IMG/VR virus record: IMGVR_UViG_3300027899_001488
Location: 1 to 31,503 of that record
Length of the DNA stretch: 31,503 nt
Reading direction: 5' to 3' (one strand)
Source: a virus
The notes under the pieces were generated by a model. The model was not told where the DNA came from. It was given only the letters and a program-made list of their open reading frames with translations, and made no database searches. A program made the position numbers and the translations under genes. This document shows, piece by piece, positions 1-31,503 of the stretch (the stretch's first letter is position 1; each line of letters opens with the position of its first letter).

Positions 1-1
1 A

Positions 2-304
2 TCAATGAAGTAGGTTGCCATCTATCTCGATACCATTTTCTCTCTTGTACACTTCCCAGTCAGCTGCATTCATGAGATCTGGAAATCTGGTTCCTCCGTT
101 GCATGATTCAGTTACGTATAACTTACCTGGAACAGAGCATCCACAGTTTACGCAATATTCATTGACCATACAATCGTCTTTACAAATAGTAGCACGGTAT
201 ATCACCTGTTCCTTTTCGTGAGCAGGTAATATGTGAATCCTGTCACCTAACATTTTGAGATTACCTTCAATAAACTGAAATATTTTCTTTGGAGTTATCT
301 TCAT
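2..304 (-). CDS. Small Cys-rich protein, probably zinc-binding, function unknown
   Basis: A 100-residue protein with six cysteines packed into residues 41-68 (C41, C45, C51, C54, C56, C68), including a CVNCGC knot, which suggests a small zinc-binding fold (inference). The C-terminal half has a distinctive RFPDLMNAADWEVYK stretch that I cannot assign to a named family. There is no signal peptide or membrane segment. Its ATG overlaps the stop of the sialic acid synthase gene as ATGA, so it is translationally linked to the end of the sugar gene run. A role in that pathway is possible from position alone. The TGA stop lies at the left edge of the window and the gene is complete. Confidence 0.6.
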   Translation of the reverse strand: MKITPKKIFQFIEGNLKMLGDRIHILPAHEKEQVIYRATICKDDCMVNEYCVNCGCSVPGKLYVTESCNGGTRFPDLMNAADWEVYKRENGIEIDGNLLH

Positions 305-1194
305 TTTCCTCTAAGTGTTTTACGTTTTGCTAATTCAGATTTTAATACTTTCCGCGGTCCATATCCACCACGCGCACTCTCAATATCTCGAATACTCTTT
401 ACTAGTTTTATTAAACCCTGCGGTTCAACTGATGCAAGCTGGTCGCTTCCCCAAAGGGATCTGTCAAGAGTTATATGCCGCTCAATCCATCTAGCTCCAA
501 GTAGAGTAGCTGCAATAGTAGTCGTGAGTCCATATTCATGACCAGAGTAACCGACTTCAAATTTCTTTTGAAAATCATGTCCTCGGTTAATATGATCAAG
601 ATATGTGATATAGTCTAAGTTCAATTCTTCGATTGGAGAAGGATAAGTAGAATTTGTATGAAACACAACATCAGGTTGACCCTCTGTGATAGCTAGATCA
701 ATCTCTTCTTGAGTGCTCATACCAGTTGAGATGAGTAGAAAATCTGAACTGTCTTTTGCATACTCTACTAAATCTAGATCATTGATTAAAGCAGATGGAA
801 TCTTTATCATTACTCCCCACTTTCCATTAGGAAGTTTAGTATGGAATCTTCTCATGAAATCAACTGACTTCTTATCCCAAACTGAAGCAAACCAGCCTAT
901 TTCTTTTTCACGACAGTACTCATCAATTTCATCGTATTGTGCTTGAGTAAGCTCAACATCAAGTTTATATTGAAAGTAGGTAGTCTCCTCCTTTCTCCAA
1001 GGAACAGACTTTGCCTTGGGTCTCTCGGCTGGTGGAATACATGATTCAGGGTCGCGCTTTTGAAATTTAACGTAATCAACACCAGCAACAACTGCAGCAT
1101 CAATCAGTTTTTTAACATTATACATAAAGGCAGTATGTGTTGGGCCGTATGCATAGTTTAATCCAATTTCTGCACAAATTATTGTTTTTTCCAT
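301..1194 (-). CDS. neuB: NeuB-type nonulosonic acid (sialic acid family) synthase lacking the SAF domain
   Basis: NeuB-family enzymes condense phosphoenolpyruvate with an N-acetylmannosamine-type sugar to give a nine-carbon nonulosonic acid. The 297-residue protein opens with the typical IICAEIGLN strand, has VKFQKR near residues 42-47, and ends the barrel with GYSGHE (H219) and IERHITLDR (H240). The 21-residue spacing between these two histidines equals that of the Mn-binding pair H215/H236 of meningococcal NeuB. The usual C-terminal SAF (antifreeze-like) domain of about 60 residues is absent: the chain ends just after the barrel. ATG at 1194 is chosen because homologues start a few residues before AEIG; ATG at 1212 would add six residues. 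It overlaps the upstream glycosyltransferase gene by 16 bases. Which sugar it makes (Neu, Leg, Pse or KDN) cannot be told. Confidence 0.9.
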   Translation of the reverse strand: MEKTIICAEIGLNYAYGPTHTAFMYNVKKLIDAAVVAGVDYVKFQKRDPESCIPPAERPKAKSVPWRKEETTYFQYKLDVELTQAQYDEIDEYCREKEIGWFASVWDKKSVDFMRRFHTKLPNGKWGVMIKIPSALINDLDLVEYAKDSSDFLLISTGMSTQEEIDLAITEGQPDVVFHTNSTYPSPIEELNLDYITYLDHINRGHDFQKKFEVGYSGHEYGLTTTIAATLLGARWIERHITLDRSLWGSDQLASVEPQGLIKLVKSIRDIESARGGYGPRKVLKSELAKRKTLRGK

Positions 1195-1853
1195 GTTATC
1201 CAAGGTGACCATTTTTTAGGTTTAGTATAATTACGAGCAAGACCATTTTTTGATAACCATGCTCTACCAATATCTCTTGAAAATTCAAAGCGTTGATCTA
1301 ATAGAACACTTTTATGTAAATGTAAATTACCTTTTTTATTTCTAAAAAGTATTTTCATTTGATATTCCGGATTCAAGTCTTCTACAAGATATGGTAGATA
1401 TTTTTTTATATGACTTGTTGAAAATAGACTTGGAACAAAGGTCGGTTCTGTAAGTTCTTTAATTCCAGTTGGACTATTTTTTTTATTTAGTACGCACTGT
1501 AGATTAGATGAACCTAGTTTAGATATAAGTTTAGATATTTCAACTGAACTTGAGAGCTCCCAATCGTCTTCTAAATGAAAAAAATATTGGCTTTTAACTT
1601 GAGAAAAACACCAAATAACTGCTTTTGCAAAATTTGCAGTTGCCGGTAAGTTAACTACGACTTTTCCAAAATATTTTTTAGCGATTTGTTCAACTGCACT
1701 AATATTAGTTGAAGTAGGCGAAGGATCTACATTAATATAAAGAGTACTTGCCTTAAAATCAATACCTTTTAATTTAGAACAATAGCTTGCGTACGTTCTA
1801 TTTAAGATTTCTGGTCTATTACAGGCAGTTGTTGTAAATTCAAATGCTATCAT
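1179..1853 (-). CDS. Glycosyltransferase, GT-A fold (family 2-like)
   Basis: A protein of about 224 residues whose N-terminus (IAFEFTTTACNRPEIL) looks like the first strand and sugar-nucleotide loop of GT2-type enzymes, followed by a clear metal-binding HLEDDWEL motif near residue 95. These are the hallmarks of a GT-A inverting transferase. There are no membrane segments, so it is probably cytosolic. ATG at 1853 is chosen because it overlaps the stop of the upstream gene as ATGA, the junction type used repeatedly in this run; the ATG at 1862 would add three residues. It lies between another transferase and neuB, so it probably adds a sugar to the same glycan. Donor and acceptor are unknown. 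Confidence 0.75.
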   Translation of the reverse strand: MIAFEFTTTACNRPEILNRTYASYCSKLKGIDFKASTLYINVDPSPTSTNISAVEQIAKKYFGKVVVNLPATANFAKAVIWCFSQVKSQYFFHLEDDWELSSSVEISKLISKLGSSNLQCVLNKKNSPTGIKELTEPTFVPSLFSTSHIKKYLPYLVEDLNPEYQMKILFRNKKGNLHLHKSVLLDQRFEFSRDIGRAWLSKNGLARNYTKPKKWSPWITWKKQ

Positions 1854-2680
1854 TTTTTCCATTGTGTGTATGGTATATTAAAGATATTTTCGCATTTAGT
1901 TAGATTGCCATTACCTGCTTTTGGAAATATAATTTTCTTAAAATTAAAAGTAGTGCAGTGTTCAGTTATTTCTCCAATTATTTTAACAAGTTCACGGGTT
2001 CGATTGCGGTCCATTATTCCTCGAGTAGTCGATTCATACTTTAGCAGAAGATTCTTTCGAACTGTCTCCATATGATGCATAGTTAAGTCAGTTGAAGAAA
2101 ACTCATGTGACTTAGTAGTATTTCCAGAAATTCCTCGAGTAGGATCGCATTTTACGAAAAATTTGTTACTCATTTTAGAAGAGCTTGAGATCTTACATAT
2201 AAACGGGACTCTGTTTGAATCATATCCTCTGTGTAGAGTAGGAATATTTACATAATTAATAAATCGAACAGCAGTCACATCATAGTTATACTTGATAATC
2301 TGCTCTTTGGCTTTGCTAAACTGACTTGAATCGTAAAATTCGTCAACATCCATACAAAGATAATGAGTACATCTATTACGTAAACATAAATTTAATCCAA
2401 CTTGTCTCTTTGCAGTTTCGTAACGTTTAGCGGTAGGTATAGCTGATCTTTCCTTACTATTTAGAGGTAAAAATGATGTAAATTCAATTAATTCATTAAT
2501 TTGACCAGTTTTAAGAAGATTTTTTAGAACATTAAAATCTTCAGTAGGTAAGATCTTTCCAAACCACGAAACCTTTTGATAAATTACACTAACGTATTCA
2601 ACGTGTTGTCTAATCTGCCGAATTGAGTGTTCGAGTAGCTCAACTCCATCAAAAACGATATATGATACTCCAAGTTTCAT
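1850..2680 (-). CDS. Probable glycosyltransferase (GT2/GT92-like)
   Basis: A 276-residue protein with an N-terminal strand and loop (LGVSYIVFDGVELLEHSIRQ) followed by an aspartate-rich LCMDVDEFYD motif near residue 130, the pattern seen in GT2- and GT92-like enzymes that bind a nucleotide sugar with a metal. The middle part carries the long insertion (SAIPTAKRYETAKRQ) that such enzymes have before the DxD strand. The ATG overlaps the stop of the DegT-type gene by one base (TAATG) and its own stop overlaps the next start, so it belongs to one polycistronic unit. No transmembrane helix is apparent. The sugar specificity cannot be read from sequence. Confidence 0.65.
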   Translation of the reverse strand: MKLGVSYIVFDGVELLEHSIRQIRQHVEYVSVIYQKVSWFGKILPTEDFNVLKNLLKTGQINELIEFTSFLPLNSKERSAIPTAKRYETAKRQVGLNLCLRNRCTHYLCMDVDEFYDSSQFSKAKEQIIKYNYDVTAVRFINYVNIPTLHRGYDSNRVPFICKISSSSKMSNKFFVKCDPTRGISGNTTKSHEFSSTDLTMHHMETVRKNLLLKYESTTRGIMDRNRTRELVKIIGEITEHCTTFNFKKIIFPKAGNGNLTKCENIFNIPYTQWKK

Positions 2681-3315
2681 TAAACTATTATTTTACTATT
2701 TTTAAAAATAGAAAATTCAGTTAGGTCTCTATATCCATTTAATTCACCTTGGTCAGTAACATGTTCTGGATAATTTTGTAATAAACAAAGTCCTTGTGCC
2801 GCTTCTTGAGGAGTCATGTACATATTCCATCCAAACGATGTAATATCATCTTCTTTATAGAATCGTTCACTTCTACCCTCGTATCTTGCGCGTTTAAACC
2901 ATTCTACTGCAGTAAGGTCGTCAGTTAATATCATTCCTCCTTTACCTATACCTAACTGTTTTTTTATGTGAAAAGATAAGCACATAAATGAGCCTGGGAT
3001 ATACATATTTGAAGTTAATCTTTTTGCAGAATCGTAGATTGGATATGGCGAAAGTTGGTATATTCCAGTCCAATGGTTTGTATCAGGACGTTTATCAAAA
3101 ATTACATCACCACCTGCCTGAATGATACTCATAGGTACTGACAGATACGTCTTCGATGGAATCGTTATTTCTTTTACTTCTAGATATTTACAGCACAAAA
3201 AAATAGCGTTGGTGCAGCTATCTACTGACACTGCGTATTTTGAACCAGTATATAATGCAAGTTCTTCTTCAAACATTTGAACAATTGAATACGGATTATG
3301 TTTTTTGATAGGCAT
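2680..3315 (-). CDS. Very short DegT/DnrJ/EryC1/StrS-type sugar aminotransferase
   Basis: PLP-dependent enzymes of this family put an amino group on a keto-sugar nucleotide. Visible motifs are the cofactor-binding region near VSVDSCTNAIFL (residues 30-40), the PLP-ring aspartate in YDSAKRL (D95), and the Schiff-base lysine in LSFHIKKQLGIGKGG (K119, matching the family pattern S-F-H-x-x-K). The chain has only 211 residues against about 370 for the family, so most of the C-terminal small domain is missing. The gene is not obviously broken: it ends one base into the next ATG and has no frameshifted continuation. It could be a minimal active enzyme, a partner of a host enzyme, or a relic. The neighbouring acyltransferase gene fits a pair making an N-acylated amino sugar. 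Confidence 0.75.
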   Translation of the reverse strand: MPIKKHNPYSIVQMFEEELALYTGSKYAVSVDSCTNAIFLCCKYLEVKEITIPSKTYLSVPMSIIQAGGDVIFDKRPDTNHWTGIYQLSPYPIYDSAKRLTSNMYIPGSFMCLSFHIKKQLGIGKGGMILTDDLTAVEWFKRARYEGRSERFYKEDDITSFGWNMYMTPQEAAQGLCLLQNYPEHVTDQGELNGYRDLTEFSIFKNSKIIV

Positions 3316-4103
3316 TATTCTTGATTATTTTTAGGTATGAATTTTGCTTTATTTGGTAAAAGATATTTCATAAAACTTATTTCCTCATCAGTTACATTCT
3401 TAGTATATGTTCGAGTACTGACATTAAAGTATGAAATATTGTCATTTCTAATTTCAGAATCATCTAATATTATTTTAATTGATGCTGGTGAGTTACATTC
3501 TTTATAGTAATTTAACATTTTTTTGTATTTTTCATCAAGAGTCACTTCTTTAAATTGAGGTGAAATCTTTCCAGTTAAATCCTTTGCAGGTGAACCTCCA
3601 TATATGTGATTTTCTTCCATATCTTTGGTTATTACACTCCCGACTAGTGCCATAGATTTATCTTTTGCATGTATTGGAGAAACAATACAGTGTCCGACGA
3701 ACCAACAGTCATTTCCTATTAACAGTGGGTGATTTGAATTATAATTACATCCTTCCAAATCATCGCCGTATAGAATATGTGACCATAACTGAGAGTGCGC
3801 ACCGATTCCACAATTATTACCAATAGTCGTTCCACCAATACTGTCAATGATTGTGTATTGTCCGATCCAAGCGTTATGTCCAATTGACAAAGGCTTATAT
3901 CCATGTAAATTAGTATGGTGATGTATTTTACAATAATCGCCTATTTGTAAATCGTCTACAATTATTTGCACGTTATCACCAATATATGTATTATCACCAA
4001 TCTTTACATGATGTGCTTTGCCGGTTAACCCTCGGATAGTCGCAGTCGGCGAGATAATTACGTTTTTTCCGAGTTCTAAATATTCAACTTGTATATTTTC
4101 CAT
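3315..4103 (-). CDS. Left-handed beta-helix (hexapeptide repeat) acyltransferase
   Basis: A 262-residue protein whose first two thirds are a run of hexapeptide repeats (for example VKIGDNTYIGDNVQI, LSIGHNAWIGQYTII, TTIGNNCGIGAHSQ), the signature of the left-handed beta-helix transferases that move acetyl or other acyl groups from CoA or ACP. A histidine in AHSQLWSH and the C-terminal YGGSPAKDL coil end resemble sugar O/N-acetyltransferases. The last 80 residues are a separate tail of unknown role. It abuts the short DegT-type aminotransferase with a one-base overlap, an arrangement like the aminotransferase plus acyltransferase pairs that build N-acylamino deoxysugars. Exact substrate unknown. 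Confidence 0.85.
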   Translation of the reverse strand: MENIQVEYLELGKNVIISPTATIRGLTGKAHHVKIGDNTYIGDNVQIIVDDLQIGDYCKIHHHTNLHGYKPLSIGHNAWIGQYTIIDSIGGTTIGNNCGIGAHSQLWSHILYGDDLEGCNYNSNHPLLIGNDCWFVGHCIVSPIHAKDKSMALVGSVITKDMEENHIYGGSPAKDLTGKISPQFKEVTLDEKYKKMLNYYKECNSPASIKIILDDSEIRNDNISYFNVSTRTYTKNVTDEEISFMKYLLPNKAKFIPKNNQE

Positions 4104-4104
4104 A

Positions 4105-4893
4105 TTACTTTTTATTTTTCCAAAAGGATATATCTAGCCATTCATTATTACAGAAGATATTACGAGTTCCTTCTGAAACATCTTCTCGAACCTTACCGAT
4201 GTATTGTGATTCTTTCTTTATTAAATTAATTAAATTAGGGATATTTTTGTATTCAGTAAAATTAGGAAGATTAGTATGGCCTATACCTAATGTTTTTCTT
4301 CCCATATGTCCAAGTTCAAACATTGCAGTGCACCCTCCCTTTGGAGTAGGCTTAATATAAACAAAGCATTTTTTATAGAACTCTTCAATTAATTTTGGAA
4401 GTGTAATGTTATCTGTATAGATAAACATGTCTTCTCCAAAATAATTAATTAAAGGAAGAATTACTTCATTCCATTGAAAATAAGCGGACCTCGTTCCTTT
4501 AACACCACGATAGACATATATTTTATCTCCTAATGGACATGAATAAAAGTTAGAATAATCCTTAACTTGAAGATATAGCTGCTTATGCGAAATTTTATTG
4601 CTCTTTAAAATTTTTGAAAATTCTCCAGGATAAGCTAGTGTGAATCCTTTGCCACTAGATATGACTGATTTTACACAAAGTATAGAGTTATTTCGTATAT
4701 CGCCTCCTCCCCAAATTATAATTGAATATGACTTGTGTAAAGTAAGTGCGGTTAAGTCAGAGTTAGTATATAATCCAAAAAAAATTGCAGGTTGAGCTGG
4801 GTCTGAATATCTTTCTAATTTCCAAAAATTTCTAAAATTTTCTCCGAAGGTTGTCTCAAGAGTTGGAGATATGTAAACTTGACGTATCCTCAT
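4105..4893 (-). CDS. Probable glycosyltransferase, GT-B-like, unassigned family
   Basis: A 262-residue protein. The C-terminal half contains CFVYIKPTPKGGCTAMFELG followed by GRKTLGIGHTNLPNF, resembling the nucleotide-sugar binding region of GT-B transferases, where an acidic residue in an E-x-G/M segment binds the donor. The N-terminal half has a Rossmann-like SIIIWGGGDIRN strand-loop. Overall similarity to any named family is weak, so the call rests on these segments and on the surrounding glycan genes. Its ATG overlaps the stop of the GT2 gene upstream as ATGA. It could instead be a glycan-modifying enzyme of another type. Confidence 0.5.
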   Translation of the reverse strand: MRIRQVYISPTLETTFGENFRNFWKLERYSDPAQPAIFFGLYTNSDLTALTLHKSYSIIIWGGGDIRNNSILCVKSVISSGKGFTLAYPGEFSKILKSNKISHKQLYLQVKDYSNFYSCPLGDKIYVYRGVKGTRSAYFQWNEVILPLINYFGEDMFIYTDNITLPKLIEEFYKKCFVYIKPTPKGGCTAMFELGHMGRKTLGIGHTNLPNFTEYKNIPNLINLIKKESQYIGKVREDVSEGTRNIFCNNEWLDISFWKNKK

Positions 4894-5612
4894 ATGCTCT
4901 TGAATTTATTTTTTTCTGAGGTACGTCGTGCATTATAATCTGCGTATAAATATTCTTGTGAAAGTTTTGGTGGAGACGTTTCATTACTTCCAGGATTGTG
5001 CCTATCCATCTGTTCAGAATAAAATGGATTAGTTATATACTGCTTGCGTCTACGTAGCTTAGAGGATGCAGCTTTTTTACATAACTCTTTTGCAAAATAT
5101 CCCATTTTAAGACCCTTTGGTAAATTAAAACCTCCAGTCGCATCAAACAGTGGGCGATATATCATAGTTCCGCCTAGACCAGTTACTTGCCTATAATACG
5201 CGTGATCATTTATTTTTACTAGTTGAGTATCAGTGTCCTTAATAGGAAAATTAAAGAAGGTTACCATTCCACAATCTTTAAATTCATTAAGTATTTGAAT
5301 TGAAGCTGTATCCCAACCTCGGTGAAACCACATATCATCACACGACATTACAAAATATTCAGAAGAAGTTGCTCTGATTATTTTATTAAATGATTCAGCA
5401 CTTCCTAAATTTTCAGAATTTATTATAACTTCGTCGATTTTACCAAAGGCTTTCATTTCTAAGAGCCACTCGTTGGTTCCATCATTAGAATTATCTGAAA
5501 TAACAAGAAGTCTATATGGTATCTTAGTGGAAGCAATAATCGACCATATGCAATTTTTTAAATAATCAAGACGATTATATGTTACAACACAAATATCTAC
5601 TAGACTCTGCAT
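4890..5612 (-). CDS. Family 2 glycosyltransferase
   Basis: A 240-residue GT-A protein with the full GT2 pattern: VDICVVTYNRLDYLKNC at the start, VISDNSNDGT for the nucleotide-binding aspartate (about residues 36-45), SAESFNKIIRAT, and the metal-binding SCDDMWF near residue 94. After the catalytic domain a LGGTMIYRP segment fits the acceptor-binding helix region of the family. No membrane helix, so it probably acts at the cytosolic face on a glycan intermediate. It sits in the middle of the minus-strand sugar run, with ATGA coupling to the next gene and a three-base gap to the preceding one. Donor sugar unknown. Confidence 0.85.
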   Translation of the reverse strand: MQSLVDICVVTYNRLDYLKNCIWSIIASTKIPYRLLVISDNSNDGTNEWLLEMKAFGKIDEVIINSENLGSAESFNKIIRATSSEYFVMSCDDMWFHRGWDTASIQILNEFKDCGMVTFFNFPIKDTDTQLVKINDHAYYRQVTGLGGTMIYRPLFDATGGFNLPKGLKMGYFAKELCKKAASSKLRRRKQYITNPFYSEQMDRHNPGSNETSPPKLSQEYLYADYNARRTSEKNKFKSI

Positions 5613-5614
5613 AT

Positions 5615-6196
5615 TTACTTATTTTTTTTAGATTTATTATTTCCATGTATTACCCATTTACAATATCCTTCAGGTAATAATGTTATATTTTTTGTAAGTT
5701 CATACATTTGTCCATGTTTTCTTTCATTGACATGATGAATTACAGTTTTCTGACATAAACTTAAAAACATTGAACATCTAGTATTATGATATTTAGGCAA
5801 ATGAGTATCTGTTTTTTTCCAAAAATCAAACATAGTTGGCTGTGCATGTATAATAAAGCATTCAAATCTTTTGATATTTTCAGAATACTTTGATTGTATC
5901 GTATCGATATATTTCGGAGACATCCAATCATCACAATCATGTCTAGTTTGAATATTAGGTTTATGTGATTTTACATATTCAATAAATCCATAGTTATCGT
6001 ATACTGCATCAAATTGGAAATCTAATTTTTCTCTTAAGTAACTTTCATCTTGAATATTTGTGATAAGCACCCAAGTAAAATTTTTTTGAATTTGAGATTT
6101 TAATGCAGGAATTAAAATAGCTTGTGTAATAGTTAGATATTTATCTAGTAATTCCCTATCTGTAAAATTCATCCTAGATACGATAATATGCTTCAT
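5615..6196 (-). CDS. Putative rhamnosyltransferase-family glycosyltransferase
   Basis: A 193-residue protein resembling the putative rhamnosyl transferase family: an opening HIIVSRMNFTDRELL, an ALKSQIQKNFTWVLIT strand-helix typical of the family, and the metal-binding RHDCDDWMSPKYI near residues 103-115, where related proteins have R-x-D-D-D. Family members are usually longer (about 250 residues), so the C-terminal part is reduced. It follows the 500-residue transferase gene by one base and precedes the GT2 gene by two. The donor sugar name comes from the family label only and is not shown by the sequence. Confidence 0.7.
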   Translation of the reverse strand: MKHIIVSRMNFTDRELLDKYLTITQAILIPALKSQIQKNFTWVLITNIQDESYLREKLDFQFDAVYDNYGFIEYVKSHKPNIQTRHDCDDWMSPKYIDTIQSKYSENIKRFECFIIHAQPTMFDFWKKTDTHLPKYHNTRCSMFLSLCQKTVIHHVNERKHGQMYELTKNITLLPEGYCKWVIHGNNKSKKNK

Positions 6197-6197
6197 A

Positions 6198-7709
6198 TTA
6201 AGATATTTTTTTAAATTCTACGATTTGTGGAATAATTGGAATACTCCAATTACGATTATTTTCAATCCATTTTGCGTGAGTAATTCTAGCTGGAGACCTG
6301 TAGTTAGTTTTAACGTTTTGCGTAAGACTCTCTGAATGAATTCTTCTATAAAAAAGAGAATATTTTAATTCAATACTAACAACTCCATTCTTTAAGCATC
6401 GCTTGATAAATTCAGTATCAGCTGCACATTTCCATGGCTGAAATCCTCCAATTTTATTAAAAGTATTTTTTGAAATAAAAAATACTCCATGTGCGACTGA
6501 CTTGTGTAAATTAGTGCTGATATACGGATTATAATTAAAATCTAGATACTTAAATCGAATTGGTCGGTCTATTGAATATCTTGAAAAGATATAGTTTAGT
6601 AGATTTTTATGCATAATATCATCTGCATCAAAGAAAAGATAATTATCATACTTTGCAAGTGAAGTTAAGGTATTTCTAATAATATATGGCCCAACTGATT
6701 CATTTGAAAAGTAAATTTTCAAATGTGGATAGTTATTTTTAATAGTGTTAAGATAATTTAAAGTATCTAAACAGTTATCAATGCCTACTAATATTTCATA
6801 TTCACCTAAACTTGTTTGAGAGATAATTGAGTCAAGACATTCTTTAATATACTTCTTTACTGAAAACGCAGGAATTATTATGGAAACCGGATATTTAGTG
6901 ACGTCAGTAATGAATTCTTCAGCAGATGCTGCAATATACTCATTATTAGTATTCCTAATAAGCGTGCGATCTACTCGTACAGACCGAGGCTTGGCAAGCG
7001 TTACCGGTACACTTAATTTTGCGACCTTTGCCATAGAGGTTTTGTTCTTTTCAAGCCACACTCTACCTATTTTTGAATAATTTGAGGAAGCGCTAGTAAT
7101 ATTATCATATGTGATAATCTTAGAATTATTTAGAGTATGCCCAAGCTGATTAAATTTTTGATCTGGCACAGTCGACGATATAACAATATCAGTATTTGAA
7201 AATACTGGTACATCTGGTAGAATCTGGGAAAGGGTCTCTGAAAGATTAGAACTAGCTACGAGTTGAGGATCCTCGGATACACTTGAAAATATCGCAGGTG
7301 ACACATCTAAATACATTACGGACCAATCTAGAGATCGAAATGCTGTGCCTCGTTTAAGAAGAGAAGCAATTTGGTTAACTATGATACTCATACTAGAAAA
7401 GTATAGAGTATTTTCTGTACTTATTGTAAATACATTTAACTTTAGAGAAGAGTATATTTTCTCTAATCTGCTGGGCGAGTTTGCCTTTAAATTAGAGAAG
7501 ATTGAACTAACTGGAATCACCGAAATATCAGAATATAATAGTCTAAGATGATCTAGATTAGTAGAGGACAAGGGAAGCTCAGGGTGTACCATGAGCTGGA
7601 TCTTTCCTCTAAATTGAGGATTTCGATTAATTAGTGTAGAGATCGCAGTTCTAGTAAAGTGAAAATATATGTCACTAGCTTCAGTTATTACACGGAGAGG
7701 TTGACTCAT
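6198..7709 (-). CDS. Two-domain protein with C-terminal GT2 glycosyltransferase
   Basis: A protein of about 503 residues. Residues from about 275 to the end are a GT2 domain: YPVSIIIPAFSVKKYIKEC, EILVGIDNCLD, then FFDADDIMHKN as the metal-binding motif (about residue 362), and a GGFQPWKCAADTEFIKR segment that matches the GG-x-x-x..ED-x-E/D acceptor and base region of GT2 polymerising or LPS enzymes. The first 270 residues are not recognised; they contain alternating strands and helices and may be a second transferase-like domain. ATG at 7709 is chosen because the longer reading at 7721 begins with TTG. It still overlaps the cytidylyltransferase gene by 29 bases, the deepest overlap of the run. 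Confidence 0.8.
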   Translation of the reverse strand: MSQPLRVITEASDIYFHFTRTAISTLINRNPQFRGKIQLMVHPELPLSSTNLDHLRLLYSDISVIPVSSIFSNLKANSPSRLEKIYSSLKLNVFTISTENTLYFSSMSIIVNQIASLLKRGTAFRSLDWSVMYLDVSPAIFSSVSEDPQLVASSNLSETLSQILPDVPVFSNTDIVISSTVPDQKFNQLGHTLNNSKIITYDNITSASSNYSKIGRVWLEKNKTSMAKVAKLSVPVTLAKPRSVRVDRTLIRNTNNEYIAASAEEFITDVTKYPVSIIIPAFSVKKYIKECLDSIISQTSLGEYEILVGIDNCLDTLNYLNTIKNNYPHLKIYFSNESVGPYIIRNTLTSLAKYDNYLFFDADDIMHKNLLNYIFSRYSIDRPIRFKYLDFNYNPYISTNLHKSVAHGVFFISKNTFNKIGGFQPWKCAADTEFIKRCLKNGVVSIELKYSLFYRRIHSESLTQNVKTNYRSPARITHAKWIENNRNWSIPIIPQIVEFKKIS

Positions 7710-8346
7710 TGAACTTATCAAGATCCTTTTTTAGATCAATATCTATAACTCTGGGAATCGTATAGAATATTGTAGTGTCGCAATACATGTTGCTGTTTAG
7801 CTTATATATGGTGTCTGCTCTAAAAATACTTATGTAGTGACTTAATTCAAAGCAAACTGGATAGTCTTGGCGTCTGTATAGATTGTGTGGGACTACCTGT
7901 TTTCCAAATAGCGGATTAGTAGGATCTTCGGTAAGACAGAGATATGGGTGACTCTGAACCTCCTGTCGGCATAACAAGGATTGGCTCATCTCTCGATTAT
8001 TGGAGTCGACCATTAGTAGATATGCTGAGAGCACATCGCTCCATCTCCGTTCAGGGTAGGTAACATATAATAAAACGATAAAATCTGACCTCTTTGGCTG
8101 TATCTTATCGTATGCGTGAATGATTACGTCCTTTATTGAAGTCTCGTCCTCAGCTAGAGCAGAGGGACGATCTATTATATTGACTCCATACTCTTCGGCA
8201 ATCTTGATAATTTCTGAGTCATCTGTTGTTACCCAAGTAGAAGACAAGAGCTCTTCTGGAATAATCGCTAGAGTGTGTCGTAGAAGAGTTCTGTTCTTAA
8301 AAGGTAAACCCTTTGAACCGAGTCGAGCTGGAATAACAATTTTCAT
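7681..8346 (-). CDS. neuA: CMP-nonulosonate (acylneuraminate-type) cytidylyltransferase
   Basis: NeuA-type enzymes activate a nonulosonic acid with CTP to give the CMP-sugar used by transferases. The 221-residue protein begins with the family signature IPARLGSKGLPFKN (residues 5-18), contains WVTTDDSEIIKIAEEYG, the RPSALAEDETS segment, and a late DIDLKKDLDKF, all in the usual order and at the usual length of about 220-230. KdsB-type enzymes differ in the first motif, so a sialic, legionaminic or pseudaminic acid activator is more likely. It is paired with neuB at the other end of the same run. The ATG overlaps the DUF115-like gene stop as ATGA. Host sugar metabolism is bypassed only if the ketose product of NeuB is its substrate (inference). 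Confidence 0.85.
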   Translation of the reverse strand: MKIVIPARLGSKGLPFKNRTLLRHTLAIIPEELLSSTWVTTDDSEIIKIAEEYGVNIIDRPSALAEDETSIKDVIIHAYDKIQPKRSDFIVLLYVTYPERRWSDVLSAYLLMVDSNNREMSQSLLCRQEVQSHPYLCLTEDPTNPLFGKQVVPHNLYRRQDYPVCFELSHYISIFRADTIYKLNSNMYCDTTIFYTIPRVIDIDLKKDLDKFNESTSPCNN

Positions 8347-8960
8347 AGTTTATCGAAATCCGATAAGGTTATTTTAGGTATATCAAGTCGACTTGCCTGA
8401 CTTAAATTATAGAGCTTAACTCCACGTTTTTCAAATTCAGATCTTAATTGCTGATATGAATTATTTACCCTCTTCAAATAATTTACTTTTATGACTGGAT
8501 GCGGACCGTCTGACTTATTATAGAAGTGACCGTCTGTGAAGTCTACACCAATCAGTCCAATATTCGTTGCTCCAAGCTTGTATGCAAGAATAGTTGCAAC
8601 GTAAGGTGAATTAACAAAATGGTCAATAACGTCAACTCTATCTAGATTCTTTAATTCTCTTGAGCCTAGACTAAAGTGAACTATGCTCTTATGCCGCCAA
8701 CCCTTTACACAAGTAAATAGGTGTTTTGCAGTAGACTTATTAATGATATCCTTTCGGTTTCCATGAAATCTGCCAGGGTGATCTGTAACAAGTAGATAGG
8801 TAGGTTGAAATAGTAGAGGGACATCGTTTACTCCTATTGTAATGTAATTTGAATATGTGTTGCGCAGATCAGTCAAAGAGGTACCGCATCCACACACAAT
8901 TATTTTAGAACCCTTGTGAATATTCTTGAAATCTACTAAGCTTTTTATTATTGCTGACAC
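8343..8960 (-). CDS. DUF115/Maf-like protein, possible nonulosonic acid transferase
   Basis: A 205-residue protein with a Rossmann-like glycine-rich start, KIIVCGCGTSLTDL (residues 19-32), then ITIGVNDVPLLFQPTYLLVTD, an order typical of the DUF115 family found in motility accessory factor (Maf) proteins and sialyltransferase-like enzymes. A second nucleotide-fold strand is ATNIGLIGVDFTDG. Maf proteins transfer pseudaminic or legionaminic acid to flagellin, and this gene is coupled by ATGA to the CMP-nonulosonate cytidylyltransferase, so a CMP-sugar transferase role is a reasonable inference. It is the first gene of the minus-strand run. The start is GTG at 8960; no internal ATG precedes the glycine-rich motif. 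Confidence 0.65.
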   Translation of the reverse strand: MSAIIKSLVDFKNIHKGSKIIVCGCGTSLTDLRNTYSNYITIGVNDVPLLFQPTYLLVTDHPGRFHGNRKDIINKSTAKHLFTCVKGWRHKSIVHFSLGSRELKNLDRVDVIDHFVNSPYVATILAYKLGATNIGLIGVDFTDGHFYNKSDGPHPVIKVNYLKRVNNSYQQLRSEFEKRGVKLYNLSQASRLDIPKITLSDFDKL

Positions 8961-9038
8961 TCTGATAAATTATTTTAGAACTCTTTATCTTTTTGTTATA
9001 CAATATAGATAGCTTGCGGTTTAGAAAAAAATAAAACA
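8961..9038. promoter_or_regulatory. Divergent promoter region between the sugar run and dnaJ
   Basis: A 78-base AT-rich gap separates the GTG start of the minus-strand sugar run from the ATG of the plus-strand dnaJ-like gene, so promoters for both directions must lie here or inside the genes. TATACAATATAGATAG at about 8998-9012 could be a -10 region for dnaJ. A weak late-type match, GATAAATTA at 8964-8972, is about 67 bases from the ATG, unlike the 16-20 bases of the clear late promoters, so I do not count it. No Shine-Dalgarno sequence precedes either start. Confidence 0.4.
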
Positions 9039-10022
9039 ATGGATCATTACGCTATACTTGGAGTCCCACAGAACGCCACAGAATCAGAAATAAAGAAAGC
9101 TTATCGAAAATTAGCACTACAGTATCACCCAGATAAAAATCAAGGAGATAAGAGATCTGAAGAGCAGTTTAAAAAGATAGCAGACGCGTACTCTGTACTT
9201 GGTGATGCAAATAGGAAGAAAAAATACGATGACTCTATAAATCCTGCAAAGGATGGCAGACACAAGACTTGGAGCTTCAATGAGTTTGAAAGCCAGTTTA
9301 GTTCTGCTGAATTTAGAGCAAACTCAAGTGCCAGAGGAAGATCAAGCCAAGGAAAGGTGCATGTTCCTCCGCCAGATACCGTATATCTAGATATCAATAT
9401 TAATCAAACTATCTCGCTAAGTGATGCTGTCCTAGGTAAAAAGATAGAACTTTCATTTACTAGAAAGAAGATAAATTACACTGGAGTAAACGGAGCAAAT
9501 ATCAATTTTATCAAGGAGGACGAGGAGAAGGAGATAACTATCCAGTTAAACCTAAAGAGGGTCTTTCTTCAAATTAAAAAAGAGGCAGGACGGTCCACTG
9601 CAAAGGTTCGAGTGAGTAAACTTGGCAACGAGGATATTCATAATAGACAGAATCTTTGGGGAGATATCGAAAAGATTCCTCTATTTGGAGATCTATATGT
9701 TAATATAGAAATAGTTATTCCTGAAAAGGTTTATCTTGAGGAAAACAATATTATTCATCATGTAGAGATTCCTCTATATAAGACCCTTATTGAGGACGAG
9801 AAGATCAGAATTGAGACAATATTTAATAAGAAGTACGATGCAGAGATCAATGAACCTAGGATTTTGAATGACCTGAAGTTCATATTGCCTAACGAAGGGA
9901 TACTAAATGATAAGAATCAATTAGGTAATTACATAATTAAATTTGATATTCTTACTCCAGATATTTCGTCACTTTCTAAAGATAAAAAGGATCAACTATT
10001 AACGATATTATCGACTCTTTAG
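9039..10022 (+). CDS. dnaJ: DnaJ-like (J-domain) co-chaperone without zinc finger
   Basis: J-proteins deliver clients to DnaK and stimulate its ATPase. Residues 1-66 are a complete J-domain ([20 protein letters not shown]) with the essential HPD at residues 30-32 and KYDDS at its end. A Gly/Ser-poor linker follows, then a C-terminal beta-rich client domain from about residue 110 ([38 protein letters not shown]), as in class B/CbpA-type proteins. The CxxCxGxG zinc finger of class A DnaJ is absent. At 327 residues it is close to CbpA length. No DnaK is visible, so it must use the host's. It lies 59 bases upstream of the protease-scaffold and capsid genes, which suggests help with head protein folding. 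Confidence 0.9.
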
Positions 10023-10053
10023 CATAATTTACGGATTTTTTAATCATTGCCTT

Positions 10054-10062
10054 AATAAATAA
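10054..10062 (+). promoter_or_regulatory. T4-type late promoter before the head operon
   Basis: AATAAATAA, one base off the T4 late consensus TATAAATA extended by A. It ends 19 bases before the ATG at 10082. Four other plus-strand virion-type genes have the same motif at 16-20 bases, which supports it as the -10 element read by a gp55-like sigma factor. Confidence 0.7.
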
Positions 10063-10081
10063 TAAAAAATATTAGGCTTTG

Positions 10082-12064
10082 ATGAGTTTAACTAATTCTA
10101 TCGATCGCGTCAATTATGAAGATCATCTTCTTCTAATTGAGAATGTTGGAGAAAAACTTAAAGTACAGCAATCTGGTCAAAACGGAACTGTTTTGGAAGG
10201 AGTTTGTGCAGTATTCGGTCAAATTAATAATAACCGTAGAGTATATGAAAAGGAAGAGTATCTTCCACACCTTTCATATCTTCAAGAAAAAATTCAAAAG
10301 GGCCAACTCGTTGGTGACCTAGACCATCCACAACATTTTGATGTTACTCTAAAGAGCGCATCGCATATTATCCAAGGTCTAAACTATGACGGAGGTAATA
10401 AAGTTAATATTCGTCTTAGAATATTAGAAAATACACCAAACGGTCGGATTGCAATGGCATTATTAGAAGGAGGAGTAAATCTTTCGGTTTCTTCTAGAGC
10501 AGCAGGAACGGTTAATGAAGGAGGTCGTGTAAAACTACAGCGTATCTTTACATATGACCTAGTTGGTGAACCTGGCTTCACAGAGGCGATCTTAAGAAAA
10601 ACTGTTAGCGAATCATTAAAGAACGAATTTGAGATGATAACTGAAAGTTATTCTCATTTAAGAGAGACTTCTGTTGTCTCTTCTAATCGTGTTATGGACA
10701 TTACAGAAAGTCTAGATTTTGCGGATAATTTTAAAATATACAAGATAAATAAAACCAATAATGACGTAGATCAAATCTTTCAGTCAGTTCAAAAAACACA
10801 AAAAAATAGCACAACAATGGCCGATTTTGTAACAAGAGAGCAAATGGATCAATACTCAGAGGTTCTAAAGAACCAATTCGCTGGTATTAAGAAAGAGTTA
10901 AAAACTCAAAAAGCTGTTCTTGAATCAGCGCAGACTCCTTCTGGAGATATCGATACTCTAAAACTAGTAGGTTTTGTTAATTACTTAGCAGAACAACTTG
11001 AAGGAGTAGTTAACTATGCTGATTATATGGCAACTAAATTGAATGAGTCAATTAAGTACACTGAACATGTTGCTGAGACTTCTAATAATTCAATTGACTA
11101 TGCTAATTACATTGGCGAAAAGTTGAATCAAAGTGTTAATCACCAAGATTACTTAGCTAGTAAATTGAATGAGTCTATTAACTATGCTGAATACATTAAA
11201 GAAAACGTAAACAGTTCAATTAAGTACCAAAACTACCTAGCTGAAGAGTTAGATAAGAGTCTTCAATATACTGAATATGTAGCTGAAGGTGCAAATCGCG
11301 GAATTGAATTCTCTGAATATCTTTCAGAAAATATTAATCATAACAGAGAGTATGCACAGTATCTTTCTGAGAAATTAGGACAGACTATTGGTTATACTGA
11401 ATATATTGCTGAGTCTTTAAATGAAGGAACTAATGTTTCTGGAAAACGTAATGTTCTTGGATCAGTTAGTAAATTAGATGAATCTACTTCAATTGATGCT
11501 CTAATTTCTAAAGTTGATGCAGTAATCACTGAAGTTAGTAGCAAATCTGCAAAAGCAGTGTTAGAGAACAAGTATCCTTTCCTAAAAGTAATTGGAGAAG
11601 ATAAGAAATCAGCATTCTATTCACTAGATTCAGATATGAAGCAAGCAATCGTTGAAACACTTAACGGAGCTGTATGGTTCAATGAAAACGATGTATTAGG
11701 AATTATGGAAGCAGTAGTTAATACTAAAAACCAGGATATTCCAATGTATGTTCGTTATATGCCATCTGAATACAAAGAATCGTATGCGGCAATGAATGAA
11801 TCAGAAAAGAGCAAAATTAGCGCAAAGGCGCAGTTATATAGTATCAGAACACCATATCAAGCTAAAGCATTTTGGGATGATGTAGACTTCAGATCTATGA
11901 ACGAAAGAATTGAAATCGAAAAACATAATAATAAATTACAGAAACTCAACGAAAGCCAAAGTCCAGAAGGTCTAATTCCTGTTAATCAGGTGGTTGAGAT
12001 GCAGAGAGGTTACTCTCAAAATTACATAGATACTATGCTTCGCGGAGCATCTTATCGAAAGTAA
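10082..12064 (+). CDS. Fused prohead core protease (gp21-like) and scaffold (gp22-like)
   Basis: A 660-residue protein. Residues about 30-180 match the T4 gp21-type maturation protease: GVCAVFGQINNNRRVYEKEEY, VGDLDHP with the likely catalytic His in DHP (about residue 81), and LSVSSRAAGTV with the Ser. The rest is long, charged and helical, as expected of the gp22 scaffold core: a 14-residue repeat block (residues 297-450), then a C-terminal region. Several L-N-E-S/G and similar sites fit the T4 protease rule (L/I)-x-E before a small residue, so the scaffold part may be cut up by its own protease. In T4 these are separate genes, 21 and 22, just before 23; here the order is kept but they are one ORF. 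ATG at 10082 is used; the codon before it is TTG. Confidence 0.85.
   Translation: MSLTNSIDRVNYEDHLLLIENVGEKLKVQQSGQNGTVLEGVCAVFGQINNNRRVYEKEEYLPHLSYLQEKIQKGQLVGDLDHPQHFDVTLKSASHIIQGLNYDGGNKVNIRLRILENTPNGRIAMALLEGGVNLSVSSRAAGTVNEGGRVKLQRIFTYDLVGEPGFTEAILRKTVSESLKNEFEMITESYSHLRETSVVSSNRVMDITESLDFADNFKIYKINKTNNDVDQIFQSVQKTQKNSTTMADFVTREQMDQYSEVLKNQFAGIKKELKTQKAVLESAQTPSGDIDTLKLVGFVNYLAEQLEGVVNYADYMATKLNESIKYTEHVAETSNNSIDYANYIGEKLNQSVNHQDYLASKLNESINYAEYIKENVNSSIKYQNYLAEELDKSLQYTEYVAEGANRGIEFSEYLSENINHNREYAQYLSEKLGQTIGYTEYIAESLNEGTNVSGKRNVLGSVSKLDESTSIDALISKVDAVITEVSSKSAKAVLENKYPFLKVIGEDKKSAFYSLDSDMKQAIVETLNGAVWFNENDVLGIMEAVVNTKNQDIPMYVRYMPSEYKESYAAMNESEKSKISAKAQLYSIRTPYQAKAFWDDVDFRSMNERIEIEKHNNKLQKLNESQSPEGLIPVNQVVEMQRGYSQNYIDTMLRGASYRK
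10970..11431 (+). repeat. Eleven tandem 14-residue (42-base) coding repeats in the scaffold
   Basis: Eleven consecutive units of exactly 42 bases with no insertions or deletions. Examples: NYADYMATKLNESI, NHQDYLASKLNESI, KYQNYLAEELDKSL, GYTEYIAESLNEGT. The consensus is roughly xYxxYhAExLNxSI, with aromatic residues at positions 2 and 5 and leucine-type residues at 6, 10 and 14. Fourteen residues equal two heptads, so a helical or coiled-coil rod is likely. Several units end in LNES/LNEG, which fits the prohead protease cleavage rule. Confidence 0.9.
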
Positions 12065-12088
12065 AAAATCCAAAAAAAACGTAACTCA

Positions 12089-13741
12089 ATGGCACGTACT
12101 AAAATTTTCAGACGCTCAAGCGATAATCGTTTGGCAAGCACTTGGAAGCCAGTTCTTGAAGGTTATGGAGCGGATATCGAAAAAACACCATGGTTAGCTG
12201 AGTACGCTCACAACCACGCAATTTTCGATAATACTACTCCATTATTCGAACAGACTGCTCCAGGTTTATTCTTCCAACAACCATCTTCTTTAGGTGGTTA
12301 TATGGGACAACCTCAAGCACCAACTAGCGGAATGACTCCGTTTTCAGGTGGTGCAAAAAACGGATACGGAAACGCTGATTCTGGTTCTGGTGACAAATTT
12401 CCTTCATTGCTTCCTGTAGCTATTCAAGTTGCAGCTAAGACAATCGGATTTGATCTAGTTCCTGTAATTCCAATGGATTCTCCTGTAGGATTCCTTCCTT
12501 ATCTTGATTACCTTTACACTGGTGGTCGTACTGACAAGTCATTTGATCCTTATATGATCAAATTAGCTGGACTTACTGCAGACAACTTCGCAGGAACTTT
12601 AACTTACGATGATACTGTTGTAGGTACAGGTGGTGATTTTACTGCAAAATTCGTAGGTTTCTCACGTGTAGATGGTTCAGTAATCGTTAAGATTGTTGCA
12701 GATACTACTGTAGATAACTCAGCAACTGTTGCTGGTGAATTCGAAGGAGCTACTGTAACTATCGACGGTAATGTGTCTACTGCTATTGTAGCAGTTGGTG
12801 CTGTACAATTGGTATCTGCATTGGAAAACCATATTTCTGGTTTTACTTCAGTATCTGATGACGATTATGCTACTACTGGATTCAATGGTCCATACTTGCC
12901 TAATACTGGTCAAGTACCGGGATCTATGAATCGTGCTTCTTCTGAGCTTTCTAAATTCCGTCAAATGGGTCTAAGAATGTTCACAAAATTCGTAGAGGCA
13001 GAAACTGATCAAGTTGCTATCTCTGCAACTGTTGAACAGATTCAGGATCTTAACCGTGTTTGGAATTATGACGTTATCTCAATGTTGGAAAACGTTGCAG
13101 TTAATGACCTTGCTCAATCTATCAATAAGCGTCTTGTTGACCGTGTGTTAAACTTAGCAGATGTTCACTCAGGAGAAATTGATTTAGTTGAAGGTACAGG
13201 AATTACTACACTAGACCTTTCAACTGGTGCTGGTGGATTCGAAAACGTTTCTACTTTGCAACGTAGATTAGTTACTAAAGTTCTTGAACTTGCTAACTTA
13301 ATCTATCACAGAGGTCGTTTCGGAGCTGGTACATTCATGGTAACTAACGGTCGTATTGCTTCTGCTCTTGCTGATGTTGCTGGTTATTCAATCGCGCAAG
13401 TTCCAACCGATATGGGTGGAATCGCAGGTAACCTTTACCCAGCTGGTAAAGTATACGGAGTTCAAGTATACGTAGACCCTAACATGTCTTGGGGAGATAC
13501 ACGTCTTGCAATTGGACGTAAAGGTGCTGATGAAGAGCCTGGTGTTAAATTCATGCCATACATTATGGCTGAGTCTTTACAGACTATTTCAGAAGGTACT
13601 TTCTCACCAAAAATTGGTATGAAGTCTCGTTATGCAATCACCGAAGCTGGATGGCATCCAGAAACACAGTATGTTAGCATGGATATCCAAGGTGATATCG
13701 CAGTTCTTACTGGTGGTGTTGCTCCTGCAAACTTTAGCTAA
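12089..13741 (+). CDS. Major capsid protein, T4 gp23-like
   Basis: The 550-residue shell protein. The N-terminus aligns with T4 gp23 around WKPVLEGYG (T4 WKPLLEGEG), and VIPMDSPVGFLPYLDYLY parallels the T4 VQPMNSPTG..YG region. Later segments (ELSKFRQMGLRMFTKFVEAE, VEQIQDLNRVWNYD, INKRLVDRVLNLA) match the HK97-fold helices of gp23. LxE sites at WLAE (residue 38) and PLFE (residue 54) are candidates for the cut that removes the T4 propeptide, although the next residue is not small. The insert at about residues 175-270 is Thr/Val-rich, perhaps a surface domain. It starts 24 bases after the protease-scaffold stop and is followed by a strong terminator. Confidence 0.92.
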   Translation: MARTKIFRRSSDNRLASTWKPVLEGYGADIEKTPWLAEYAHNHAIFDNTTPLFEQTAPGLFFQQPSSLGGYMGQPQAPTSGMTPFSGGAKNGYGNADSGSGDKFPSLLPVAIQVAAKTIGFDLVPVIPMDSPVGFLPYLDYLYTGGRTDKSFDPYMIKLAGLTADNFAGTLTYDDTVVGTGGDFTAKFVGFSRVDGSVIVKIVADTTVDNSATVAGEFEGATVTIDGNVSTAIVAVGAVQLVSALENHISGFTSVSDDDYATTGFNGPYLPNTGQVPGSMNRASSELSKFRQMGLRMFTKFVEAETDQVAISATVEQIQDLNRVWNYDVISMLENVAVNDLAQSINKRLVDRVLNLADVHSGEIDLVEGTGITTLDLSTGAGGFENVSTLQRRLVTKVLELANLIYHRGRFGAGTFMVTNGRIASALADVAGYSIAQVPTDMGGIAGNLYPAGKVYGVQVYVDPNMSWGDTRLAIGRKGADEEPGVKFMPYIMAESLQTISEGTFSPKIGMKSRYAITEAGWHPETQYVSMDIQGDIAVLTGGVAPANFS

Positions 13742-13762
13742 TCTTTGATTGACTAATACTTT

Positions 13763-13792
13763 AAGAGAGGATCTTCGGATCCTCTTTTTTTG
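13763..13792 (+). terminator. Rho-independent terminator after the capsid gene
   Basis: A perfect 8-base stem AGAGGATC / GATCCTCT closed by a TTCG tetraloop (13766-13785), extended by flanking A/T pairs and followed by a run of seven Ts. It starts about 22 bases after the capsid stop. UUCG is an unusually stable loop, so this should cut off the abundant capsid message before the next late promoter. Confidence 0.92.
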
Positions 13793-13804
13793 TTTAGTTG
13801 CTTG

Positions 13805-13813
13805 TATAAATAA
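13805..13813 (+). promoter_or_regulatory. T4-type late promoter before the Dps-like gene
   Basis: TATAAATAA, an exact match to the T4 late promoter core, ending 16 bases before the ATG at 13830 and lying just after the capsid terminator. It supplies a separate late transcript for a single gene. Confidence 0.85.
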
Positions 13814-13829
13814 TAAAAAGATATTTGTA

Positions 13830-14198
13830 ATGGCGACAATTATGTCAACTCTACTTGGGATTCAAGTACAATTTAAAGTATTTCATTGGCAAACTAGCTC
13901 TTTCTCTAAGCATAATGGATATGGCGGACTATATGATACACTAGACGATCTTAACGATACTTTCATGGAAGTTTACATGGGAAAGTATGGTAGAGTAGCA
14001 CTAAACGGAGCAGAGGACGCAATTCAATTAAGTAATATTGGAGAAGTTAATATAGAGGCCTTCTTAGACACTGTAGTAGATTTCTTATTATCATTAAACC
14101 ATCAGTTAAATAGTCAACAGGACAGCGACCTATTAAATATCAGGGACGAAATGTTGGCTGCAGTGAATAAGCTTAAGTATTTACTGACCCTTAAATAA
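13830..14198 (+). CDS. Small late protein, DUF5856-like, with Dps/ferritin-like residue pattern
   Basis: A 122-residue, mainly helical protein similar to the phage DUF5856 family. Near the start, FKVFHWQTSSFSKHNGYGG and LDDLNDTFMEVYMG carry H19, H28, D43 and E47. The H28-D43 (15) and D43-E47 (4) gaps equal those of H63, D78 and E82 of the E. coli Dps ferroxidase site, whereas H19-H28 is 9 rather than 12. A Dps-like four-helix iron or DNA protector is therefore possible but not proven. ATG at 13830 is chosen because the late promoter ends just before it; a longer reading to 13749 would run through that promoter. It is monocistronic, with its own promoter and terminator. Confidence 0.8.
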   Translation: MATIMSTLLGIQVQFKVFHWQTSSFSKHNGYGGLYDTLDDLNDTFMEVYMGKYGRVALNGAEDAIQLSNIGEVNIEAFLDTVVDFLLSLNHQLNSQQDSDLLNIRDEMLAAVNKLKYLLTLK

Positions 14199-14217
14199 TC
14201 AAACCTTATTAAACTAG

Positions 14218-14244
14218 AAAAGAGGACCAATTAGGTCCTCTTTT
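14218..14244 (+). terminator. Terminator after the Dps-like gene
   Basis: A perfect 11-base stem, AAAAGAGGACC / GGTCCTCTTTT, with a five-base AATTA loop, starting 20 bases after the stop. Because the 5' arm begins with As, it also yields a T-run on the minus strand and may end leftward transcripts as well. Confidence 0.9.
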
Positions 14245-14429
14245 AGTTTGGTGGGCTCTCCTCAAAAAGTTGATATAGTAAGTCTAGATGAAGTTTGAAG
14301 ATTTGCGTCTTGATTAATGAGCTCGTGAATCTTGAAGTTTGAGTACAGTATCGCAATCTCTATAGTTCAAATTGTATCCAATTAAGGAATAACTCGCTAC
14401 GTCAAGCTAAGATCAGATCGCCCGTGTAT
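14245..14429. other. Non-coding gap, no recognised feature
   Basis: About 185 bases between two convergent genes with no ORF of useful length. It contains a near-repeat, TGAAGTTTGA, at about 14289 and 14336. There is a TTCAAAT at about 14363 that resembles a tRNA T-loop, but the flanking bases do not pair, so no tRNA is called. A decayed gene or a small RNA is possible; nothing shows either. Confidence 0.4.
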
Positions 14430-14858
14430 CTATACTTGAGTAGTATGATTGAATCCATCTAGCTTTTCTTGAATAGCTTCGATATCCTTTTCAATACTTT
14501 CAATTTGAGCATCTTGCCAGGCAACATTGAAGACTACTGTAGTTTCAGTAGACTCGTTTGAGTATCTTGACTGGTATATGCCCTCAGTAGTGTCAATTCC
14601 ACGTACTCCTTGGATTAGGGATTTGAGTTCAGACAGTGCAAAAATATCTTTGCGAACTGGTGCAGAGGCATTGTGAATCCTAGCCTTTAGGCCGATAAGT
14701 TCATGCATCTCCTGATTAAGTTCTAACCAGGTCTCTTCGATATTATATGACCTAGGATTTCCAGTAGAAACTGAATTGAATCGACTGATTCTAGTCCAAA
14801 GTTTTTGAATCTTTGCGACTTTCTTGTTCTTTTCCTTTAGAGCTTGTGCAATATTCAT
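14430..14858 (-). CDS. Helical coiled-coil protein, DIP1984/DUF6847-like
   Basis: A 142-residue protein, charged and almost wholly helical, with the opening MNIAQALKEKNKKVAKIQKL and a second helical hairpin at the C-terminus (AQIESIEKDIEAIQEKLDG). The order of a long N-terminal helix, a conserved LNQEMHELIGLKARIHNAS centre and a C-terminal coiled coil resembles the DIP1984/septicolysin-like family (DUF6847), whose role is unknown. No signal peptide or membrane helix. It is the last gene of a minus-strand run and faces the terminator of the Dps-like gene. The family match is by eye and moderate. Confidence 0.6.
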   Translation of the reverse strand: MNIAQALKEKNKKVAKIQKLWTRISRFNSVSTGNPRSYNIEETWLELNQEMHELIGLKARIHNASAPVRKDIFALSELKSLIQGVRGIDTTEGIYQSRYSNESTETTVVFNVAWQDAQIESIEKDIEAIQEKLDGFNHTTQV

Positions 14859-14872
14859 AGTGTATGTAAATA

Positions 14873-15127
14873 TTAATTAAGTTCAGAGTATTGTTTCCAT
14901 TCAACGACCTGTGCAGGTCCATCTGGAGTTTCAACGGTTTCGCCAGTAGGAAATGCTAATATAATCTTTCCTTCTTGTTTGCCGACTGCAATAAAACCAT
15001 ATCCTTCACAGATAATATTAAGGCAGAAACCTTCTTCGATTGGTTCTGCAACCTTTTCGATATCGAAATCTGGTTTCATTCCTTCGTGATCGTTATGATC
15101 ACACCATTGTTTTGAAAATTCTGCCAT
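14873..15127 (-). CDS. Hypothetical small acidic protein
   Basis: An 84-residue protein, acidic, with one possible beta-strand-rich core (GFCLNIICEGYGFIAVGK; GKIILAFPTGETVETPDG). I do not recognise the family. It has two cysteines (residues 34 and 40 region) and no signal peptide or membrane helix. It lies 14 bases after the methyltransferase-side neighbour and 14 bases before the coiled-coil gene, so it belongs to the minus-strand run. Its ATG is preceded by an AT-rich leader. Confidence 0.6.
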   Translation of the reverse strand: MAEFSKQWCDHNDHEGMKPDFDIEKVAEPIEEGFCLNIICEGYGFIAVGKQEGKIILAFPTGETVETPDGPAQVVEWKQYSELN

Positions 15128-15137
15128 TGTGCTTAGT

Positions 15138-15773
15138 CTATATTGATTTTTTTACAACAAGTACGTTATTATCATTATATGGATTATCTGCACTTTCAAT
15201 ACAGAATAATTCAAAAGTATACCCTGGATATTTTTTCTCTAAGGTTTTTATTTCTCTTCGAAATGACTCAACTGTTTCTTCTCTTAAATCTTCGCATATG
15301 TAAATTCCACCATTGTTTAATTTATATAGTGAATTCTCTAAGAAGATTAAGTTTGCGTAAAATTCATGTAACCCATCCTCAACAATAACATCAAATGATA
15401 AATCATTTAGTATTTCATTATTCCACATATCTTTGATAACAGTAGAATCTCTCTGATCACAATAAAAAGTACTAATTCTATTTTCATTAAATAGTATGCG
15501 ACGGTCAACGTCTGCTCCAAATATATTAGAATTGGAAAAATATTCTCTCCAGCCACGTAAAGATGCTCCAGGTATGCCAGTTGGCCCCATATTTGAAGGA
15601 ACATCTAGATTATTTGTACCTAGTCCTAATTCAAATATGTTTAATTTTTCATCCTTTCTATCTTTGAAAAGTTCATTATATAGAATAGTATAGTTATGTC
15701 GACCGGTACCTTTATCACTACCGTGCTTGGTCATTATATGACATAATTCACTCTTTTTCTGTAATTCTTGCAT
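15138..15773 (-). CDS. SAM-dependent methyltransferase, sugar or antibiotic O-methyltransferase-like
   Basis: A 211-residue class I methyltransferase. The opening HGSDKGTGRHNYTILYNELF and the following IFELGLGTNN (SAM-binding motif I), GASLRGWREYFSNSNIFGADVD and DVIVEDGLHEF match the family of MycE-type and cephalosporin hydroxylase-like enzymes that methylate sugar hydroxyls in macrolides and polysaccharides. The EDGLH motif carries the acidic and His residues that bind a metal in such enzymes. Given the glycan genes elsewhere in the window, O-methylation of a glycan is a reasonable inference, but the acceptor is not shown. It stands about 55 bases from the IMP dehydrogenase-like gene. Confidence 0.8.
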   Translation of the reverse strand: MQELQKKSELCHIMTKHGSDKGTGRHNYTILYNELFKDRKDEKLNIFELGLGTNNLDVPSNMGPTGIPGASLRGWREYFSNSNIFGADVDRRILFNENRISTFYCDQRDSTVIKDMWNNEILNDLSFDVIVEDGLHEFYANLIFLENSLYKLNNGGIYICEDLREETVESFRREIKTLEKKYPGYTFELFCIESADNPYNDNNVLVVKKSI

Positions 15774-15828
15774 ATTTTATTTGTTATGTTATTACTAATA
15801 CACAAATTATGTAAAAAGTTTCACAATT

Positions 15829-16881
15829 TTAGTAAAGAAGATGAGGTTTTGCTTCAAGTTGGCCGGCTTGGGTCACAACTACGTACTCTGGCATATATGT
15901 AGTAAGATCAGAAGCACCAGCATAGGAAAGTGCAGAACGTACTCCTTCCATTAAACCAATAATAATTGGCGATACTCCTCCCTTATACGGAACATGGGTA
16001 GATTCACCCTCTACATTACGGATATCTTGTCCATTTGCAGCCTTTGTATCTAACGAGGCAGATCCTCTATAAGTCTTATAGAGTAGACCATTTGCACGTT
16101 TTGTAATTTTTCCTGGAGACTCGTCTGTTCCTGCAAGTAGAGAACCTAACATTACAGTATTTGCACCGATTGCTAGAGCTTTTGCAATATCTCCACTTGA
16201 TCTAATTCCACCGTCTGCCATAATAGGAACAGTCGCACATTCAGAAATTTGCTGTATGCAAGTAACGTTCGGAACTCCAAAACCAGTAGTAATTCTAGTA
16301 GTGCAGAGTGATCCGCCACCAATTCCTACACGTAATCCGTCTGCACCAGCTTCCTGTAAATCTATTGCAGCTTGGGTAGTTGCAATATTTCCAGCGATGA
16401 TATCTACTCCAGGGAAAGCATCTTTACAGAACTTAATCATATTAATCACCTTTAGATGGTGACCGTGGGCAACGTCTATCATTAGGACATTTGCGCCTGA
16501 GTTTACTAATAGAGTAGCACGACGACGGTCTTCTTCTGGATTAATTCCGATTGCTGCAACTACTGGAGAAACAGTATTAGCCAATTCGCCAGACTCGCCA
16601 AGCCATTCATGAGTTCTGATAATTCGATCAGAGAGATTCTTAATTTGATTGGCCTGTTCTTCTGCTGTCATAAACCGATGAATACACCCAGCTCCACCTA
16701 GAGTAAATAGAGCAAAAGCCATGGCTTCATCGCAAACAGTGTCCATTGGAGAGGCAACTATTGGGATTCTAAGTTCAAAGTTCCTACTCAGTTGAGTTTT
16801 TAGTGAAATATTTGGTCTGGAAGAGATTTCCGAGTATGCAGGAACAAGTTGAATATCGTCGTATGTTAAATAGGTTTGCAT
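15829..16881 (-). CDS. guaB: IMP dehydrogenase / GMP reductase family, without CBS domains
   Basis: IMPDH oxidises IMP to XMP on the way to GTP; GMP reductase runs GMP to IMP. The 350-residue TIM-barrel protein has YLTYDDIQLVPAYSEISS, IPIVASPMDTVCDEAMA, the catalytic-cysteine loop GIGGGSLCTTRITTGFGVPN, VPIMADGGIRSSGDIAKALA and VPYKGGV. Typical IMPDH has about 490 residues with two CBS domains inserted after the first barrel strands; here that place holds only a short linker, so the enzyme is of the CBS-free type and may escape GTP/ATP feedback. YRGSASLDT in the flap differs from YRGMGS of IMPDH and YGMSS of GMP reductase, so I cannot settle the direction. Confidence 0.85.
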   Translation of the reverse strand: MQTYLTYDDIQLVPAYSEISSRPNISLKTQLSRNFELRIPIVASPMDTVCDEAMAFALFTLGGAGCIHRFMTAEEQANQIKNLSDRIIRTHEWLGESGELANTVSPVVAAIGINPEEDRRRATLLVNSGANVLMIDVAHGHHLKVINMIKFCKDAFPGVDIIAGNIATTQAAIDLQEAGADGLRVGIGGGSLCTTRITTGFGVPNVTCIQQISECATVPIMADGGIRSSGDIAKALAIGANTVMLGSLLAGTDESPGKITKRANGLLYKTYRGSASLDTKAANGQDIRNVEGESTHVPYKGGVSPIIIGLMEGVRSALSYAGASDLTTYMPEYVVVTQAGQLEAKPHLLY

Positions 16882-16896
16882 ATTATTATGTATTTT

Positions 16897-17718
16897 TTAA
16901 AAAACTGGATTAACTTTGATTTTACATTCGCTAAACCAGAATACTAGCTCTGAATATGTGCTTATCCGATTGGCTATGAGTAGAGAACATCTGGACAATA
17001 TCATCATCTTATATAGAACAAACTGCAAGTCATTTAGATCTATTGGTTTTCTTAAAACTATGCATTTTATATTCAAAGATTTGCATAAATCTACGTATTC
17101 ATCCTCAACAGAGTGGTTGTCTAATGAAATAATTGCTAATTTTGCTTGTGTGGGTTGAATTGCATCACGATATGTCTCAAAAGAATAAGGGTGAGTTATC
17201 CCAGATTCATGCGCACCTTTCCATGTTCTAACCGATATTCCAAGCGCATCCACATCTCCATATTTATTCCAAAATTCATTTACATGATCTATTACGACCT
17301 TGGAAAATTCTATTTGTTTTATTGTGTTGATTATCCTAGATTTAATGCGAGAGGATATTCGATTTGCGTCATAATTCCAATCTATCAATGTTGTCATTGA
17401 AAATATGTGATTTAGATTTGTATTTCCACACCCATTTGTGTATTGAAATTCATTGTATATATTTTCCTGGTCAGACTCTTCTGATGCCAACACGAGTAAT
17501 CTGCAAGTATAAAAAGGCTCACGGTGAAGTGTGGACGGCTCACAGTAGATATGTTTTTCATTTAGAATAGTGTCATAATTTCCATATATGTAGTCTGGAT
17601 TGCATTCAATTACAGTATTTGGATGAATACTAAATGCTGATATGAATCCTTTCATCACATTTCCTAGTCCATCTATATGAGTTTTACTTATTACAATTTG
17701 TGTTTCTGGAGATATCAT
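16897..17718 (-). CDS. Fucosyltransferase-like (GT-B, O-FucT/NodZ type) protein
   Basis: A 273-residue protein with an N-terminal IDGLGNVMKGFISAF glycine loop and a central DALGISVRTWKGAHESG, like the (V/I)G-x-(H/S)-(I/V)-R signature used by O-fucosyltransferase, NodZ and related GT-B enzymes to bind the GDP-sugar diphosphate. Near the C-terminus, LLIANRISTYSELVFWFS matches the second donor-binding region (S-x-x-S-x-x). The family is usually longer by 50-100 residues. No membrane helix. It sits between the purine enzyme and the gp52-like subunit, away from the main sugar run, so it may be part of a second glycan block. Sugar donor inferred from family only. Confidence 0.6.
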   Translation of the reverse strand: MISPETQIVISKTHIDGLGNVMKGFISAFSIHPNTVIECNPDYIYGNYDTILNEKHIYCEPSTLHREPFYTCRLLVLASEESDQENIYNEFQYTNGCGNTNLNHIFSMTTLIDWNYDANRISSRIKSRIINTIKQIEFSKVVIDHVNEFWNKYGDVDALGISVRTWKGAHESGITHPYSFETYRDAIQPTQAKLAIISLDNHSVEDEYVDLCKSLNIKCIVLRKPIDLNDLQFVLYKMMILSRCSLLIANRISTYSELVFWFSECKIKVNPVF

Positions 17719-17727
17719 TATGCTGTC

Positions 17728-19089
17728 TTAATATGATTTGAGTAAAGCTTTTTTAAGTTCGAGTAGATCGTCTTTGTACATTTGAGCAGGCTGTTTTTGC
17801 TTAATTAAGATAAGTTCTGATTCTTTGGATTGAGTATCACTCAGTAGTTCTTCGTATTTTTCACTAGTTAGTGTGTGAATTGCCATTGATAGTAAGTAAT
17901 TATACGATCCATCAACTTCATCAAAATCTGCAGTTTCTAGAGCAAGGATAATCTGCTTACGTGGAACATTATTAATCTTAAGTTTTCCATTGATTATTGA
18001 CTCAATAAATCTGGCACGATTTGAAAGAACTAATAGTTCCTGTTCAATTTTCTTAATTAGGAACTCTCTACGCTGAATATAATAAGTAAGTCTGAATTTT
18101 ACGAAATACTTAATTATTTCAATTGCATTAGTAAATATCTTAAGATCACCATTTTCATCAAGGACAGTAAAATTCTCAGACTGTCGCTCCTCCATCTTTA
18201 GGAACTTATCAAGTTTATCAGTATCCTGAAGTTTTTTTAGATCTTCTCTCCTAAATTTAATAGAGTAACTTATATTTGATTTACAGTTATTGTCGTGTCC
18301 AACAATTCTTCTGGTTTCTTCAAGAGAAGTTAGATGCGCATCAAATTTTTCATAGGTCATGGAAGGAGGAAGCTCTGAAATATCAACAGTTGTTGTATTC
18401 TTTACAGCGTACATTCCACGATAAACCCAAGCAGATTCGTTAAGTACATCTCTAGCACACTGTCCTGAAAAACCGTAATACCATGGAGAAGGTTCCTTAT
18501 AAGTTTTATTATCAAGCTCTTTTAAGCATGCGTCAATTAGGTCAAGAGGATTTCTATTTAAGATATTCGTAGCAAAACCAACAGCAATTCCACTTCCTCC
18601 ATTTAGAAGAACCGTAGGAATAATTGGTAAGAAATATTTTGGTTCTATTTCATTTCCTTCTTCATATCTAGGAGTCAGAAGTTCAAAGTCCATATAGAGT
18701 AATCTAAAATTCTTATGTAACTTTGTAGAGATATATCGAGGTGCTCCTGCTTCTGGTGAGCGTAAGGAACCAAATTGTCCTATCTCTTCAAGAACGGGCA
18801 TTGAATTTTTAAATTTTTGGGCCATTCCAACGATTGCACCATTTAAACTTCCATCTCCATGGTGATAGTGTGCATCAGAGGCAACTTTACCTGCAAGTTG
18901 GAATATCTTTAGTGGTTTCTCACTGCCGTTTTTCCAAACTTTATCTGCAACAAATATAACTTTACGTTGAGTTGGTTTAAATCCATCAATCACTGAAGGA
19001 ATTGCTCTCTCCTCAACTACGTATACTGCGTATTCTCGATAGTCTTGGTCAAGATATTCAGTAACTGATTTTATTTCAGGTTTTGACAT
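17728..19089 (-). CDS. Type II topoisomerase medium subunit, T4 gp52-like
   Basis: The DNA-cutting subunit (GyrA/ParC homologue) of a T4-type type II topoisomerase. The 453-residue protein (T4 gp52 has about 440) has RAIPSVIDGFKPTQRKV near residues 28-44, the DAHYHHGDGSL segment, QFGSLRSPEAGAPRYIST with the catalytic tyrosine Y119, and NGGSGIAVGFATNI. It lacks the C-terminal beta-pinwheel of gyrase, so it should relax rather than supercoil DNA. In T4 the enzyme acts at origins and in replication. The ATP-binding subunit lies upstream in the same run, separated by two other genes. Translation starts after an AAGTAAATA-type A-rich leader. Confidence 0.93.
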   Translation of the reverse strand: MSKPEIKSVTEYLDQDYREYAVYVVEERAIPSVIDGFKPTQRKVIFVADKVWKNGSEKPLKIFQLAGKVASDAHYHHGDGSLNGAIVGMAQKFKNSMPVLEEIGQFGSLRSPEAGAPRYISTKLHKNFRLLYMDFELLTPRYEEGNEIEPKYFLPIIPTVLLNGGSGIAVGFATNILNRNPLDLIDACLKELDNKTYKEPSPWYYGFSGQCARDVLNESAWVYRGMYAVKNTTTVDISELPPSMTYEKFDAHLTSLEETRRIVGHDNNCKSNISYSIKFRREDLKKLQDTDKLDKFLKMEERQSENFTVLDENGDLKIFTNAIEIIKYFVKFRLTYYIQRREFLIKKIEQELLVLSNRARFIESIINGKLKINNVPRKQIILALETADFDEVDGSYNYLLSMAIHTLTSEKYEELLSDTQSKESELILIKQKQPAQMYKDDLLELKKALLKSY

Positions 19090-19105
19090 TATTTACTTAA
19101 TTATT

Positions 19106-19435
19106 TTATAGGGTTGCCTCTATTTTAAAATATGAGTTATTAACTAAATACTCATAAAGCTCGGGAAGATCTTTGCATATTTCTTTTCCATCGTCGTATG
19201 CAGTTAATTTAGGGTCACCGATTCCATCAGAAATATAGTTTTTATCATACATAAACCATTCAAACCATTCAAATCCATTATCTGTTAATATAACTGACCA
19301 TAGTTCATTAATAACAACAGAGTAGTCATCAACAAAATCAAGTAGATCTATATTTAATTTATACGCTTGACTAATTAAGATAGACTGGTCAACCATCTTT
19401 CTGGTTAATTTTTCAAATTTAGCAAAAGTCATCAT
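19106..19435 (-). CDS. Hypothetical small acidic protein
   Basis: A 109-residue acidic protein with many aromatic residues (GFEWFEWFMYDKNYISDG) and no family I recognise. The helical N-terminus (MMTFAKFEKLTRKMVDQS) and a tightly packed aromatic centre suggest a small globular protein. It lies between the gp52-like gene and the TPR/propeller gene, two bases after the latter's stop. Its role cannot be told; position within a replication run suggests an early or middle gene. Confidence 0.6.
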   Translation of the reverse strand: MMTFAKFEKLTRKMVDQSILISQAYKLNIDLLDFVDDYSVVINELWSVILTDNGFEWFEWFMYDKNYISDGIGDPKLTAYDDGKEICKDLPELYEYLVNNSYFKIEATL

Positions 19436-19437
19436 GG

Positions 19438-20859
19438 TTAATTAATTTCATTTAGGTAGAATATCTTATCTAGAAAATAGGAGAGAGGTATGCTCATCTC
19501 CCTAGAACTAGAATCCCAAGTAGAATATTGAAATACTATATTCTCTTCTGATAGAATACAAGAGAGACAGTATTCAATAGGATTTCCTTCAAAGCTAAAT
19601 GGAATACTGTAGCCGACTGGTCTACCTGAAACATCTAGTAAAACTAGCCAGTGTAGATATTTTCTAGGAGAATCGTGATGAACACTGTGTACTACTGCAA
19701 GGCGGTGCTCTCCATATTCAATTACTGAAGAACTTCCTCTAAATTTATTGAAGATAATTGGAGTTGGGTGCTCATTAACTAGTGTCAAATCATCGTATGA
19801 ATAAGTAGTTAATGGAAACCACTTATAGATTAGCGTAGAACTGTCTAAGAAGGTCCAGTTCTTTTCGCAATACTCTCCAGATGGACTATCAAATACTTTA
19901 TTTACGTAGATGATACGATTTTCACGATCGTATTCTCCAGTACAAATACGAATTGCTTCTGTTTTAGTTAAATTGCAGGCAGTTGCTAGAAATTTAATCT
20001 CGCCGTTTGCTTCATAGAGTCTAAGGTCCTCTAATCCAACTATTCTAGCACCTGGTCGAATATCTACTGAATATAATTCAGTCATTTCACCGTGGCCTAA
20101 AAGATAATTTCTAGTTTCAACTGGACGAACTGATGTATTTTCAAAATTCATATGATTCCCGTCACTTGCATAGTGATATGCACCATTCGATTGATCGATT
20201 ACATAATTTACTTGCCTAATATTTACGATCTCTTCTCCTTCTGAAGTGATAATTTTACATGGAGAACTATTGATAAATCCATTTGGCGGAGCTACATCGA
20301 ATGTGCTACTCTCACCGCCATTACCTAATAGGGTAGTTACATAATATTTTAAATTATTGAATACATTTTCACTATTCGGAAGAGGTCCAAGGTTTAGATA
20401 GTTTAGTGAATTGACAAGTCCAGCGAGTCTATCCTCAGGAAAGAGATAATAGTGTAGGATAGTTAGTTCATAATCAAATAATCTATGTAGATAGATTTCA
20501 GATTCAACATACAATCCATCACTATGTGGATAGGGTATATTTACACCTAATTTATAGAGGTGATATGCTTTATTGTGCTGTGCTGTGTTTCTATATTGCA
20601 AACAAAGATGATATATTGCTTCAGAACGAGTAGGATGTACTTCATATCCTGACATTACCCACTCTTCTGCACTGGCAAGATCAGAAAGTGCAATATAACA
20701 TTTTGAAATCAGGTAGTGGCAGTACCAGATATCTTCTTTCCAAGTAAAACCCTCAATTGCTAACTTATAGAAATCAATAGCCGTTTGATATTGTCCAGAA
20801 GAACGATTCTCTTGTGCAATGTCAAATACGCTTAGTTCATTAGATGTATCTTCGATCAT
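19438..20859 (-). CDS. TPR domain joined to a five-bladed beta-propeller (GH130/GT108-like)
   Basis: A 473-residue protein. Residues about 8-130 are TPR-type helix pairs (FDIAQENRSSGQYQTAIDFY; SKCYIALSDLASAEEWV). From about residue 215 onward the chain is beta-rich and carries GLEDLRLYEANGEIKFLATA, EKNWTFLDSSTLIYKWFPL and FRGSSSVIEYGEHRLAVVHS, the G-x-E-D-x-R, K-N-W and R-G-S segments typical of five-bladed GH130/GT108-like propellers (mannoside phosphorylases and mannosyltransferases). Similar TPR plus propeller proteins occur in polysaccharide loci. It probably acts on a glycan, so it is an odd presence between two topoisomerase subunit genes. Substrate unknown. Confidence 0.7.
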   Translation of the reverse strand: MIEDTSNELSVFDIAQENRSSGQYQTAIDFYKLAIEGFTWKEDIWYCHYLISKCYIALSDLASAEEWVMSGYEVHPTRSEAIYHLCLQYRNTAQHNKAYHLYKLGVNIPYPHSDGLYVESEIYLHRLFDYELTILHYYLFPEDRLAGLVNSLNYLNLGPLPNSENVFNNLKYYVTTLLGNGGESSTFDVAPPNGFINSSPCKIITSEGEEIVNIRQVNYVIDQSNGAYHYASDGNHMNFENTSVRPVETRNYLLGHGEMTELYSVDIRPGARIVGLEDLRLYEANGEIKFLATACNLTKTEAIRICTGEYDRENRIIYVNKVFDSPSGEYCEKNWTFLDSSTLIYKWFPLTTYSYDDLTLVNEHPTPIIFNKFRGSSSVIEYGEHRLAVVHSVHHDSPRKYLHWLVLLDVSGRPVGYSIPFSFEGNPIEYCLSCILSEENIVFQYSTWDSSSREMSIPLSYFLDKIFYLNEIN

Positions 20860-20862
20860 TAC

Positions 20863-22725
20863 TTATTTTTTTAATATTCTTTCTTTTCTAGGTGCAGAAT
20901 CAGCTCCAAACCATGCATTTAATGATTCTTTATAGTCTTTATCATTTTTAAGTTGCACTAGTTTAGGATTCATGATAATTTGTTCGTATTCTGCATTTTC
21001 AAGAGCGGCAAGTCCCTTCTTGTATTCGATATCCCAAGAGGAACTCTTTGTCTTTGTCATCCACTCTTCAAATTCTTCATTTGTGTAAAAGCTAAGCGAC
21101 TCTTTTCCTTTTTTTGCAACAACTAGTGGTGTCATTACTTTATAAACTCTACCTTGATCAAATAATTCTGGCCAAAATCGATTAAAGAAATTGATTAGGA
21201 GTGCAGCAATAGAATTTCCATCAGGATCAGCGTCAGTATAGATATAGATTCGACCATATCTTAAATTCTTAGGCTCTTCTCCAAGTTTTAGTCCAAGCGA
21301 AGCCATTAGTTGTACTGCTTCATCATTTTTGATAATTTCAGTACTCTTCATCTCACTAACATTGATAAATTTTCCTTTTAGTGGAAATGCACCCATTGTT
21401 TGAGTATCACGACACTGTCGAACTGCTGAAAGTGCAGATAGTCCCTCGTATATTCCTAATATACAAATTCCTCGATCACCTTTACGTTGGGCATCGATTA
21501 ATTTTGCAATTTTAGTCTTATCTAGTGTACTATTTAGCTTACGAAGCTCTGCTCTTTCTTGTGCAAGCGCTTTTTTCTCAATCCAGTCAAGCACTGATGC
21601 AATAATATCAGACTTAAATACGATTTTTGCTAATTTATCTGAAATTTCGTGTTTTGTACCAAACTCTTTAGGTTCAGTAATCAATTTTTCCTTAGTTTGG
21701 GAGCTAAATGAAGAATTTACGATTGTACTATCAATAAAAACTGAGAGGTAACTACGAATATCGCTAGGTTTTACATCAACCCTGTGTTTCTTCTTAATCA
21801 TCTCACGTAACTGAGCAATAAGTTGGTTTACAACATATTCTACGTGAGTTCCTCCGTCCTTTGTATGGACAGAATTAACGAAACTTACATTAGTGAATCC
21901 AATATCAGATTTTGCAAAACCTATTTTCCAATTAGTTGACTCTTCATAAAAGAATTCACTAGTATACAGCTTGATATATTCATCAAAATTCTTAAATCGT
22001 AGAGTAAATTCCTTCGTTTTGCCTCCTTCAATTCTAGTAAATTTTAGGGTAAGCTTATTGTTACATGCAGTAACATCTAGACACCTTTTAAAGATAATTT
22101 GATAAGAGATCTCATCAAGATTTGTCATCTTGAATCTTTCTAGATCAGGGATATATGTAATTTCAGTAAATCCTCTCTTTGCTGGAGTAATGCTTGCCTT
22201 TGTTCGATTGTACATGTTATTTGTAAATGACTGGTCGAACCTGTTCTTTCCATCACATGTAGATATCGTAAAAGATTTACTAAAGATATTAGTTAGAGTA
22301 GAACCTACACCATTTGTTCCAGCAACTGTTCTCTGCTCGCTGTCATCAAAATTAGATCCTGCCTTAAGATTTGAGAAGATCATCTCTGGAATCCATTCCT
22401 TGTGTACTGGATGTTTTTCTACTGGAATTCCACCATTATCCCATACTGAAATCTCATTAGAATCTAGATTAATAGTTACTCTAATCTCATTTAATTTAGG
22501 GTTACGACGATGTTCATCTACTGAATTTGATATGATTTCATCAAATAGTTTAATAAAACCTGGGTTGTAAGTTACCTCTTCATTTTTTATATTTTCTCCA
22601 TCATAAAGATACTGATCGCCAGTGTGCGGAGAAATTGAACCAATATACATAAAAGGTCGAAGCAGTACGTGCTCGACATCTGTTAGTTTTTGGTATTTTT
22701 GTTCTATTCCTTTATTTTTAGCCAT
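20863..22725 (-). CDS. Type II topoisomerase large (ATPase) subunit, T4 gp39-like
   Basis: The GyrB/ParE-like subunit that binds ATP and carries the Toprim domain. The 620-residue protein has RPFMYIGS (residues 23-30), the GHKL N-box FDEIISNSVDE (61-71), DNGGIPV (96-102), the ATP lid GTNGVGSTLTN (136-146) and a Toprim segment with the acidic IYTDADPDG near residue 500. T4 strain genomes split this protein into gp39 and gp60; here it is one chain. It pairs with the gp52-like subunit 1.8 kb downstream. The ATG follows within one base of the 376-residue gene stop-to-start region, in the same run. Confidence 0.93.
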   Translation of the reverse strand: MAKNKGIEQKYQKLTDVEHVLLRPFMYIGSISPHTGDQYLYDGENIKNEEVTYNPGFIKLFDEIISNSVDEHRRNPKLNEIRVTINLDSNEISVWDNGGIPVEKHPVHKEWIPEMIFSNLKAGSNFDDSEQRTVAGTNGVGSTLTNIFSKSFTISTCDGKNRFDQSFTNNMYNRTKASITPAKRGFTEITYIPDLERFKMTNLDEISYQIIFKRCLDVTACNNKLTLKFTRIEGGKTKEFTLRFKNFDEYIKLYTSEFFYEESTNWKIGFAKSDIGFTNVSFVNSVHTKDGGTHVEYVVNQLIAQLREMIKKKHRVDVKPSDIRSYLSVFIDSTIVNSSFSSQTKEKLITEPKEFGTKHEISDKLAKIVFKSDIIASVLDWIEKKALAQERAELRKLNSTLDKTKIAKLIDAQRKGDRGICILGIYEGLSALSAVRQCRDTQTMGAFPLKGKFINVSEMKSTEIIKNDEAVQLMASLGLKLGEEPKNLRYGRIYIYTDADPDGNSIAALLINFFNRFWPELFDQGRVYKVMTPLVVAKKGKESLSFYTNEEFEEWMTKTKSSSWDIEYKKGLAALENAEYEQIIMNPKLVQLKNDKDYKESLNAWFGADSAPRKERILKK

Positions 22726-22726
22726 G

Positions 22727-23857
22727 CTAAGGTTTTATAAATTTTTGTATATGGATAGGTTTTCCAGTGTTATCGTCAATAAAGTATAACCTATTTACTT
22801 CATTTTGAGATAACGGTTTCCATATAATTGAATCCCAATCAAAGCCAGTAGAATAATTAGCAGATTCAATAGATAATATGTAGTTATTATCAAATATAAA
22901 TTTAAGAGCTAAATATTTCTTTTGATCAATTGGTAGTAGTCGAATGGTATAATTATTTTGAGTAGGTCCAAGTTGAGTTTTAACAAGTTTTCCAAATTCT
23001 CCAGGAATACTCATTAATGCAGAGGATGGAAGTGTTGTATATGCATCAAATACAGGTTGTTTACCATCTGTAGATACTAGATTGCCAGAAGATATCCAAG
23101 TTTTTAATAGTTTTACGAATTTTTTATTAAAATAATTATTCGTTATTTTACTAGGATAATTATAATTACTTGCGATTTCATACATTGATTCTGAAAAACC
23201 TAATTTTTCAAAAAGTTCATCATCAGTTTCATATATCTCAGATATTGCTGCTCGCCAAACAGTCTCATAAAATAGGCTATTAATAAATTCATCAGCTGTA
23301 ATATATGTATGGAATTCTCCTGAACCAATAACATCATTTTGTTCTAATGTAAAAATTGTGTAGTAATAAAAAAGATCTCCATCTGCCCAAAAAGTAAAAA
23401 CTGGAATATTTTTATAAATATCATAGTCAACTCGAATATCAAAGGTAGAAAATGGCAAATTTGTTTTAATTGTACCAAGTGTAATATCTTCATCGAGTCC
23501 TGATTCTAAATACTCACTAATTGAATTATTAGATAAATATTCAGCTTTAATTGTTTTTCCAGTAAGTGGATTATTTTCAATGAATTTAATAACTTGATCG
23601 ATCGTTGAATAAACACTTGTCTCGATTGCAGAAATAGAAACATCATCTAAGAAAGATTCTTTGTTTAGATATGTTGTATTATCTGAAGAAAGTGCTCGTT
23701 TAGTTAATGATTTTCCCCTACGGTTATCTATATTTTTTAATAAACCATCTCTAAATCTATCTTCAGGAATAACATATGGAAGATTAAAATAATATGGATG
23801 AAACGCTTCCTTTGTTGCCTCGTTTAAAAAATCGTAGATTGGAATTATGTGTCTCAT
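22727..23857 (-). CDS. Hypothetical protein with an N-terminal capsid-targeting-like motif
   Basis: A 376-residue protein of unknown family, rich in aromatic residues and Asn/Ile, with no membrane helix. Its start, MRHIIPIYDFLNEATKEAF, resembles the capsid-targeting sequence of T4 internal head proteins (IPIII begins MKTYQEFIAEA) and ends in LNEA, which fits the (L/I)-x-E before-A cleavage rule of the prohead protease. That could mean it is packaged in the head and cut at residue 13. However, it lies on the early/middle strand, overlapping by one base the helicase gene, so it may simply carry a common phage N-terminus. Confidence 0.6.
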   Translation of the reverse strand: MRHIIPIYDFLNEATKEAFHPYYFNLPYVIPEDRFRDGLLKNIDNRRGKSLTKRALSSDNTTYLNKESFLDDVSISAIETSVYSTIDQVIKFIENNPLTGKTIKAEYLSNNSISEYLESGLDEDITLGTIKTNLPFSTFDIRVDYDIYKNIPVFTFWADGDLFYYYTIFTLEQNDVIGSGEFHTYITADEFINSLFYETVWRAAISEIYETDDELFEKLGFSESMYEIASNYNYPSKITNNYFNKKFVKLLKTWISSGNLVSTDGKQPVFDAYTTLPSSALMSIPGEFGKLVKTQLGPTQNNYTIRLLPIDQKKYLALKFIFDNNYILSIESANYSTGFDWDSIIWKPLSQNEVNRLYFIDDNTGKPIHIQKFIKP

Positions 23858-25449
23858 TATTTTGGTGCTAATTTTTTTATCTTAAGTGCCTCCATAAAAT
23901 ACGGTGGAACATTCTTTTTATCTAATATTTGATCAAAGCATTCATCTAATATATATGTTTCTGCCCAGTCATCATCGTTTCGAATTGATCTACCGTATGC
24001 TTGTAATAGATCAATTAGTGTCTTCCAATTATACCAGTCTGGTCTAGATTCAAGTCTCTTTTTAATCTTATTACTAACTAAGTTAGGAAAAGGTACTTTT
24101 AATATTACTTGAAATCTAGAAAGTTCGTCCTTTAAGTCAACTCCATTTATCATAGATGGAGAAACTAGAACAGTCTCAAGGGTAGAACCTAAATGTTCAG
24201 CTAGTGATTTTTCTCTAGTTTTAGAATCATGAAAAATAAGTCTAGAATCTTTGATTGCAGACTGTATCCAATTACTAAACTCATAATTTGAAGTATGAAT
24301 AATTCCTTTATGCTCAATATTTTTTTCAAGTATCTTCTTTAGTATTGGAACTGCTCTAGCGAAAGATTCTTTCTTATTATAGTAGGACATTTTTCCAAAC
24401 TTAAGATACACAACTGGTCTCTTCTCTGCATCAAATGGACAGGGAAGAGGTAGATATGTTGATTCGGTTTCTTCAATTCCCATAATAAATGAAAATAACT
24501 CTTTATTTAGAAGAGTTCCTGACATAAAGATAACATGGTCATAATTATCCCAAAACATTTCCTTAAGATAAATATTTCCCCAGATAGGTTCAACAAGTAT
24601 TCTAGTTTTTCCAAATTGATCAAGGTCCTTCTCAAATGTCCAGTTTGACTTAAAATTAGATCGATCATTAATAAATCTATTGTATTTACACATAGACTTA
24701 TCTACATGATCTGCTTTTTTAATCAGATCGATCTTCTTAGATCGGGTACGGGTATCTTTAGCATCAGATAATAGTTCCTTAGCCTTGGTTCCAAGTAAGG
24801 GCACGATAACACTAGATACATAATCTGCTAATTCTTCAATTGTCGTAATATTATCAAAATCACGCTCCATCCAAGGTTGCCAAATATCTAGAAGCTTAAT
24901 GCTTCTTTCTGAAAAAACTGATGCAATAAAATCACAAAAAGTCTCTTCAAATGCATGCGCTTCATCTATTATTAATAGCTTAGAGTTTCGTTCTGCCATT
25001 AATTCTGGAGAATACATTGAATAGGCAGTAATAAGATGGAAATTAGTTAAACTTAGAGGATTTTTAACAAATTTTGACTGTGCAACCTTGTGTGGACAGA
25101 TAGTGCACTTTTTATCGTTTGCAGTGTTTAATATTTGAGCGTCTCCACATCCCATATTATTACGACTACACCAATAGTTGTTTTTACCTTTAAGATTCGC
25201 CGCAAAACTGAAATCTCTAACATATTGATCCTGTAAGAGTTTAGTATTTGTGATAATGTCTATCTTTGCACGTTTACTATAGGTGTTTCTATACCATTCT
25301 GAAATCATAATAGCAGCGTATGATTTTCCAACTCCAGTAGGAGCGTCAATCATAATAAATTTACTGCCGTTTTGAATAGATTCCTTAGTGAAGGCTAGAA
25401 TAGTTTCTTGTTGTGCCCTTGGACTAAATTCTAATTGTATCTCTGCCAT
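23857..25449 (-). CDS. DinG/XPD-type superfamily 2 DNA helicase with iron-sulfur cysteines
   Basis: A 530-residue ATP-dependent helicase. Walker A is APTGVGKSY (residues 36-44), the DEAH box is LLIIDEAHAFEE (DEAH at 162-165), and motif VI is QAYGRSIRNDDDW near the C-terminus. Four cysteines, C94, C101, C115 and C118, lie between motifs I and II, as for the 4Fe-4S domain of XPD/DinG helicases. Such enzymes unwind 5'-3' and resolve R-loops, forks or G-quadruplexes. T4's dda and UvsW are unrelated in domain makeup, so this is an alternative helicase for the phage. It starts after an AT-rich gap of 60 bases that probably holds a promoter. Confidence 0.88.
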   Translation of the reverse strand: MAEIQLEFSPRAQQETILAFTKESIQNGSKFIMIDAPTGVGKSYAAIMISEWYRNTYSKRAKIDIITNTKLLQDQYVRDFSFAANLKGKNNYWCSRNNMGCGDAQILNTANDKKCTICPHKVAQSKFVKNPLSLTNFHLITAYSMYSPELMAERNSKLLIIDEAHAFEETFCDFIASVFSERSIKLLDIWQPWMERDFDNITTIEELADYVSSVIVPLLGTKAKELLSDAKDTRTRSKKIDLIKKADHVDKSMCKYNRFINDRSNFKSNWTFEKDLDQFGKTRILVEPIWGNIYLKEMFWDNYDHVIFMSGTLLNKELFSFIMGIEETESTYLPLPCPFDAEKRPVVYLKFGKMSYYNKKESFARAVPILKKILEKNIEHKGIIHTSNYEFSNWIQSAIKDSRLIFHDSKTREKSLAEHLGSTLETVLVSPSMINGVDLKDELSRFQVILKVPFPNLVSNKIKKRLESRPDWYNWKTLIDLLQAYGRSIRNDDDWAETYILDECFDQILDKKNVPPYFMEALKIKKLAPK

Positions 25450-25509
25450 GTAATAGTATTAACTACTAATTTACGTAGCAGTTTTAAATTAAACTTAATT
25501 AGTGTGCAC

Positions 25510-25785
25510 TTAAACTTTCTCCAAAATACGTAAACCGTATGTTAGATCAAAGAATGCAAATTCTTTTTCTGCATGAGCCTTTGTCATTTTAAAAGTGTGA
25601 CGAGCTTCTGAAACAAACCATTTTTTCCACTCTTCATGTTTTTCAGGAGTGATAGTATTATTTGAGTACCACTGCTCCTTATCCTTTTCAAGAACAGAGC
25701 GATCTACTCCAGCAATATCAAGTTGCTGATAAACTGCAGCCATCGTAAAATTTTCACGGGTTAGCCTATTTGGAAGGTGTGACAT
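25510..25785 (-). CDS. Hypothetical small protein
   Basis: A 91-residue protein with no recognised domain. It is helical and charged, with aromatic residues in EEWKKWFVSEARHTFKM and a C-terminal FFDLTYGLRILEKV. There is no signal peptide or membrane segment. The gene overlaps the following minus-strand gene by 20 bases, a sign of translational coupling, and its ATG is preceded by TTAAATT. It is 60 bases from the helicase start and on the same strand. Confidence 0.6.
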   Translation of the reverse strand: MSHLPNRLTRENFTMAAVYQQLDIAGVDRSVLEKDKEQWYSNNTITPEKHEEWKKWFVSEARHTFKMTKAHAEKEFAFFDLTYGLRILEKV

Positions 25786-25975
25786 AATTTAAAAATTTAT
25801 GTATTAGATTTGGAATATTTGAATCTCCGACAAGTATACTTATTTTTTCTTTAGATATACTTGATTTTAATAGTGTGTCAATGCTTGAATTATTTAAAGC
25901 AGAGGTTGATTCAGTCTCTAAGAATTCTCTGAATTCCTGAGAGGTCATTATTTCGTGCAAGTTAGTATATTTCAT
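25766..25975 (-). CDS. Hypothetical small protein, overlapping its neighbour
   Basis: A 69-residue protein of unknown function, helical with serine-rich runs (LNNSSIDTLLKSSISKEKI). Its 3' end overlaps the next gene's start by 20 bases in another frame. It lies between the DNA glycosylase gene and the small gene above. The start is an ATG preceded by AT-rich sequence. Alone it has low coding evidence, but the strand, spacing and overlap fit the run. Confidence 0.5.
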   Translation of the reverse strand: MKYTNLHEIMTSQEFREFLETESTSALNNSSIDTLLKSSISKEKISILVGDSNIPNLIHKFLNYVTPSK

Positions 25976-26004
25976 ATAGTATTATATCTTAGAAAATCGA
26001 GATT

Positions 26005-26790
26005 TTACTTACATTGAGCTTGAAAGTACCACAGTTTTCTACCAGATGCATCTATTAATGAACTATCTGACTTTCCATAACATTGAATCCAATCAGAAAA
26101 TCCGCCAGCTGGAATATCGAATGGATTTTTCCAATCTTTGAGCTGACCTCCACCAATTAAGTATGCTTCAATTGGAATCTGGGTACAGAGTTCAAGAAGC
26201 AGAGTATTATTAAAAATTGCATCACGAGATTTTTCAAAAGGGTCTTGATCTGCACGAAATAAGATCTCGGCACGTAGATAATTGCCAATACCATTGAAAT
26301 ATCTCTGATCCATTAAGAGAAGATGAATTGGCTTATCAAAATGTTTACGATGGATATTTTTAAAGATATTCTCCTTAAATAGACTAGTCTCTGCAACTGG
26401 ACAAGGTCCACGATTACTTGAAAAGTCTTCTACCCATTTCCATTTAGCAAATCGACGAGTGTCAACAAGACACATTCTTTTTCTTCCAAGATGAGTATTG
26501 AAGGAGAGGTGTGTGTGGTTAGGACGATCAGTCCCACACAGTTTCCAAAATCCAGACATGCCCATACTTACGCTAATTCTACGTTCAGTTGGGTAGCCCT
26601 CCTCAGTAATTAGTAAGAGTTCCTTACCTCTGGCCCTCGCGGTGAGCTTAAAAACCTGAAGATTCGAAGGTTGAACTAGACTCAACCTGTTAGATACTTC
26701 TGGTGAAGTAGAAATTGAAGTAAAGTCTAGACCGTCACATATTGAGTTAATATACTCGGCCATTATTTTTATCTCAGCTAATTCGGGCAT
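26005..26790 (-). CDS. Fpg/Nei-family DNA glycosylase with a degenerate zinc finger
   Basis: These enzymes remove oxidised bases from DNA and cut the abasic site. The 261-residue protein starts MPELAEIK, keeping the nucleophile proline P2 and E3, and has the H2TH-type segment MDQRYFNGIGNYLRAEILFRA (roughly residues 159-178). The C-terminal finger that normally holds four cysteines in YGR..PC..CG....C..C is reduced to QCYGKSDSSLIDASGRK and an end AQCK, so most zinc ligands are lost. A conserved arginine on the hairpin (GRK) remains, as in the zincless fingers of NEIL1 and of mimivirus Nei. It starts at the divergent gap facing the late gene block, so repair in a head-bound phage is the expected role. 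Confidence 0.85.
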   Translation of the reverse strand: MPELAEIKIMAEYINSICDGLDFTSISTSPEVSNRLSLVQPSNLQVFKLTARARGKELLLITEEGYPTERRISVSMGMSGFWKLCGTDRPNHTHLSFNTHLGRKRMCLVDTRRFAKWKWVEDFSSNRGPCPVAETSLFKENIFKNIHRKHFDKPIHLLLMDQRYFNGIGNYLRAEILFRADQDPFEKSRDAIFNNTLLLELCTQIPIEAYLIGGGQLKDWKNPFDIPAGGFSDWIQCYGKSDSSLIDASGRKLWYFQAQCK

Positions 26791-26847
26791 AATCGTAAAT
26801 TAGGATACACTTTGACATATAATACTAAAAAAATAGAAGGATGTAAA

Positions 26848-26856
26848 GATAAATAA
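26848..26856 (+). promoter_or_regulatory. T4-type late promoter before a small basic protein gene
   Basis: GATAAATAA ends 19 bases before the ATG at 26876, inside the 85-base divergent gap whose other side is the start of the Fpg/Nei gene. It matches the T4 late consensus except for the first base. Confidence 0.75.
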
Positions 26857-26875
26857 TAAAAAAATCTAGCACAAA

Positions 26876-27106
26876 ATGAGCAATCCTGTAATGAATTACA
26901 ATCAATTCATGTCAGCTTTCAAAAAAGCAGCAGCTGGATACAGCGGAAAGGCTGATATCAAGAATAGCGACAAAACTGGTACTGCAAAGGTTAAACAAGA
27001 TCTAGCCGCAAACCCAGCTAAAACTAAAGGTACTGCAGCGATCGATAAGTATACTAAGCAGTATCTTGCAACTGTTAAAAAGAAGAATGTTGTTTCTTCT
27101 AAATAA
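26876..27106 (+). CDS. Small basic Lys/Ala-rich protein, glutamate-free, late
   Basis: A 76-residue protein with 15 lysines, 4 aspartates and no glutamate, so it is strongly basic (predicted pI about 10 by eye). Composition and length are like DNA-binding or internal head proteins rather than enzymes. The start MSNPVMNYNQFMSAFKKAAA is amphipathic. Since the T4 prohead protease cuts after glutamate, a glutamate-free chain would survive head maturation (inference). It is the first gene after a late promoter and is followed 9 bases later by another small late gene. No named family recognised. Confidence 0.65.
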   Translation: MSNPVMNYNQFMSAFKKAAAGYSGKADIKNSDKTGTAKVKQDLAANPAKTKGTAAIDKYTKQYLATVKKKNVVSSK

Positions 27107-27115
27107 TTTAAGATA

Positions 27116-27373
27116 ATGAGAAAAGCAATCACGAACTTCGAAAAGTTTTCTCTATACGAGAAGAAGGGAGACTTGAAAAAGCTAGTCGGTAAAGATGATG
27201 ACGAAGAGTTAACAACTGATGATGCAAAACGTCTTGGAATAAAGATTGCAAAAATGGATGGTGAAGATAAAAAGAAGTATGTTGGGATTATCAATTTCCT
27301 AGGAGCTTCTTGTGGAATCTACAATGAGATCTGGAAGAATTATAAAAAGACTAGAGATCGTAGAAAAGATTGA
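27116..27373 (+). CDS. Small charged late protein of unknown function
   Basis: An 85-residue, highly charged protein (many Lys and Asp/Glu: DLKKLVGKDDDEELTTDDAK). Residues 5-15, AITNFEKFSLYE, recall the F-x-x-F-x-x-E start of T4 internal proteins, although the LYE is followed by Lys, not a small residue. The C-terminal half is a helix with aromatics (GIYNEIWKNYKKTR). It is in the same late transcript as the upstream basic protein gene (9-base gap) and precedes the tail tube promoter. No family recognised. Confidence 0.6.
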   Translation: MRKAITNFEKFSLYEKKGDLKKLVGKDDDEELTTDDAKRLGIKIAKMDGEDKKKYVGIINFLGASCGIYNEIWKNYKKTRDRRKD

Positions 27374-27398
27374 TGCTACCACAGTATCTAACTATCTA

Positions 27399-27407
27399 GA
27401 TAAATAA
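27399..27407 (+). promoter_or_regulatory. T4-type late promoter before the tail tube gene
   Basis: GATAAATAA ends 20 bases before the ATG at 27428. It overlaps TATCTAGATA, a ten-base palindrome at 27394-27403, which may be chance. Confidence 0.75.
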
Positions 27408-27427
27408 ATTAAAATAATCGCAATAAA

Positions 27428-27997
27428 ATGGCCGGTTTACCACATTGGGATAATTCTAGAGCAGCGACTAATTACTACGAACCGATATTCTTAAATCAGT
27501 TTGAAGTAATTATTACTCCTCCAGCCGCAATTACACAAAATGTCGATCTATTAGTTGAACACGTAATGTCGATTACAGGTCTTCCTGAATTAACGCCAAC
27601 CGGAGTGGTTGAACAAACTTATAAATTTGCAAAACGTTCGTATGCTGCTGCAGTGCCAGAAAAAACTGTTGCAGATCTAGCGATTAAGTTTTCAGTAAAC
27701 TTGAATGAATCAAATGATATGTATATCTACAATATCCTTAGAGGATGGGCAGATTTAGCGTATGATCCTCTAACTGGTCGCCAAGGACTAAAGAGAGACT
27801 ACTATGGAGAAGTATACGTAGCTGTATTTAATAAGGCTGGTGATATCTTCAGAGAATTTAGATTTACTCCAGTTATTCCGAACGGAGCGCTTACTCCAAT
27901 GGCACTTGATTATGTTTCACCAACTCTTTATGAGATAACTGCTAATTTTAGAGCAGATGCTTGGAAAGAAACGCGAATTGGAGAAATCCGAATTTAA
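27428..27997 (+). CDS. Tail tube protein, T4 gp19-like
   Basis: The inner tube subunit of a contractile tail. The 189-residue protein has the T4 gp19 pattern: NQFEVIITPPAAITQNVDLL, HVMSITGLPELTPTG, the loop YKFAKRSYAAAVPEKTVADL, then NESNDMYIYNILRGWADLAYD and the ending ALDYVSPTLYEITANFRAD. The length fits T4 gp19 (163 residues) and its relatives. It shows the phage has a contractile-type tail. It lies after its own late promoter and 15 bases before the next late gene; a sheath gene is not in the window. Confidence 0.88.
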   Translation: MAGLPHWDNSRAATNYYEPIFLNQFEVIITPPAAITQNVDLLVEHVMSITGLPELTPTGVVEQTYKFAKRSYAAAVPEKTVADLAIKFSVNLNESNDMYIYNILRGWADLAYDPLTGRQGLKRDYYGEVYVAVFNKAGDIFREFRFTPVIPNGALTPMALDYVSPTLYEITANFRADAWKETRIGEIRI

Positions 27998-28012
27998 AAA
28001 TAAGATTTTATA

Positions 28013-28804
28013 ATGGAAATGTTTAATGTTCATCGCAGAGACATCTTAAATTTCGATAACTATATGGATTTAAAGAAGCCAGGTTTTGGCGGACCTAAAT
28101 CTGCAAAGGTATATAGAGATGCTAGTGGCAAAAAGGTTAACACTAACCCTAAGCTTGAAGGATATCAGAGAGTAGTTCAACGTGACGCTGCTTTTTCTCA
28201 CAATGTATACGATCCTACTTACAAAGCAATGACTCATGATCTTGTTTACAAACAAGAGAAGAAGAAACCATTTACGTATGATCCGTATTCGACTGCTATT
28301 CCAGTTAAAGAGGTTGGTGCAGTTAAAGAGGGTAGATCATGTAAATCATTTAGCGAATTCTTGAATGAAGCGGAAGGAGCAGAAATGCGAATTCCAGCTA
28401 GAAGCTTTGATATGGCAGAAGATATTCTTTTTGATAAAAAGATTGACTGGGATGGATTTGCGAATACTCCTAGAGGAATCAATGGAAAAGCATTTACTAA
28501 AGGCGGAGAAATGGTTGCATATTTTGATAACGACACTAAAGAATTAGTAATGTTGCCAAATGCTGCTGAAATGACTATGCCTGCGAAAATGGATGACTAC
28601 ACTGACGAAGAATACTCTGAAGATGAATATATGGATGATGAAGAGGTAAAAGATACTCCTGAAGAGGACGATCTTGAAATCGAAGAACCTGAAATAGAAA
28701 ATCTTCTTACTTCTAAAAAATCTAAAGAGATTAAAGAAATAGAAGATCTTCTTACTTCGTTTGAGGGAGAGCCTTTAGATTATGATGAAGAGGATGAATT
28801 CTAA
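28013..28804 (+). CDS. Late virion-type protein with basic N-terminus and strongly acidic C-terminus
   Basis: A 263-residue protein of unknown family. The first 100 residues are rich in Lys/Arg and Tyr. In the middle is KSFSEFLNEAEGAEMR (about residues 113-128), with LNEA fitting the prohead protease rule. The last 75 residues are nearly all acidic (YTDEEYSEDEYMDDEE) and contain the internal repeat IENLLTSKKS and IEDLLTSFEG. It may be a tail- or head-assembly chaperone or a scaffold-like protein; the acidic tail and basic start suggest binding to DNA or to basic protein. It is cotranscribed with the tail tube gene and followed by a terminator. Confidence 0.65.
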   Translation: MEMFNVHRRDILNFDNYMDLKKPGFGGPKSAKVYRDASGKKVNTNPKLEGYQRVVQRDAAFSHNVYDPTYKAMTHDLVYKQEKKKPFTYDPYSTAIPVKEVGAVKEGRSCKSFSEFLNEAEGAEMRIPARSFDMAEDILFDKKIDWDGFANTPRGINGKAFTKGGEMVAYFDNDTKELVMLPNAAEMTMPAKMDDYTDEEYSEDEYMDDEEVKDTPEEDDLEIEEPEIENLLTSKKSKEIKEIEDLLTSFEGEPLDYDEEDEF

Positions 28805-28830
28805 AGATTAAACTAATCGATTTATTATTT

Positions 28831-28857
28831 AAAAGGTCAATGTAATATTGACCTTTT
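28831..28857. terminator. Bidirectional terminator between convergent late and early genes
   Basis: A perfect 11-base stem AAAAGGTCAAT / ATTGACCTTTT with a GTAAT loop, lying 26 bases after the stop of the late gene and 18 bases before the stop of the minus-strand gene. Both arms end in A or T runs, so it can terminate from both sides. Confidence 0.9.
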
Positions 28858-28875
28858 CTTGTTTAGTTTAACCCG

Positions 28876-29274
28876 TTATATTTTTATTTGGGTAAGTGTC
28901 TCAATTTCAGAGATCTCATCCTCAGTAAAGGCCTTAGATTCAATTAAGTAGTAAGAGAATGTTAACCCTTCGTACTCTTCTTCAATGAACGACATGGTGT
29001 TCTGGATAGCTGAGGAGGACAAGTTTGAGTTCAAGTAGACAACCCTTTTGTATTTTTTGTTTTTAATATTGATTGCCTTGTCTAGAAGCTTTTTTATTTC
29101 ATAATTTAAGAGAAAGGATTGAACTTTATTTGGAACAATAAACTTTGTTTTAAACTTGTCCTTTATGATTTTACTTACATTTAGAACGTAATCCTCTTTG
29201 CTCTTCTTAGAGAAAGCATTAATAAAGTTCTTGTACTCTCTGACAAATATTATTGAAACGTGGTGGTCTTCCAT
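28876..29274 (-). CDS. Hypothetical protein after the dCMP deaminase gene
   Basis: A 132-residue protein with no family I recognise; alternating strands and helices (VSIIFVREYKNFINAF; RVVYLNSNLSSSAIQNT) suggest a small alpha/beta fold. It is lysine-rich. ATG at 29274 is chosen because it lies one base after the deaminase stop; a longer reading from 29301 would overlap the deaminase by 26 bases. It is the last gene of the nucleotide run, facing a terminator. Confidence 0.6.
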   Translation of the reverse strand: MEDHHVSIIFVREYKNFINAFSKKSKEDYVLNVSKIIKDKFKTKFIVPNKVQSFLLNYEIKKLLDKAINIKNKKYKRVVYLNSNLSSSAIQNTMSFIEEEYEGLTFSYYLIESKAFTEDEISEIETLTQIKI

Positions 29275-29275
29275 A

Positions 29276-29695
29276 TCATATTGGTAATTTTGCAACGTCA
29301 ACCCCGGCTTCCCTTAAGATAAGTAGACCAGCAGTATCTCGATATTCTTCTGCATAGAATATTCTCTTTATTCCAGACTGAATAATTAGTTTTGAGCAAT
29401 CTTTACATGGAGAATAGGTAACATATAGAGTAGCGCCGTCTGTGCTCTGTGAAGACTTTGAAACTTTTAAGATTGCATTGGCCTCGGCGTGTAGAACATA
29501 CCAATAGGTATTTCCATGCTCGTCTTCGCAGTCATTAGTGAACCCTTTTGGTGTTCCATTAAATCCATCAGAAATTATCATCCCATCTTTTACAATAAGA
29601 GCACCAACTTTCTTTCTACGACAGCAGGAGAGAGTTGACCATTCGCTGGCCATTCGCAAATAGGTGATGTGATACTTTAGATCTTTTGGTGTCAT
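29276..29695 (-). CDS. Deoxycytidylate (dCMP) deaminase
   Basis: This enzyme turns dCMP into dUMP and is the T4 cd-type step toward dTMP. The 139-residue protein has the zinc site HAEANAI (about residues 69-75) with the catalytic Glu, and YSPCKDCSK (about 94-102) with the two cysteines, in a cytidine-deaminase fold. The earlier CCRRKKVGALIVKDGMI matches the T4-like family. Its length is shorter than T4 cd (193 residues), like other compact phage versions. The ATG overlaps the small membrane protein gene as ATGA, and the gp42/ThyA-family gene lies just upstream. Confidence 0.92.
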   Translation of the reverse strand: MTPKDLKYHITYLRMASEWSTLSCCRRKKVGALIVKDGMIISDGFNGTPKGFTNDCEDEHGNTYWYVLHAEANAILKVSKSSQSTDGATLYVTYSPCKDCSKLIIQSGIKRIFYAEEYRDTAGLLILREAGVDVAKLPI

Positions 29696-29883
29696 TCTTT
29701 AGGTTTTGCTGGGTTTCTAAATAGACACGTTGAAATAACGGATATTCCTAGCCAGTGTAATATAGTAAGCTTGTGGTGAAATACTAGATCAAGTTCACAA
29801 GTAAGATATGTTGCCCAGCAGAGCACTGCAATGAGTAGAGTTGCGGCAAGGTTAATTGAGATTCCAGTAAAAAATTCTTTCAT
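29692..29883 (-). CDS. Small membrane protein, two hydrophobic helices
   Basis: A 63-residue protein with two membrane-like segments: INLAATLLIAVLCWATYL and TILHWLGISVISTCLF. A short charged linker lies between them and a basic tail, NPAKPKE, follows. No known family. It is between the dCMP deaminase and the gp42/ThyA-family gene, with ATGA coupling to the deaminase, so it may help at the host membrane during early infection, which is only a guess. The size and topology also fit a holin-like protein, but the strand and early context argue against that. Confidence 0.65.
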   Translation of the reverse strand: MKEFFTGISINLAATLLIAVLCWATYLTCELDLVFHHKLTILHWLGISVISTCLFRNPAKPKE

Positions 29884-29884
29884 T

Positions 29885-30748
29885 TTATTTGATATTTTGA
29901 TTTATCCAATTGAGTAATTCATCCTCATTACTTTGAGTATTTTCTCGATATGTATGGAAAACATCTGATAAGTCTCTAGTTGGTTCTCCAGAATAGTTTA
30001 CAAGATCTGCATTTACTGAAGGAATTGACTCAGCAGTAAATTCACTATCTAACATTTTTTCAACGATCGAATAGTGATGTTCATAGATATGAAATGAATT
30101 TGCAATATGAGTGTAAGTACCTAACTGTAATTCAGGATAGACATACTTCAGGTGAGCAACCATTTGACTTTGAAGAATTGCAAAGAATGCAATATCTGTC
30201 GGAAGACCCCAGATCACATCGTTACTTCGCATAGAGACAGTAAGATTTAAACGATTATCTCTGATTTGAAATATTCCGTACATCGTGCAAACAAAATCTT
30301 TATTGCCTTTATGCTGATGCTCTGGAAGATTGAAATGTAATACTGCTTGTCTAGAATCTTTATCGTTAACTAGAGAAGTGAGTGCCCAATTGTATTGAGA
30401 ATACCCAAATCTATTCTTTTTAGTAAATAGTAGATGTCCATATGATGAGTTGACTGTGCCATCCTCATTTTGAATAGAATTCCAAAACTTTGCATACTCC
30501 TGAATAAAAGAAGTATCGTTTCTTCCCATAAAATACCAGAGAAGTTCAGCGGCAATATATTTCTTTTGAGAAGATCGAGTCTCATTGGAATAGAGACAAG
30601 ATAGAGGATTCTCTATTACTAGAGCAACATTAGTATTCTCCTTTATGTTTAAATCTCTAGGTCTAGTATCGTATTCTGGATTCTTCATCAAGTCAGTAAG
30701 ACTTTCTCTGTATACTGTTGAAAAATCGGGTCCTTGGTAAACTAACAT
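29885..30748 (-). CDS. Thymidylate synthase-family enzyme, T4 gp42-like (possible dCMP hydroxymethylase)
   Basis: The family methylates dUMP (ThyA) or hydroxymethylates dCMP (T4 gp42) using methylene-tetrahydrofolate. The 287-residue chain has AAELLWYFMGRND, NSSYGHLLFT, KDFVCTMYG with the nucleophile C154, MRSNDVIWGLPTD (R174, D177, D185) and SFHIYEHH. Against E. coli ThyA, all motif positions shift by 8 (C146, R166, D169, N177), and the pyrimidine-reading Asn177 is Asp185. T4 gp42 has Asp at that place (D179) and shares D-F-x-C-T and IRD..N..MRSNDV. So dCMP is a likely substrate. Some phage thymidylate synthases also have Asp, so the product remains open. A dCMP deaminase is its neighbour. 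Confidence 0.82.
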   Translation of the reverse strand: MLVYQGPDFSTVYRESLTDLMKNPEYDTRPRDLNIKENTNVALVIENPLSCLYSNETRSSQKKYIAAELLWYFMGRNDTSFIQEYAKFWNSIQNEDGTVNSSYGHLLFTKKNRFGYSQYNWALTSLVNDKDSRQAVLHFNLPEHQHKGNKDFVCTMYGIFQIRDNRLNLTVSMRSNDVIWGLPTDIAFFAILQSQMVAHLKYVYPELQLGTYTHIANSFHIYEHHYSIVEKMLDSEFTAESIPSVNADLVNYSGEPTRDLSDVFHTYRENTQSNEDELLNWINQNIK

Positions 30749-30802
30749 ATTATGTTTTTATATTTTATACAAAGCATGCGTCTTGTGGTTTATATTTTTT
30801 AG

Positions 30803-30811
30803 GATAAATAA
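30803..30811 (+). promoter_or_regulatory. T4-type late promoter before the collagen-like fibre gene
   Basis: GATAAATAA ends 20 bases before the ATG at 30832, in an 83-base divergent gap whose other side is the start of the gp42/ThyA-family gene. Confidence 0.75.
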
Positions 30812-30825
30812 CAATAAAGTACTAG

Positions 30826-31503
<678 letters not shown>

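Follow-up and report, generated by a model that had tools for sequence, protein, structure and literature searches.

A gene island of a large T4-like aquatic phage encodes a NeuB-family synthase, a NeuA-type CMP-activating enzyme and a candidate transferase of the Maf/CstII fold, and in related phages these three genes enclose an interior that changes from one locus to the next. A phage-borne nonulosonate (NulO) island of this composition looks undescribed in the literature searched, as no phage NeuB/NeuA/transferase system was found in searches of open-licence papers. The window, i.e., the whole stretch of 31,503 nucleotides analysed, comes from IMG/VR virus record IMGVR_UViG_3300027899_001488 and is a piece of a large T4-like aquatic phage genome, with topoisomerase, protease and T4-like capsid genes aboard. 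The lineage hosting the island consists of large freshwater bacterial viruses. The island comprises 11 minus-strand ORFs (Table 1), and all genes named in a preliminary description of this sugar island were found in place by Pfam and fold matches. Besides the three enzymes above, it contains a short DegT aminotransferase, a hexapeptide acyltransferase, five further supported glycosyltransferases and one protein without known fold; the six glycosyltransferases originally counted are reached only when the Maf/CstII-fold protein takes the place of the latter, which has no detectable family. Neighbouring ORFs are spaced by -41 to +2 bp, which is compatible with translational coupling. The DnaJ gene is divergent from and adjoining the island in the relatives too, and is followed by the genes of the prohead protease and then of the major capsid protein.

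Table 1. Genes of the island (301-8960) and of its two flanks in the window.
Feature	Coordinates	Strand	Evidence and remarks
Conserved cysteine-rich ORF, 100 aa	2..304	-	phrog_13610 4.1e-19; flanking, one edge of the island site
NeuB-family ulosonate synthase, 303 aa, TIM-barrel domain only, without SAF	301..1212	-	PF03102 E=4.5e-57; last gene of the island
Probable GT2-type glycosyltransferase, 227 aa	1179..1862	-	PF00535 5.6e-4, under cut-off; variable interior
GT-A fold glycosyltransferase, 276 aa, DVDEF motif	1850..2680	-	fold; variable interior
Short DegT/DnrJ sugar aminotransferase, 211 aa	2680..3315	-	PF01041 2.7e-20
Hexapeptide-repeat sugar acyltransferase, 262 aa	3315..4103	-	PF00132 2e-11; WcaF-family 5.7e-18
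Protein without known family, 262 aa	4105..4893	-	orthologues 47-71%
GT2 glycosyltransferase, 240 aa	4890..5612	-	PF00535 1.9e-18
Probable rhamnosyltransferase-like glycosyltransferase, 193 aa	5615..6196	-	PF11316 (Rhamno_transf) 3.6e-5; 23.8 bits, cut-off 23
507-aa protein, GT2 domain C-terminal (residues 280-381)	6198..7721	-	PF00535 7.7e-13
NeuA-type CMP-ulosonate cytidylyltransferase, 221 aa	7681..8346	-	PF02348 (CTP_transf_3) 3.2e-7, PseF 5.5e-14; second gene of the island
Stand-alone Maf/CstII-fold NulO transferase candidate, 205 aa	8343..8960	-	fold and PF01973; first gene of the island
DnaJ co-chaperone	9039..10022	+	PF00226 9.8e-28; other edge of the island site

The synthase belongs to the NeuB family (PF03102) and conserves the catalytic residues E15, K49, K137, S162, Y190, S223, H225, E244, H246 and D257. 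The residues for PEP, metal and catalysis (Nm E25, K53, K129, Y186, H215, E234, H236, D247) are invariant in the phage members, and the catalytic residues are so throughout 28 phage and viral and 25 bacterial members. Every PDB match of the protein was a NeuB-type enzyme, and a KdsA/DAHP-type aldolase was rejected on this ground. Since the NeuB-family match lies far above the cut-off and the gene order is repeated in independent contigs, chance is excluded. Canonical NeuB, PseI and LegI proteins have a C-terminal SAF domain and, at Nm 134, an acidic residue; the phage synthase has neither, L142 standing in place of the acidic Nm E134 that the Neu5Ac, Pse and Kdn9P synthases of our comparison possess. 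In addition, D214 is changed to G, and the TIGR03569 and TIGR03586 scores are far under the cut-off. The length of 303 aa is kept in the phage relatives, and the SAF-less clade to which they belong is common in bacteria.

The cytidylyltransferase has both hallmarks of CMP-ulosonate cytidylyltransferases, namely the P-loop xPARxxSKGxPxKN (P6, R8, S11, G13, P15, K17 and N18 invariant) and the C-terminal DxD metal site (D202 invariant, D204 nearly so), and its family profile matched the CMP-Neu5Ac synthetase 1eyr with 1.9e-21. Where Neu5Ac-type enzymes have the sugar-binding motif RQxxP...NG, it reads RRQDYPxCFExSHY. The first gene of the island had been called DUF115/Maf-like, and this was borne out: its AlphaFold model (pLDDT 93.7) best matched the Maf glycosyltransferase 5mu5 (Z 15.1, 186 residues), followed by MptE (8sd5, Z 12.1) and CstII (1ro8, Z 10.4), and 14 of 18 orthologues matched PF01973 (best 1.9e-8), one of them also matching CST-I PF06002 (5.2e-5). 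The protein has the Maf_flag10/CstII fold and consists of the central domain only of the three-domain flagellin Maf architecture. From profile and fold we consider it a candidate CMP-NulO transferase. The fold also includes pterin and thiamine pyrophosphokinases. Neither NeuB nor NeuA of the phage gave a match in PHROGs at E 0.01; in a search for cultured phage relatives, NeuB matched nothing beyond LR756508 (484 kb, uncultured), a Moritella record and a virus from a marine SAG, NeuA matched LR756508 and Moritella, and the transferase matched no more than a portion of one protein from a Caulobacter phage.

The preliminary description had treated the island as a single system; the relatives show a constant trio around an exchangeable interior. 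In 13 complete loci the transferase and NeuA genes at the start and the NeuB gene at the end enclose an interior made up of 64 gene families, 49 of which were seen in one locus only. The probable GT2-type glycosyltransferase next to NeuB, for example, has orthologues in 5 of the 13 loci. For the GT-A fold protein no Pfam family was found, and the top fold matches of its model (pLDDT 75.6) were all glycosyltransferases, e.g., ThuS (Z 13.0) and TarP (Z 12.4). Orthologues of the aminotransferase are likewise short (209-219 aa), and the protein without known family had no credible match in Pfam or PDB. A 4-bp overlap of the transferase and NeuA genes, NeuB lying downstream of them, recurs in 10 of 12 relatives, and in a 380-kb phage (G013) a transferase-like gene, NeuA and NeuB are three adjacent genes. 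When the window was compared with its relative L232, silent changes proved commoner than amino-acid replacements, both in the trio and in the interior genes. The constancy of the trio together with the changing interior suggests viruses that construct an acidic sugar coat of their own and vary it.

The presence of the trio in 13 of 13 loci is given by construction; the unbiased figure, obtained with the neighbouring prohead protease as a probe, is 10 filled contigs out of 23 sites. Two sites (L228 and L229) are empty, with the cysteine-rich ORF directly abutting DnaJ, and 11 hold only a NeuB remnant that has lost active-site residues; these 11 (L215-L225) include near-duplicates and represent at least four distinct sequences. 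Neither NeuA nor the transferase was found in eight remnant records searched whole (up to 176 kb). Judged from the sequences, the loss of the NeuB active site and the absence of the two other genes are a co-loss. In L214/L085 NeuB is degenerate while transferase and NeuA persist.

The claim that the phage encodes NulO synthesis, activation and transfer held in that a synthase, a CMP-activating enzyme and a Maf/CstII-fold transferase are present, but only part of the synthesis is encoded. A search of 15 phage records for a NeuC-type epimerase gave none, and therefore the precursor would come from the host; a PseB/LegB-type dehydratase matched in just one of these records (G021), and a KdsC-type 9-phosphate phosphatase was found in none of 22, a related Kdn-9-P phosphatase query having matched five of five bacterial genomes. 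Because the synthase lacks SAF and Nm E134, the sugar is probably other than Neu5Ac, Leg or Pse. The SAF-less enzyme is the sole NeuB in seven of eight Streptomyces genomes, and Streptomyces walls contain Kdn polymers (PMC11481543, PMC7831098); this points to Kdn, as does the absence of a NeuC-type epimerase from the 15 records. In addition, a KdsC-type phosphatase adjoins or is fused to the SAF-less NeuB in 68 of 80 loci of bacterial relatives, its best PDB match being the B. theta Kdn-9-P phosphatase. The most likely product would thus be Kdn or a close relative, with some uncertainty because BT1714-type Kdn9P synthases make up a branch of their own whose members are acidic at Nm 134. Membership in this branch was rejected, since in a tree with orthologues taken beside BT1713-like phosphatases the window-type NeuB falls outside it.

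We infer the following course of events, the chances of which, taken as a whole, we regard as evenly balanced: the large T4-like aquatic phage would run a glycosylation system in the cytoplasm that puts a Kdn-like sugar on a virion protein. NeuB would join PEP to a six-carbon sugar drawn from the host, most likely mannose-6-phosphate, and so form a nonulosonic acid; a host phosphatase would take off the phosphate, if any; NeuA would form the CMP-sugar, and the Maf/CstII-fold protein would transfer it. The interior glycosyltransferases, aminotransferase and acyltransferase would assemble and decorate the remaining glycan, and by their exchange between phages each would acquire a different structure around an acidic sugar that stays the same. 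The most likely acceptor would be a structural protein of the phage that receives its glycan in the cytoplasm, either ahead of assembly or in the course of it. None of 90 interior ORFs from the 13 loci encodes a multi-pass membrane protein (flippase, polymerase and ligase included), which favours a cytoplasmic acceptor. The island site next to the prohead protease and capsid genes was counted for this explanation; the missing phosphatase homologue, a NeuA sugar motif unlike that of CMP-Neu5Ac synthetases and the degenerate NeuB of L214 and L085 were counted against it. We know of no glycosylated T4-type capsid. Maf enzymes are known to put NulOs from CMP-NulOs on flagellin Ser/Thr (PMC11339370). 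A bolder version appears somewhat doubtful: CMP-Kdn, or a new nonulosonate, would be made by the virus from a central host metabolite and attached directly to virion proteins by a minimal single-domain Maf, beneath a hypervariable phage-specific glycan, and sister phages would have lost the system but retained the inactive synthase, now conserved for another role.

The same enzymes might instead remodel the LPS or capsule of the host during infection by extending its lipid-linked intermediates with a NulO-containing side chain; competing phages would then fail to adsorb, or newly made virions would avoid re-adsorbing to debris. The glycosyltransferase islands of pelagimyophages have been interpreted in this way (PMC7029224), prophage-encoded enzymes modify the capsule NulOs of Acinetobacter (PMC12053666, PMC6586298), the CstII fold works on lipooligosaccharide and the variable interior looks like O-antigen loci. 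We nevertheless consider this unlikely, as the lack of multi-pass membrane proteins would leave export wholly dependent on the host and a lytic-type T4-like phage would have little time to replace a surface.

DNA glycosylation in phages is a known phenomenon, and a thymidylate-synthase homologue at 29885-30748, conserved at 53-66% in 10 relatives, is nearer to CMP/dCMP hydroxymethylases (4e-21, 2e-20) than to thymidylate synthases (1e-12) and has the Asn-to-Asp change of T4 gp42. The phage might therefore make hydroxymethyl-dCMP and build the glycans on it against restriction. This seems very unlikely, since the transferase fold is that of NulO transferases acting on proteins or glycans, known DNA glucosyltransferases gave no match, and G013 has the trio with no hydroxymethylase match in a record that may be incomplete. 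It is also quite improbable that the trio makes another ulosonate, or that NeuB was recruited to another aldol condensation, the glycan then containing no NulO. The departures of NeuB (SAF, Nm E134, D214) and the divergent NeuA motif would fit such a case, as would Bacteroidota and Chlorobi relatives of NeuB lying beside transketolase, class-III aminotransferase and SDR genes, a context that to our knowledge fits no NulO pathway. The invariant active site speaks against it, as do the linkage of NeuB to a CMP-ulosonate-type cytidylyltransferase in phages and many bacteria and, in phages, to a sialyltransferase-like fold.

Among known systems, the Kdn pathway (B. thetaiotaomicron BT1713-1715, haptophyte Kdn-9-P synthetase, Streptomyces teichulosonic acid loci) shares the NeuB-family condensation of Man-6-P with PEP and CMP activation. 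The Streptomyces loci have a SAF-less NeuB as in the phage, with a NeuA-HAD fusion, whereas BT1714 orthologues lie apart from the phage branch; the phage differs by the lack of a phosphatase, an extra Maf-fold transferase and variable glycosyltransferases. With Maf flagellin glycosyltransferases (PF01973) and CstII/GT42 sialyltransferases the phage protein shares the fold of the central Maf domain and the linkage to NulO genes, but it stands alone, without N- and C-terminal Maf domains or a flagellin, at about 12-18% identity. Several glycosyltransferases likewise occur in the islands of pelagimyophages and cyanomyophages (PMC7029224) and in the moraphage core (PMC12619734), large aquatic phages that are T4-like or Lak-related; the moraphage account also covers DnaJ and Bacteroidota hosts. 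A text search found no sialic or neuraminate wording in these two papers, neither of which describes the NulO trio frame. Phage-encoded glycosyltransferases of mycobacteriophages reportedly glycosylate capsid and tail subunits (Freeman 2023, as cited in PMC12619734). The hosts of those phages differ from those of the island phages. We know of no NulO synthase or CMP activation in that system. Acinetobacter prophages act on nonulosonates as the island would, through epaA/epaB and O-acetyltransferases, but they modify host-made capsule NulO, whereas here synthase and activating enzyme are phage genes.

Nonulosonates are usually regarded as sugars of cells. If our reading is true, some phages, equipped with their own synthase, activator and candidate transferase and exchanging the other glycan genes, produce acidic surface glycans and vary them on their own, which would bear on adsorption, superinfection exclusion and recognition. 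For the SAF-less NeuB clade, which is widespread in bacteria and for which the literature searched yielded no assayed member, Kdn would be a testable product. The minimal Maf-fold protein, for its part, would be a candidate for a compact NulO-transfer tool.

The 31,503-bp IMG/VR virus record has a G+C content of 34.5% and carries T4-like genes for topoisomerase II subunits, a helicase, the prohead protease and the major head protein, with no tRNA genes found in the window. Its capsid protein is most similar to those of Lak phages and of huge uncultured phages. The 11 ORFs of the island lie on the minus strand between positions 8960 and 301, with junctions of -41 to +2 bp, and its families are NeuB, a NeuA-type cytidylyltransferase, a short DegT protein, a hexapeptide acyltransferase, GT2 domains and a rhamnosyltransferase-like protein. 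Two ORFs without family were resolved via structure prediction: the model of one (pLDDT 93.7) was closest to Maf, in its central domain, followed by MptE and CstII, and this protein is hereafter called the transferase; the other (pLDDT 75.6) is a GT-A glycosyltransferase by fold.

Coordinates of features in the window
Feature	Position	Strand	Remark
Cysteine-rich 100-aa ORF	2-304	-	one border of the island
NeuB	301-1212	-	
GT-A glycosyltransferase	1850-2680	-	
Island ORF	4105-4893	-	no credible Pfam or PDB match
NeuA	7681-8346	-	
Transferase	8343-8960	-	
DnaJ	9039-10022		divergent; other border of the island
IMP dehydrogenase/GMP reductase homologue	15829-16881	-	phage gene; PF00478, 1.2e-100
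ORF with weak N-terminal TPR matches	19438-20859	-	unrecognized C-terminal half recalls GH130-type enzymes by eye only
Formamidopyrimidine-DNA glycosylase-like phage gene	26005-26790	-	
Thymidylate synthase homologue	29885-30748	-	resembles CMP and dCMP hydroxymethylases (5jnh, 1b49) more than it does thymidylate synthases
Collagen-like Gly-X-Y repeat gene	30829-31503	+	continues past contig end
First-pass ORF	30879-31493	-	antisense shadow of the collagen-like gene

A NeuB scan gave 97 viral stretches encoding a relative. In the lineage of the window, capsid, protease and DnaJ genes lie on one strand in every case, and the opposite strand always carries the transferase and NeuA, a variable block and NeuB, usually followed by the 100-aa ORF. 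In the 13 loci with both ends visible, the block spans 2.3-8.9 kb on a single strand throughout, and its ORFs, grouped at 35% identity, form 64 families, 49 of which occur in one locus only and none in more than five. A distant 380-kb phage has a transferase-like gene, NeuA and NeuB adjacent to one another as three genes. Contigs L039-L081, listed as viral, some of which may be cellular instead, carry a SAF-less NeuB (~47% identity), often accompanied by another NeuB that is longer and 24-30% identical. Phage glycosyltransferase islands are already known (PMC7029224), as are prophage enzymes modifying host nonulosonates (NulOs). Moraphages, large aquatic phages with DnaJ, Lak affinity and glycosyltransferases among their core genes (PMC12619734), could be the same lineage as the window phage; text searches of this paper and of PMC7029224 found neither sialic nor neuraminate (or acetylneuraminate). 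In the literature searched, we found no account of a phage lineage with a NulO synthase, CMP activation and a Maf-fold transferase as constant frame, an arrangement that appears undescribed there.

The prohead protease was used as an independent probe, so that island presence was not selected for. Among 23 contigs with sequence on the island side of the protease, 10 sites were filled, 2 were empty (the 100-aa ORF adjoins DnaJ) and 11 had a NeuB homologue only. These remnants, 37-39% identical to NeuB (or 47% across a fragment), remain PF03102 (5.7e-7) and are without residues equivalent to K53, K129, Y186, H215, H236 and others. When they were compared pairwise, amino-acid changes were rarer than silent ones (approximate dN/dS 0.09-0.25 where computable, with dS near saturation). 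The remnant ORF of these sister phages (L215-L225, e.g. L216:8081-8869 and L218:8097-8861) is a candidate pseudoenzyme. Neither NeuA nor the transferase was found in eight remnant-only records (up to 176 kb), and both positive controls scored. Loss of the partners accompanies loss of the NeuB catalytic residues, and this co-occurrence in sequence supports the view that the three proteins would act in one pathway. Contig L214 (the same contig as L085) has a degenerate NeuB at 3860-4591, yet retains transferase and NeuA; candidate readings are an intermediate state or a host that supplies the NulO.

A SAF domain is absent from the phage NeuB. A tree built by a quick method, with long reference branches, places the phage members among bacterial SAF-less enzymes; the Neu5Ac, Pse and SpsE references lie elsewhere, as do the orthologues of the Kdn-9-P synthase of Bacteroides. 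The residues that bind PEP and metal and those for catalysis are retained in every SAF-less member, and position 134 (Nm numbering), Glu or Asp in the references, is non-acidic in all of them. A KdsC-type phosphatase lies within 4 kb or is fused in 68 of 80 bacterial relatives from many phyla (in 32 of these 68 fused to NeuA). In the PDB, such a phosphatase is best matched by B. thetaiotaomicron 3e81/3e8m (E=7e-37), taken to be the Kdn-9-P phosphatase (PMC6200933); KdsC proteins follow closely. The SAF-less NeuB is the sole NeuB in seven of eight Streptomyces genomes, the eighth having an additional borderline match; Kdn polymers are present in Streptomyces walls (PMC11481543, PMC7831098), and the gene cluster is named as SCO4873-4882 in PMC13011467. 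Bacteroides and haptophytes make Kdn from mannose-6-phosphate and PEP (PMC6200933), a route that would explain why, in 15 phage records searched, no NeuC-type epimerase and, with one exception, no PseB/LegB-type dehydratase was found. The lack of a KdsC-type phosphatase in 22 phage records searched is not fatal to Kdn, because the haptophyte likewise is without a recognizable one. We give about an even chance that the sugar is Kdn or a close relative. In L126:7485-8912 and L193:547, a KdsC-type phosphatase and SAF-less NeuB are fused in a single 475-aa ORF. Four Bacteroidota and Ignavibacteria loci (L125, L110, L152, L170) have SAF-less NeuB with split transketolase, class-III aminotransferase, SDR and KdsC-type phosphatase, often with a fatty-acid hydroxylase; this gene set is a candidate for an as yet unassigned pathway.

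In the most likely mechanism, NeuB would form an ulosonate, NeuA would convert it to the CMP-sugar, the Maf/CstII-fold protein would transfer it and the interior enzymes would build the remaining glycan. As for the acceptor, remodelling of the host surface by the island enzymes is a strong rival to a virion protein. Decoration of phage DNA is a weaker one: the hydroxymethylase-like homologue, which carries an Asn-to-Asp change, is conserved in 10 relatives, and the phage DNA may contain hydroxymethylcytosine, but the homologue was not found in the 380-kb phage. A simple hydropathy scan of 12 minus-strand window proteins (the 11 of the island and the 100-aa flank) and 90 interior ORFs found none with at least three hydrophobic segments; a single weak segment was seen in three proteins, against 3-5 segments in the three controls, all membrane proteins. 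This makes a phage-encoded flippase, polymerase or ligase unlikely and favours a cytoplasmic acceptor. Maf enzymes attach NulOs directly to flagellin Ser/Thr and tolerate other CMP-ulosonates (PMC11339370). Since the island sits beside capsid genes, a virion protein would be the most economical acceptor.
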